Shown here: positions 1 to 54,810 of the stretch, one piece after another
How positions within the stretch are numbered: the first letter of the stretch is position 1
How the letters are laid out: every line of letters begins with the position of its first letter
Origin: Verrucomicrobiales bacterium
Lineage (GTDB): Bacteria > Verrucomicrobiota > Verrucomicrobiia > Limisphaerales > Palsa-1400
Assembly: GCA_003138485.1 (NCBI GenBank)
Contig: PLGF01000154.1
Span: 16,783-71,592 of the forward strand
DNA: 54,810 nt
Reading direction: 5' to 3'
Notes under the pieces: model-generated
The model's database searches: none
What the model was told of the DNA's origin: nothing
What the model saw: only the letters and a program-made list of their open reading frames with translations
Program-made: the position numbers and the translations under genes

Positions 1-30
1 GGGGAGAAGGTTAGGATGAGGGCGGTCCCC

Positions 31-54
31 GAAGAATTCTGTCTCACACCTGGG
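31..54 (+). repeat. short dispersed repeat, copy 1 (partner at 6763-6786)
   Basis: These 24 bases, starting gaagaattctgtctcac, recur in inverted orientation at 6763-6786 with 19 of 24 positions matching and the first 17 differing at one. The core matches a motif I associate with intergenic repeats in verrucomicrobial genomes; that association is from memory and not verified. It lies just before a transposase-tail remnant. Confidence 0.4.
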
Positions 55-138
55 AAAACAAGTCCAGCACAAAATCGGTTCTTTTGTCTTGCGGCAAGGG
101 CGTGAAATCCGGTTGGATCGTGCCGTTATGATTGCAAA

Positions 139-321
139 ATGCTCCTGCCAGCATTGCAACGGCGGAATCGAATGAACGCGCGGCCGGCCGCCCGGATAAG
201 AAAGGACACCACCATGAGCCTGAAATGGATCGCCCATCACCTCGAGATGGGCACTTGGACCCACCTATCCAACCTGCTCGGAGCCAAGAGAAAACAAAAG
301 CGTTTAAAAAGTGAGAACTGA
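139..321 (+). pseudogene. remnant of the C-terminal tail of a REP-associated (RAYT-type) transposase
   Basis: The only protein-like part runs from about position 195 and encodes RKDTTMSLKWIAHHLEMGTW followed by a basic tail ending in KRLKSEN. An amphipathic tail of this kind, with a TTM.LKWIA...MGTWTHLSNLL pattern, is what I remember at the C-terminus of verrucomicrobial REP-associated tyrosine transposases. The catalytic Y1/HUH domain is absent and the sequence upstream has no matching frame, so this is a fragment. The family link is recalled, not computed. It could instead be the tail of a small unknown DNA-binding protein. Confidence 0.4.
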
Positions 322-355
322 CACTTGCGTCCACTTGCGTCGGACACTTGCGTCC
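321..355 (+). repeat. short direct repeat acacttgcgtcc just before a start codon
   Basis: The 12-mer acacttgcgtcc occurs at 321-332 and 344-355, with a third partial copy (acttgcgtcg) between them. The second copy ends directly at the ATG of the downstream gene, so no Shine-Dalgarno sequence is present there. It may be simple slippage or a site that affects translation. Confidence 0.5.
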
Positions 356-1105
356 ATGTTGACAAAATCCCAACGTCCACTAAACGAAGACGAACGGCAG
401 CGGCTGAACTACATGCAGGAGCATGTTCTCGATCCTGTGCCAGCTGTGGCAGGCATTGCCTCATTTAACCTCCGTTGGTTCGGAATTTCCATCGGCATTT
501 TGGCCCTATGCGTTTTTCTTTTTATTAAGGGATTACACCGGGGAGGTGATTCGTCGGTTATTTGGGCGAGAATGGCGCCGCTTGCCTTCATTTTTGGGGT
601 TCTCGCCCTTTTCTCCGCGTTCATCGCTGCCAGGAGTTTTTTCGGTCTGACGTTCGGCCGTCAGCAATTTGCAAGAGATTTGATCCAGAGAATTCGAGTG
701 GCCCTGGAAAATGGAAAGGCTTCGGTGTGCAGCGTCAAGTCAAACCGCGTCATTGTGATTGAGGAAACCAAGGACGCCGGAGTGGCGTTCATCTACGACC
801 TCGGTGACGGCACGTCGTTCTACTTGCGCTCGGACGACTATGACTATTACCCTGAATCTACGACGGGAACAGAGAAGCCATGGCCAGCGCATCGATTTGA
901 TATTGTCCGCTCGTCGGCCAACGACCTGCTCGTTGGCGTCTTCGGAGCTCGCGAGCAATTGGAACCATCGCAAACCGTTCCCATAACGGAAATGCCACAC
1001 AGTTTTTTATCGGCTGAAGAGCCGAAGACAGAGACAATACTTCCGGGCAGCCCAGAGGAAATACTCAAGAGACTTGGACACCGCCCCGCCCACGAGAAGG
1101 AGTGA
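356..1105 (+). CDS. hypothetical membrane protein, two N-terminal transmembrane helices
   Basis: I do not recognise this 249-residue protein. It has a charged N-terminal stretch (residues 1-30), two hydrophobic helices at about 41-60 and 71-92, and a soluble C-terminal region of about 150 residues. That region contains an acidic, Tyr-rich patch (SDDYDYYPES) around residue 165 and an alternating strand pattern. With both helices close together the soluble part is probably cytoplasmic. The ATG at 356 is chosen over an in-frame GTG at 311 because the extra residues would be translated from the short direct repeat. The gene is convergent with lysC. Confidence 0.6.
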   Translation: MLTKSQRPLNEDERQRLNYMQEHVLDPVPAVAGIASFNLRWFGISIGILALCVFLFIKGLHRGGDSSVIWARMAPLAFIFGVLALFSAFIAARSFFGLTFGRQQFARDLIQRIRVALENGKASVCSVKSNRVIVIEETKDAGVAFIYDLGDGTSFYLRSDDYDYYPESTTGTEKPWPAHRFDIVRSSANDLLVGVFGAREQLEPSQTVPITEMPHSFLSAEEPKTETILPGSPEEILKRLGHRPAHEKE

Positions 1106-1156
1106 GAGGGGCGCATCGAGACAAAGAACGCATCAGTTTTCCATCTTGGATGGCAT

Positions 1157-2380
1157 TCACCCCTGCTTCTCCAGGAAGGCTTCGTGGACGGTCCGGAGGG
1201 CCTGCTCGCCTTTGGTCAAGTCAACGACCACGGAGATTTTGATCTCGCTGGTCGAGATCATCTGGATGTTGATGCCCGCCGCGGCCAGTGTTTCAAACAG
1301 CTTCGCCGCCACGCCCGGATGACTGCGCATGCCGACGCCAACGATGGAGAGCTTGCCGATATTCTCGTCGGCAATTGCCTGGCGAAATCCTATTTTCCCC
1401 TTCAATCCGTCGATGATCCGGGTCGCCTTCAACAAGTCGGGCTTGTCCACTGTGAAAGACAGGTCGGTGGCGGGAGCGTCGGCGTTGTGGCTGATGTTTT
1501 GGACGATCATATCGACGTTGACGCTGGCGTCGGCGATGGCTTTGAAAACGTGGGCGGCCACGCCCGGACGGTCGGGCACGGCGACGAGGGTGATCTTGGC
1601 CTGGTTTTTGTCAAGTGAAACGCCGCGGATGACGACGCTTTCCATGTTGGGTGTTTCTTCTTTCACAATGGTTCCTGGGTTGTCGTTGAGACTGGAGCGG
1701 ACCTCGAAGACGACGCCGAATTTCTTGGCGAATTCCACCGAGCGGGACTGCATGACTTTGGCGCCCAGCCCGGCCAGTTCGAGCATTTCGTCGTAGGAAA
1801 TCTCGGACAATTTGCGCGCGCCCGGCGCCAGGCGCGGGTCGGCGGTATAGACGCCATCGACGTCGGTGTAAATCTGGCACAGGTCCGCCTTCAACGCCGC
1901 CGCCAGGGCGATGGCCGTCAAATCCGATCCGCCCCGGCCCAGGGTCGTGATCTGGCCCTCATCGGTTTGTCCCTGAAATCCGGCTACAATCACCACCTTT
2001 CCCTCCTGGAGCAGGCTGTGGACCTTTTTTGGGGTGATGTTCGCTATCCGCGCCTTCGTATGCACGCCGTCGGTCACGATCCCGGCCTGAGCGCCGGTCA
2101 GCGAAATGGCCGGGACGTCCATCCCGTGCAAGGCGATGGCGGTGAGCGCGATGGTTGTTTGTTCGCCGGTGGCCAGCAGCATGTCCATCTCCCGCTCGTT
2201 GGGAAGCGGGGCCAGTTCGCGCGCCATTTTAATTAGGTTGTCGGTCACCCCGCTCATCGCGGAAACGACCACCACCACTTGGTTCCCCTCCGCGCGGTAC
2301 CGCGCGACGCGCCGGGCCACGTTCTTGATACGGTCCGGGTTGGCGACCGATGTTCCGCCGAATTTTTGTACAATCAACAT
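1157..2380 (-). CDS. lysC: aspartate kinase
   Basis: Phosphorylates L-aspartate with ATP, the first committed step towards lysine/diaminopimelate, threonine and methionine. The N-terminus carries the amino-acid-kinase signature VQKFGGTSV. The kinase domain fills about residues 1-250, including GFQGQTDEGQITTLGRGGSD and TDVDGVYTADPR. Two ACT domains follow (about 265-335 and 345-407), the usual site of feedback inhibition by lysine and/or threonine. About 407 residues is normal for the monofunctional bacterial form. ATG 2380 directly precedes the conserved start; an in-frame TTG at 2395 would add five residues. The gene stands alone and is downstream of the HHH gene, with 81 bases between. Confidence 0.97.
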   Translation of the reverse strand: MLIVQKFGGTSVANPDRIKNVARRVARYRAEGNQVVVVVSAMSGVTDNLIKMARELAPLPNEREMDMLLATGEQTTIALTAIALHGMDVPAISLTGAQAGIVTDGVHTKARIANITPKKVHSLLQEGKVVIVAGFQGQTDEGQITTLGRGGSDLTAIALAAALKADLCQIYTDVDGVYTADPRLAPGARKLSEISYDEMLELAGLGAKVMQSRSVEFAKKFGVVFEVRSSLNDNPGTIVKEETPNMESVVIRGVSLDKNQAKITLVAVPDRPGVAAHVFKAIADASVNVDMIVQNISHNADAPATDLSFTVDKPDLLKATRIIDGLKGKIGFRQAIADENIGKLSIVGVGMRSHPGVAAKLFETLAAAGINIQMISTSEIKISVVVDLTKGEQALRTVHEAFLEKQG

Positions 2381-2461
2381 CTTGGGCCGGGCCAAGCCGG
2401 CGCCAAGAACCTAGTCAAACGGCCGCCCCATTGCAATCACATCCCGTTCCGGCTGATTGAG

Positions 2462-3685
2462 TCAGAGCCGGAGGCGCGGACGTACCATGGCCAGGACTCT
2501 GGCGCCCAGGCCCTTGACTCGGCGAAGGTCGTCGAGCGACGCGAAGGGACGCTTCTTGACAATGCCCTCGGCCAGCTTCTTGTTCAGGCCCTGCACGGCG
2601 GCCAATTCTTCCACGTCCGCCGTATTAACGGAGACACCTTTGGTGGAAGCATTCGCCGGCGACTTGGCCAGCGCGATGGGCGCGACCGCCTTGGCTGCTT
2701 CTGGCGCGGCTGTTTTGACAGCCAGGGGCGGGATTGCATTGGCAGCCGCAGGCTCTGGCGTTCTTGCGACGACAGGCGCGGCAGGCTTTTCAACCGCCGA
2801 AACGATGGAATTCCCGACCACCGGCGCGGGCGCTTTGACAATGACCGGCGGCGCGGCCTTTTCCGTCACGGGAACGGCAAGTTTTCCGTTCACGGGCGCG
2901 GGCGCCTTGTCCACGACTGGCGCGGAAACGAAAGGCGCGGCGAATTCGGTGAAATCGCGGGTCACGAAAGCGCTGGCGGTCCATTCGCGGAGCATGAGGA
3001 CGATTTGCCAGTTGCCCACTGGCGGCGGGGTGAACGCAAGGTCAATTGGCTGTAAATCCAGTTGGCACTGGCCATTGACACAGCCGATTTCCACCCCTGC
3101 CAGATGGTGTCCCTGGAAGCGTCCGCCCGCGAAGGGCGCTGACACCGCCCAGAGTTCCAGCGATAAAGTGCCGCTCCGGTTCGACTCCGGGCGGGGGTTC
3201 TCAACCCGCCCGACCGAGATTTGGACGCGCCCGGCCTCCAGCCGGTAGCCTATGGTTCCGCTCATCCTGGGCTGAACGAATAGTTGCGGGCGCGGATAAA
3301 CGGCCAGGTCGTGAATGTCGTTGAACTGGCCGGGGCGGCCGGATGCGAGCACAAGGACCATGGCGTTCTCGCCGGCGCCCGCTGGCGGCCAGGCGATGGC
3401 GCTGACGTCGAAGTGTTCAATTTCGTCGGCGATTTCCCCCATCGGGGGCAGCGCGGCTTCGGCGACGATGTGGCCGGCGAGGCCAGCGGCGGACGAGGGC
3501 GCGGAAGGGCAGGCCCAAAGTTGAAGCGCCCAGGAGCGCTCATGGGCGGCTGGGTCCAAAAGCGCGAACCTCGCGTTAAGATGCACCGTGTCACCGTCAA
3601 GGCGGTAACCATGCGGCGCGGAGAGCCGGGCCAGTTGGACGGATGGAGTTTTAATTGACGTGTTTTTGAGGGACAATAATTTCAT
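2462..3685 (-). CDS. ComEA-like helix-hairpin-helix protein with long Ala/Pro linker
   Basis: This 407-residue protein has an N-terminal region of about 240 residues with beta-rich character, unknown to me. A low-complexity linker (about 245-345) follows, with a recurring short V..APVV.K.PAPV-like unit. The C-terminal 60 residues match the ComEA-type helix-hairpin-helix domain: VNTADVEELAAVQGLNKKLA, then a second hairpin with LRRVKGLGARVL. That domain usually binds DNA without sequence specificity. There is no signal peptide or clear membrane helix, so a cytoplasmic or nucleoid role is more likely than DNA uptake. A good ribosome binding site (aaggaaaaag) precedes ATG 3685. It lies 48 bases downstream of the alpha-E gene and may be cotranscribed. 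Confidence 0.7.
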   Translation of the reverse strand: MKLLSLKNTSIKTPSVQLARLSAPHGYRLDGDTVHLNARFALLDPAAHERSWALQLWACPSAPSSAAGLAGHIVAEAALPPMGEIADEIEHFDVSAIAWPPAGAGENAMVLVLASGRPGQFNDIHDLAVYPRPQLFVQPRMSGTIGYRLEAGRVQISVGRVENPRPESNRSGTLSLELWAVSAPFAGGRFQGHHLAGVEIGCVNGQCQLDLQPIDLAFTPPPVGNWQIVLMLREWTASAFVTRDFTEFAAPFVSAPVVDKAPAPVNGKLAVPVTEKAAPPVIVKAPAPVVGNSIVSAVEKPAAPVVARTPEPAAANAIPPLAVKTAAPEAAKAVAPIALAKSPANASTKGVSVNTADVEELAAVQGLNKKLAEGIVKKRPFASLDDLRRVKGLGARVLAMVRPRLRL

Positions 3686-3733
3686 CTTTTTCCTTTTTCT
3701 TGATTTGTTGTGGTTGAGCTAACGCGCTCTGAT

Positions 3734-4729
3734 TTATGCGATTGGCAGCAGATTTGCGGCCGGAGCCGAAATCGGCGACGGCGGCGCCTGGAACGCAAAA
3801 AACTTGTCGAAAATCGCCTGGGCGGCCAGGTTCAATTTGGTCTGGAACTGGTCGGTGTATTCATGGAAACCGCAACGGAGGATGTCGTCCACGGTGATAA
3901 ACTCCAGGTCCGAGCAGAGCTGGCCGAGCAACTTTTCGGGCGCGTAGCGGAACGTGCTTGGAGGAGTGCCCGTGATCACATAGAGCGAATCGCGAGCCGA
4001 GCGCAAACAGAACCGGATCGAGCGGGGAAACTCGCGATCCAGAACGAGAAACTCGACGACTCCGCGCGGCGAGATGCGGCCGTGTCGTTTGCAGTACATC
4101 TCGAAAGCCGAGACCGAGCGCAGCACTGCTCCCCACTGGATGAGATCGAAGGACGTTCCCGCGTCTTGAGGCGATTTGAGGAGAATGAAATACTTCATAT
4201 CCAGTATCCGCGAAACCTTGTCGGCGCGCTCGATCATCCGTCCAATTTGCGAAAAGTGCCACCCCGCCCCGTGCGTCATCGTGGCATCGGTGATGCCCGT
4301 GAAGAGTTGGCTGGAGAGAATGATTTCGTGGAAAAACTCGGCCGCCAAGTCCACGTCCATCGGCGCGGCGGCGGCCTCCCTGACCATGAGAAAGAATTTG
4401 TTCAATTGCAGCCACATGGCCGAGGAAATGACTTCGCGCACGCCGCGGGCATTCTCGCGCGCCGCCTGCAGACAGGAGAGGATCGAATTGGGATTGCGCG
4501 GATCGAAGGCCAGGAATTGGACGACGTTGTCCTGTGTGGCCTGGCCGTAGCGTTGGGCAAATTCATCCTGGTCGGCAGTGGCGTTGAGCAGCGGCTGCCA
4601 CTGCTGTTCCTGGCCCGGCGGAGCGTCCAGCAGGAGTTGCAGATTCACATCAATGAACCGCGCGACATTTTCCGCGCGCTCCACGTAACGGCTCATCCAA
4701 TAAATCGAATTGGCGACACGGCTCAACAT
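3734..4729 (-). CDS. alpha-E domain protein (DUF403)
   Basis: The protein begins MLSRVANSIYWMSRYVERAE, the hallmark N-terminus of the all-helical alpha-E family (DUF403), and is about 331 residues, the usual size. Its biochemical role is not settled. Comparative genomics links it to circularly permuted ATP-grasp enzymes, transglutaminase-like proteases and Anbu proteasome-like peptidases in a proposed peptide-synthesis or protein-modification system. The ATG overlaps the ATP-grasp stop by 7 bases (4723-4729), implying translational coupling. No transglutaminase or Anbu gene is adjacent, so only the minimal pair is present. A longer frame from 4816 is rejected because the added residues are non-conserved overlap with the ATP-grasp tail. 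Confidence 0.9.
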   Translation of the reverse strand: MLSRVANSIYWMSRYVERAENVARFIDVNLQLLLDAPPGQEQQWQPLLNATADQDEFAQRYGQATQDNVVQFLAFDPRNPNSILSCLQAARENARGVREVISSAMWLQLNKFFLMVREAAAAPMDVDLAAEFFHEIILSSQLFTGITDATMTHGAGWHFSQIGRMIERADKVSRILDMKYFILLKSPQDAGTSFDLIQWGAVLRSVSAFEMYCKRHGRISPRGVVEFLVLDREFPRSIRFCLRSARDSLYVITGTPPSTFRYAPEKLLGQLCSDLEFITVDDILRCGFHEYTDQFQTKLNLAAQAIFDKFFAFQAPPSPISAPAANLLPIA

Positions 4730-6327
4730 AGGCCCTCCCTCTCCGTCGCGGGAGTCCGGGGCGTTTCTGACTGAGGAGCCGAAAGCTCCGCGACGGGCGA
4801 ATCCGCCAGCACCCAAGTGTCCTTGCTCCCGCCGCCCTGGGAGGAGTTGACCACCAGCGAACCCTTCTTGAGCGCCACGCGCGTCAGTCCGCCGGGCAGG
4901 ACAAAGATTTCTTTGCCGTATAAAACATAAGGCCGCAAATCCACGTGCCGGCCCTCGAAATGGCCGTCCACGATGGTCGGCACCCGCGAGAGGGCCAGGG
5001 TCGGCTGGGCAATGTAATTCCTGGGATTGGCCTTGATTCTCTCGGCGAAGTCGGCGCGCTGCTCACGAGTGGAATGCGGGCCGACCAGCATGCCGTATCC
5101 GCCGGATTCGTTGGCTGCTTTGACCACCAGTTGGTCCAGGTGTTCCAGGACGTATTGAAGTTCGGGCTTTTCCGCGCAAATGCGGGTGGGCACGTTGGGC
5201 AGCAGGATTTCCTCGCCCAGGTAGTATTGAATCATTCGCGGCACGTAGGCATAGACGACCTTGTCATCGGCGATCCCGTTGCCGGGCGCGTTGGCCAGGG
5301 CGACGTTGCCCGCCTTGCAGGCCTCCATCAAACCGGGCACGCCCAGCATCGAATCCTCGCGGAAACATTTCGGGTCCAGGAAATCGTCGTCAATGCGCCG
5401 GTAGATCACATCCACCCGCTCGAAACCATCCGTCGTGCGCATCCGCACCACGCCGTCCTCGACCGTCAGGTCATGCCCTTCCACCAGCTCGATCCCCATC
5501 TGCTGGGCGAGAAACGAATGTTCGAAATAAGCGGCGTTGTGAAGCCCCGGCGTGAGCAGCACGACGCGGGGATTAGGCACCTCATCCCCCGCCAGATACG
5601 CCAGCATGTTCCTGAGACAACTCGGATAATTGGAGATGGGTTGGACACGCGAGTGCGAGAATATCTTCGGGAACAGACCTTTCATCACCCGCCGATTCTC
5701 CAGGACGTACGACACCCCTGACGGACAACGAAGGTTGTCTTCCAGCACGTAAATCCGGCCATCCTCATGGCGCACGAGGTCCGTGCCCGTGATATGGCAC
5801 CAGATGCCGCGCGGCGGGTTCCATCCCTCGCATTGCCGCCGGTAGGATTTCGCTGAATAAATAATCTCCCGCGGGATGACACCATCCTTGAGAATTTTCT
5901 GTTGATGGTAAATGTCATCAATGAATAGGTTCAGCGCATGGATGCGTTGTTTAAGCCCGCGCTCGATCCGCTTCCATTCGGCCGCCCCAACGATCCTTGG
6001 CACGATGTCGAATGGGAAGATTTTCTCCACGCCATCCTGCCCGCCATAGACGTTGAACGTGATGCCCATCTGGAGAAGCTCCTGTTCGGCCGCCTTCTGG
6101 CGGTTGAGCATCTCCCCGTCCGGCAGGGACTCGATGATCGCCAGGAGCCTGCGGGCAATGGCGCGCGGCTCGCCCTGGCGCGCAAACATCTCGTCATAAA
6201 ACCCGCCGACCTCGTAGCCGTCAAATCGCATTCCGGCCCGGCTTTCCCGGTGGCTGGCCGCCGGTGGAGTCTCCGTTGGCGGCGCCGGTTCCAAAAGCAA
6301 AGTCTCATTTTCGTTCATAGTGCGCAT
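4723..6327 (-). CDS. circularly permuted ATP-grasp type 2 protein (DUF404/DUF407)
   Basis: A 534-residue member of the CP_ATPgrasp family, predicted to form ATP-dependent carboxylate-amine bonds. Diagnostic segments are YDEMF near the N-terminus, FNVYGGQDGVEKIFPFDIVP, LEDNLRCPSGVSYVLENR, YRRIDDDFLDPKCF, NAPGNGIADDKVVYAYVP and VVKAANESGGYGMLVGP towards the C-terminus. The last 30 residues are a Ser/Pro-rich tail. ATG 6327 is chosen because a GGA-containing ribosome binding site lies about 9 bases upstream and the conserved domain starts about 40 residues in; further upstream codons give non-conserved sequence. It is followed, with a 7-base overlap, by the alpha-E gene, the standard two-gene module. 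Confidence 0.92.
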   Translation of the reverse strand: MRTMNENETLLLEPAPPTETPPAASHRESRAGMRFDGYEVGGFYDEMFARQGEPRAIARRLLAIIESLPDGEMLNRQKAAEQELLQMGITFNVYGGQDGVEKIFPFDIVPRIVGAAEWKRIERGLKQRIHALNLFIDDIYHQQKILKDGVIPREIIYSAKSYRRQCEGWNPPRGIWCHITGTDLVRHEDGRIYVLEDNLRCPSGVSYVLENRRVMKGLFPKIFSHSRVQPISNYPSCLRNMLAYLAGDEVPNPRVVLLTPGLHNAAYFEHSFLAQQMGIELVEGHDLTVEDGVVRMRTTDGFERVDVIYRRIDDDFLDPKCFREDSMLGVPGLMEACKAGNVALANAPGNGIADDKVVYAYVPRMIQYYLGEEILLPNVPTRICAEKPELQYVLEHLDQLVVKAANESGGYGMLVGPHSTREQRADFAERIKANPRNYIAQPTLALSRVPTIVDGHFEGRHVDLRPYVLYGKEIFVLPGGLTRVALKKGSLVVNSSQGGGSKDTWVLADSPVAELSAPQSETPRTPATEREGLC

Positions 6328-6845
6328 GGGATTTCCGTCAGGTTGGGTATTTTCGACGACCTTCCAAACGGCCGCCGTTTCGAACCCGCCTCGCAGCCGC
6401 TCTGGATGCTTGCCGGCCAGGAGGTTTCGGGCTGCCACAAAACTGAAATCACAAAACCCGTTCCGGGCGGAGGATTTATGGTGGCGTCCGCCTTGGGGAC
6501 CTTAGTTCCCTCGGGCCTGGAAACGCGCCCCGCCCCCAAAAAAGCGGGACGCGCCCCCAGCCTTTCCCAGTTGAACCGATCTTTCATCATTTTATCCAGT
6601 CTGCTGCATGGACGGCGTGCTCGCGCCGTCGATTTACCCGCCAGACTCGCCAGACACTCTAAAGCGAGTTCTGTCAAGGGCGCCACGTTATCCGGGAAAC
6701 CCGCACGTCGAATAGTCGGAAAAAACAGCAATCTTGTGTAGGGGATTTACCCGACACGCGAACCTGAGCGTGAGACAAAATTCTTCAAGCGGTTGGTCTC
6801 CGCAGGGAGACCATTATAGGGAGTTGGATGGGGAAATGAGCGCAT
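6328..6845. other. intergenic stretch with no supported gene
   Basis: About 520 bases between the ATP-grasp gene and the VapBC remnant. An open frame of 138 codons runs on the minus strand here, but its composition (Arg/Pro/Gly-rich, no domain) and its overlap with the ATP-grasp start argue against coding. The stretch holds the inverted partner of the repeat at 31-54. It also holds a 7-bp stem hairpin, ggtctcc-gcag-ggagacc, at about 6796-6813, which lacks a T-tract. Confidence 0.5.
6763..6786 (-). repeat. short dispersed repeat, copy 2 (inverted partner of 31-54)
   Basis: Read on the minus strand it begins gaagaattttgtctcac and matches the copy at 31-54 at 19 of 24 positions. The two copies are too far apart (6.7 kb, with lysC and other housekeeping genes between) to be the ends of one element, so they are best read as dispersed copies. 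Confidence 0.4.
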
Positions 6846-7224
6846 TTGATTTATCGGCTAGGGATTGAAAGCGAGCCTCGTCCATGGGATATTCCCACAG
6901 AGATAACGACCAAGGCAGATAACCGGAAACGCGTCGTGGGTCCGCAAGCGAAGCCAGGACAGGTGTATGCCGTTGGGGAAAACGCGGACGGCAGTTTCAC
7001 CCTCACCGTGGTCAAGCCAGCGGAGCCAGCCAAACTTAAATGCCGTCTGGCTAAAGAGGACAGTTTTACGATTGTCGTGCCGGGACAGCCAATTAACGAG
7101 CCCGCCATCCAGGAACTCCTGGCAGACTTTCCATGATTTGGCGAATCTGGCTGCCAAACACGGATTCAAGCTCGCTACATTCGACGAGCAGTTGAAGCAT
7201 CCGTCCGCTGAACTGGTTGCCTAA
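6846..7224 (+). pseudogene. degenerate VapBC-like toxin-antitoxin remnant
   Basis: The first part (to 7136) encodes an antitoxin-like strand region with KPGQVYAVGENADGSFTLTV and a tail ending PAIQELLADFP. I can find no credible start codon in frame. Immediately after its stop, in another frame, 7132-7224 encodes HDLANLAAKHGFKLATFDEQ and LKHPSAELVA. This looks like the last helix and strand of a PIN-domain VapC toxin (the DLA..H...LATxD..LKHP pattern). The N-terminal 100 or so toxin residues, with three of the acidic catalytic positions, are missing. The pair is therefore a deletion-scarred VapBC locus. Family assignment is by remembered pattern only. Confidence 0.5.
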
Positions 7225-7282
7225 TCTCATCGCTCGATAGCTCGTGAAGTTCATTGGCTTGACGCCGGGCTGGGGGAGGGGT

Positions 7283-9303
<2,021 letters not shown>

Positions 9304-9307
9304 CGTG

Positions 9308-9499
9308 ATGGAATCAGTCAAAGAACCAACGGTGCAAAGCGGCGGCGACTTGGTCCTCCAGGAAATCTGGCGCATCAAGGATGAACTGTCCCCCGCGAGG
9401 GGGCACGACGTGCATCGCCTTTTCGCCGAAGCGCGGGAACGCCAAAAGCACTCCGGCCATCCGGTCGTGAATCTGCAAACCAAACGCCGCAAGGCGTAA
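9308..9499 (+). CDS. small hypothetical protein downstream of thiC
   Basis: A 63-residue protein starting at the ATG that follows an in-frame GTG (9305); it begins 4 bases after the thiC stop. The middle reads VLQEIWRIKDELSP and VHRLFAEARERQKHSGHPVV. I recall this pattern from short standalone proteins common in cyanobacteria and other bacteria with toxin-antitoxin-rich genomes (..EVR..RDEL...YDPEA...R..Q..SG..VV). No function is established. It is probably translated with thiC, though a role in thiamine synthesis is not implied. Confidence 0.65.
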   Translation: MESVKEPTVQSGGDLVLQEIWRIKDELSPARGHDVHRLFAEARERQKHSGHPVVNLQTKRRKA

Positions 9500-9518
9500 A
9501 CGGGCGCCGTGAGCCGGA

Positions 9519-10916
9519 TCACAGCGCCGAACCGCAGATTTCCTCCACACTCTCGGCCAGCGCGGACACCATCCGGCGGATTTGGGCGGGTGTCGCGCAG
9601 TAGGGCGGCATCAGGACAATCACGTTGCCGGCGGGGCGGGTGAGGACGCCGCGGCGGGCCAGGGCTTCACACACGCGGATGCCCACCCTCTCGCGCCAGG
9701 GATACGGCTGGCGCGTCCGCCAGTTCCGAACCAACTCCACGCCCGCAATCAGCCCCACCTGCCGGATGTCTCCCACGGCGGGCAGACGCCAGAGGGATTG
9801 GAGGGAATCGCCCAGGACTTTTTGCAATTCGCGGCGGGCGCGGACGGAGGCGGACGATTGCAGGAGGCGGAGGCTGGCCAGCGCGGCGGCGGAGCCGAGT
9901 TGGTTGGCGGTGTAGCTGTGGCCGTGGAAAAACGTCTTGCATTCGGCGTAGTCGCCCAGGAAGGCGTCGAAGACGGCGGCGGACGCCAGGGTCGCCGCCA
10001 TGGGCAGGTAGCCGCCGGTCATGCCCTTGGCCAGGGCCATGAGGTCGGGCGAGACGGATTCTTTTTGACAGGCAAACATCGGGCCTGTCCGGCAGAAACC
10101 CGTCATCACCTCGTCGGCCACGAGGAGCGCGCCGTGGCCGCGGGCCATGTCCGCAGCGCGTTGCAGCCAGCCTTCGGGTTGCGGTACCATGCCGGCCGCG
10201 CCCTGGATGAGCGGCTCGAAGACGAACGCCGCGTACGGCCGGCCCTTTTTCTTTTGGGCCGAGAATTTCCTTTCCAGCAACCCCGCGCACTCCCATTGGC
10301 ATTTGCGGCCCAGCCGGGCGTCTGCCCGTTCGGGCCGGGCGCGGTTGAAGGGACAGCGATAGCAGAAGGGCGCCATGACGCTGTCGGTTTGGAAGAGCAA
10401 CCCGCGATAGGCGCGATGGAACCGGTCGATGTGGCCCAGGCTCACCGCGCCGACGGTGTCGCCGTGGTAGGCGGAAGCGAGGGAAAGAAACCGGGGTTTG
10501 CGGCTTTGGCCGGAGCGGCGGGCAAATTCGTAGGCCATCTTGAGGGCGGCTTCCATCGCCGTCGAGCCGTCATCGGAAAAGAAGACGCGGCGCGGTTTCT
10601 GCCGGGGCGACGGGCTGGCCAGGCGGATCAATTGCGCGGCAAGCAGCGAGGCCGGCCCGCTGGCCAGGCCCAGGGCGGAGGAGTGGGCGATTTTGCCAAG
10701 CTGCCGCTTGAGAGCGGCGTCGATGGCCGGCTGGCGGTGGCCGTGGAGATTGGTCCAGATCGAGGAATTGGCGTCGAGGTATTCCCTCCCCTTCGTGTCA
10801 ATCAAAACAGCGCCCCGGCCCGCGGCGATGACAATGGGTTCCCTTCGCAGCCAATCGCGCATTTGCGTGAAGGGATGCCAGACGTATTTGCGGTCCAACT
10901 GCGCGAGGGTGGGCAA
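9519..10916 (-). CDS. bioA: adenosylmethionine-8-amino-7-oxononanoate aminotransferase
   Basis: A PLP-dependent class III aminotransferase that moves the amino group of S-adenosylmethionine to KAPA, giving DAPA in biotin synthesis. The N-terminal YVWHPFTQM is diagnostic of BioA. The PLP lysine sits in LMALAKGMTGGYLPM, and DEVMTGFCRTG holds the conserved cofactor Asp. At 465 residues it is slightly longer than E. coli BioA (about 430), with an insertion near residues 175-215 containing several Cys and basic residues (FCYRCPFNRAR, KCQWECAGLLERK). The start appears to be TTG at 10916, 2 bases after the bioF stop; no ATG lies between it and the conserved block. Confidence 0.96.
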   Translation of the reverse strand: MPTLAQLDRKYVWHPFTQMRDWLRREPIVIAAGRGAVLIDTKGREYLDANSSIWTNLHGHRQPAIDAALKRQLGKIAHSSALGLASGPASLLAAQLIRLASPSPRQKPRRVFFSDDGSTAMEAALKMAYEFARRSGQSRKPRFLSLASAYHGDTVGAVSLGHIDRFHRAYRGLLFQTDSVMAPFCYRCPFNRARPERADARLGRKCQWECAGLLERKFSAQKKKGRPYAAFVFEPLIQGAAGMVPQPEGWLQRAADMARGHGALLVADEVMTGFCRTGPMFACQKESVSPDLMALAKGMTGGYLPMAATLASAAVFDAFLGDYAECKTFFHGHSYTANQLGSAAALASLRLLQSSASVRARRELQKVLGDSLQSLWRLPAVGDIRQVGLIAGVELVRNWRTRQPYPWRERVGIRVCEALARRGVLTRPAGNVIVLMPPYCATPAQIRRMVSALAESVEEICGSAL

Positions 10917-10918
10917 GG

Positions 10919-12115
10919 TCAGGAGTTGCTGATGAGGTTGACGGCGCGCAAAGCGGAGAGCAATTGCTCCATCTCGGCCCGGCTGTGGGCCGCCGTCGCG
11001 GTCAGGCGCAGGCGGGCCTGGCCCTGGCTGACGGTGGGGTGGCGAATGGCGGGAATAAAAACGCCCTCTTTGCGCAACGCGGCGGCCATTTGCACCGCTT
11101 TCTCTTCGCCGCCGATCATGATCGGAATGATCGCTCCGCCTTGGGTATTGAGGTGGCGCGAGACCAGGGCGGCGTTGCTCCAGAGTCGATTGCGCCTTTG
11201 TTCGCCGGCGTCACTTTGCACAAAACGCACCCCGGCCGCCGCCGCCGCCGCCGCCGCCGGGACGGGCGCTGTCGAGAATATGAAGGAGCGCGCGCGATTG
11301 ATCAAAAAGTCGATGAGAGTGCGCGAACCGCAAATATAACCGCCGGCGGCGCCAAAGGCCTTTCCCAGCGTCCCCATGTGGACATCAATCTTGTCCGCGA
11401 CGCCGAGTTCCTCCGGCAAGCCGCGGCGGGATTTTCCATAGAGGCCGGAGGCGTGGGCGTCATCGACCATCAGCCACGCGCCGGTTTTTTCCTTCAACGC
11501 CGCCAATTCGCGCAACGGCGCCTGGTCGCCGTCCATCGAGAAGATACTCTCGGTGACGATGAGAGTGCGGGGGCGGCGGCCAGCCGGGGTCAGCGGCGGC
11601 GCGGCGTGGCGGCGGTCGGCCCACTGAAGTATCTTCGCCAGATCGTTGAGATTATTGTGTCCAAAGACGCGCAACTTCGCGCCGGAGAGCCGCGCGGCAT
11701 CGACAATGGAGGCGTGGACCAGCTTATCGACAACGATGACGTCGTTGTTGTCCACCAGCGCGCAGATGGCCCCCAAGGCGGTCGCGTAGCCGGAGGAAAA
11801 GGACAGGGCCGCCTCGGCGCCCTTGAACGCGGCCAGCGCGTCTTCCAGGTCGTGGTGGGGGGCGAGCGAGCCGCAAATCAGGCGGGAAGCGCCCGAGCCT
11901 GCGCCGAATTTATGGAGGGCGGCGGCGGCGGCTTCCTTGAGGATGGGATCGTTGGCCAGGCCGAGGTAATCGTTCGAGGAAAAGTTCAGCAGCGATTGGC
12001 CGCCGATTTCCACGCGCGGCCCCTGGGGCGAATCGACGCGGCTCAATTGCCGGTAAAGCCCCTGCCCGCGGATTTCCGCCAATCGGGAATTCAACTCCTC
12101 ATCGAACGCGTTCAT
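10919..12115 (-). CDS. bioF: 8-amino-7-oxononanoate synthase
   Basis: A PLP-dependent alpha-oxoamine synthase that condenses pimeloyl-ACP or pimeloyl-CoA with alanine to give KAPA, the substrate of BioA. Signature blocks are NFSSNDYLGLANDP, FSSGYATALGAI, VDDAHASGLYGKSRRGLPEE and LGKAFGAAGGYICG, the last containing the PLP lysine. About 398 residues, as expected. ATG 12115 is chosen; a TTG two codons upstream would give the same frame. A run of Ala codons at about 11230-11260 encodes an eight-or-more-residue alanine tract (PVPAAAAAAAAGV), a possible slippage site. Lies upstream of bioA, almost touching it; hisC is the preceding gene. Confidence 0.96.
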   Translation of the reverse strand: MNAFDEELNSRLAEIRGQGLYRQLSRVDSPQGPRVEIGGQSLLNFSSNDYLGLANDPILKEAAAAALHKFGAGSGASRLICGSLAPHHDLEDALAAFKGAEAALSFSSGYATALGAICALVDNNDVIVVDKLVHASIVDAARLSGAKLRVFGHNNLNDLAKILQWADRRHAAPPLTPAGRRPRTLIVTESIFSMDGDQAPLRELAALKEKTGAWLMVDDAHASGLYGKSRRGLPEELGVADKIDVHMGTLGKAFGAAGGYICGSRTLIDFLINRARSFIFSTAPVPAAAAAAAAGVRFVQSDAGEQRRNRLWSNAALVSRHLNTQGGAIIPIMIGGEEKAVQMAAALRKEGVFIPAIRHPTVSQGQARLRLTATAAHSRAEMEQLLSALRAVNLISNS

Positions 12116-12172
12116 TCCCAATAAATGACACAGCCGGAGGAATTTGGCCAGCAGCTTTCTTCTTGGCCCGTT

Positions 12173-13261
12173 CTAGCAAAGGATGTTGCGAACGGCCCTC
12201 AAAAGCGCGGCGGCTTCGGCATCCGTGCCGATGGTGATGCGGAGAAAATCGCGCGTGGCGGGGTCCGCGAACCAGCGCGCCAGAACGCGACGATGGCGCA
12301 GTTCTTCGAGCCAGACATGGGCGGGGAATTTGGGCGGGCGGACAAAAATGAAATTGGCCTGGCTGGGCGGGACCGCGAAGCCCAGGGCGCGCAGTTGGCG
12401 GGAGAGCCGCTCGCGAGTGGCAATGACGCGTTTGAAATTGCGCCTGTAATAGGGCAAATCCCCCAGCGTGGCCAGGGCCGCGGCCTGCCCAAGACCGTTG
12501 ACGTTGTAGCTGTCCCGGATTTTTTGCAGCGCGTCAATCAAGGCGGCCGGCCCGACAAAATATCCGACGCGCTGAAAACAGAGGGAGTAGCCTTTGGAAA
12601 AGGTGCGCGCGACGATGACGTTGGGAAACTTCAGGGCGAGCGCCAAGGCGTTTTCCCGCGCGAAATCCGCGTAAGCCTCGTCCAGGACGACAACCCCCTT
12701 TTGCGGGCGGCAGAGCGATTGCAATTCCCGGGTGGCGTAACCGCGTCCGCTGGGCGCGTTGGGCGTCGTGACGAACGTCAGCGCCGCCCGGAAGTCCCAC
12801 GCGCCCCTTTTCCTGAGCGCCGCCGGGGAAGGCAGCGCGAAGTCTTCGGCCAGCGGAACGGGCCGGCGGCGGGCGCCGTGGATGTCCGCCAGGACCGGAT
12901 AGAGCGAGTAGCTGGGAGTCAAGTATTGGACGGTCCCGCCGGGTTCGACAAACGCCCGTGTAGCCAGGGCCAGCAACTCGTCGGAACCATTGCCGACTAT
13001 GATGTTCTCCGGCCTGCAATTGTGCAGGGCCGCCAGCTTCGCCCGCAGGGCCTCCGCCGTCGGATTGGGGTAGAGGCGCAGCCGGGCGTCCACGGCGGAC
13101 CGGACCCCCGCCAGGACTTTGGGGGAGGGCGGATAGGGGTTTTCGTTGGTGTTGAGCTTGATGAGACGGCGGATTTTCGGCTGTTCGCCGGGCACGTAGG
13201 GATGCAAACGGCGCACCAGCGGGCGGATGAGAGAGGAAGCGCCAGGCGACTGAGTGTTCAC
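12173..13261 (-). CDS. hisC: histidinol-phosphate aminotransferase
   Basis: A PLP-dependent class I/II aminotransferase that converts imidazole-acetol phosphate into histidinol phosphate. Blocks seen are LNTNENPYPPSPKV, NIIVGNGSDELL, TFVTTPNAPSGRG, VVLDEAYADFA and the lysine motif ARTFSKGYSLCFQRVGYFVG. About 362 residues, normal for the family. The start is GTG at 13261; the N-terminal extension before the conserved PYVPGEQP is about 20 residues. Some family members act on aromatic amino acids as well. No other his gene is near, and it lies upstream of bioF with a 57-base gap, so the three aminotransferase-type enzymes could be cotranscribed. Confidence 0.93.
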   Translation of the reverse strand: MNTQSPGASSLIRPLVRRLHPYVPGEQPKIRRLIKLNTNENPYPPSPKVLAGVRSAVDARLRLYPNPTAEALRAKLAALHNCRPENIIVGNGSDELLALATRAFVEPGGTVQYLTPSYSLYPVLADIHGARRRPVPLAEDFALPSPAALRKRGAWDFRAALTFVTTPNAPSGRGYATRELQSLCRPQKGVVVLDEAYADFARENALALALKFPNVIVARTFSKGYSLCFQRVGYFVGPAALIDALQKIRDSYNVNGLGQAAALATLGDLPYYRRNFKRVIATRERLSRQLRALGFAVPPSQANFIFVRPPKFPAHVWLEELRHRRVLARWFADPATRDFLRITIGTDAEAAALLRAVRNILC

Positions 13262-13277
13262 GATTGGAAATGGGCGC

Positions 13278-14615
13278 TCACCGCGAGCGGTCGATGGATT
13301 GGGTGATCAAACTGGCTTGCGGCTGGGCGCGGGAGCGCCGCACCAGGAAAAACACCGCCGCCGCCGCGATGATCACCAATGAAACCGCGATGGCAAACAA
13401 CGCCGCCCGCTGGCCGGCGGACGCTATGGTCACCGGCATCGGAGCCGGCACCGGTGCGGGCCGGCTGGTCTGGCTGACAGGGGGAACCGGCGCGACCGCA
13501 GGAGCCACGGCGGGCGCGACCACCGACATGGGCGGAGACACGGGGGCCGAAACCACGGGCGGCGAGATGCCCGGCGCCGGAGCGGCGTCCGCAAGATTCG
13601 TGTCTGCACGCACAGCCGGCCCGACCGGGGCGGCCGACGGAGGCGGTTGCGTCGATGAGGACGCCGGGGGCGATATGGGAGGCGCGGCCGCGGCAACTTC
13701 GTTGGTGGTGGCGGCGGCGGCCGGCGCCACGGCAACCACCGCGTTCGAAGCGGCGGCGGGCGGAACAGGCGCCGGAGCCGGAGGGGGAACGACTGGAGGC
13801 GTGCCTTTGATGACAATCTCAATCCTGCGCGGCGGCGCGGGCGGGACCGCGGCATTGGTCGGCGCGGCCAGCACGACGGGCGGCGGGTTGGTTTGCGGCG
13901 GCGGCAATGGATCAGCGGTGCGCGGCACATTGACGGAGCCGGGATAATTGACGGTGTAATCGGCAAATTTGCCATCGCGGGCCGTGAGAACCGTGACAAA
14001 GGGCAAATGACCGGCGCGAAATTCGCGGCGGAACTGGTTCTGGAGGTCGTTGATGTCCTGGTCGAAGGGAGTGCCGCGCAACGTTTCCTCACCGTCATAG
14101 ATAAGAAATATGGTCAGCCGCTCCGATTTGGCCGCGGCCTGCCGCACGGCGGGCCAGACCTTTTCCAGGCGCGCCGATTTCTCATAGCGAAGCTGGCTCA
14201 GGTGGAGCTCGATGCTCTCCGCGACGGAGTCCTTGTGCTTGTCCGACCAGACCTGCATCGGAAACTCCGTGTGAAGGCGGTCGTTGTAGGTCCATATTCC
14301 GAGCGTATCTCCATTTCGCAACTGCCCTTGCAGGTCGGATTTGAGCAATCCCGTGACGGCCTGCTCCACGCCGTTGGTGCGGCTCCTCATGGCCGAGGAG
14401 GTGTCGATGAGGAAGAGGAACCGGTTCTCCATTCGCGCCGGTTTGGGCGGCGCGTCATCCGCGCGCGCCGGGGCCGCGTTCATGGCGATGCCCGCGGCCA
14501 GACAAAGCCGGGCGGCTTGGAAAAACCAAGTCAGCAACGCGGCAAGCGTCCGGGCCAATTCCGGCCGCCGCGGCAGGAGTCTGAAACCATCGACAGATAT
14601 TCGCGCCAACACCAT
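13278..14615 (-). CDS. exported von Willebrand factor A-type protein with Pro/Ala linker and C-terminal anchor
   Basis: The first 50 or so residues hold a long signal sequence ending near NAAPARADD. A vWA-like domain follows (about 60-235) with FLFLIDTSSAM, a DxSxS metal-ion site, and a later GEETL.GTPFDQD region. A Pro/Ala/Val-rich linker spans about 245-390. A single membrane helix (about 400-425, FAIAVSLVIIAAAAVFFLV) and a short basic tail complete it. The topology puts the vWA domain outside the inner membrane, tethered by its C-terminus. The partner is unknown; vWA proteins of this shape often serve in surface assembly or signalling. It lies 16 bases upstream of hisC on the same strand. 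Confidence 0.75.
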   Translation of the reverse strand: MVLARISVDGFRLLPRRPELARTLAALLTWFFQAARLCLAAGIAMNAAPARADDAPPKPARMENRFLFLIDTSSAMRSRTNGVEQAVTGLLKSDLQGQLRNGDTLGIWTYNDRLHTEFPMQVWSDKHKDSVAESIELHLSQLRYEKSARLEKVWPAVRQAAAKSERLTIFLIYDGEETLRGTPFDQDINDLQNQFRREFRAGHLPFVTVLTARDGKFADYTVNYPGSVNVPRTADPLPPPQTNPPPVVLAAPTNAAVPPAPPRRIEIVIKGTPPVVPPPAPAPVPPAAASNAVVAVAPAAAATTNEVAAAAPPISPPASSSTQPPPSAAPVGPAVRADTNLADAAPAPGISPPVVSAPVSPPMSVVAPAVAPAVAPVPPVSQTSRPAPVPAPMPVTIASAGQRAALFAIAVSLVIIAAAAVFFLVRRSRAQPQASLITQSIDRSR

Positions 14616-14710
14616 GCTTTATCCACCCTGCCACGAGCCGGCGCTGAAAACAATGCGCAATGTGGATTCAACGGTTGAATAATGAATTTGTCGTTCTATA
14701 GTTGTCAATT

Positions 14711-16147
14711 ATGGTGTTCATGCCCCCAGAATTGGCCGGAATCATCAGGGAAACGCCCGAATTGCGGCGGGCGTACCTGGTCGGCGGATGCGTGCGCGAC
14801 GTGCTGCTGGGCCGCCCGCCGGGCCGGGATTTTGACATCGAGGTTTTTGGGCTGGATTATGACCAGCTTCGCCTGGCGCTGGGCCCCTGGGGAAGGACCG
14901 ATCTGGTCGGGCGTTCTTTTGGCGTCGTCAAACTCTCCACAGGCAGCGGCCTGAATTTCGACTTTACCGTGCCGCGCAAGGATTCCAAGGTCGCGCCCGG
15001 CCACAAGGGATTCCGTATTGAGTTCGATCCGGCGATCACACCGCGCGAGGCGGCGGCGCGCCGGGATTTCACCATGAACGCGCTCATGTTCGATCCGCGC
15101 TCCGGCGAGGTGCTCGATTTTTTCGGCGGCGCGGCGGATTTGCGCCAGGGTCTGCTGCGCCATACCGGGCCGGCCTTTGTCGAAGACCCCTTGCGGGTGC
15201 TGCGGGGGATGCAGTTCGCGGGGCGGTTCGACTTGCGGGCGGCGCCGGAAACGGCCGCTCTGGCGCGGCAGATCAAGGGCAGTTACGCCGAACTGGCGGT
15301 CGAGCGGGTGCGGGAGGAATGGTTCAAGTGGGCTTCGCAGGGCGGGCGGCCCTCGGCGGGTCTGAGGTTTTTAGTCGATACGGAATGGATCGATCACTGG
15401 CCTGAAATCAAGGCGCTAATCGGCGTCCCGCAGGAACCTGAGTGGCACCCCGAAGGGGACGTCTTCACGCACACCGGCCACGCTTGCGACGCGCTGGCGC
15501 GGCTGCCGGACTGGCAGGCGGCGGACGCGGAGTCGCGCCGGGTCTATATGGTGGCGGTCCTGGCGCATGACTTTGGCAAACCGGCCACCACGCAAACGGC
15601 TTTGAAAGAGGGGCGCCAGCGCATCGTCTCGCCGGGACATGACGAAGCGGGAGCGGCGCTTGCGAAAACGTTTCTGGAACGGCTGGGCGTGCCGGAAGGG
15701 ATGGTGGAACGGGTCGTTCCGCTGGTGCGCCATCATTTGTTCCACCTCGGAGCCCTCACCGACCGGGCGGTGCGGCGCCTGGCCAAGCGGTTGGAGCCGG
15801 AGAATATCGAGGGGCTTTGCCTGGTCATGACGGCCGACAGCATGGGCCGGCCGCCGCGCCCGGCCGCGCAGCCGGAAAGCGTGAAAGCGCTGCTGGAGCG
15901 GTCGCGGGAATTGAACGTGCGGACCCTGCCGCCGGAGCCGATTTTGAAAGGGCGGCATTTGATCGAAGCCGGTTTGCGGCCGGGCAGGGAATTTGCCGCC
16001 ATCCTGGCCCGGGCTTACGACGCGCAGTTGGAGGGGGCGTTCGCCAGCCTGCCCGGCGCGCTGGCGTGGCTGGCGGACCGCGCGGATTTCGCCCTGCCGG
16101 ATGATGTCAAACGGAAATTACGCGCGGGCGCCGAAGCCGGGACGTGA
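14711..16147 (+). CDS. cca: CCA tRNA nucleotidyltransferase / poly(A) polymerase family protein with HD domain
   Basis: Adds CTP and ATP to tRNA 3' ends, or polyadenylates RNA. The N-terminus has the class II nucleotidyltransferase signature LVGGCVRDVLLGRPPGRDFD with its catalytic acidic pair, then RRDFTMNALMFDP and FVEDPLRVLRGMQFAGRF. The C-terminal half carries an HD phosphohydrolase domain: GDVFTHTGHACD, LAHDFGKPATT and GHDEAGAALA. At about 478 residues it has the E. coli Cca arrangement rather than that of PcnB. ATG 14711 is taken as start; TTG 14702 is the only earlier option. The gene diverges from the vWA gene. Confidence 0.9.
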   Translation: MVFMPPELAGIIRETPELRRAYLVGGCVRDVLLGRPPGRDFDIEVFGLDYDQLRLALGPWGRTDLVGRSFGVVKLSTGSGLNFDFTVPRKDSKVAPGHKGFRIEFDPAITPREAAARRDFTMNALMFDPRSGEVLDFFGGAADLRQGLLRHTGPAFVEDPLRVLRGMQFAGRFDLRAAPETAALARQIKGSYAELAVERVREEWFKWASQGGRPSAGLRFLVDTEWIDHWPEIKALIGVPQEPEWHPEGDVFTHTGHACDALARLPDWQAADAESRRVYMVAVLAHDFGKPATTQTALKEGRQRIVSPGHDEAGAALAKTFLERLGVPEGMVERVVPLVRHHLFHLGALTDRAVRRLAKRLEPENIEGLCLVMTADSMGRPPRPAAQPESVKALLERSRELNVRTLPPEPILKGRHLIEAGLRPGREFAAILARAYDAQLEGAFASLPGALAWLADRADFALPDDVKRKLRAGAEAGT

Positions 16148-16191
16148 TCCCGCGGCGGGCCGCCCCAGCGCGCATCTCAATTTGTGGACAT

Positions 16192-16354
16192 AAGCCGGAG
16201 CAGTCAACGGGCCAAACCAGGGAAAATGACCAATGACGAAATCCGAATGACGAAAGAATTCCCAAATGACTCAATGACGAAATGGCCGTCCGGCGTACCT
16301 TAGTCATTCGGGCTTCGTCATTCTTTCGTCATTGGTGCTTAGACATTAGTCATT
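16192..16354 (+). repeat. interspersed fold-back repeat, copy 1
   Basis: About 160 bases shared with 18677-18835. Both start with a gcagtcaacgggc block, then a series of aatgacgaa units, and end cattagtcatt. The left half (aatgacgaaagaat) and right half (attctttcgtcatt) are reverse complements, so the RNA or single strand would fold into a long stem. No coding capacity. It sits between two convergent genes (cca and xseA), which is typical of small non-autonomous elements or extragenic palindromes. Confidence 0.8.
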
Positions 16355-16402
16355 TTCACCTTGTCGCCTCCGTGCCCATCGGATTGCTGGCGCAACCGGG
16401 AG

Positions 16403-17800
16403 TCAATCCGTCACGATGCTGCGCACTTCGCCGGCTTTGAGTTTGGTTCGCAGGGGCTGGCCGGGGCGCGTGGCCCGGGCGCTGCGGATGATTTCGCCGC
16501 TGGCGGCGTCCAGGGTGATCGAATAGCCGCGCGCCAGGACCTGATCGGGGCCGAGTAGGCGCAGGCGCGCGGCCAGGGCGGCGGCGCGCTGGCGGGCGGC
16601 CAGCAGTTGCCGGGCGGCTTGCTCGCGCAAGCGGCGGCGCGTCTGGTCCAACATTTCACCGCGGCGGGCCAGCACCTGGCTGGGCCGGACGCGGCCCAGG
16701 CGCAGGCCAAGATGGCGGGCGGCCAATTGGAGCTTTTGCAGATCGCGCCGGGCGCAGCGGCAGAGGAGGGTTTGCAAATCGTCCAGCCGCTGCAGGCGCT
16801 GGTTGATGTGGCGGCGCGGGTGTGAGGCCAGGAGGCGCTGGCCCAGTTGATGGCTGTGGCGCAGTTCGGACGCCAGCCGCCGGCGCAACGCCTCCCGCAT
16901 CTGGCCTCGGGCCTGCCCAATCCATTTGCCGCCGGCAAAGACGGCTTCGGTGAGGATTTCTGCCGCCGCGCTCGGCGTGGCGGCGCGGAAATCAGCCGCG
17001 AAATCGCTGATCGTAAAGTCTATTTCGTGCCCCACGGCGGAAACGACCGGAACGGCCGAATGAAAAATGGCGCGGGCGACGGCTTCTTCGTTGAAGGCCC
17101 ACAAGTCTTCGAGGCTGCCGCCGCCGCGGGTGAGCAAAATGACATCCAGTTTGCAGTCCGGAAGGATCGACCATTGGTTGAGCAGGGCGATGGCGGCGGC
17201 GATTTCCGCCGCCGCCCCCGCGCCTTGCACGGCGCATGGAGCCAGGATGATTTCCAGGGACGGGTTGCGCCGTTGCACGACGTGGAGCACGTCGCGAATG
17301 GCCGCGCCGGAGGGGGAGGTGGCCAGCCCAATGCGGCGCGGAAAGGGCGGCAGCGGCCTTTTGCGTTCAGCCGCGAAAAGGCCCTCGGCGGCGAGCTTGA
17401 GCTTGAGCTTTTCAAAGGCGGCCTGAAGCGCGCCCACGCCCTGCAATTCCACCGCCAGCACGCGCAATTGATATTGCCCGCGCGGTTCATAGACTGTCAG
17501 CTCGCCTTTCAATACCACTTGCCGTCCGTCCCGCAAGGACTCGCGGTCCGCGACCGGGTCGCCGCGGAACAGCACGCAGTTGATTTGGGCGCCGGCGTCT
17601 TTGAGGGTGAAATAAACGTGGCCGGAGGACTGGGCGCGGCAGTTGGTGATTTCGCCGGCGACCCAGACCTGGCCGAGTTGTTTTTCCAGGAGACGGCGGA
17701 TGTCGGACGTCAGTTCAGAGACGGAGAAGACGCGGCGGCCGGCTTGGCGGGGGAAAAGTTCGCCGCTGAAATCCCATTGAGATGACATGGGCTTGGGCAT
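16403..17800 (-). CDS. xseA: exodeoxyribonuclease VII large subunit
   Basis: Catalytic large subunit of the single-strand exonuclease that trims DNA to oligonucleotides. An N-terminal OB-fold domain is seen in [35 protein letters not shown] and FRGD. The central nuclease region follows, with [55 protein letters not shown] and [11 protein letters not shown] helical C-terminal region comes next, then [19 protein letters not shown]. At 465 residues the size is normal. No xseB is visible next to it. An alternative start at 17788 would remove only four residues. It is 11 bases downstream of the metallophosphoesterase gene. Confidence 0.95.
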
Positions 17801-17811
17801 GGCGGGCGGCC

Positions 17812-18594
17812 TCAGGAAAGCGGCTCGGAAACGCGTTCGATGGACAGCGCGCGGCCCGATTCGGGGTCGATGCGCACCACGGCCCCTTGCAAATGAATTG
17901 GCCCGCCGGCGACGCCGAATTTCTGCGGGGTGTTGGTGCAGAAGCGCCGGATGACCGGCTCGATCTCCCGGCCCAGCACGCTGTCACGCGGACCGGTGAA
18001 TCCCGCGTCTGTCAAATAGGCTGTCCCGCCCGGGAAAATCCGCTCGTCCGCCGTCTGGACGTGGGTGTGGGTGCCGATGACGGCGCTGACCTGGCCGTCG
18101 AGCATCCGGGCGAGGGCGATTTTTTCGGAAGTGGCTTCGGCGTGCATATCCACGAAGATGATCTTGGCGAGCTGGCGCAGCCGGGCGACTTCCGCGCGGG
18201 CGCAAAGAAAGGGGTTCTCCAGCGGCGGCATGAAGGTGCGGCCCTGGAGATTGAGCACCGCCACGGGCGGCTGGCCGTCGGACCACCAAACCGTGCTGCC
18301 CTGGCCAACAACGCCGGCGGGATAATTGAAGGGCCGCAGCAGGCGCGCTTCGGTTTGCAGCGCGAGGGTGACTTCCTTCTGGTCCCAAACGTGGTCCCCG
18401 GTGGTGATGATGTTGACGCCGGCGGCGAGGATTTCAGCGGCGGTATTGACTGTAATGCCCGCGCCGCCGGCGGAGTTTTCCCCGTTGGCGATGACCATGT
18501 CGATCTGGAATTTCTGGCGCAGCCCTGGCAGCAGCATGCGCAGGCCGTGCCGCCCCGGCTCGCCGACAATGTCGCCGACAAAAAGAAGATTCAC
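17812..18594 (-). CDS. TIGR00282 family metallophosphoesterase (YmdB-like)
   Basis: Members are dinuclear-metal phosphodiesterases; YmdB of Bacillus hydrolyses 2',3'- or 3',5'-cyclic nucleotides. The start reads [15 protein letters not shown], with the metal-binding Asp, followed by [43 protein letters not shown] and [15 protein letters not shown]. This is the full set of metal ligands. Beginning at GTG 18594 gives 260 residues, the family length; the frame extends upstream to 18675 but only into unconserved, repeat-adjacent sequence. Cotranscription with xseA is likely from the 11-base gap. Confidence 0.93.
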
Positions 18595-18676
18595 AGCAGA
18601 GAGCTTAACGCGCCGCGCGCCGCTGGCAAGCTTTGCCCCTCCGCATGGAACGGGCGCGTCCAACCTTTTGAGCATT

Positions 18677-18835
18677 AGCCCGCGCAGTCAACGGGCAAAA
18701 CCCGGAGGACAGGGGAAAATGACGAATGACGAAAGAATGCTCAAATGACTCAATGACGAAAAATAACCGTCTGGCGCGCATTAGTCATTCGGGCTTCGTC
18801 ATTCTTTCGTCATTAGTCCTTGGACATTAGTCATT
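18677..18835 (+). repeat. interspersed fold-back repeat, copy 2
   Basis: Second copy of the element at 16192-16354, same orientation. It shares the gcagtcaacgggc flank, the aatgacgaa/ttcgtcatt arms and the terminal cattagtcattcca, with a shorter left arm. It lies directly upstream of the metallophosphoesterase gene, so it may carry or disturb that promoter. A third partial end (agacattagtcattccag) is at 30803-30820. Confidence 0.8.
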
Positions 18836-19229
18836 CCAGCGCGGTTTGAGCGCCGCGCGGCTCGCATCGCTTCAAAACCCACGAGGCAGCGGATCAATGG
18901 ATGTTGCGGATGACCGCCCGTTAAATGAGCTTGAATCGCGCGAACCGCCCCTTGAACAAAAGATGCGGGTGCCCTGGTTTTTCCCCGGCAATGGTTTGCC
19001 CTGCGCGGCGAAGGGCCGCCCCATTTTTGAGCGGCGTCGCCGGAGTCATTCACCCCTCAGAAAAGCCAACGAGGCGGGGTGTTATTCCTGGACTTCGGTT
19101 GCTTTTTGTCAGACAAGATTTGGTTAGCGGTGGCTTGCAATGTTACCCGAATGTGACACTGGGGCGGCGAGAATGTGGTATGAACGAGTGAACGGGATCG
19201 AATCCACACGATTCACAGGAGACACTGCT
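18836..19229. other. intergenic stretch, no gene seen
   Basis: About 390 bases after the repeat and before the start of a decayed secreted-protein gene. I find no protein-like frame. The final 20 bases contain a good ribosome binding site (cacaggagacactgct) that belongs to the decayed gene at 19230, so its promoter should lie in the 19080-19210 part. Confidence 0.5.
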
Positions 19230-19995
19230 ATGAAGACAAACAGACAAGAAATCCGCCAGCCGGCGGCCCTCTTTTTATCGTCCGTTTCGCGGCTTGCGCT
19301 GCTCGCGAGCTTTTTATCGGCGGGTCCGGTTTTGGGATAGAGCGAGTTGCTGTTCACCCGGACCATTGTCACAAGCGAGGGCGCGATTTAATTGCATTGG
19401 CAAAGCCAGCCGAACGCCATTTATCAAGTGCAATATGTGTCCGATCTCAGCGGTCTCGTTGACAACGGCGTCGGTTGGCAGACTTTGGTGAACAACTATC
19501 CCTCCCAAGGCACGAACACCCTCTGGCTGGACACGGGCGATTGCTTGCAAACCCCGCCGGTCAATCATCCAAAATTCGATGAGGCCCGATTTTATCAGGT
19601 GGTGTGTCTGGGAACCAATCCAGCCATGCCTTTTGGCCCTCCTCCCCAGCAGCAAATCCAAGGGGGCGTCACGAACCAACCCAGTGCCTTCATTCCGCAA
19701 GCCCCTGCTTGCGCGACGCGCTTTGGCGCCAGGATGCAGCAGGGCGGCTGGAAGGAAGGTTTCAATTATCCAGGCGCCCAAGTCACTTTAAACAACCTGA
19801 GAAGCGCCGCCCTTGGAGGCAATGAAATATTCGGCAATGTCACGGTCGGATTTTTCATCGGGCATGGTTTTTTCCGGCATGCAAATCTATTTTCGTGTCG
19901 CCGGCTGGTCGAGCGCGATGAACGACACCCTCGCGAATGCCAACGATCCCACGAGCGGAAACATCACTTATTTCGACACACTAGTCCATTTTTGA
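19230..19995 (+). pseudogene. decayed secreted protein gene (two stops and a frameshift)
   Basis: It opens with a strong ribosome binding site (aggaga, 7 bases before ATG 19230) and a signal peptide (ALLASFLSAGPVLG). The frame then meets TAG at 19338 and TAA at 19389. Each would be a Gln codon if T reverted to C, and reading continues in the same frame beyond both: LHWQSQPNAIYQVQYVSDLS, DEARFYQVVCLGTN. Near 19850-19875 a single-base shift moves the coding into another frame: SGMQIYFRVAGWSSAMNDT, ANDPTSGNITYFD. The result is a clear pseudogene of a verrucomicrobial surface or secreted protein of unknown role. Confidence 0.8.
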
Positions 19996-20204
19996 AAACG
20001 ACAATCCTAATTTTGATCCATTGTGTTTGGGCGTTCTGCCTTTTCCGTGCGGATGCCCAAACCAATGATTGCGAGGTGTTTTGGCGGGCAAACACCAATG
20101 ACTGGCCATCTTCTCTGTGGGTTTACAAGGCTGTTCCGCAGGTGTTTGCTCCGCCGGTGATCTCTAACCTAGTGGCAATGGCCGGGTTCACAATGGCCGA
20201 TAAG
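19992..20204 (+). pseudogene. truncated N-terminus of a second secreted protein
   Basis: From TTG 19992 the frame encodes a hydrophobic signal (TILILIHCVWAFCLFRADAQ), then NDWPSSLWVYKAVPQVFAPP and VISNLVAMAGFTMADKDG. I recall this N-terminal pattern (NDWP..LWVYK..PQ.F...VISN) from families of hypothetical proteins in Pedosphaera-like genomes. It stops being protein-like at about 20204, where a minus-strand signal peptide begins. The gene has therefore been cut by a rearrangement, leaving about 70 codons. Confidence 0.6.
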
Positions 20205-20312
20205 GATGGCCAGGCGCGGCGGCGCCGAGTTGGACTGTTCCTGAGCGACCGCGATGGACGCGACGAACAGCAGCAGGCCGGCCAGCCAGGACTGGACTGT
20301 CATCAAATTCAT
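20205..20312 (-). pseudogene. truncated signal-peptide fragment of a minus-strand gene
   Basis: Read on the minus strand from ATG 20312 this gives MNLMTVQSWLAGLLLFVASI followed by AVAQEQSNSAPPRLAIL. That is a well-formed signal peptide with a mature start of the APPRLAIL type seen in secreted or periplasmic proteins. Coding sense is lost at about 20205, exactly where the opposing truncated gene ends. About 36 codons remain. It was found by reading the reverse strand and is too short to be reported by length-based gene finding. Confidence 0.55.
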
Positions 20313-20489
20313 GTTGTCATTTATGTATCAGACGAATGACCGGACGGAAACCTTTGATTCCCGGCCATTCTTCCCCCGGCAACATTCCATTGATACATTA
20401 TGCCCCGCTTGGGAATCACCGCCGTCCCTTCGGCGGGATTGACTCGTGGAATGAAGTCCGCCACACTGCCGCCCGTCAAAAGGGTGGAA

Positions 20490-22016
20490 ATGAAATATAA
20501 AGGCTTGGCCTGCTTTGCAGGCTGCATGATCGGATTAGGGTGCCAATTGGCCGCCCAAACAACCAACAGGGTCCAGTCCATTACCGTGGAAGAGGCCGTG
20601 CGGATGGCGTTGGAACACAATCTGAGCGTTCAAATCCAGCGTTTCAATCCGTTGTTGGACCGCTTCGCCCTTGAGGCCAATTACGGCGCTTATGACGCCT
20701 CCTTCCACTCCACCGCCGGCGACTCCTACGCGGCACAGCCGGGCCAGGTGTTCAATGGCGTCCAATCCCCCAATGAGGATATCAACACCCATAATGTCAC
20801 GGTGGGCCTTGGCGGCGTCAACGGCAGCAATGCTCTGACTCCCTGGGGTTTGCAATACAACCTGGGGATGTCGCTTGCCCGCGGCGCCTACACCACCTTC
20901 AACAGCAATGGCGTCCCGATGGCGGCCTTCAACCAGGACACCAGCTTCGCCGGGCTGACGCTGGAGCAGCCGCTGCTGAAGAATTTTTGGACGGATACGA
21001 CGCGGGCCACGATCCTGATCGCCCGGAAGACGATGCAGTACGACGAATTGGCCTTCCGCCAGTTGGTCAACACCAATATCAGCGCCGCCGAGCAGGCTTA
21101 TGACGAGTTGAATTACGCCTTTGAGAATGTCAAGGTGCAGGAGCAAGCCGTCGCGCTTGCCGATCAACTGGTGTCCGACAACAAGCGCAAGGTGCAGGCC
21201 GGCGTCCTGACCGTGCTGGACGTCGCCCAGTCCCTCTCCCAGCTCGCCTCGGCCAGGGCCGCCCTGCTGGCCGCCCGCCAATTGGTCATGAACGACGAGA
21301 ACAATCTCAAGGCGCTCATCACCGATCAGTACCGCCAGATTCACGACGTCCAGCTCCAGCCGGCCGACAAACTGGTTGCCGTGCCGCAGGCGTTTGATTT
21401 GCAGGAGAGCTGGCAGACGGGCCTGTCCAAACGCCCCGATGTTCTGGCGGCGCGGATCAACGTGGAAAGAGCCGATGTCAACCGGCGCTTGCAGAAGAAC
21501 CAGCTTTTCCCGCAACTGGATGCGACGGGCAGTTATGGGCGCAGTGGGCTGGGTCCGACCCTCGGAGCGGCCTACGATCAAATCCCGCGCAACGAGTTTC
21601 CCTCATATTCGTACGGGCTGCTGCTGAGTTTTCCGTTGAGCAACATAGGCGCGCGCAGCAACTACAAGGCCGCCAAAGCCGCCAATCAACAGGCCCAACT
21701 CCAATACAAACTGGCCGAGCAGACCATGCTCATTCAAATCCAGAATTCCATCGAAAGCGCCCGGAGCGATTTCGCGCAGGTCGATGCCACCCGCGAAGCG
21801 CGCGTCTATGCCGAGCAAGCCCTGGCCGCCGAGGAAAAGAAACTCGAAGTCGGCACCAGCACCCCCTTCGTGGTCCTTCAGTTGCAGAGCAACTTGACCG
21901 CCGCCCGCTCCGCGGAAATCCGCGCCGTGGCAAATTACAACGAAGACCTCGCCCAATTGGCGCAGTTCGACGGCACCATAATGGAGAAGCACCATTTGAC
22001 CGTCAAAGTTTACTGA
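20490..22016 (+). CDS. TolC family outer membrane efflux protein
   Basis: A 508-residue outer membrane factor expected to form a trimeric channel-tunnel for efflux or type I secretion. A signal peptide spans about residues 1-22. Two OEP repeats follow, with the usual start TVEEAVRMALEHNLSVQIQR and long coiled-coil helices (QAYDELNYAFENVKVQEQAV; EQTMLIQIQNSIESARSDFA). The RPDVLAARINVERAD block is typical. ATG 20490 has a strong ribosome binding site (aagggtggaa), better than the earlier in-frame ATG at 20400. No membrane fusion protein or transporter gene is adjacent, so its partner must lie elsewhere; the neighbour is a glycosyltransferase fusion. Confidence 0.92.
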   Translation: MKYKGLACFAGCMIGLGCQLAAQTTNRVQSITVEEAVRMALEHNLSVQIQRFNPLLDRFALEANYGAYDASFHSTAGDSYAAQPGQVFNGVQSPNEDINTHNVTVGLGGVNGSNALTPWGLQYNLGMSLARGAYTTFNSNGVPMAAFNQDTSFAGLTLEQPLLKNFWTDTTRATILIARKTMQYDELAFRQLVNTNISAAEQAYDELNYAFENVKVQEQAVALADQLVSDNKRKVQAGVLTVLDVAQSLSQLASARAALLAARQLVMNDENNLKALITDQYRQIHDVQLQPADKLVAVPQAFDLQESWQTGLSKRPDVLAARINVERADVNRRLQKNQLFPQLDATGSYGRSGLGPTLGAAYDQIPRNEFPSYSYGLLLSFPLSNIGARSNYKAAKAANQQAQLQYKLAEQTMLIQIQNSIESARSDFAQVDATREARVYAEQALAAEEKKLEVGTSTPFVVLQLQSNLTAARSAEIRAVANYNEDLAQLAQFDGTIMEKHHLTVKVY

Positions 22017-22047
22017 GCTTGCCCGCCCTCTTCCGCGCCACCCGCCC

Positions 22048-24606
22048 ATGAAAACGCCGCTCACCTCCACCTTCCAGGCGCGCCCGACCGTGGGCGGGAA
22101 GTTCTTTCGCCTGGGCCGGGCGAAGTACTACCCCAAAGGGGTGGCTTACGGGCCTTTCCACCCCAACGCCGCGGGCGAGCCTTTTCCCGAACCGGCCGCG
22201 GCCGCGCGCGATTTCGAGTTGATCGAGCGGCTGGAAGCCAATGTGTTGCGGGTTTATCATGTGCCTCCGCGCTGGCTGCTGGACCTGGCCGACGCCCACG
22301 GCCTCAAGCTCCTCATCGACATACCCTGGAGCAAACACGTCTGCTTCCTCGATTCGGCGGCCGTTCACGACCAGGCCTGCGCCGCCGTCCGCGCCGCGGT
22401 GCAAAGCTGCGCCCGCCATCCGGCCGTGTTCGCCTACAGCGTTGTCAACGAATTGCCGCCCGACATCGTGCGCTGGAGCGGCACGGCCGCGGTGGAGAAC
22501 TTCCTGGACGAGCTGGCACAGGAGGCCAAAGGGGTCGATCCGGAATGTCTCTGCACCTTCGGCAATTACCCGCCGACCGAGTTCCTTAATCCGCGGAACA
22601 TGGATTTCGTCTGCTTCAACGTCTATCTGCACCAGCGGCGGCCCTTCGAGAATTACCTGGCCCGCCTGCAAATGCTGGCCGACGCCAAGCCGCTGCTGCT
22701 GGGAGAAATGGGCGTGGACACCCTCCGCGAAGGCGAGGATCGGAAATGCGAAATGCTCGAATGGCAGATCGAAGCCGCCTTCCGCGGCGGCCTGGCCGGC
22801 GCCATTGTCTTCAGCTTCACCGACGAGTGGCACAAGGACGACCGGGACGTGCCGGACTGGTGTTTTGGTTTGACAACCCGCGAGCGCCTGCCCAAGCCTT
22901 CCTTCGAGGCGGTCCGGCGCAAATTCGACCAGGCCCCCTACTTCCCCCTTCATCACTACCCGATGATCAGCGTCGTGGTCGCCTGCTACAATGGCAGCCG
23001 CACCTTGCAGCCCTGCCTGGATTCCCTCCGGCGCCTCAATTACCCCAATTTCGAAGTCATCGTCGTGGACGACGGCTCGACCGACATCACGCCGCAGGTC
23101 GCTTCGCTTTACAAGAATTTCCGCGTCATCCGGCAGACGCACCAGGGGTTGTCCGTGGCCCGCAACGCGGGCATCTTCGCGGCCCAGGGGGAGGTGATCG
23201 CCTTTACCGACGCGGATTGCCGGGCGGACGAGGACTGGCTCTACTATCTGGCGGCGGATTTGCTCAACGGCTCGTTTGTCGGGATGGGCGGGCACAATTT
23301 CCTGCCGCCGGACGATTCGGCGGTTGCGGCGGCGGTGATGGTCTCGCCCGGAGGCCCCGCCCATGTCATGCTCAACGACCGCCAGGCCGAACACATCCCC
23401 GGCTGCAACATGGCCTTTTACAAATGGGCGCTGGCCGAAATCGGCGGATTCGATCCCATCTTCCACCGCGCGGGCGACGACGTGGATGTCTGCTGGCGCC
23501 TGCAACAGCGCGGCTATCGCATTGGATTCAGCCCGCCGGGGTTTGTCTGGCACTACCGGCGGCCAACGGTGCCCGCCTATCTCCAGCAACAGAGCGGCTA
23601 CGGCGAAGCGGAAGCGATGCTCGTGCGGCGGCATCCGGAGTACTTCAATTCCTTTGGCGGCAGCGTGTGGCAGGGGCGCATCTACACCAGCTCGAAGTTT
23701 GGCCTCACCATCCGGCGTCCCATGATTTATCGCGGCCATTTCGGCACCGGCTTCTTCCAGAGCCTCTATCGCGCCGAGCCGGCCACGGTGCTGATGTTCT
23801 GCACCAGCCTCGAATACCATGCCCTGGTGAACCTGCCCCTGCTTGTGCTTTCCGTGCCCTTTCATTCATTGGCCCCGGTCGCGCTCACCAGCGTGCTCTT
23901 GTCCCTGGGCGTCTGCGTCGCGGCGGCCGCCCAGGCGGATTTGCCCCCCGCCAAGCGCCGCTTCTGGTCGCGGCCCCTGGTCGCCCTCCTCTTTTTCCTG
24001 CAACCCATCGTCCGCGGCTGGGCCCGCTACCAGGGCCGCCTGAGCTTCGGGCCGACGCCTCCCAAAGCGCTGGAAACCTTCGAGTCGCTGGCGTTGCAAG
24101 ACCGCCCGGAGGCGCTGGACCAGGCGCAGTATTGGTCAAATACACAAATGGACCGCCTCGATTTTGTCCGGCGCGTCATCCAGCGCATGGCCCAGGAGGG
24201 CTGGGAGATCAAGGAGGACGCCGGCTGGAGCGATTTTGACGTCGAGGTCTTCGGCAGCCGGTGGTCCCATTTGCAACTGGCCACCGTCGCCGAGCCGCAC
24301 GCGGGCGGCAAACAATTGGTCCGCTGCCGCCTTCGCGCCACATGGTCGCTCGCCGCCAAGGTCGCCCTCTTCTCAATCCTGGGTTTTGAACTGGTCGTCA
24401 TTGGCTTTGTCTGGCACGCTCTCTGGCAAATATGGTTCTTGCTCCTGACCGTTCCCGCCTTCGCCTGGTACGTCAACCGCGACCGGCGCGCTTTGCAGGC
24501 GCTGATCTCCGTCCTACTGGACGACATTGCCCGCAACAACGGCATGATCAAACTCGACCGCGCCACGCAGAAACCCGCCGCGCCGCAAACGCCGCCTCCT
24601 AAATGA
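22048..24606 (+). CDS. glycoside hydrolase-like TIM barrel fused to GT2 glycosyltransferase, membrane protein
   Basis: An 852-residue fusion. Residues 1-300 form a GH2/GH5-like TIM barrel: [14 protein letters not shown] has an Asn-Glu acid/base candidate, and [10 protein letters not shown] has a candidate nucleophile Glu. From about 308 a family-2 glycosyltransferase begins with [11 protein letters not shown]. It shows [23 protein letters not shown] (DxD), [14 protein letters not shown] and [15 protein letters not shown] (the ED/Q.RW-like region). Hydrophobic helices occur at about 585-625, 637-650 and 770-808. There is no signal peptide, so the barrel is probably cytoplasmic, unusual for a hydrolase. 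The donor and product are unknown. It overlaps thyA by 4 bases. Confidence 0.85.
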
Positions 24607-25436
24607 AGCCCTACCTCGATCTTCTCCAAAACATCCTCGATCACGGCGTCATCCGCGGAGACCGCACGGGAACCGGCACCCGCAGCCTCTTTGGGGCGCA
24701 ATTGCGGTTTGACCTTTCCAAAGGCTTCCCGCTCGTCACAACGCGCAAAGTCTTCTTCAAAGGCGTCATCCGCGAACTCCTCTGGTTCCTGGCCGGCGAC
24801 ACCAACATCAAATATCTCACCGACAATAACGTTCACATCTGGGACGCGTGGGCGGATGAGAACGGAGACTTGGGCTCCGTCTATGGCGCGCAATGGCGCG
24901 CGTGGGAAGCCCCGGGCGGCAGGAAAATCGACCAAATAACCCAGCTCATCCATCAAATCCGCTCCAAACCCGAATCGCGGCGGCACATCGTCAGCGCCTG
25001 GAATCCAGCCGTCCTTCCCGACGAAGCGGTCAGCCCGCCGGACAACGTCCGCGCGGGGCGCGCCGCCCTGGCCTCCTGCCACGCCCTCTTTCAATTCTAC
25101 GTCGCCCAGGGGCGGCTCTCCTGCCAGCTTTACCAACGTTCCGTTGACTGTCCGGTCGGCATGGTCTTCAACGTCCCGCAGTACTCATTATTGACACATC
25201 TGGTCGCCCAGCAGTGCGATCTGGAGCCGGGGGACTTCGTCTGGACGGGCGGGGATTGCCACATTTACCTGAACCAGATCGAAGGCGTCCGGGAGCAACT
25301 CCGGCGCGAACCCCGTCCGCTGCCCAAGCTCATCATCAAGCGCAAACCCGCCTCCATCTTCGACTACCAGTTCGAGGATTTCGAAATCGCCGGCTACGCC
25401 CCCCATCCGCCGATCAAGTATCCAGTGGCCGTGTGA
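24603..25436 (+). CDS. thyA: thymidylate synthase
   Basis: Converts dUMP to dTMP using methylenetetrahydrofolate. Family blocks are [70 protein letters not shown] (catalytic Cys at about 159), [16 protein letters not shown] and [14 protein letters not shown]. At 277 residues it is about 13 longer than E. coli ThyA because of an insertion just before the catalytic Cys ([17 protein letters not shown]). Its ATG overlaps the stop of the preceding gene (ATGA). The last 174 bp, including the stop, are repeated at 26719-26892. The usual GYDPHP near the C-terminus reads GYAPHP here, but the orphan copy keeps GYDPHP. Confidence 0.98.
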
Positions 25437-25443
25437 TTTTCCC
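25270..25443 (+). repeat. thyA 3'-end duplication, copy attached to thyA
   Basis: These 174 bases, from tgaaccag to the tgattttccc after the stop, align without gaps to 26719-26892 and differ at 14 positions (about 92% identity). Outside these limits the two sites share no sequence. The duplicate brackets a 1.28-kb insert with a toxin-antitoxin-like pair, the arrangement left when an element integrates in the 3' end of a gene and restores its reading frame. Confidence 0.9.
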
Positions 25444-25475
25444 GCCGAAGCCGCGAAAACTACTGCGATTTTGAG

Positions 25476-25817
25476 TTACTTCGTCTCCGCGGGCACAAGA
25501 TAAGAGCTTTTTAGTTTCTCTCTCTGCCAGCCACGACAGATCGCCCACATCCAAATCATCCATAACGCCACGACGGTGACCGGATGACTCAAGCCATGCG
25601 TCACAGCGCTACCTGCGGCGGACAAACGCAAACGCAAAAACGGCAACGGAAGCATCACGGCTAAAAGAATGCCAATCACGAGAAACATCAGCCGCCGCTC
25701 GTTGCGCGGAATCGGTCGTGTCAGATCTTCACGCCCCATGACCAATAGCCATGAGACTAAAAACAACATCTCAGAGTGAATCATATGTGCGAGCAGCCCA
25801 ACACGCAAGAGTGGCAA
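25476..25817 (-). CDS. small hypothetical membrane protein within the thyA island
   Basis: An open frame of 113 codons with hydrophobic segments at roughly residues 15-27, 45-62 and 78-95 (the second reads LMFLVIGILLAVMLPLPF). I do not recognise it. In the same frame a TAG sits about 11 codons upstream, preceded by ATG 25858 (MKLRPSFASF before the stop). The true gene may therefore start at 25858 and be broken by that stop, or it may start internally at 25817 or 25784. The minus-strand direction matches the TA-like pair upstream of it. Confidence 0.45.
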   Translation of the reverse strand: MPLLRVGLLAHMIHSEMLFLVSWLLVMGREDLTRPIPRNERRLMFLVIGILLAVMLPLPFLRLRLSAAGSAVTHGLSHPVTVVALWMIWMWAICRGWQREKLKSSYLVPAETK

Positions 25818-25933
25818 ACGCCGCTGCTAAAACGAAGCGAATGACGGTCGAAGTTTCATAACCTTGTTCTAATATATAACCGCCGGTTCGGATATTGAAA
25901 CACCATAAAAGTGAAAAAATAAGTCCTCTTGAA

Positions 25934-26419
25934 TCATGAACGGCCCGTTGATACGGGAAAACTGTCGTCGGAAAGTTCGGCCACCTCACTGATATTCAGC
26001 CTGAGCGCCTCCGCCACTTCCGCCAGACGCCGCAAGTTGGCGGTCGCGTATTCTTCCGATTCATATCGTTGGATCTGCTGCTCTTTAAGACCAAGCGTTT
26101 CCGCCAAATCCCGCTGGGACAGCCCTCGTGCGATTCTGGCCTTGATCAGAATCCCGGGCAACTCGGAAAGGCTCTGAGCCTTCAATACGGTCACCACTCC
26201 AGATTGCAGGACCTCGTACTCGGTGACTTGTTCCGTGAGTTCGTCGATCTGGCTTTGCAGGGCGGCCAATTCGGCTTGCGCCAGGACTGGCGACCCAATC
26301 CGCCCCGCTGCTTCATCGATATTGAAGGCGGCGGCAGAACTTCGCAGCTTCTCCAATTGGGCTTTTGAAATTCGAAATTGTCTTTCATTTGTAATCATGA
26401 TGGTCCGTTCTGGCATCAT
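25934..26419 (-). CDS. XRE-family antitoxin-like regulator
   Basis: A 161-residue protein. The N-terminal half is a coiled-coil-like helix (ITNERQFRISKAQLEKL, then QSQIDELTEQVTEYEVL). The C-terminal half is a Cro/CI helix-turn-helix: LIKARIARGLSQRDLAETLG, LKEQQIQRYESEEY. An ITNERQ(Y/F)RI(T/S)KAQ start followed by a C-terminal HTH is what I remember in the regulator that follows DUF6932 genes. Its ATG 26419 overlaps the upstream stop (ATGA), so the two are translationally coupled. It probably binds the palindrome at 26667-26684 and represses its own operon. Confidence 0.8.
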   Translation of the reverse strand: MMPERTIMITNERQFRISKAQLEKLRSSAAAFNIDEAAGRIGSPVLAQAELAALQSQIDELTEQVTEYEVLQSGVVTVLKAQSLSELPGILIKARIARGLSQRDLAETLGLKEQQIQRYESEEYATANLRRLAEVAEALRLNISEVAELSDDSFPVSTGRS

Positions 26420-26664
26420 CGAAGCTCCACTTTGATAATGCCCTTGGCAAGGCCAATGTCTTTGTCCGTTTGGAAAAAATCCAGGAACATGGCCGCGCAT
26501 CCTGCCCTGCGCAGCGCAGACAACGACCTCCGAAATCCCTCGAATAACGTCCGACGTTTTTCATTTGTTGCGAAACGATCTTCAACCTCCTCCAAGGTCG
26601 CATTGTGTATGCCTGGAGGGAGAACATTCCAAACGCCACCAATGTCAACCGACTTTGGAATCAC
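26416..26664 (-). CDS. DUF6932-like protein with an internal deletion
   Basis: From GTG 26664 the protein starts [20 protein letters not shown] and continues [18 protein letters not shown], which matches my memory of DUF6932 N-termini (IPKF...G.LPPGIH.AT..E..ERF). It then passes from CAAMFLD straight into [19 protein letters not shown], the family's C-terminal ending. The usual middle part of about 50-70 residues, with the GSFVT...P.D.D nucleotidyltransferase-like core, is missing, apparently through recombination at the two FLD motifs. A longer start at 26706 would overlap the operator. It forms an ATGA-coupled pair with the XRE gene; whether the remnant is active is doubtful. Confidence 0.6.
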
Positions 26665-26666
26665 GC

Positions 26667-26684
26667 CACAACAATAATGTTGTG
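26667..26684 (-). promoter_or_regulatory. palindromic operator candidate for the DUF6932/XRE operon
   Basis: cacaaca-ataa-tgttgtg is a perfect inverted repeat with 7-base arms and a 4-base spacer. It ends 2 bases before the GTG start of the first gene of the pair. Size and position are those of an XRE-type autoregulatory operator. Binding by the XRE protein is inference. Confidence 0.5.
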
Positions 26685-26718
26685 TTGATGGCGTGTCAAG
26701 GGACATTCTTGAGAATGT

Positions 26719-26892
26719 TGAACCAGATTGAAGGCGTCCGGGAGCAGCTCCAGCGCGAACCCCGTCCGCTGCCCAATCTCGTCATCAAGCGCAAACCCGC
26801 CTCCATCTTCGCTTACCAGTTCGAGGATTTTGAAATAACCGGCTACGACCCCCATCCGCCAATCAAGTATCCAGTGGCGGCGTGATTTTCCC
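26719..26892 (+). repeat. thyA: orphan thyA 3' end (pseudogene-like duplicate)
   Basis: Encodes the last 56 residues of thymidylate synthase ([18 protein letters not shown] to KYPVAA, stop) without any upstream thyA sequence. It differs from the intact thyA end at 14 of 174 bases, seven of which change residues. The mix of silent and replacement changes argues against a recent copy or an assembly artefact. Either it is the original thyA end displaced by an element that supplied a replacement end, or it is an old duplication. Confidence 0.88.
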
Positions 26893-27084
26893 AGCAGGAA
26901 CGAACAGTGCTGAATTATCAGGCACACCGACGTGTTTCGCCGTGCGTATTGAGGCGAACGGTTGTTGTGGGCTGGGTCGCGCGCCGCCAGACGAGGTCCG
27001 TTAGGAAACTTTCATGAATTGGCCCTCCCAGCCGCGGGAATGGCAGGCTTGTCATTCTTACGCGGCCTGGTTATGGTCGAATGC

Positions 27085-27798
27085 ATGAACAAGGTGTTGT
27101 CCCGTGTCACTTTTGACCCCGAGATTTGCCATGACAAGCCGGCCATCCGGCAGTTGCGGTATCCGGCCATGTTGTTCTTCCTTGCGTCCATAATGATCGC
27201 GCAGGACGCAAGCGGGAATACAAATGAAGTGACCGCCCCCGCGATAGGAAGCAGCGATCCAACGAGCCGTTTGCTCCTGATTCCGAGTGTGACTCGAGGG
27301 TATGCGCCACTGACGGTTACTTTTACCGTCAATGCATCCGCCCTGCCCGGCACTGTCCGGTCTGTCGCTTGGGATTGGGGTGGTAATGGAACAACCGACC
27401 TCACTTCACGAAATGTCTCCAAGCAAACCCATGCCTATGACGCCGGAACGTATCGTCCTGTCGTTACGGTAACGACATCCAAAGGGACCTTTTCGAGTGG
27501 AGGTGGAAACAAAGCCGACATGTTAGAGTTTATGGCCGGGAAGATGGTAACTATTGTGGCAGACATGCCGCCGCAAATCACCTGGAGCCAGAATGTTGCC
27601 GGCCCAGTCGCGGTCAAAGCGAATGCGGATGGGAGCGTTTACGTGCTGAGAGACAATCCGCCCGCCTTCCTCCGGTACAGCAGCAACGGCGCGGTGCTTG
27701 CCAGCTTTGATTTGACAACCATCCAGGCTTCGCCTGTATCGGCCAACGGATTCGATGTCGATTCTAAAGGCAATGTTTACGTGGCCAGACCCCGCTAA
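27085..27798 (+). pseudogene. chimeric 5' piece: DUF433 antitoxin start fused to a PKD-domain secreted protein
   Basis: From ATG 27085 the frame reads SRVTFDPEICHDKPAIRQLRYP. This closely follows the N-terminus of DUF433 antitoxins (DPE.CHGKP.IRG.RYPV). It then changes abruptly into a signal-like stretch (MLFFLASIMIAQDASGN) and a secreted protein: a PKD-type domain (GYAPLTVTFTVNASALPG, VAWDWGGNGTTDLTSR, HAYDAGTYRPVVTV) and the beginning of beta-propeller repeats (VAGPVAVKANADGSVYVLRD). The frame stops at 27796-27798 while the propeller continues in another frame, so the gene is broken. Together with the next two pieces this is one decayed gene created by a DUF433/PKD fusion. Confidence 0.7.
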
Positions 27799-27809
27799 AC
27801 CAGATTCTT

Positions 27810-28307
27810 ATGTTGCAGCCTTCGGGAAACAATTCCTATCTCCCGGCGAACGGCTTCAACCGAAACGCCACTCTCGGCATCCCAGGCACTGTCTTCTCCT
27901 CGCCCTGGGATGTGGCGGTCACTCCCAATGGAACCGGCCTTTGGGTTTCAGACAGCGGCAACAATCGTGTCGTCAGGCTTGATCTTGCCAACAACGTTCA
28001 GCGCTCCATTGGCGACCTTTCCAACCCGAAAGGACTCTCCTACGATGAGATAGGCTGCCTAATGGTTGCCGATTACGGAAACAGCCGCGTAGTCTCTATC
28101 CTCAACGACAGCTTTTATGGCGGCTTTAGTCAGAAGGCCCTTAAAACGAGCGGCGATGCCACCGTCCTCTGCGTCACCGACGGAACGGACGTCAAACAAT
28201 TCGACAGCGACCGCAACTCGCTTATCCGCCAGATTCCAACCTCCTTTGGTCTGAAGAATCCGCGCAGCGTTTCGATTTGGCACGCTCAAACTGAGCAACG
28301 CGTTTAG
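27810..28307 (+). pseudogene. NHL/beta-propeller middle piece of the decayed PKD-NHL protein
   Basis: Frame-shifted continuation of the gene at 27085. NHL-type repeats are clear: FSSPWDVAVTPNGTGLWVSD then SGNNRVVRLD, LSNPKGLSYDEIGCLMVADY then GNSRVVSIL, and SFGLKNPRSVSI. A TAG at 28305 interrupts the next repeat, which goes on in the same frame as IADYGNNRVIGVTF. There is no start codon with a ribosome binding site, so it is not an independent gene. Confidence 0.65.
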
Positions 28308-28648
28308 ATTGCCGATTACGGAAACAACCGCGTGATTGGGGTCACATTTCCCCGCCAGGACCCCATTCTTGTTTGGAACGCCATGAAAGCGGCCCTCGCG
28401 AAAAAGAACCTGGCCGAGGCCCTGACTTTTTTCTCATCGGCGCGTCCGGCAAATACAAAGCTGAATTTCAGGCGGGGGGGCTAGCCAACGTGTCAGCCAC
28501 GCTGAATTCGCTGACCAACCTGAAACTCATCGAAATGTCAGATAGCTTTGCCTACTTTCAGGCAACAACCCCGATCAACGGAAATCAAATCACCTTCGAG
28601 ATGGACTTCGACTACGAGAATGGTGGATGGAAAATATCCTCTTTTTGA
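28308..28648 (+). pseudogene. C-terminal piece of the decayed PKD-NHL protein
   Basis: The first part (IADYGNNRVIGVTFPRQDPI, then WNAMKAALAKKNLAEALTFF) is in the frame of the previous piece. A further shift near 28435-28470 moves coding to the frame of GKYKAEFQAGG...LIEMSDSFAYFQATT...FEMDFDYENGGWKISSF, which reaches a stop at 28648. The terminal domain looks like a small alpha/beta fold that follows propellers in related secreted proteins. At least three lesions separate it from the start. Confidence 0.6.
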
Positions 28649-28724
28649 ATCCCATTTTAATTGTCCTCTTTTGCGCTGGGCGTCCATGTATTAGGTGAAC
28701 TTACCGATATAGCAGCCAGCGTTG

Positions 28725-29162
28725 CTAACGATCCAAAGTCTGTTGCTGGCCCGCCTCGGACACGTATTGGCGCTGGACTTCTGGATCGAGAAAGACCAGC
28801 TCTTTCTTACCGTCCACCTCCGCCAGAAAACAGCTTCCCTCCGGGAACAGCGCGAGCAGTTCGTCGTCGGTCAAATATATTGACTTTTTCAGATTCCCCG
28901 TGGACGGCGCGGCCTGCTTCATCGCCAGCAACTGGCGTGGCGGCGCGGCGGGGACGGCCAGCCAACGCGCGGCGCACATCGCGGCCACGGCCAGGGCCGC
29001 CAGAGCGCCGGCCCAGCGCGACGCGCGACGCATTCGCAGGCGCGACTGAAAGACTCCCAGCGCCTCCGCTTTGCCGGCGGCGTTGGCCGCCTGCCAGCCG
29101 TCGTCCCGCAGCACGGCCTCCAACAAGGCATCCGCGGGACCCGGATCAGGATTCGTTTTCAT
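28725..29162 (-). CDS. putative anti-sigma factor / single-pass membrane protein
   Basis: A 145-residue protein with a soluble N-terminal region (residues 1-45, Arg-rich just before the membrane), one membrane helix (about 48-66, WAGALAALAVAAMCAARWLA) and a C-terminal part with ALFPEGSCFLAEVDGKKELV. It overlaps the ECF sigma gene by 17 bases (29146-29162). A one-helix protein directly downstream of an ECF sigma factor is the standard layout for an anti-sigma factor. No zinc-binding ZAS motif (HxxxCxxC) is visible, so the assignment rests on context and topology. Confidence 0.65.
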   Translation of the reverse strand: MKTNPDPGPADALLEAVLRDDGWQAANAAGKAEALGVFQSRLRMRRASRWAGALAALAVAAMCAARWLAVPAAPPRQLLAMKQAAPSTGNLKKSIYLTDDELLALFPEGSCFLAEVDGKKELVFLDPEVQRQYVSEAGQQQTLDR

Positions 29163-29820
29163 GACGCAAATTCCTTAACAATTGCTCCTTGAGTTTCAGC
29201 CGCAGCCGGGCCAGCCGGGATTCCACGGCTTTGTAGGTCTGCCCCGATTCCCCGGCCAATTCCCGCAAGGGCCGCTTGTCAACATAAGCGGCGTGCATCA
29301 GTTCGCACTCTTCGGGCTGGAGAGCGGCCAGGGCTTCGCGCAGCAGTTCAGCAAGCTGGCCGGCGGCATTTTCCCCGCCGGCGATGGACGCGGGAAGTTC
29401 CTCCAGGGAAACGAACCGGTCGCGCCGCCGCTGGGAGCGATAATGATCGATGAAGGTGTTTTTTGCCAGCGCGCAAAGCCAGGCCCACAACATCCGTTCG
29501 TCGTCAAACACCTCGAATCGTTTCGCCAGCTTGGTCATGGCGGCCTGGCAGACCTCCCGCGCCGTATTCTCGTCGCCGCGCGCCAGCACCAGCAAGAACC
29601 GGTAAAGGCGGAAGCTGTAAAGATCGTAGAAACGGGCGAAGGCCGCGGCGTCGCCGCGCCGGATGGCCAGAGTCAAGGCCCGGATGTCCGCCGCGCCCTC
29701 CGCCGTGCTGCCGCTGGCGTTCAAGGTTCCCTTCAACGGCGCGAGGGCGCCGGCGGAAGGCACGCGCGGCCTGGCGGCCTCGAAAACTGGGACGGCGGAA
29801 TTTTCATCCAGCGCCAACAT
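29146..29820 (-). CDS. ECF-type RNA polymerase sigma factor
   Basis: An extracytoplasmic-function sigma-70 factor of 224 residues with an unusual 45-residue N-terminal extension. Region 2 is seen in LAIRRGDAAAFARFYDLYSF and LWAWLCALAKNTFIDHYRSQ. Region 4 follows in ALQPEECELMHAAYVDKRPL, RELAGESGQTYKAVESRLAR. It lacks region 3, as ECF factors do. The downstream membrane protein overlaps it and probably holds it inactive. It lies 8 bases downstream of a secreted protein gene (29829-30683). Confidence 0.9.
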   Translation of the reverse strand: MLALDENSAVPVFEAARPRVPSAGALAPLKGTLNASGSTAEGAADIRALTLAIRRGDAAAFARFYDLYSFRLYRFLLVLARGDENTAREVCQAAMTKLAKRFEVFDDERMLWAWLCALAKNTFIDHYRSQRRRDRFVSLEELPASIAGGENAAGQLAELLREALAALQPEECELMHAAYVDKRPLRELAGESGQTYKAVESRLARLRLKLKEQLLRNLRHENES

Positions 29821-29828
29821 GCTTCTCT

Positions 29829-30683
29829 CTACTTTGCGGACGGCGGGCCCGGCGGGGTTGGGGCCGGTTGGGGCCGCTGGTTGGCGATGACTTTGCCGTT
29901 GGCGTGCCAGGCAGCCACCAAAGACTCCGCCGCTTCCACGTACGATTCAGGGCCGACCACGATCAGCAGGCCGGTGTCGGGGTGGATTGCGATATCGGTT
30001 TTGGGCTGCTTTTCCCCCTCGTGATTCAACTTGGAAAATAAATCAAACTGTTCACTCAATTCCTGACCCAGCTTCCCCCATTCCCCTTCTGGAATTCCCC
30101 TCAACGCAAAGGCCTTTATCTTGAGGCCGGACGGCGCCCGCGCGCCAAAAGAGCGGACGATGACGATGGAAGGTTTGACCGGGTCCCCCTCAACGAGCAG
30201 GTTCCCAAGCTCCGGTCTTGCCTGCCCCAGATTGTTGTAAAGCGCAACCAAGGCGTCAAGCGGGGTCCGTTCTTGGTTTTCTCCCGCAAAGGACCCGCCA
30301 CCACCGCCGCCGCCTCCACCAAAGGCACGCATCCTTCCAGGTCCGAAATTTGGCAGAATCCGCTCCATGGATTCCCGGCTCAGGCGCAACGCGGGAATGT
30401 GAACATCTTCCATTTCGGATGGAATGTCCGCCACGCTCGACCAATCAACCTTGTATTGCTTATCCACGGCGCGAAGGAACAGCTTCGGTGGGCCGCCGGG
30501 GAAATAAAAATCCACGTTTGTCCAGGAGGCGGGTGTATTGGCGCCCGCGTGGGCCTCTGCCTCTTGAGCAGGCGGCGGGCCGTTGGTTCCCACGATGGTC
30601 TGGGCCAGCGCGCTGCCTTGCGGAAAGAGCGCCACCAAGGTGGCCAGCATCAGGGTGTTGTGGAGAATTGAATTCGATTTCAT
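29829..30683 (-). CDS. secreted protein with secretin-like short domain
   Basis: 284 residues, beginning with a clear signal peptide (about 1-28, ATLVALFPQGSALAQ). A region of beta-alpha character follows (VDFYFPGGPPKLFLRAVDKQ), then a Gly run (nine Gly at about 125-134). The C-terminal DIAIHPDTGLLIVVGPESYV followed by AESLVAAW resembles the N1-type ring-building subdomain of secretins. A terminal Pro-rich tail ends it. There is no secretin gate domain, so it is not itself a pore. It precedes the ECF sigma gene by 8 bases, so the three genes probably form one unit. Confidence 0.65.
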   Translation of the reverse strand: MKSNSILHNTLMLATLVALFPQGSALAQTIVGTNGPPPAQEAEAHAGANTPASWTNVDFYFPGGPPKLFLRAVDKQYKVDWSSVADIPSEMEDVHIPALRLSRESMERILPNFGPGRMRAFGGGGGGGGGSFAGENQERTPLDALVALYNNLGQARPELGNLLVEGDPVKPSIVIVRSFGARAPSGLKIKAFALRGIPEGEWGKLGQELSEQFDLFSKLNHEGEKQPKTDIAIHPDTGLLIVVGPESYVEAAESLVAAWHANGKVIANQRPQPAPTPPGPPSAK

Positions 30684-30802
30684 ATCACGTCCGGGCTGTT
30701 GTCATTATCTGTTGCGTTGGCGGAAACGCCAAGCCGATTCGGCCGGCGTCCCGCTCTTCACAAAGGAGAACGGCGAGCACCGCTGAAATCCCTCGAACTT
30801 TC

Positions 30803-30820
30803 AGACATTAGTCATTCCAG
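30803..30820 (+). repeat. partial end of the interspersed fold-back repeat
   Basis: agacattagtcattccag matches the right ends of the repeats at 16354 and 18835 but no other part of the element is present. It lies between the lplA-like gene and the secreted protein gene and may be a deletion relic. Confidence 0.5.
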
Positions 30821-30844
30821 TGCCTCCGGGCGTTCCGCGGCGGG

Positions 30845-31552
30845 TCATCTTTTTTGGTTGTAAGCCGCCTGGGCGTATTTGGCGGCGCGAAGTTCTTCCG
30901 CCAGATTTCGCAGAGGAAGCTGGATTTCCAGAGGTTGCCACTCAATGCCGAAGGTTCCCCGCGCGGCCTCGCACATCGCCGACTCCCAACTCCCCCGCTC
31001 CAAGCCCAGCGGCGGAGGCTGCACCGAACCCTGCACCAGCAAGCCGCGCCGCGTCCGCCGTTGCGCCGCGCCCGCTATTTTGCGGCCCTCCCACAGCACG
31101 TCGTCCTTCTCCGCGCCGACAAAACACTGGCCCGGAATTTCTTTTTGACTGTTGGGGGAGAGCGCGGTGGGCACGTTCAATCTCGCGAAGGCGGCGCACA
31201 CCCACTGGTGGACCCGCTGATAGCTCTCCACCGCCTTGAGCCGATGCCAGAAATGGCCCGCGGGAAAAACCAGGCTGTAGGTCCAATCCGCGTCGTGCGG
31301 TACCAATCCGCCGCCGGTGGGCCGGCGCACGAGTGGACGCAGCCGGGTGAGCCTCTCGATGTCCGCGTGCCTCTGGGCGTAGCCGAACGTGGCGGCGGCT
31401 TGGCGCCAGGCGTAGAAGCGCAGGACGGGCCGGCCCAGATCGGGAGCGGATTCCAGCAGGGCCTCGTCCAGCGCCATGTTGTAATCGGCGTCGTTCCCGC
31501 CCTGGCGCAACAGAAGCCAGAGGGTGTCCGCGGGTCTTGGGTCGGTCCCCAT
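30845..31552 (-). CDS. lipoate-protein ligase A family protein
   Basis: A 235-residue member of the BPL/LplA/LipB fold. Blocks visible are LLRQGGNDADYNMALDEALL, LRFYAWRQAAATFGYAQRHA, VRRPTGGGLVPHDADWTYSL (the RRPTGGGAV-like lipoate loop) and CFVGAEKDDVLWEGRKIAGA (containing the catalytic Lys). It probably attaches lipoate or octanoate to E2/GcvH domains, or acts as an octanoyltransferase of the LipM kind. It lies one base downstream of nth and should be cotranscribed with it. Members of this group are hard to separate into ligase and transferase without structure. Confidence 0.85.
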   Translation of the reverse strand: MGTDPRPADTLWLLLRQGGNDADYNMALDEALLESAPDLGRPVLRFYAWRQAAATFGYAQRHADIERLTRLRPLVRRPTGGGLVPHDADWTYSLVFPAGHFWHRLKAVESYQRVHQWVCAAFARLNVPTALSPNSQKEIPGQCFVGAEKDDVLWEGRKIAGAAQRRTRRGLLVQGSVQPPPLGLERGSWESAMCEAARGTFGIEWQPLEIQLPLRNLAEELRAAKYAQAAYNQKR

Positions 31553-31553
31553 A

Positions 31554-32258
31554 TTAAATCCGCGCCAGCATTTTCTTTCGCTGTTCGGGCGTCAAATTGG
31601 GATTCAAGACCTTGCGCCCGGCGGGACACTCGGCGCTGATCTCGCATCCGGGGCAATCCGGGTTGCGGGCGGAACAACGACGGCGGCCGTGCCAGATGAG
31701 CCAATGGCTCAAGAGCGTCCAATTCTCTTGAGGAGCCAGCTCCTGAAGGGCGGACTCGATCTTCTCCGGCGCGCTCTGGGCGCTCAATCCCAGCCGGCCC
31801 GCCAGCCGGGCGACGTGCGTATCGACCACGATGCCGGCGTTGACGTTGAACGCGTTGCCCAGGACCACGTTGGCCGTCTTGCGTCCGACCCCGCCCAACT
31901 CCGTCAACTCCTCCATCGTGCGCGGCACTTCGCCGCGATGTTTCTCCATCAGGGTGCGGCAGGCGGCCTGGATGTTTTTGGCCTTGTTGCGGAAAAGTCC
32001 GATGCGGCGGATGTCCTCTTCCAATTGCGGCAGGGGCGCGTTGGCGTAGTCTGCGGCGCACCGGTATTTCTTGAACAAATCGACCGTCACGATATTGACC
32101 TGGCGGTCGGTGCATTGGGCGGAAAGGATGGTGGCGATGAGCAATTGCAACGGGCTGGAATAGTCCAACTCGCAGCGCGCCTGCGGATAGGCAGCCCGCA
32201 ACGCCGCCATGATCCGTTGCAACCGCCGCCGCTGGTCTTGGATAGTCTCGCGAGCCAT
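31554..32258 (-). CDS. nth: endonuclease III
   Basis: DNA glycosylase/AP lyase for oxidised pyrimidines. Blocks: PLQLLIATILSAQCTDRQVN (with the catalytic Lys region following), the helix-hairpin-helix LGGVGRKTANVVLGNAF with catalytic Asp in VVDTHVARLAGRLGL, and the C-terminal iron-sulfur loop CSARNPDCPGCEISAEC (Cx6Cx2Cx5C). About 234 residues from ATG 32258; an in-frame start 36 bases upstream is less likely since the family begins near this point. It is followed directly by the lplA-like gene. Confidence 0.97.
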   Translation of the reverse strand: MARETIQDQRRRLQRIMAALRAAYPQARCELDYSSPLQLLIATILSAQCTDRQVNIVTVDLFKKYRCAADYANAPLPQLEEDIRRIGLFRNKAKNIQAACRTLMEKHRGEVPRTMEELTELGGVGRKTANVVLGNAFNVNAGIVVDTHVARLAGRLGLSAQSAPEKIESALQELAPQENWTLLSHWLIWHGRRRCSARNPDCPGCEISAECPAGRKVLNPNLTPEQRKKMLARI

Positions 32259-32339
32259 TTCAGCAAGAAGAACTGGAATCAGGATCGAAGTCAAACCATG
32301 ACCGTTTGGGGAAGCTCCAAGAACGGGCGGCCTGCCGCA

Positions 32340-32759
32340 TTATCCTGTCGCACCGCGAACGAATTTGAGGAATTGGATGGGAGTCAGGATGGCAACGCCG
32401 AAAGGCTTGCCCAATCCGAGCAAGTCGCGGTCATTGCTGACAATGACTTCCGCGCCCGCCTGCAGAGCGCACGCCAAATAACAATCATCCCGAATGTCAC
32501 GGCTGCGTTGTTTGCCGATCGGCGCCGGCTCGACAAATTGGGCAAGCATCAGAAGCCAGGCCAGGACCGGTTGCGGGTCAACGCCCGGCCTTTCTTCAGC
32601 GAGAATGCGCGGAATGCGATGGGTATATTCATTCCAAATCTCGTCCGTGACAAATAAAGACACCTGGCCCGCCGCCGCCAAATCCAGACAGGCGCGGGCG
32701 TTGCCGCCCCAGCCAATGGCGGAAACCAGGACCCCGCAGTCAAGTATAGCTCGAATCAC
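32340..32759 (-). CDS. PIN-domain toxin (COG1569 type)
   Basis: A 139-residue PIN-family ribonuclease toxin of the putative toxin-antitoxin PIN group: MIRAILDCGVLVSAIGWGGN gives the first catalytic Asp, WNEYTHRIPRIL the acidic second site, and DDCYLACALQAGAEVIVSND and RDLLGLG the last two. The ATG overlaps the stop of the upstream ParD-type antitoxin (ATGA), so expression is coupled. Targets are unknown. The partner is of the ParD rather than VapB type, an unusual mixture. Confidence 0.88.
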   Translation of the reverse strand: MIRAILDCGVLVSAIGWGGNARACLDLAAAGQVSLFVTDEIWNEYTHRIPRILAEERPGVDPQPVLAWLLMLAQFVEPAPIGKQRSRDIRDDCYLACALQAGAEVIVSNDRDLLGLGKPFGVAILTPIQFLKFVRGATG

Positions 32760-33025
32760 GCCGGACGTTTGGCTTGCGCCCGCCGTTGCGCGCGGATTTT
32801 CCGCTCAATGCGGGATTCAATTTTTGGGGTGATCGGCTCCCGGGGCAATCGGGCCGCGATTTTGCGCCACGCTTCGTAGCCCGCGGCCATTTCCTCCCGC
32901 GAAAGCGCCCGCAATCCCGCCCGGATGACATCGCTGGCATTGCCATAAACGCCGGAGCGGAGACGCCGGTCAATGGACGTTTTTAGTTCCGGCGTGAGAG
33001 AAACGTTCATCGTTTTTGTCGCCAT
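32756..33025 (-). CDS. ParD-family antitoxin
   Basis: An 89-residue ribbon-helix-helix protein. The DNA-binding start reads MNVSLTPELKTSIDRRLRSG followed by YGNASDVIRAGLRAL, the ParD signature (Y.N.SEV.R..LR.L). The C-terminal half is basic and should wrap the toxin. It lies first in the pair and probably represses the operon. Classic ParD partners are ParE, so its PIN-domain partner is of interest. Confidence 0.92.
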   Translation of the reverse strand: MATKTMNVSLTPELKTSIDRRLRSGVYGNASDVIRAGLRALSREEMAAGYEAWRKIAARLPREPITPKIESRIERKIRAQRRAQAKRPA

Positions 33026-33087
33026 GTTCCCACGTTACCCGGTCGGCCAAACATTGTTAATCTTTGGCAATGTCCTGATCTTCCCCA

Positions 33088-33648
33088 TCACTCCCGCCCG
33101 TGCTGTTTCCGATGCCACAACTCGAATTGATAGAGGGCGGCCACGAGGAGGGCGTGGCGGATTTGGCCGGAGGCGACCAATTCTGGGACTTGCGAGACGG
33201 GGGCCAGGCGGGTGGCCAAATCCTCCGCTTGATCGAAATGCACCGGTTTGACCTGGCGGCAGTTGCGCACCAGCACGGTGTAACAGGTGTTGCTCATGAT
33301 GGCCGGGTTGGGGAAGACCTGGCCAATGATCCACGGCGCTTCGCCCACGAACCCCGTTTCCTCTGCCAGTTCCCGGCAGCCCGCCGCCTCCGGCGAGGCA
33401 TCCGCGGCGTCTATGACGCCTCCCGGAATTTCCAGTTCCACCGTGTTGGAACCGTGCCGGTATTGCTCGACCAAGACGATCCGCTCGTCCGGCGTGAGCG
33501 CAATGACGTTCACCCAGTTCGCCGCGTCAATAACATAGAAACCCAACTCCGCGCCGGTCCGGGGCGAAACTTTCCGGTCCTCGCGCACGGAAAAGACGCG
33601 GAAATCGGCCAGCGGCCTGGATGAAATTTTCCGCCACGGCTCAATCAT
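33088..33648 (-). CDS. NUDIX hydrolase (ADP-ribose pyrophosphatase-like)
   Basis: 186 residues. The NUDIX region reads EIPGGVIDAADASPEAAGCR followed by ELAEETGFVGE. It keeps the metal-binding RELxEExG half, but the first Glu of the box is replaced and one extra residue is present (DAADASPEA). Flanking sequence (VEQYRHGSNTVELEIPGG; GQVFPNPAIMSNTCY) is like ADP-ribose pyrophosphatases, which hydrolyse ADP-ribose and similar nucleotides. ATG 33648 is chosen; the frame extends far upstream but only through the cyclophilin gene in another reading. It is the last gene of the prsK operon. Confidence 0.88.
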   Translation of the reverse strand: MIEPWRKISSRPLADFRVFSVREDRKVSPRTGAELGFYVIDAANWVNVIALTPDERIVLVEQYRHGSNTVELEIPGGVIDAADASPEAAGCRELAEETGFVGEAPWIIGQVFPNPAIMSNTCYTVLVRNCRQVKPVHFDQAEDLATRLAPVSQVPELVASGQIRHALLVAALYQFELWHRKQHGRE

Positions 33649-33668
33649 AAGGGCGGCCGGCCCGGCGC

Positions 33669-34181
33669 CTATGCCGCCGGAACGATCTTGATGCTTTCCA
33701 CGTTCACCCGCACCGTTGGGCGGCTCTTCTCTCCGCCGCCGCTGCGCTGGGTGGGAGTGTCGCCGATTTTCTCCAGGACATCGTCGCCCTGGCGCAATTT
33801 GCCAAAGGCGGTGTACTGGCGGTCCAAAAAGCGGGCTTCGGCCAGGCAGATAAAGAACTGGCTGCCGGCGGAATTGGGGTCTTGGGCGCGGGCCATGGAG
33901 ATGACTCCGCGAAGGTGGGAGCGATCGTTGAACTCGGCATTGACTTTGTAGCCGGGATCGCCGGTGCCCCAGCGGGACTCGGCCGCCGGGTCTTTGGTCA
34001 GCGGATCCCCGCCCTGGACCATGAAGCCCTTGACGATGCGATGAAAACACGTTCCATCGTAAAAGCCCTTTCGCGCCAGGGTTTTGAAGTTCTCGACTGT
34101 TTTCGGCGCCACGTCAGGCCAGAATTCGATGACCATCTCGCCGGCGCTCGTTTTGATGATTGCTACTTCGCTCTCAGCCAT
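33669..34181 (-). CDS. peptidyl-prolyl cis-trans isomerase, cyclophilin type (cytoplasmic)
   Basis: A 170-residue cyclophilin. Core blocks: MVIEFWPDVAPKTVENFKTL, FYDGTCFHRIVKGFMVQGGD (catalytic Arg, hydrophobic pocket), RSHLRGVISMARAQDPNSAG and SQFFICLAEARFLDRQYTAF. It speeds proline isomerisation in folding. There is no signal peptide, so it is cytoplasmic. It is the second of two tandem paralogues; the upstream one carries a signal peptide. The gap to the NUDIX gene is about 20 bases. Confidence 0.95.
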   Translation of the reverse strand: MAESEVAIIKTSAGEMVIEFWPDVAPKTVENFKTLARKGFYDGTCFHRIVKGFMVQGGDPLTKDPAAESRWGTGDPGYKVNAEFNDRSHLRGVISMARAQDPNSAGSQFFICLAEARFLDRQYTAFGKLRQGDDVLEKIGDTPTQRSGGGEKSRPTVRVNVESIKIVPAA

Positions 34182-34190
34182 GTTCAGAGT

Positions 34191-34829
34191 TTACTGCAAG
34201 GATTGCTCCGGCACAATTTTTATGCTGATGATTCCCATCCGTTTGTCCGGCCGGTCCGGCGCATGAGTCGGAGTGGTGGCGATCTTCTCCAGCACGTCGT
34301 CCCCTTTGATGAGCTTTCCGAAGGTGGTGTACTGATGATCCAGCTGGGTCGGGCTGCCATGGCAGATGAAGAATTGGCTGCCCGCGGAATTGGGACTCAT
34401 TGACCGCGCCATGGAAATGACGCCGCGAACATGGGAATGGTCGTTGAATTCAGCGTCAATTTTGTAGCCGGGATCGCCTGTGCCCCACCTTGCCTCGGCC
34501 GCCGGGTCTTTGGTCAGCGGGTCGCCGCCCTGGATCATAAAGCCCTTGATGACGCGATGGAAACAGGTGCCATCATAAAAGCCGGACGAGGCCAGCTTCT
34601 TGAAATTGGCAATCGTCTTGGGCGCGGCGTCGGTCCAAAACTGGATGACCATGGTTCCTTCGGTGGTGGTGATGACGGCCACTTCGTTGGTTTTGGCGCC
34701 GGGGCCGGGCGTCGGCGCCGCGGCAGGCTCCGCCGCGTTGCTGTATCCCGCCACACAACAGAGCGCCAGTCCAAAAAGAACCGACACGCATTTTCTTACA
34801 GAGACGATGGTAAATTCAATTGGCAACAT
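34191..34829 (-). CDS. peptidyl-prolyl cis-trans isomerase, cyclophilin type (exported)
   Basis: Paralogue of the downstream gene with an N-terminal export signal (FGLALCCVAGYSNAAEP) and a Pro/Thr-rich spacer. The core is nearly the same: FYDGTCFHRVIKGFMIQGGD, RGVISMARSMSPNSAGSQFF, LDHQYTTFGKLIKGDDVLEK. It should fold proteins in the periplasm or envelope. From ATG 34829 it is about 212 residues. The Cys pair in the signal (LCC) raises the possibility of a lipoprotein, but the lipobox is not canonical. It lies 22 bases after prsR. Confidence 0.93.
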   Translation of the reverse strand: MLPIEFTIVSVRKCVSVLFGLALCCVAGYSNAAEPAAAPTPGPGAKTNEVAVITTTEGTMVIQFWTDAAPKTIANFKKLASSGFYDGTCFHRVIKGFMIQGGDPLTKDPAAEARWGTGDPGYKIDAEFNDHSHVRGVISMARSMSPNSAGSQFFICHGSPTQLDHQYTTFGKLIKGDDVLEKIATTPTHAPDRPDKRMGIISIKIVPEQSLQ

Positions 34830-34851
34830 GCCGCGCAAAATAATCGCTGTT

Positions 34852-36197
<1,346 letters not shown>

Positions 36198-36201
<4 letters not shown>

Positions 36202-38315
36202 TTGGTCAGCTTCTGGATGGGCAATAACACGCGGAAAACGGTGCCTTTTTTCAATTCACTCTCCACCTCGATCCGCCCGCCATGCGCTTCGACAATCATC
36301 TTGCTCTGAAACATGCCGATGCCAAAGCCATTTTTCTTGGTGGTCTGAAAGGGCCGGAAGAGCGCCCGGCTCAAAAACTCCGGCGCCATCCCGCAGCCGT
36401 TGTCCGCCACCAGCAACACCGCCCAACCGTTGTTCTGGCTGGTTTCCACCCGCACCTCGCCGCCTTGCCCGACAGCTTCGGTGGCGTTGATGACCAGGTT
36501 GGTGACCACTTTGTTGAACTGCTCGGAGTCCAGAAGCAGCCGGGGACAAGGCCTGAGCTTCTGCACCAGGCTGACGCCCGCCGCGGGACGCCAATTGCTC
36601 AGGACCGGGGCAATCACATCGTTGAGGTCCGATTCGACAGGCTTGATTTGCAAGTCATGGCGCAAGCGGCTCAAGCGGCTGATCAATTGATTGATGTGGT
36701 CGCATGTCTTGGCCACCCCGCGCAGGGCGTCCTCGCGGAAAGCCGGGTTGTCGAAATGCACCGGCAGGTTCTGCAACATCAAATTGAGCGTCGATGCCGT
36801 GTTCTTCAAATCATGCACGAAAAAGGCCGACATGGTCTGAAAGGCCTCCAGCTCCTTGGCCTGGAGAAGCTTCTGCGACAGTTGCCCGTTGAGCAAACCC
36901 GCCGCCAACTGATCCCCCACGCACCGCAGCAGTTCAAAGTCCTGGAGCGAAAAAAAAACGCCGCCCACGCGGTCCGCCAGGGTGATCAAACCCAGCAACT
37001 CGCTCCCCGCAATCAGAGGCACGCAAACCCGCGCGCCCCCGCTGTCTCGAAACTGCATCGGGGTGCAATGCCGCAGCGCCGCGGCCCACGGCTCGCGGGA
37101 AGTCTCAATCTCGACCGGGTCGGGATGATCCTGCAAGGCGCGCAGAATCCCCGCCGCCTCATCCTTTTGCGGCTGCAATTCCGCCCCGCCCGCCGTTGAG
37201 AGCGAAGTCGAGGCGGCAAACCCCAGGCTCTCCTTCTTCTCGTCCACCAGCCAGATCGTCACGGAGAGAACCTGGAATATCCGCGAAATCAAGGTGACGC
37301 CGGCCTGGCACAAATCTTCTTGTCTGACCCGCGTGGTCGTCCCCTCAGTCAACGTCCGCCACACCGTCCGGTAATCGTAGAGCGGCCGCTGAAAATAGCG
37401 GCTGATAAAACGCCGGGTGTGCATCCGCGCCCGTTCCGAGAGCACCACCACCGTCACGGCGACCACCGCCGCCAGGAGCACGAACGCCCTTGCCTCCATG
37501 CTCCCATTGGAGCCAAGCCACGCCGCCAGCCGCGTGTAAACGCCCAGGCTCGCCAGATATATGCCAGCCACCAGCACCGTCAGAGAATTCCCAAATACCG
37601 CCCCCGACGGGAAGACAGCCACCTCCGAGACATCCCGGAAAAGCGAGCGCAACATCAGCAGGCACGCCAGCACCAGCGCGCCGCAATTCACCGGCGCCAG
37701 CGACGGATCCATCGTCCGCGTCGCCAGAGCCTGGCTGGCCGCGTAAGCCCGTACCGCGAACAGAAAGCCCAGCGCCAATATCATGAACTTGATGCGCCAT
37801 CGCATCGTTCCCACCGCCGCCCGGAACGTGCGCTCCAGGTTCATCAACACTGCCACGCTCCACATCAAAAACAACGCGTACAAAACAACACCGGCCGCCT
37901 GCAAGTGAAAGACCCATTGCACGTTATCGTTCATATTCAGGGCGCTGATCATCTCCCCCCTCTCGTGAAACACCCACATCAGCCCCGCCGGCGCCACAAA
38001 CGCCCCGATCACCGCCCACCGCCATCGCCGGAAAAACTCCCGATAACCACCCCGCGCATAGCTCAAACTGAACAGCAGCCACACCCCCGGCAGAAACGAC
38101 ATCGCCGTCAAACGGCACGAATGCCAGAACCAAGCCTCCCGCTCCACCAGGGAATTAGTCGCCAGGCCCAGGCACACGCTTTCCAGCGCCAGCAACCCCA
38201 TCCCCGCCGCGAAGAACCAGACCGAGATCGACCGCCAGCCCCGGAACATCGCGATCAGCGCCACCGCCACCGCGCACGCGGCGCTGGCATAAGCAAGAGG
38301 GACGGCGGTGCTCAT
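36198..38315 (-). CDS. prsK: XrtA/PEP-CTERM system histidine kinase PrsK
   Basis: A 705-residue sensor kinase. The N-terminal 300 residues hold about eight membrane helices (ASAACAVAVALIAMF near the start, later VLLAAVVAVTVVVLS). A GAF-like domain follows (IFQVLSVTIWLVDEKKESLG to LLGLITLADRVGG). The kinase core has FFVHDLKNTASTLNLML with the phospho-His, NLVINATEA (N box), VADNGCGMAPEF (G1) and NGFGIGMFQSKMIVEAHGG (G2). The arrangement is that of PrsK, partner of PrsR. It heads an operon of prsK-prsR-cyclophilin-cyclophilin-NUDIX. Signal sensed is unknown. Confidence 0.93.
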
Positions 38316-38498
38316 CGGTTTCGGGCTTTCTGCTGCATTCTCAGTTCAGGTCAGGAAGTAGTGCCCCATTCTACGGGCCAATTCCCGCCCGAAGCAATGA
38401 AAAACGCCAAGGGATGCATCTCAACAAGGTTGTGGCTGATCATGCGCGTGCCACCGGCGCTTCCCTCCGGTCGAAAACTGATAGTAAAAGGGCAAAAA

Positions 38499-39305
38499 CT
38501 AAAGCCCCCTCACACAACGGAACCCAACGCCGTTGTTGACGGTGACGACCGGGACATCGACGCGAAGGGCGCACCGCACGTCGGCGGCGCTGCTGCCCCA
38601 ACTGCCGCCGCGCAAAACACGGTAGCTCCCTGTTGTCGAGCCTGTTGGATTAGTGATTGTTGGTTGGCCATACGGCGTCCCATACCAACCCCAACACCAC
38701 TCAAACACATTCCCAGCCATGTCGTAAAGTCCATAACCGTTCGGCGCAAATGATCCCACCGGACCCGGACCTGAAAGTACGTTGTCCGGCCCCAAATCAT
38801 AGCTATAGCAGGAGGTGCAGCCACGGTATAGAGCCTGGCTTTCCGTAATGATGTTGCCCCACGGAAAACGGTTTCCAGTCAACCCGCCCCGCGCCGCCTT
38901 CTCCCACTCCGCCTCCGTTGGCAACCGATAGCCGTTCACCGTCAAGTTTTGATAGGCCGTGGCGCCATTGTCGCCATTCGTGAACACCTGCGTAAAACCC
39001 GCATCCGTGTAATACACCGGCGTCAAACCCGCCTGCTGCGACCGGGCGTTGCTCCACTTCACACAATCAAACCAGTCCACCGTCTCCACCGGATAATTCG
39101 TTTCCGTGCCCCCATTCGCACCCACATTCACAAAATTATAGCCGTGGTTCGTGGCATACGCGTACACGTTCGTCCACAAACCATAGTTGACCAGGTTCAC
39201 GTCCATGTAAAAGGGCGATACCGTGATGGTGATGGGGGCGGCGTCCCCGATGTCAGGGTCACTGGTGTTGGCATTGTAGAAACTGCTGACAATGAAGTTC
39301 CCCAT
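38499..39305 (-). CDS. SUMF1/formylglycine-generating enzyme-like domain (3' part of a frameshifted gene)
   Basis: 268 residues of the FGE-sulfatase fold: ITITVSPFYMDVNLVNYGLW, YPVETVDWFDCVKWSNARSQ, NGYRLPTEAEWEKAARGGLT, GYGLYDMAGNVFEWCWGWYG, YRVLRGGSWGSSAADVRCAL and VGFRCVRGL. Many relatives are not true FGE enzymes but surface or regulatory variants. The N-terminus is missing a start of its own: MGNFIV continues from the preceding frame (39305-39619) with one base less than needed. Insertion of one G in the G6 run at 39314-39319 would restore PGGAFLMGNF, the expected motif. Confidence 0.85.
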   Translation of the reverse strand: MGNFIVSSFYNANTSDPDIGDAAPITITVSPFYMDVNLVNYGLWTNVYAYATNHGYNFVNVGANGGTETNYPVETVDWFDCVKWSNARSQQAGLTPVYYTDAGFTQVFTNGDNGATAYQNLTVNGYRLPTEAEWEKAARGGLTGNRFPWGNIITESQALYRGCTSCYSYDLGPDNVLSGPGPVGSFAPNGYGLYDMAGNVFEWCWGWYGTPYGQPTITNPTGSTTGSYRVLRGGSWGSSAADVRCALRVDVPVVTVNNGVGFRCVRGL

Positions 39306-39619
39306 CAGGAACGCCCCCCTGGTATCGGCGCCATGCCCGCAGGAGCGGTGCTCTCACTCAACCGAAAATAACCGGACGGGGCGGCGTTGGTCACCACCAC
39401 CGCCTTGAGGGTGACGGCGTTGCTGGCCGTCACCCAGCTGGGTGAGGCGAGATTGGTCGTCGCTTGCAACACATAATTCGTCGTGCTGCTGGCGGGCCAG
39501 TAAAGGACGGATTGCCCACCCGCCAAGGCGATGCCCAGATTGGTGACTTGCGAGAGGGCCGAATGAACCCCAGCCAGCAAGGCCAGGCCAACAAAACAAT
39601 AGTGGAGCTTTGTTCTCAT
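39305..39619 (-). CDS. signal peptide and N-terminal domain of the frameshifted SUMF1 protein
   Basis: 104 codons opening with a signal peptide (VGLALLAGVHSALSQ) and a beta-rich domain (LYWPASSTTNYVLQATTNLA, then TLKAVVVTNAAPSGYFRLSE), a module I associate with Verrucomicrobiota secreted proteins. It ends MAPIPGGRS and a stop, just where the SUMF1 part (IPGGAFLMG...) should follow. The two pieces overlap by one base and are one gene with a single-base deletion in a homopolymer. A biological slippage site or a sequencing error are both possible. Confidence 0.75.
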   Translation of the reverse strand: MRTKLHYCFVGLALLAGVHSALSQVTNLGIALAGGQSVLYWPASSTTNYVLQATTNLASPSWVTASNAVTLKAVVVTNAAPSGYFRLSESTAPAGMAPIPGGRS

Positions 39620-39775
39620 AAAATGATCGTTTAGTTTTCTTCATGACTCACGTTTACCCGATGGGCTGCAAGTGATGATGACGGATTGGACGCGGGGAGA
39701 CAACAAGACAACAGCCTCCAATTTTTTGCTTTCATTCCGGGCGCGAAAGGGTTTGAATACTCGCGCATCAATTTT

Positions 39776-40501
39776 ATGAAGTTATTCAACGCATTTCTGG
39801 CCGCATTATCGTGCGGTGTCCTGCTGGCTTTTCCTTCCGCCGCGCAGGATGCCAATAATACCTTGACTGACGCCGAAAAGGCGGCGGGCTGGCAGCTTCT
39901 CTTCAACGGGAAGGATGCCGGCGGCTGGCATAACTTCAGAGAGGACGGCATCCGCCCGGGTTGGACGGTGCGGGAGGGCACGCTGGTCTGCGTCGATCCG
40001 CGGCAGGCCGGGGACATCGTGACGAGCAATGAGTTCGATTGGTTCGAGCTGCAATTGGATTACAACATCTCCCACGCCGGCAACAGCGGCATCATGTATC
40101 ACGTCACCAACAAAGGCTTCGCGATTTGGGCGACCGGCCCCGAGTTCCAATTGGAGGACAACACCGCCGCCGAGGACCCCGTTCGCTGCGGCTGGCTCTA
40201 TGCCTTGTACCAGCCTCCCATCGACCCGGCCACCGGCAAGATTCTCGACGCGACAAAGCCCGTCGGCCAATGGAACCATGTGCGATTGCTCATCACGCCG
40301 CAAAAGTGCGAACATGAGATCAACGGAGTCAAATACTTTGAGTATGTGTTGCACAGCGACGACTTCAACAACCGCGTCGCCGGGAGCAAATTCGCCGCCA
40401 TGCCCAACTTCGCCAGGGCCGACACCGGTTTCATCGGCCTCCAGGGCGATCACGGCTCCGTCGCCTTCCGCAACATCAAGATTCGCCCGATCAAACCCTG
40501 A
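39776..40501 (+). CDS. 3-keto-disaccharide hydrolase (DUF1080 family)
   Basis: 241 residues with a signal peptide (NAFLAALSCGVLLAFPSAAQ) and the DUF1080/GH-like jelly-roll: GWQLLFNGKDAGGWHNFRED, SNEFDWFELQLDYNISHAGN then SGIMYHVT, GPEFQLEDN, GQWNHVRLLITPQKCEHEIN and GFIGLQGDHGSVAFRNIKIR. Characterised members cleave 3-keto-glycosides produced by sugar dehydrogenases. ATG 39776 begins the hydrophobic signal; the frame extends to 39686 but without conserved sequence. The gene diverges from the SUMF1 gene, sharing the 39620-39775 control region. Confidence 0.93.
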   Translation: MKLFNAFLAALSCGVLLAFPSAAQDANNTLTDAEKAAGWQLLFNGKDAGGWHNFREDGIRPGWTVREGTLVCVDPRQAGDIVTSNEFDWFELQLDYNISHAGNSGIMYHVTNKGFAIWATGPEFQLEDNTAAEDPVRCGWLYALYQPPIDPATGKILDATKPVGQWNHVRLLITPQKCEHEINGVKYFEYVLHSDDFNNRVAGSKFAAMPNFARADTGFIGLQGDHGSVAFRNIKIRPIKP

Positions 40502-40509
40502 GGGATCGC

Positions 40510-41196
40510 CTAGTTCAGCTCCGCCAAAAAGCGGTAGCCGACGCCCCGGACGGTGTCCAGGTGCTTGGAGACCGGGCCGAGCTTTTCGCGCAGCCGCCTC
40601 ATGTGGGTATCAACGGTGCGGGTGTCGATGTGGCTTTCGTATTCCCACACGTCCCGCAGGAGTTGATCGCGGGATTGGACATGGCCGATGCGCTGGATCA
40701 ACAGGGTGAGGAGCTTGAATTCGGTGGCGGTCAACTCGATGCGTTTGCCCTTGACCGTCACCAGATGGCGGGAGACATCGACGTTCAACGGACCGAAGAT
40801 GAAGGCGGTCTTGGCTTGCGGACCGGCGTTCTGTTCGAGCCTTTTCTTGACGCGGAGCACCAGCTCGCGCGGACTGAACGGCTTGGGGACGTAATCGGTC
40901 GCCCCCAATTCCAGGCCCAGTATGCGGTCTATCTCGCTGGCGCGGGCGGTGAGCATGATGATCGGGATGGCGCTGGTTTTGGGATCGCGCCTGAGCAGCT
41001 TGCAGACTTCCAAACCGTCCATTTCCGGCAGCATCAGGTCTAGAAGGATCAAATCGGGGTTGATCGACCGGGCCTTGCGCAATGCCTCCGCTCCGTCCAC
41101 GGCCGTGTCGGTCTGAAAACCCGCCTGTCCCAGATTATACGTGACCAAATCCAGAACATCCGGCTCGTCATCCACCACTAGAATCCTGGTTTTCAC
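40510..41196 (-). CDS. PhoB/OmpR-family response regulator
   Basis: 228 residues. The receiver has RILVVDDEPDVLDLVTYNLG and the phospho-Asp in LILLDLMLPEMDGLEVCKLL, with ITML.A and the switch Lys in YVPKPFSPRELVLRVKK. The winged-helix output has LTATEFKLLTLLIQRIGHVQ, SRDQLLRDVWEYESHIDTRT and HMRRLREKLG...TVRGVGYRF. Most like PhoB-type regulators. No histidine kinase is adjacent, so the partner is elsewhere. It is convergent with the hydrolase gene. Confidence 0.93.
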   Translation of the reverse strand: MKTRILVVDDEPDVLDLVTYNLGQAGFQTDTAVDGAEALRKARSINPDLILLDLMLPEMDGLEVCKLLRRDPKTSAIPIIMLTARASEIDRILGLELGATDYVPKPFSPRELVLRVKKRLEQNAGPQAKTAFIFGPLNVDVSRHLVTVKGKRIELTATEFKLLTLLIQRIGHVQSRDQLLRDVWEYESHIDTRTVDTHMRRLREKLGPVSKHLDTVRGVGYRFLAELN

Positions 41197-41261
41197 CCCC
41201 CTACAGTGGCCGGACTTCCCGCCCCAGACAACGGCGGAACCGTGACAAATTCGTTACAGTT

Positions 41262-42056
41262 TCAAGACGCCCCGCTCCCCTGTTGATAGCCCTCGATCAA
41301 CTCCTTGATCCGTTGCGCGTCGCTTTTTCTATGACCGTGGCTGGTAATGGGGTCCGTGCCGCCCGAAGACTCGATGAGTATCTCCGACCAGATCAGCCCC
41401 GTGCGAATATGCACCGATGCCACTTTGTTGATCCCCACGCTCATCTCGTCCTTCTTGAACCACGATCGCTTGCGCCGCGCCACCGCTTTGTCCGTCACCT
41501 CGACGACGGTGGGAAAAAGATGATTGCCCCGGGTCCACCGGCTGGCTTGGAATGTTTCGCTTGGCATGGTGTTGATCTTTCTCAAGAGCGCGCTGGTGGA
41601 CTTGCCGGGCACTTCCGGCAAAATCACAATTTTGACCCCCAGCCCTTCGAGCAATCGCCGTTCGTCCTGGTTGATCGTCTCCAGCGTGTAGTCGCCGCCT
41701 TTGACATACACATCGGGCCGGACGGCTTGCAGAAAGGCGCGGGCATCCAGTTCCGCGAAGACATGGACGGCATCCACCGACTCCAGCGCCGCCAAAACGC
41801 CCGCCCGGTCCCCCTCGGCATTGAGAGGCCTGCCCGGCCCCTTGAGCGCCCGCACCCCGGCGTCGCTGGTGACGCCGACCAGGAGCGCGTCCCCCTGGCC
41901 GCGCGCCTGCTGCAAATAGGTGACGTGCCCCAAGTGAAGCACGTCGAAACACCCATTGGTCACGACCAACTTCCGGCCGGCGCTCCGCAGCGCCTCCCGC
42001 CAGGGACCCAGCGCCGTGGCGTCCAATATCTTCTCCGCGAAATCCATCGACCCCAT
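41262..42056 (-). CDS. RfaE2-type ADP-heptose adenylyltransferase fused to a PH-like domain
   Basis: 264 residues. Residues 1-160 are the HldE/RfaE2 nucleotidyltransferase domain: KLVVTNGCFDVLHLGHVTYL (the HxGH motif), LLVGVTSDAGVRALKGPGRP, VYVKGGDYTLETINQDERRL and VPGKSTSALLRKI. It makes ADP-heptose for LPS inner core. From about 165 on a separate domain follows: ETFQASRWTRGNHLFPTVVE, KVASVHIRTGLIWSEILIES, SGGTDPITSHGHRKSDAQRI. The last part looks like a bacterial PH-like protein that I recall as standalone, with its own ATG (NT-MPSETF). A stop loss between neighbouring genes would explain this. ATG 42056 is chosen over TTG 42092. Confidence 0.82.
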   Translation of the reverse strand: MGSMDFAEKILDATALGPWREALRSAGRKLVVTNGCFDVLHLGHVTYLQQARGQGDALLVGVTSDAGVRALKGPGRPLNAEGDRAGVLAALESVDAVHVFAELDARAFLQAVRPDVYVKGGDYTLETINQDERRLLEGLGVKIVILPEVPGKSTSALLRKINTMPSETFQASRWTRGNHLFPTVVEVTDKAVARRKRSWFKKDEMSVGINKVASVHIRTGLIWSEILIESSGGTDPITSHGHRKSDAQRIKELIEGYQQGSGAS

Positions 42057-42096
42057 TGTGGCGGCGAAGGCCCCCCTCTGGCAATCCCTCAATGCG

Positions 42097-43071
42097 TCAC
42101 GCGGCCAGGGCGTCCGATTCGGCCAGCGGACTTTCGCGCTCTTGAATCTCGACCCGCATTTTCCTCAGCGCCTCGTCCTGGATTTGGCGGATGCGTTCGC
42201 GCGACACACGGAAGCGCGCCCCGACTTCTTCCAGTGTCTTTGGCGCATCATCGTCCAGGCCAAAGCGCATCGCGAGAATGGCCGTCTCACGCTCGGTCAG
42301 CGTCGCCAGAGCTTCCCGCACCAGGGTGGCGTCGTTCTCTCTGAGCAATCGCTGGAAAGGCGCCTCCGCGTTCGGGTCCGCCACGACATCGGAAATCGGG
42401 TTCGGCTCGTCCCCGCCCAAGGGGGCATCGAGGGACACCGGGGCTTTGGAAGCATCGCGGTAGCGCCGGATGCGGCGAACGTCCAGGCCCAGATGTTGGG
42501 CGAGTTCGTGGTCCGTCGGTTCGCGGTTGTAGATTTCGCGCAACTGCAATTCGGCCCGGCGCATCTTGGCCACCCTTTCCACCACGTGAGCGGGCAGGCG
42601 GATGGTCTTGGATTGGTTGGCCAGCGCGGACATGATGGATTGTTTGATCCACCAGGCGGCGTAGGTCGAGAGCTTGGCCCCTTTCCCGGGGTCGAACCGC
42701 TCCACTCCTTTCATCAGGCCGATATTGCCTTCATTGATCAGGTCCAGCAGCGGCAGACCCAGATTCTCGTAATCGCGCGCGATCTTCACCACCAGCCGGA
42801 GATTGGCCGTGATCATCTGTTCGCGCGCCCTCCGGTCTCCTTTCTTGATCCGCCGGGCCAGTCGAATCTCCTCTTGCGGCGTGATCAATTTCACCTGCCC
42901 GATTTCGTTCAAATACAATTGCAGCGTGTCGCCGCGCGCCGGTTCCAGCGGCCCCGCCTCAGACGGCGCCGTGTCCAGACCGCGGGTTGAGACGCGCCAG
43001 CGCCGCCGCGCCCGGTCCGGGGCCGGCGCTTTGCGCGCCCTCTGCGTTCGTTTGCAAGATCGCGTTAACAT
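42097..43071 (-). CDS. RpoD-like (group 2) RNA polymerase sigma factor
   Basis: A 324-residue sigma-70 of the group 2 kind (no large region 1.1). Region 1.2: DTLQLYLNEIGQVKLITPQE. Region 2: ANLRLVVKIARDYENLGLPL, then DLINEGNIGLMKGVERFDPG and KLSTYAAWWIKQSIM. Region 3: SLDAPLGGDEPNPISDVVAD. Region 4.2: EEVGARFRVSRERIRQIQDE then ALRKMR. The N-terminal 40 residues are basic and low complexity. An operator-like palindrome shared with tetR lies 22 bases upstream of the ATG (43093-43110), so TetR control is possible. It is 40 bases upstream of the rfaE2 fusion. Confidence 0.94.
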   Translation of the reverse strand: MLTRSCKRTQRARKAPAPDRARRRWRVSTRGLDTAPSEAGPLEPARGDTLQLYLNEIGQVKLITPQEEIRLARRIKKGDRRAREQMITANLRLVVKIARDYENLGLPLLDLINEGNIGLMKGVERFDPGKGAKLSTYAAWWIKQSIMSALANQSKTIRLPAHVVERVAKMRRAELQLREIYNREPTDHELAQHLGLDVRRIRRYRDASKAPVSLDAPLGGDEPNPISDVVADPNAEAPFQRLLRENDATLVREALATLTERETAILAMRFGLDDDAPKTLEEVGARFRVSRERIRQIQDEALRKMRVEIQERESPLAESDALAA

Positions 43072-43092
43072 AGGAATCGAACCACTGATATA

Positions 43093-43110
43093 GTTGACCG
43101 TTTAGTCGAA
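43093..43110 (-). promoter_or_regulatory. TetR-type operator-like site before the sigma factor gene
   Basis: gttgaccgtttagtcgaa matches the reverse complement of the site before tetR (43790-43807) at 13 of 18 positions, including the gttgac and tttagt halves. It is 22 bases upstream of the sigma gene ATG. Binding by the TetR protein is inference. Confidence 0.45.
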
Positions 43111-43128
43111 TATTTATTCAAAAAAACT

Positions 43129-43743
43129 TCAAGCCGCCGCCGCCCGGCCGGTCTTCACTCCCAGCATGGCAAAAACACCGCGCGCCGTCTCGCGCAACAC
43201 CGTGAGGTCGTTTTGAATGCGCGCCTGGGTCAGCAGGCCCTCGTAATAGGCCAGGATCATCCGCGCCTTGGCGGCCGGGTCGGGCGCATGCACCCACCCT
43301 CCCGCGTGGGCGTCCCGAATGGCCGATTCGAGGTAATGGCGCTTGGCTTCGAGTATCTCCTGGATTTTCCTGCGCAAACAGTCCTCCTGCGTGCAGATCT
43401 CGGACCCCAGCGCGAAAATTGGGCAGCCCAGGACGCGGCCGTATTTGCGCTTGATCTCAAGCTGAAAACGATAGCTCAACTCGCAGTATTGCCGCAGCCG
43501 CCGCAGCGGCGGCACGGTCGGGGAAAAAATCGCGTCCAGCTCCGCCCGGCGCGCCCGCCACTTGGCCTCGAAGGCTGCCGCCGCCAAGTCCGCCTTGGAA
43601 TGGAAAAAATAATAGAAGCTCCCCTTTTTAACCCCGGCTTTCTCACAGATTTGGTCGATGGTGGTTTGTCCGTACGATCCGGTCCAAATCAATTCCAGCA
43701 CCGCGTCCATCAGCCTGATCTTCGCGTTGCTTACCCGCCCCAT
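43129..43743 (-). CDS. TetR family transcriptional regulator
   Basis: 204 residues. The N-terminal HTH reads LELIWTGSYGQTTIDQICEK followed by AGVKKGSFYYFFHSKADLAA. The C-terminal ligand domain begins at about 50 and has the TetR_C look of the AcrR/ComR group, with two Cys (QEDCLRRK, GCPIFALGSEICTQ). The inducer is unknown. It probably binds the palindromes at 43790 (its own promoter) and 43093 (before the sigma gene). Confidence 0.92.
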   Translation of the reverse strand: MGRVSNAKIRLMDAVLELIWTGSYGQTTIDQICEKAGVKKGSFYYFFHSKADLAAAAFEAKWRARRAELDAIFSPTVPPLRRLRQYCELSYRFQLEIKRKYGRVLGCPIFALGSEICTQEDCLRRKIQEILEAKRHYLESAIRDAHAGGWVHAPDPAAKARMILAYYEGLLTQARIQNDLTVLRETARGVFAMLGVKTGRAAAA

Positions 43744-43789
43744 AATCCCTTCCTTCGCATGGGCACCAGCACGAAGCCACTTTATCCCA

Positions 43790-43807
43790 GTTTACTAAAT
43801 AGTCAAC
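43790..43807 (-). promoter_or_regulatory. TetR operator upstream of tetR
   Basis: gtttacta-aa-tagtcaac is an inverted repeat with 7 of 8 arm positions paired, about 47 bases upstream of the tetR ATG, a typical autoregulation position. A related site lies before the sigma gene. Confidence 0.55.
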
Positions 43808-43824
43808 TACCGTTGAAGACGAGG

Positions 43825-44730
43825 TTAATAGCGGTTGGCATCCACCCGCCTCTGCAGGTCGCGAATCTGGCGCGCAAGGTCATCGACGTCATGTTTTTGG
43901 GCGGCGCTCGCATGAATGTCGTGGGATAAGCCGATTAGTTCGTTCAGCAAACCCTTGAGTTCCCCAGTGTCGAAAGCGCCGCCGCCCAGGGCGGCGCGGA
44001 GTTGATGGATTTCGTTCCGGGCCTCGCGTAGCGCCGGGGTGATCTCGCCGGCCGGAGTTTGGCTGGCTTGGGCTTGATCGGTGATGTCTTGAGGGCTGAT
44101 AAGGCCCGCGTTGATTTCGGCAGCTTCATTGTGATCTGATTCAAGGGCGCCCGCTTTGCTTTGTTCGGCGCCAATGCCTATCTTAAGGTTCTTGATGCGG
44201 CCCTGAGTCTCAGTCGTCTCGCTAAGATTTTCTTCATATTCTTTCTTCGCGTTTTCGGCCTCGGAAGCGGCAACTGCCGCGGCGCTGGTCAGAGACGGAG
44301 CTTTGCGGCATTCCTGCTCAATGGCATGGGCTGGTTGAGCCTGACGTCGCTGCTCGGATTCCATGGTCGCCTTCATGGCATTCTGGAATTTGGTGAAGGC
44401 TAAGACGATCATTCCAATAGATGCGGTGAAGCCGTTGGCCATGAAGCGAACGATTCGACCAAGGCCGGGCACGGCCTCGGCTAGCCCGTGGATGGCGGCA
44501 TGAGCTTCATCGGCTCCTTTGCCGAAGAGTTTGAAACTTTGCTCTCCTTCGAGGGCTGACTTGTCAGCGCCGGCGATGGCCGTCTGCGTGGATTCAAGCT
44601 GGTTTTGCAGGTCGCTGAAATCTTTGCCGAGGGCCTTGGTTTTGCCGATCTCTTTTTCAAGTTGCTCGGCCAGTTGTTTGGCGCCGGAGAGTTCGACTGG
44701 GGTGGTGATCTTGTCTTCAGAATCTGGCAT
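43825..44730 (-). CDS. tape-measure-like phage protein (short)
   Basis: 301 residues, helical and rich in Ala, Glu and Gln. An N-terminal coiled coil (SGAKQLAEQLEKEIGKTKAL, DLQNQLESTQTAIAGADKSA) is followed by a hydrophobic patch (FMANGFTASIGMIVLAFTKF) at about 95-120 and further coiled-coil stretches. That order is what tape measure proteins show. Full-length tape measures are usually above 600 residues, so this is short or truncated. It is the last gene of the phage-like block. Function is inferred from composition and context only. Confidence 0.45.
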   Translation of the reverse strand: MPDSEDKITTPVELSGAKQLAEQLEKEIGKTKALGKDFSDLQNQLESTQTAIAGADKSALEGEQSFKLFGKGADEAHAAIHGLAEAVPGLGRIVRFMANGFTASIGMIVLAFTKFQNAMKATMESEQRRQAQPAHAIEQECRKAPSLTSAAAVAASEAENAKKEYEENLSETTETQGRIKNLKIGIGAEQSKAGALESDHNEAAEINAGLISPQDITDQAQASQTPAGEITPALREARNEIHQLRAALGGGAFDTGELKGLLNELIGLSHDIHASAAQKHDVDDLARQIRDLQRRVDANRY

Positions 44731-44734
44731 AATC

Positions 44735-45079
44735 CTATGGAGTTGACCCCACTGATAAGAGATTTGGGACGAATTTGTTTAGAGCGGCTTCGCGCTGTTG
44801 GCAGGGGGTGCCGGGCTTTAATGCGCCAGTTTGTTTGTCCAAACAGTCCAGGTTGAGCGCCTGGCCGATGGGTCCGGCTACTTTGTGGATGGCGTCGCCG
44901 AGGCCCAAGGCGTATTGGGTTCGGATTGTTTGCCAGGCTCCGGGGGTGAAGCTCACGTAGCCGGTGACGGGGTCTAACTTACCCAGCTTTAGGCAGGCGT
45001 CCAGGTAGCCGGGTTTGCGCAAACTGGCTTTGGCTTGGAGGCTGGTTAAAGGGCGGATGAGTTTCACAAGCCCCTCCAC
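44735..45079 (-). CDS. hypothetical phage-block protein
   Basis: 114 residues, not recognised. It has two Cys near the end (LNLDCLDKQTG and TPCQQREAALN) and an N-terminal LVKLIRPLTSLQAKASLRKP stretch. It overlaps the C-terminus of the XRE gene (45064-45079) and is 4 bases from the tape-measure-like gene. This tight packing is typical of a phage operon. No signal peptide or membrane helix. Confidence 0.6.
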   Translation of the reverse strand: MEGLVKLIRPLTSLQAKASLRKPGYLDACLKLGKLDPVTGYVSFTPGAWQTIRTQYALGLGDAIHKVAGPIGQALNLDCLDKQTGALKPGTPCQQREAALNKFVPNLLSVGSTP

Positions 45080-45717
45080 AAGCCTCTCCTTCGCAGGTCC
45101 GCTTTCATCTCCCCCAACTCCTTGAGCGAAGGTGATGACAGCAACTCCCGCTTTAAGCCCGCCAGTCGCTGCAACTGCTTCAATTCCTCCTTCTCTTCGG
45201 AGCGAATCGTCTTTGTCGCCTTCTTCTCAATCAGGCAGCGCCGCCGCCTATTCGTGGCGCCCCAGTCCCGCGTGATGGCGACATAATCCGCCAAGGATTT
45301 TGGCTCGCCCTCACCTCGTTCCTCTCCCCCAGGGAGAGGAGGGACTGTTGGAGGCTCGCCTTCCGCCTTCCTGAGCATCTTGAGCAAGGACATCACCTTG
45401 TCTAAGTCTGCGCCTTTCAATTTGGCCAACTCGCGGGCAGGGATCTCAACCTTGGGATCGACGATTTCTGGCTGCGCCGTCGTGACCCAGGAGATGCTGA
45501 CTCCATATATTTCGCAAAACTTGGTCAATTCCTCCGCTGAAACGAGTCGCCCCCCTGCCTCAACCTCCGAAATAGTTGGACGCTGAAATCCAAGCAGTTT
45601 TGCCACCTGACCTTGGGACAGGCCAGCATGTTCCCTCGCCGACCGAAGACGCTTGGCAATGGCAGCAGGGAGAGGAGGGATTGTTGGCGGTGTGGTACTC
45701 CTTTTTTTGTTTTTCAT
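45064..45717 (-). CDS. XRE regulator fused to a charged C-terminal domain
   Basis: 217 residues. An N-terminal Pro-rich lead (PPTIPPLP) precedes a Cro/CI HTH: RLRSAREHAGLSQGQVAKLL then GFQRPTISEVEAGGR. A spacer (PPTVPPLPGGEERGEGEPKS) follows, then a charged helical domain (CLIEKKATKTIRSEEKEELK, LQRLAGLKRELL). A DNA repeat encodes both PPT-PPLP pieces (22 of 24 bases match, 45331-45354 and 45667-45690). The helical tail resembles standalone small proteins in other genomes, so this may be a fusion. ATG 45717 overlaps the stop of the upstream gene (ATGA), tying the regulator into the structural operon. Confidence 0.75.
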   Translation of the reverse strand: MKNKKRSTTPPTIPPLPAAIAKRLRSAREHAGLSQGQVAKLLGFQRPTISEVEAGGRLVSAEELTKFCEIYGVSISWVTTAQPEIVDPKVEIPARELAKLKGADLDKVMSLLKMLRKAEGEPPTVPPLPGGEERGEGEPKSLADYVAITRDWGATNRRRRCLIEKKATKTIRSEEKEELKQLQRLAGLKRELLSSPSLKELGEMKADLRRRGLWRGL

Positions 45718-46436
45718 GGGTCTTCGTCCCCGGTGAAGGGGTCTTGATGGTTGCCGTAGCAGGCGCCTTTGTTCCAGCCGCTCGCCAGTGTTGGCTCGTG
45801 ACAAGGGGCGAGGGGGCTGCCGGATACACAGGCGGCCACTAAGGCGGCTAATGTCGCGAAAGGGTTGACCGTGGTGATGGTCTTCAGTGGATTATTCAAG
45901 CATACATAACGGACAATCATCATGGGGCAGGCAGGGGAGCATGTGTTGTTTGGGGGCAACGCGGGAACGCCGGTTTCGATCCAGTCGCCGCCGCAACCGC
46001 CGATTTGGCCGCTGCATCCTTGAAGTATGATTGGGCGGTCGCAACTTGTATAGGCGGCGTTATTGAAAACGGTAGTTGCAACGTCGATGATGCTGTATTG
46101 GACGGGGATGTTGATGAAGTATTGGTTGCGGATAACGCCGGGCAGGCCATAGCCTGTAATTGAAAAATTATTACTACGGCAGGTGAGACCGCCGTATCCT
46201 GTTATTGAGCCGATTCCCCCCGAGGTTTGTGTACCGGCAGCGTTGAAATAGGCGTAGTCAACCCGGTTCCAAGCCAAAGCGTCCAGATCGTAATCAGCGA
46301 CATAGGCGGCGACGGCGGTGTCGGAGTAGGTTCGGCATGTGCCTGAGCCGTGGACGGAATCGTCCGGGCTGGCTTTTACCCCGCGAATACTATCCGGGAC
46401 GGTCGAAAGGCTGCCTATGTATGAGCCGCAGGGCAT
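45714..46436 (-). CDS. Cys-rich hypothetical phage-block protein
   Basis: 240 residues, unrecognised. It holds 13 or so Cys, many in a Gly/Pro-rich stretch: ILQGCSGQIGGCGGDWIETG and PPNNTCSPACPMMIVRYVCL. A beta-rich profile with repeated GYG and NN motifs suggests an extracellular or virion protein stabilised by disulfides. No signal peptide is seen. The stop overlaps the XRE gene by 4 bases. Such Cys density is odd for a phage tail protein made in the cytoplasm. Confidence 0.6.
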   Translation of the reverse strand: MPCGSYIGSLSTVPDSIRGVKASPDDSVHGSGTCRTYSDTAVAAYVADYDLDALAWNRVDYAYFNAAGTQTSGGIGSITGYGGLTCRSNNFSITGYGLPGVIRNQYFINIPVQYSIIDVATTVFNNAAYTSCDRPIILQGCSGQIGGCGGDWIETGVPALPPNNTCSPACPMMIVRYVCLNNPLKTITTVNPFATLAALVAACVSGSPLAPCHEPTLASGWNKGACYGNHQDPFTGDEDP

Positions 46437-46474
46437 GGTTAGGCGGGAAGGCCGCTGGCGACTTCCGGGTGGAT

Positions 46475-46562
46475 GGTTGGATTCATCGAAAAAGCCTTAG
46501 TTTCCGACCATTCCCGCACGCGTGCGGGAATGGTCGGAACGTGGTTGGATTCATCGAAAAAG
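46475..46562. repeat. 38-bp perfect palindrome between two 20-bp direct repeats
   Basis: The direct repeat ggttggattcatcgaaaaag is at 46475-46494 and 46543-46562. Between them 46502-46539 is a perfect palindrome with two 19-base arms (left arm ttccgaccattcccgcacg) and no spacer. The right repeat covers the end (FR and stop) of the gene at 46551. The hairpin could serve as a transcription terminator for that gene on the minus strand, as a T5 run follows within about 15 bases, or be a recombination relic. Confidence 0.85.
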
Positions 46563-46745
46563 TTCTTGTTTGCGGCACTGCTGGAGTTTTTCAATTGCCT
46601 TGGACGCCTCATTCAAACGCTCCATTGTTATTGCTTTGTAATCGCGCCCCCACTCTCTCTTTTTGAGATCAATTATAAGGTCTGTGAGCACGGAGTCTTT
46701 CTCCATGTCCGTCATTATCGTATGGCGCTCAGGATTTCTGTTCAT
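46551..46745 (-). CDS. small hypothetical protein in the phage block
   Basis: 64 residues, highly charged and helical: DLIIDLKKREWGRDYKAITM, ERLNEASKAIEKLQQCRKQE. No family recognised. It lies 8 bases downstream of the 873-residue gene, and its 3' end carries the direct repeat described at 46475-46562. A small regulator or assembly factor is possible; nothing specific can be said. Confidence 0.6.
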   Translation of the reverse strand: MNRNPERHTIMTDMEKDSVLTDLIIDLKKREWGRDYKAITMERLNEASKAIEKLQQCRKQELFR

Positions 46746-46753
46746 AATTTTTG

Positions 46754-49375
46754 TTAGGCGGGAAGGCCGCTGTTGGGGTTGCCGCTCGTCTTATAGACGG
46801 GGCTGGCGAGCATGAGTTGGTAGGCTTGGACGCTCACGCCACTGCCGTCAAGGTAGCAGATCGGGACTTCCACCAATTTGATGTTGCCGGAGTAGCTTTT
46901 GGCGTCGGCGACGTCGAGCAGGATGTTGGTGACGCCGTTGGTGAGTTGAAGCGCGCCGGAACCCACAAGCTGCGCCAGGCCATAGATAGAGCCGCCTGAG
47001 CCGTACTGGACGTTGACCGTGGGAACCTCTTGCGATCCGAGGCCACCGTAGCTGGCCTGGCCGCTGGGGCGGAGGTCCTGCGTGATGCCGGGGAAGCCGC
47101 TGCCGGCGTAGGCGGAGGCGTTAGTCTGGCTGTCGGCCAGGTTGAAGTGTTGGGTGTTGACCAGGTCCTGCTGGACGCCACGCCCGCCGCCACGCTGCGC
47201 AACGTTGGTGGATGTCTGGCCGCCTGGGCCTTGGTTGACGCTGTTGCCCATGTTGCCGCCGATCAAATAGAAGGTGCGCGGGCCGCGGTTGGCGCGGTTC
47301 ATGGCGACGATGTCGGCGGCATCGAGGTGTTTGGCGGGGCCGTAATCGACATGGGTTGCGCCTGCATCCCAATCCTCTTCGATCTGTTGGACGAGGGCTT
47401 GCATCGTGGCCCATTCGGGGTTGTTGCTGCCGATGAAGTTGAGGAGGTTGCCGGGTTGGATTTGGCCGGTGCATTCCGGCTCCTGGATGTCGAGTGAACC
47501 TTCAAAAATCGGCGCGCTTTCAAGGCGCAAAACGTAGCCGGCCAAACCGAGTGGAACAAGTTCGCTGGCGCCGACCAAGGTGATGGTTTGCGGGCTGCTC
47601 CAACCGCTGCTTGAAAGCATGATTAAAGTGGCGTGCACGCGGATTTCATGGCTCTGGGTTTGCTTGGTCTGCACCGTGCCGCCGGAGATCGTGGCGACTT
47701 CCTGGTAGGCCATTTGCGCGACAATGGTGGCCTGTTTGATGATGGGTGAGGCGGTGGAGATTTGTTGCAACCATGAGGGGATCGCATTGTCCTGGAGAAT
47801 GTAACCGAATTGCCCGGAGCCAGTCCCGATATGGCTGGTAATGTCAGCGCCGGAATCGTCAAGGACTGTCACGCTGGAGCCGGAATAAAGGGCCAGCGCC
47901 GTGACGGTGGCGAAAGGTTTGTGGAGGAATTGCCACATCGCCAGCGCGGTCGCGTTCGTGGAACCCGGATAGGCGGGATCCGCCAATGAAATTGGCAGGC
48001 TGTTAATCACGCAAGAGATGCTGCTTCCACCTTCCATGTTGAGCGTGGCTGTTTTATTGCCGGAGAACCGCGCCATGTTTTCCAGAACCGCGCCAGCGCC
48101 GCCGGAGGAATAGGATAACCCGCTTCCCGGCCAGCCGCCCGCCAGGCTGCCGATATTTTTCAAGGCGCCGGCGACTCCGACGCCTTCCACGACTGAGCCG
48201 CCGACGTAAGCGGCGATGTCATGTAACACGCCGGTTTGCTGGTTGCCGTTGTTGGTCGTGGTGATGCGGAAGTTGAGATCGACCGCGGCCGGGATGAGGT
48301 CCGTGCGTTTGCGGGCATTGGTGGCTTTGACATAACAAGGCCCGGTGGGACCTGCCAGGACGCCGGAGTTCTGCGGTGGGAATGGGAAATTGACTGTGCC
48401 CAAGGCATTACCAGCCGGGCCGCCGTCGCGGGTGCAAATGCGCAAGGTTGGCGGGGTGACGACGACGCCTGCGCCGTTGACGACAACCAGGTCGTAGTCG
48501 GTGTAAATGACCACGCTGCCCATGAACGCGGCGAGCCATTTGGCTTCGTAGTTGATAGCCTCGGCGCAAGTGATGTCGTTGACCGTGTTGAGCGGGGCGC
48601 GGAGCACTGAGCCGAGTTCGGCTCCAAGAAGCGTGGCCGTGGCGGCGGCTCCCGTGCCGCTCATCGCGCCAGTCTTGCCGGACTGCGCGAAGCCAGGCAC
48701 GTAATCGGGCACCACGCAGGCGGCGGTCCCGGAGAGGCTGGCAACCAAGTCCCAGTTGACGCCGTCGTTGGCGGTCGTGAGAACGTCAAAGGCGAATTGG
48801 TTGGCTCCCTTCTCCAGGTTGCTGACGCCTATCGCGTATTGCACGATCTGGATGAGGGTCTGGCGGATGCTCATCAGGTTTGTCGCGCTGCTGCCCGCGA
48901 CGGTGTTCTGCGGGCCGATGAGAGAATTCACGCTGAGGCCGAGGCAGACCTGGTCGCGCCAATCGGCGACGTTGGCCGTGCCGTTCCACGTGGCCCAGAG
49001 TTGGCGGAATTTGACGCGCGTGAGCCATCGTTCCCAGATGCCAAGAAAGCTGTATTGGAAGAATTCGCCAGCCGGGGTGATGATGCGTTTTGGATCGGCG
49101 GCCCATCCAATGAAGCGGATTTGGCCGCCCGTGAATTGGGAGCAGCCGCTGACCGGCAGCCCGGACGGGAGCGCCGGGGCGGAGGCGATGCGGCCGCTGC
49201 GGATGATGATCTGGGCGTCGTAAGGGAAGGGTTGGGCGGAGTCGGCGGCGGTCGTGGCAATGGTGAGCGTGACTTTGTCCTGGGACTGGTTGGACCACTG
49301 CTTGCTCCCGGCGGTGATCTGCCGGTCGGCAAAGGTGAGTTCAATGCCGTTGTATTGGAGCGTCCAGTAGGTCAT
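46754..49375 (-). CDS. large phage tail hub/baseplate-like protein
   Basis: 873 residues. The N-terminus MTYWTLQYNGIELTFADRQI and a beta-rich first 250 residues look like a tail hub start. A central region is Gly/Ser/Thr-rich, and near residues 620-700 a tail-hub-like segment appears: GSLDIQEPECTGQIQPGNLL, WATMQALVQQIEEDWDAGAT then HVDYGPAKHLDAADIV. A VDYGPxxHL element of this kind is what I recall in hub proteins of Verrucomicrobiota phages. There is no signal peptide or membrane helix. It overlaps the downstream stop region of the small membrane protein gene by 4 bases. Function is inferred. Confidence 0.55.
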   Translation of the reverse strand: MTYWTLQYNGIELTFADRQITAGSKQWSNQSQDKVTLTIATTAADSAQPFPYDAQIIIRSGRIASAPALPSGLPVSGCSQFTGGQIRFIGWAADPKRIITPAGEFFQYSFLGIWERWLTRVKFRQLWATWNGTANVADWRDQVCLGLSVNSLIGPQNTVAGSSATNLMSIRQTLIQIVQYAIGVSNLEKGANQFAFDVLTTANDGVNWDLVASLSGTAACVVPDYVPGFAQSGKTGAMSGTGAAATATLLGAELGSVLRAPLNTVNDITCAEAINYEAKWLAAFMGSVVIYTDYDLVVVNGAGVVVTPPTLRICTRDGGPAGNALGTVNFPFPPQNSGVLAGPTGPCYVKATNARKRTDLIPAAVDLNFRITTTNNGNQQTGVLHDIAAYVGGSVVEGVGVAGALKNIGSLAGGWPGSGLSYSSGGAGAVLENMARFSGNKTATLNMEGGSSISCVINSLPISLADPAYPGSTNATALAMWQFLHKPFATVTALALYSGSSVTVLDDSGADITSHIGTGSGQFGYILQDNAIPSWLQQISTASPIIKQATIVAQMAYQEVATISGGTVQTKQTQSHEIRVHATLIMLSSSGWSSPQTITLVGASELVPLGLAGYVLRLESAPIFEGSLDIQEPECTGQIQPGNLLNFIGSNNPEWATMQALVQQIEEDWDAGATHVDYGPAKHLDAADIVAMNRANRGPRTFYLIGGNMGNSVNQGPGGQTSTNVAQRGGGRGVQQDLVNTQHFNLADSQTNASAYAGSGFPGITQDLRPSGQASYGGLGSQEVPTVNVQYGSGGSIYGLAQLVGSGALQLTNGVTNILLDVADAKSYSGNIKLVEVPICYLDGSGVSVQAYQLMLASPVYKTSGNPNSGLPA

Positions 49376-49527
49376 TTCGGGTTTTTGCTTTTAATCCAAA
49401 CAATCGTTTGCTTATAGGCCATGAAGATTAGCCCCAAGATGGCGGCTAGACAACCCAATAAAACATGATACCAGACTTGCTTTTCCCCTTCGTATTCTTC
49501 GCGCTGGATTTCGTCATTGGTTTCCAT
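49372..49527 (-). CDS. small single-helix membrane protein (holin/spanin-like candidate)
   Basis: From ATG 49527 this is a 51-residue protein: an acidic N-terminus (NDEIQREEYEGEKQVWYHVL), one membrane helix (LLGCLAAILGLIFMAYKQTI) and a basic end. Size and topology suit a phage holin or anchor, but no sequence match is claimed. Its first 82 bases overlap the 3' end of the fibre-like gene in another frame, and its stop overlaps the next gene (46754-49375) by 4 bases. A longer start at 49656 would lie fully inside the fibre gene. Confidence 0.5.
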   Translation of the reverse strand: METNDEIQREEYEGEKQVWYHVLLGCLAAILGLIFMAYKQTIVWIKSKNPK

Positions 49528-52500
49528 GGACTTGACCAATTGTTTGTCGGGCCGAAGGCGACCCAGTTCGTGTTGACATAGACCAGCCAGAGCGTTGAAC
49601 CAATAGTGTTGGCGCTCACGCTGGAAAAGGGGCCGTTGGTTTGGAGGAATATACACTGGAGGCTCGCGGCATTCGTGACGCGCAATTGCTGCCCACCGAC
49701 CGGAACAACAAACTTGTATTCCTCCCCGGCTGCCGGGCTGGCGGGCAGTTCGTAAAGTTCGGCGCTGGTCGCGTTGTAAAAGGTCTTGTCAACGTCGGTG
49801 GAACTCACGATCTGATATGTGCCGCCGGATTTATTCACACAAGTTTCCTGCGCGGTGATCGTGGTGTTGTAGGCGGAAAACCCATTCCCAAGCGTTATGG
49901 CAATCGGGGTATGGGCAGAGTTGACGCCAAGAAGCGTGCTGGTCAACGATTGGAACACAGGCGCATTGGTGAACGTGGCGCTGTTAAAGTAGAATTGACT
50001 AGGACAAGAGAAGGTGCCGTTAAGAAAACCACCGCCGCCGCCGATGTGAAGGGAATCCAACATCCCCGTGGCTTTCCCGGCCACGTTAATCATCGACCCG
50101 CCTTGAACGCTGCCGTTGACGCCCGGTGCTTGGAGATTAAGGCCATAAAAGTTGGTGACGATGCCATTGACCTGAACGTCGGCTGACGACCCTCCCATCA
50201 TGTCATATTCGTTAATGTTGCTGTTAATGACATCCCTCCACTGCATCCGTGCCCAGTGCCCGCTGGTGTTGACATTGTTCGTTCCCCAAAAGTCGATGCT
50301 GTTAAAGCTGGCGTTGCCTCCTCTGGTATAATTGTCATTAAACGCAATCCCACTTCCGTTCCCGGAAGCTTCACTTCCATAAGTGCGGGCAATCATCAAC
50401 ACGGGATCGCCGGTGGTCATGTTGGATTGATCACCCCGATAAATCGTGCCGACGTTCGTGAGCACATTTCCCGCGCCGTTTATGGTGGAAGCCCAAGGAG
50501 TCTGGGAACCACCACCGCCTCCGGAGCCGCCCGTGAAAAGGACGCCATTGGTGTAAATCTGGCCATTGTTGGAGATGATGATGGAGTTGCCGTTTGTCCA
50601 ATTAAACGTCATTGAATTGCTGGTAAAACCGTAGGAGGCAAAGCCGTTTGTGAATGGGAACCAGGGGGTGTTGGAGATCTGGCCGGAGGAATTGGTCAGG
50701 ATCGCAAGGGGCATCGCGGCGGCGGGGACTGTGCCGGTGTTCAAATACGAGGCGTTGAGAGATGAACCGGCGTTCAAGAAATAGTTGGAATTGGCCGTGC
50801 CTTGAACAGCGAGCGCATTCGTGACGGCCGTGCCCTGGACAGCGTGCGCATTGGTGACGGCCGCGCCTTGGACAGCGAGCGCATTGGTGACCGCCGTGCC
50901 TTGGGCGGCGAGTTGAGCGGGCAAGACAAGTGAGGCGAGCGAGCATGGATACCATTGGACATCGGCATTCGTTCCGTCATGCGTCTTAATAATCGCTCCC
51001 CAACCGTTCGGAACGACGAGGTTTGTCGTCGCCGTCGCCTGATTGGTGAAAAAAGGGTGTGGACTTCCGGCTATGCATACCGAGAGCGTCGCGGGCGTGT
51101 TTGATCCCTCATTCTCGACGCACCAATACAGGCCGCCGTAGAGAGGCCCGATGGGGTTTCCCGCACTGCGGTCAAAGTAGTTCAGGCCGACAGTCGCGTT
51201 AATGTTTATCCAGCGAGTCCAATTTGTAATGCCGGGAAAAATCGCCGGAAACGTGAGATTGGGCAATATGACCTGGCAGTTGGTTCCGGTGACGCCGGGG
51301 TTGTCTATGATCCGCCGATCCGCCATTGTCGCGTTGTAAATCACCGGTGAAGCAGATGAGCTAAACGTGATATTCGTGAAATTTTCCCAAATTCCCGGAG
51401 TTGAGAGGGTGGCATCGGCCATCCAGCGGCTGGTAAAGTTATTCGAATTTCCGCACACGACCTGAAGGTCGTCATATTGGGGATGTAAAAAACTCATCGG
51501 CATCACATCCATCACCTCTGGGTAGGAGCTCACCGTGCCAGTCAGGGCGCCAAAAACAAAGGAGCCGGGCGCGGCATTTGCAGGCTGTGGAAACTGGACC
51601 ATCCCAGATAAAGTCATCGGCTCAGAACTATTTGGGCCAGCAATGCTGTTCACCGTCAGCGTCCCCATCTCCTGGAGGTTAGTCGTGACCGGAAAGTAAA
51701 GCACCTGGTTGCTCGATTGACCATTGTATAGTGTGACATTTCCGTTCGCGGTACCGCTGACGTTGCCAGTGAGGTTGCCGGTGACGTTGCCGTAGAGATT
51801 GCCTGCAATTCCGTTTTGCACCTGCAAATTGTTGAACCAGGCAGAGCCGTAGTCGATGATTTCGGAGGCGACTGAGAGGATGCCTGAGCCTGAGCCGGGA
51901 GAGCCAGTGACCCAGATATTCGAGGCGATGAAACCGGTGTTCGTGGTGGCGCCAGAACTGCCGAAATTATTTGTGACAACTTTGGCAGCGACGGAGAGTG
52001 TATAAGTGACCGGAGGGCCGATGTTTGTCACCACGTTGATGCCGTTGCCAGAGACGGGCGCTCCGCCGCCGGAGCCGCCAGAGAAGCCACCGGCGGTCAG
52101 GGCGGCGGCGATGCCGGCTTCGTTTTGGGTCCAGAGATCGGCGGGGGAGATGAGGTTGCCATTGACGTCGGTGAAGACGCCGAAATACCAGGAGGGCTGG
52201 ATGTAGCTGGGGGAAATGGGGCCGTCATAGACGGTGATCGGGGCTTCCAGATAGGTGACGACGCGCGGGATGCTGTCGGTGGTGGTTGCGAAGAGGCGGA
52301 GCCAGAAGCTGGCGCTGGGTTGGCTGTTCAACGAGATGCTGGTCTGGGCGTCCGTGAAGTTGAACTCAGCGGAGTAGTTTGTGGTGCCGGAAGGGTTGTT
52401 CGACCACTGGGCGGCGGTCAGCGTGTTCGTATTGAAGTAAGGGACGGAAAGGACATTGGTGACGCTCAGGAGCATTTGCGGTGGGTTGGTGTCGTTTTGC

Positions 52501-52769
52501 GCGCCAAAGACAGCCAGGGAAATGCTGGTGAAGCGGCTCAGGTTGCTGTGCAGGATGCCGTTGTCAAATAGCGCCACATCGAAGGTGGTAAAGTCGCCGC
52601 GGATGAATTGGACGCTTTGCTGGGTATTGGAGTCGGTGATGGACGGCGCGTAGCGGAAAGCGGAGTCACCGCTGACGCGGATCGGGGTTTGGGCGGAGGC
52701 CTCAAGCAAAGACGCGAAGGCGCAAAGGAGAACAAAAATAGTGCGTGATGCCGATTTCTTCGTTTTCAT
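49446..52769 (-). CDS. fibre-like protein with a Sec signal peptide
   Basis: 1107 residues. It begins MKTKKSASRTIFVLLCAFAS then LLEASAQ, an apparent signal peptide, unexpected for a tail fibre. The next 190 residues (IRGDFTTFDVALFDNGILHS, SRFTSISLAVFGAQN) resemble a baseplate upper-protein N-terminal domain. Long stretches of NVTGNLTGN-like and 11-residue NALAVQGTAVT-like repeats follow, then a C-terminal receptor-like part. These are hallmarks of trimeric fibres. The signal predicts passage through the inner membrane. It overlaps the upstream 144-residue gene by 4 bases. Confidence 0.6.
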   Translation of the reverse strand: MKTKKSASRTIFVLLCAFASLLEASAQTPIRVSGDSAFRYAPSITDSNTQQSVQFIRGDFTTFDVALFDNGILHSNLSRFTSISLAVFGAQNDTNPPQMLLSVTNVLSVPYFNTNTLTAAQWSNNPSGTTNYSAEFNFTDAQTSISLNSQPSASFWLRLFATTTDSIPRVVTYLEAPITVYDGPISPSYIQPSWYFGVFTDVNGNLISPADLWTQNEAGIAAALTAGGFSGGSGGGAPVSGNGINVVTNIGPPVTYTLSVAAKVVTNNFGSSGATTNTGFIASNIWVTGSPGSGSGILSVASEIIDYGSAWFNNLQVQNGIAGNLYGNVTGNLTGNVSGTANGNVTLYNGQSSNQVLYFPVTTNLQEMGTLTVNSIAGPNSSEPMTLSGMVQFPQPANAAPGSFVFGALTGTVSSYPEVMDVMPMSFLHPQYDDLQVVCGNSNNFTSRWMADATLSTPGIWENFTNITFSSSASPVIYNATMADRRIIDNPGVTGTNCQVILPNLTFPAIFPGITNWTRWININATVGLNYFDRSAGNPIGPLYGGLYWCVENEGSNTPATLSVCIAGSPHPFFTNQATATTNLVVPNGWGAIIKTHDGTNADVQWYPCSLASLVLPAQLAAQGTAVTNALAVQGAAVTNAHAVQGTAVTNALAVQGTANSNYFLNAGSSLNASYLNTGTVPAAAMPLAILTNSSGQISNTPWFPFTNGFASYGFTSNSMTFNWTNGNSIIISNNGQIYTNGVLFTGGSGGGGGSQTPWASTINGAGNVLTNVGTIYRGDQSNMTTGDPVLMIARTYGSEASGNGSGIAFNDNYTRGGNASFNSIDFWGTNNVNTSGHWARMQWRDVINSNINEYDMMGGSSADVQVNGIVTNFYGLNLQAPGVNGSVQGGSMINVAGKATGMLDSLHIGGGGGFLNGTFSCPSQFYFNSATFTNAPVFQSLTSTLLGVNSAHTPIAITLGNGFSAYNTTITAQETCVNKSGGTYQIVSSTDVDKTFYNATSAELYELPASPAAGEEYKFVVPVGGQQLRVTNAASLQCIFLQTNGPFSSVSANTIGSTLWLVYVNTNWVAFGPTNNWSSPWKPMTKSSAKNTKGKSKSGIMFYWVV
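50815..50925 (-). repeat. 33-bp tandem coding repeats in the fibre-like gene
   Basis: About three and a half copies of a 33-base unit encode (V/T)NALAVQGTAVT-like 11-residue repeats, at about residues 615-652 of the protein. Between copies only a few bases vary. Tandem 11-residue repeats are typical of fibre shafts and can change length by slippage. Confidence 0.8.
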
Positions 52770-53200
52770 GGAATGAGGCTGTAGAGGGATGGCAAAAGTA
52801 AGGTGTAGCGGAAGAGGCAGGTCTGTCCGTTTTCTTCAATGGGGTCGCAGAGGGTTAGGAACGCGGTTTTGTAGTAGCGGGTGAATGTGGCCTGGTTTGT
52901 CTTCTGGAGGATGGTCAGTTCGCCGGCGCGGATGATGGCGGCGCGGCCGCCGATGAAGTCCTGGCAGGCCGCATAGGTCGCAAAGGTGTGGACCACGGTG
53001 AAATCCCACTTCACGTAGGGGTTGAAGCGGTCGGCCATGAAAGGGGCGGCGGCGCGGATGACGTTGGTGTTTTGAAAGAGGCGGGCGGAGGCGGGCCGGA
53101 AGCCTTCCTTGCACCAATCCGGCAGTGGACGCTTGTTTTCGTCGTAGATGACGACGGGTTGAGCGCCGCTGCCGGAGGGACTTAGCGAGACTGTGCGCAT
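52766..53200 (-). CDS. hypothetical phage-block protein
   Basis: 144 residues, not recognised: VIYDENKRPLPDWCKEGFRP, then FMADRFNPYVKWDFTVVHTF, TYAACQDFIGGRAAII and a beta-rich end. The size and position between tube-like and fibre-like genes would fit a tail or head-tail connector protein. Its stop overlaps the start of the fibre-like gene by 4 bases. Confidence 0.6.
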   Translation of the reverse strand: MRTVSLSPSGSGAQPVVIYDENKRPLPDWCKEGFRPASARLFQNTNVIRAAAPFMADRFNPYVKWDFTVVHTFATYAACQDFIGGRAAIIRAGELTILQKTNQATFTRYYKTAFLTLCDPIEENGQTCLFRYTLLLPSLYSLIP

Positions 53201-53239
53201 GGGGTCGGGGCGGCTCCGCGGGAGCGTCGCCCTGCCGGA

Positions 53240-53473
53240 TTATTTTGTCGATGGGGGCGTGGCGGCCGACTGCGCCAAGATGAGTTGGACGTGGGCGATA
53301 GCCGTGCGGATTTCCCCCAGGGCGATCTGCTGGCGTCCGGGATCGAGCGAGGCAACCTCGGCGATGGGGGCGCGGGCTTTTAAGGCGGCGTTATATGCCG
53401 TTTCGGCCTCGGCGACGATCTGAATGGCGGTTTGTTCGCAGTCCTGGAGTTTTGTCAATAAGGTTGTGATCAT
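53240..53473 (-). CDS. small helical phage-block protein
   Basis: 77 residues, all helical by appearance: ITTLLTKLQDCEQTAIQIVA, EAETAYNAALKARAPIAEVA. Not recognised. It could be a tail assembly chaperone or a small structural helix. The 39-base gap upstream contains gagtt-type short repeats. Confidence 0.6.
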   Translation of the reverse strand: MITTLLTKLQDCEQTAIQIVAEAETAYNAALKARAPIAEVASLDPGRQQIALGEIRTAIAHVQLILAQSAATPPSTK

Positions 53474-53512
53474 TTCAAGTGCAGAGTTAGGAGTTAAGAG
53501 TGCAGAGTTTTA

Positions 53513-54445
53513 TTATGCGAGTGTAAGGGGCGCGGTGGGAGTGCTGCCGGCGCCGATGTTCAGGGTGCTGACCCAGCCGAGTTCGCCGAGACGCAATGGC
53601 TTGCCGCCAAAGACGTAACCGGCGCTCTTGAGGGCGGCGCCCGCGATGGTGATAGTCATGCTGCTTGAGCCTGTGATGATGAGGCTGGCGGCATTGGTGG
53701 AAAGGCGGTAGCCGCCCGCGGCGCCGGTTCCCTGGGCGTAAAGGGCGGTGGAGATTTGGGCCATGGTCGGACCGAGGGGTTTGCATTTGGCCATGACACG
53801 GTAGCTGGTGACGCGGAAGGCGCGCGTGCGGCCTTGGATGATTATCGGCTCCAATTTGAGTTCATGGGAGATGGTCCATTTGTCCTGCGCTTGAAAGCTG
53901 GTCCAGCCTGTGGCGGATCCCCATGCGGCGGTGAATTCCTGGCGGCCAAGGACGGCGGTGCCGGGAACGGCCGGGTTGGTGTAGCTGACGCCGGTGGAGA
54001 GTGTGTAGTAGGCATTGGCCGTGGTCGGATCGGCGCCGAAGGGTATGAGTCCCCAGATTTCCATCGGGCCGAGGACCGGGCCGTCAACGCCGAGTTCGAG
54101 GTCTGGCATCTTGCCGATCATGGCGCTGGCTATGGCGATTTCGTCCCCGTTGTTTGAGAGCCAGTTGCAGGGGACGGCGGTCGCGCCGGGATAGACTGTG
54201 CCGACGGCGGCGGAGAGGTAGGGAAACAGGGTTGTCAGGGCGGCGGTGTCGTAAAACAGGGGGCGTCCGGTTGCTTTGACGATGAGGTCTTTATAGATTT
54301 CATCCACGTCGCCGTAGAGGGAGGTGGAAATGACATCGGTGACCGAAGCGGTCTCGACGGTGGAGTCTTCGGCGAACTGGATGTTTTGGGAGTTGAAGGA
54401 GGCGTAGGCTGGGCCGCCTGTGAGTTGGGTTCTGGTGACGCTCAT
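53513..54445 (-). CDS. tail tube-like protein
   Basis: 310 residues, beta-rich: SVTRTQLTGGPAYASFNSQN, IYKDLIVKATGRPLFYDTAA, DLELGVDGPVLGPMEIWGLI, TISHELKLEPIIIQGRTRAF and an Ala/Thr/Gly-rich end. The pattern of a domain with long beta strands and a mid-length size at this place suggests a major tail tube or similar virion protein. No named family is claimed. Confidence 0.5.
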   Translation of the reverse strand: MSVTRTQLTGGPAYASFNSQNIQFAEDSTVETASVTDVISTSLYGDVDEIYKDLIVKATGRPLFYDTAALTTLFPYLSAAVGTVYPGATAVPCNWLSNNGDEIAIASAMIGKMPDLELGVDGPVLGPMEIWGLIPFGADPTTANAYYTLSTGVSYTNPAVPGTAVLGRQEFTAAWGSATGWTSFQAQDKWTISHELKLEPIIIQGRTRAFRVTSYRVMAKCKPLGPTMAQISTALYAQGTGAAGGYRLSTNAASLIITGSSSMTITIAGAALKSAGYVFGGKPLRLGELGWVSTLNIGAGSTPTAPLTLA

Positions 54446-54450
54446 AATTA

Positions 54451-54476
54451 GAGTTCAGAGTTCAGAGTTCAGATTA
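54451..54476 (+). repeat. gagttca triple repeat between phage-block genes
   Basis: gagttcagagttcagagttc is three 8-base units (gagttcag). Related gagtt-type units fill the gap at 53474-53512 (gcagagttaggagttaagag). Both gaps separate genes of the same operon, so the sequence may be a translation-spacing element or a dispersed repeat that has invaded both. Confidence 0.6.
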
Positions 54477-54785
54477 GGGTGAGACTGCGCTTTGGATCAT
54501 GCTGCCAACGGCGGCGGCGGCGTTCCAGGCGGCGGCACGGACGATTACGCCGCTGCCAACGGCGATTGGCGCGGAATAGACCTGGCAGCCGATAAGCTCG
54601 CCGCCTGGCAGGACTGTGCCGGGGTTTCCGGGTCCCGGAAAGCTGCCGTCGATGGCGAAATAGAGAGCGCTGCCGCCGCCGGGCTGGCGGTCGGTGAGCG
54701 TTAATGTGTCGCCGTTTGAAAAACTGATCGCTGGGGAGGCGCACTGTTGCAACGGCTGAAGGCTCAAGGTGGCGTTGAGGGTCAC
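54474..54785 (-). CDS. hypothetical phage-block protein
   Basis: 103 residues, unrecognised: LSLQPLQQCASPAISFSNGD, then TLTLTDRQPGGGSALYFAID, GSFPGPGNPGTVLPGGELIG, AAAWNAAAAVGSMIQSAVSP. Gly/Pro-rich, beta-type. It lies just upstream of the tube-like gene, and the block continues past the right edge of the window. Confidence 0.55.
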   Translation of the reverse strand: MTLNATLSLQPLQQCASPAISFSNGDTLTLTDRQPGGGSALYFAIDGSFPGPGNPGTVLPGGELIGCQVYSAPIAVGSGVIVRAAAWNAAAAVGSMIQSAVSP

Positions 54786-54810
54786 TTCAAGAGGGTGTTA
54801 GGGAATTCGA

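Follow-up and report, generated by a model that had tools for sequence, protein, structure and literature searches.

We describe a perfect, spacer-free 38-bp palindrome just past the stop codon of a small gene, gene B, in the window (the whole stretch of 54,810 nucleotides analysed here), enclosed by two nested pairs of exact direct repeats, an inner pair of 21 bp and an outer pair of 20 bp. Palindrome and repeats together are far beyond chance, and the locus looks like a single insertion scar with a strong RNA hairpin rather than a member of a mobile family. The account that we prefer, and to which we give about an even chance of being correct, is a one-time insertion of 47 bp carrying the palindrome, with duplication of 21 bp of target, at the 3′ end of a moron-like gene B within a prophage block. 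The locus thus offers a clean example of a perfect palindrome with direct repeats at a gene boundary where the gene has been left unbroken.

Geometry and rarity of the palindrome and its repeats

Read along the minus strand, the order is gene A, gene B, palindrome, and gene D (Table 1). Re-computation of the palindrome bore out the first-pass annotation, in which it had been described as perfect and without spacer over 38 bp. That annotation had also placed two exact 20-bp repeats around it, with the right one covering the stop codon of a gene; the copies are indeed exact and the stop codon indeed covered (TGA at 46553-46551, closing the 64-aa frame of gene B), whereas the length is 21 bp. These inner copies lie 68 bp apart from start to start, and their likeness continues weakly past the exact part (33 nt at 85% overall); beyond the repeat, 8/30 and 12/30 flanking bases are alike, giving no clear homology. 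The palindrome is separated from the left copy by 7 nt (46495-46501) and from the right copy by 2 nt (46540-46541).

The outer pair, which the first-pass annotation had missed, encloses both gene B and the palindrome, and its flanks are likewise without clear homology (8/30 and 5/30 bases alike). The gene B segment that it bounds measures 295 bp, and GC content between the outer repeats is 47%, against 62% in gene A and 57% in gene D. Each of the two repeats is a copy of the 3′ end of the gene that precedes it upstream. Two short reading frames accompany this arrangement: the 23-codon frame that runs across the palindrome is probably a by-product of the duplication, and the 15-codon frame ends within the outer left copy, two bases before the start of gene D. 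Such nesting would be expected had an accessory gene entered between two phage genes, with a smaller insertion at its end either afterwards or simultaneously.

Table 1. Coordinates of genes, repeats, palindrome, and short reading frames at the locus (positions in the window)
Feature	Position	Strand	Remarks
Gene D, 240 aa	45714-46436	-	starts 2 nt past the stop codon in the outer repeat
Outer repeat, left copy, 20 bp	46438-46457	+	just upstream of the gene D start
15-codon reading frame	46439-46486	-	ends SGLPA; starts at the ATGA of the inner left copy
Inner exact direct repeat, left copy, 21 bp	46474-46494	+	repeats the gene B end found in the right copy
23-codon reading frame	46483-46554	-	crosses the palindrome; ATGA overlap with the gene B stop
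Putative insert, 47 bp	46495-46541	none	7 nt + palindrome + 2 nt, between the inner repeats
Perfect palindrome, 2 x 19-bp arms, 0 spacer	46502-46539	none	arms 100% complementary
Inner exact direct repeat, right copy, 21 bp	46542-46562	+	last codons and stop of gene B with overlapping ATGA
Gene B, 64 aa	46551-46745	-	45% GC; accessory gene inside the outer repeat pair
Outer repeat, right copy, 20 bp	46753-46772	+	3′ end of gene A (SGLPA codons plus stop)
Gene A, 873 aa	46754-49375	-	39% identity to a homologue on contig C184 of the same genome

Several comparisons show how rare this geometry is. Among 200 first-order Markov sequences of window size, zero-spacer arms never exceeded 12 bp, and palindromes of 19 + 19 bp are expected at ~4e-7 per window and ~4e-5 per genome. 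We surveyed 63 stretches totalling 1,048,854 bases from the 4,750,225-base genome (four pairs of stretches overlap, so that ~13 kb in total were counted twice; the 593-base stretch L010 was omitted here and taken in by a preceding survey of 371,930 bases), and found only three other zero-spacer palindromes with arms of at least 10 bp, none of them with arms beyond 10. A one-contig genome from the same order, sampled over 800,000 bases, had zero-spacer arms of at most 14 bp. When perfect palindromes with arms of at least 10 bp and spacers of up to 10 were considered across both samples (1.85 Mb), the one described here was alone in having a direct repeat longer than 11 bp within 60 bases on either side. 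Strong hairpins per se are not unique in this genome, because long stems with short loops exist elsewhere, e.g., on contig C46 (L056:1462-1517), where a 4-nt loop closes a perfect 26-bp stem that lies outside listed reading frames and is prolonged by imperfect pairing. Short ATGACGAA/GTCATT-type repeats adjoin that stem. The window itself carries dispersed TCGTCATTCTTTCGTCATT-type repeats (16244-16333, 18723-18839, and 30804-30820) and, at 7287-7402, a TPP riboswitch (RF00059, 60.4 bits).

Given repeats of this length, we considered whether an assembler, faced with a self-complementary sequence and with short repeats close in length to a small k-mer, might have taken a wrong path and thereby created the arrangement. 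The assembly is fragmented (194 contigs), both repeats fall at 20-21 bp, and elsewhere in the assembly, on contig C192, a palindrome with 23-bp arms is interrupted by a central NN, all of which would suit such an artefact. The locus, however, is free of N, the reading frames and their stop/start overlaps are intact on both sides, and two independent misjoins would be required. Isolated direct repeats within 600 bp numbered six at 20-21 bp and three at 18-19 bp in the 1.05-Mb sample, and one and zero, respectively, in the single-contig control (flank filter of 13/30 matching bases here and 14/30 in another survey; CRISPR repeats of L009 were removed from the own-genome sample, and those of the control genome were kept). 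The six include the two from the window itself, one within integron attC-like sites, and two tandem 20-mers, so that the surplus does not clearly point to an artefact; once the window's pair is set aside, repeats of 20-21 bp barely outnumber those of 18-19 bp (four versus three). We regard an assembly artefact as improbable.

Probable prophage setting of genes A, B, and D

The homologue of gene A sits on contig C184 (L044, L066) in a second prophage, together with genes for a portal, a major head protein, and a helicase (PHROGs). Because that homologue lies in a phage block, this end of the window is most likely a prophage region as well, truncated where the contig stops. Genes A, B, and D matched no family in Pfam, PHROGs, or NCBIfam at E 0.001; the best weak match of gene B was to PHROG 5478 (function unknown; E 0.006). 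On C184, the frame directly behind the gene A homologue resembles a sigma factor (from its translation, read by eye), and the 1.0 kb between the paralogue and the contig end contains neither gene B nor gene D nor the palindrome. Neither gene B nor gene D has a second copy in its own genome.

Relatives of the three genes are scarce. For gene A, we found none in viral contigs, genome contigs, or phages, whereas 13 of 387 genomes of the phylum, including its own, gave a match, distant and partial in the remaining 12. Gene B occurred in its own genome only among 97 nearby and 387 phylum genomes, with no relative in viral contigs or phages. Gene D was likewise confined to its own genome among the 97, with none in viral contigs or phages, and the 387 genomes yielded its own copy plus three weak matches whose frames contain stops. 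The gene B segment would be a moron-like guest that came to lie between A and D; on C184, where gene D is lacking along with gene B, the two neighbours are not seen side by side.

Searches for relatives of the palindrome and for a recognition site

If the palindrome belonged to a mobile element, further copies should be found, and the first-pass annotation, which had proposed the insertion of a palindromic element, suggested looking for it across this genome and related ones. That search went against an element: the 26-bp core has no second copy at up to three mismatches in the genome. The 201-bp region and 20 bp of the inner repeat likewise matched their own locus only (at up to three mismatches for core and repeat), and the 19-bp arm recurs in the genome at three sites, all with three mismatches and none with two or fewer. 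The locus region matched nothing in 57 further genomes belonging to the same order, nor in phages and plasmids. Exact searches of viral contigs (38-mer and 19-mer arm) and of genome contigs from 84,980 species genomes (32-mer) returned no copy, from collections in which the genome of the window and its closest neighbours may be missing. A 19-mer of the inner repeat did match four viral stretches, which we take to be coincidences, as three share flanks with one another and none does with the window. No other genome searched carries the locus, and hence neither an empty site nor a conserved copy was seen.

A MITE-like palindromic mobile element leaving a 21-bp target duplication would account for the geometry, and passages of PMC2229807 report that Yersinia YPAL/RU-2 elements leave duplications of 3 to 26 bp. 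Such elements are, however, recognised by several dispersed copies, and the palindrome core, with three mismatches allowed, was found just once in 4.75 Mb, with nothing in the 57 genomes and no exact copy in viral or species-genome contigs; its symmetric ends, moreover, stand 7 and 2 nt away from the duplication instead of abutting it. A mobile palindromic family is unsupported by these searches, and we rate this explanation as very unlikely. What survives of the initial proposal of insertion with target duplication is its geometry, an exact 21-bp repeat around 47 bp, and not the recurring palindromic element. Since two 21-bp repeats around 47 bp with the palindrome have the geometry of an insertion with target duplication, and YPAL-like elements form an abundant family, a single event without a family is favoured.

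Perfect dyad symmetry, together with an HTH regulator gene close by (45064-45804), would also suit a site recognised in DNA or RNA: the operator of a dimeric regulator, a site for recombination or replication, or, at the RNA level, a solitary repeat unit imitating a CRISPR repeat. For the recombination or replication site, which the first-pass annotation had offered as an option, no positive evidence emerged. Against all of these stands the lack of any further site elsewhere in the genome, even with three mismatches allowed, and we assign the three readings jointly a very small probability.

The CRISPR reading was weighed more closely. An array in genome G076 (L101:19379-19956) has a 29-bp repeat of the type TTCCCCGC...GCGGGGATGG, with a core that resembles the centre of the palindrome. 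Local alignment of the palindrome core to the CRISPR repeat of a genome from the same order scored 11, which 1 of 500 shuffled palindromes equalled, in a comparison made post hoc. Yet the own genome, at 89.67% completeness, yielded no type I-E Cas6e (TIGR01907; the control matched in 2 of 14 genomes) and no exact repeat of that CRISPR pattern, and the best Rfam CRISPR family, at 13.3 bits, fell short of its gathering score of 36. All 18 Rfam matches fell far under their gathering scores and were mostly microRNA hairpins. We rejected a CRISPR-repeat mimic as a post hoc likeness unsupported by Rfam, a Cas6e match, or genome repeats, and a solitary CRISPR repeat (RNA anti-CRISPR) as well, the core having no second site at up to three mismatches and therefore not matching the genome's array on contig C172. 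The C172 array (L009:1-1102) lies 15.7 kb before the window, runs from the contig's first base, and comprises 16 exact 36-bp repeats and 15 spacers, none of which matched fully in the DNA stretches compared (best, 17 nt with one mismatch).

An integron is present on contig C192 (L087:2387-4371), with attC-like sites bearing GCCTAAC/GTTAGGC boxes, NN inside two attC-like stretches, and an integrase gene matching TIGR02249 (277 bits against a cut-off of 265). At the locus, an attC site or cassette was rejected: four GTTRRRY boxes were found and no RYYYAAC partner within 46301-46900, and the absent attC R'' box also counts against a recognition site of this kind.

RNA hairpin, proposed insertion, and comparison with known systems

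Transcribed alone, the palindrome is predicted to fold into a 16-pair hairpin with a 4-nt loop (-32.0 kcal/mol), and in a 96-nt context the z-score is -5.7. The stem begins 11 nt past the gene B stop on the same strand, and a GC-rich stem-loop thus lies beyond the stop codon, as in an intrinsic terminator; the U-tract directly past the stem is missing, as the adjoining 8 nt read ACTAAGGC on the minus strand (one T) and CGTGGTTG on the plus strand (three T). A TTTTT does occur on the minus strand beyond those 8 nt and belongs to repeated coding sequence. For perfect hairpins in the sample with arms of at least 10 bp, 4 of 41 had at least five T in the following 8 nt, and the palindrome is not one of the four. 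For lack of an adjacent U-tract, we rejected a canonical intrinsic terminator. The hairpin may still end or protect the gene B transcript, either by forming a barrier at the RNA 3′ end or by weak termination.

It is conceivable that the hairpin was selected as a working terminator or RNA-stability element of a moron-like gene B and that the repeats are incidental. Phage morons are known that bring along a promoter and a terminator of their own, and the position of the stem behind gene B and its folding energy in and out of context are as such a role would have them. No T-run adjoins the stem on either strand, however, the consensus scan gave no listing for the palindrome, and the 21-bp exact repeats and perfect spacer-free symmetry would be left unexplained. 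The scan, which covered sigma-70-type promoters, listed no sigma-70-like site upstream of gene B. We consider selection as a terminator rather unlikely.

Under the single-insertion account that we prefer, 47 bp with the perfect palindrome would have inserted at the 3′ end of gene B and 21 bp of target would have been duplicated, by which gene B, its stop, and its ATGA restart would have been preserved. The gene B segment would have entered between genes A and D earlier or jointly, with a 20-bp duplication of the end of gene A at its bounds. Both repeats would be duplications made at insertion, either by the filling of staggered ends or by nascent-strand fold-back with strand switching, and probably not by a family-specific transposase. 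The hairpin in the transcript could now be an RNA 3′ barrier, a weak terminator, or without role. A 21-bp exact repeat, as a target duplication would leave, is present; it does not abut the palindrome, and no genome searched offered an empty site for comparison.

A bolder version would derive the two nested events, that of the 47-bp insert (21-bp repeat, end of gene B) and that of the 295-bp segment (20-bp repeat, end of gene A), from one unrecognised insertion mechanism that targets gene 3′ ends in this prophage and restores the stop by a duplication of ~20 bp, with the palindrome as a minimal passenger. We think this very unlikely to be correct; if it is true that the nested 20-21-bp repeats share one origin, they would represent a small, unnoticed route of gene addition to prophages. 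Passages of PMC1762429 describe how direct-repeat misalignment at a palindrome can be stabilised by a hairpin and cause deletion, so polymorphism at the locus would be expected within the population.

Among known systems, fold-back template-switch insertion comes close. Fold-back synthesis in rad27 yeast is described, in the portions of PMC5677150 concerned with it, as yielding new perfect palindromes together with duplications, and it has in common with the locus the new perfect palindrome, the direct duplication, and the single site. In contrast to those systems, the locus has no known ancestral quasipalindrome, and in a simple fold-back-and-return, as those portions of PMC5677150 present it, the duplicated part would on our own reading include the arm, whereas the second repeat copy here has no arm after it. 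An outside source for the first arm, or the fill-in of a staggered break, is therefore needed, and no such source was found in the own genome at up to two mismatches. With integron cassettes, the locus shares the first seven bases of both outer repeats, GTTAGGC, the core box of the integron on C192; it differs in that the attC partner box is missing, the outer repeat extends 13 nt past the box, and the box needed to close a cassette around gene B lies on the side opposite to where its 3′ end points. The YPAL elements outlined in passages of PMC2229807 are ~168 bp long and abundant, whereas the insert here has 47 bp and was found once; common to YPAL/RU-2, as those passages describe them, and the locus are a palindrome, a variable target duplication of up to 26 bp, and a possible effect on the upstream transcript. 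Unlike a phage moron, finally, the locus has no U-tract, no promoter-like site listed upstream of gene B, and exact 20-bp repeats as bounds, but it shares with one a small, low-GC gene between two phage genes and a hairpin just past the stop.
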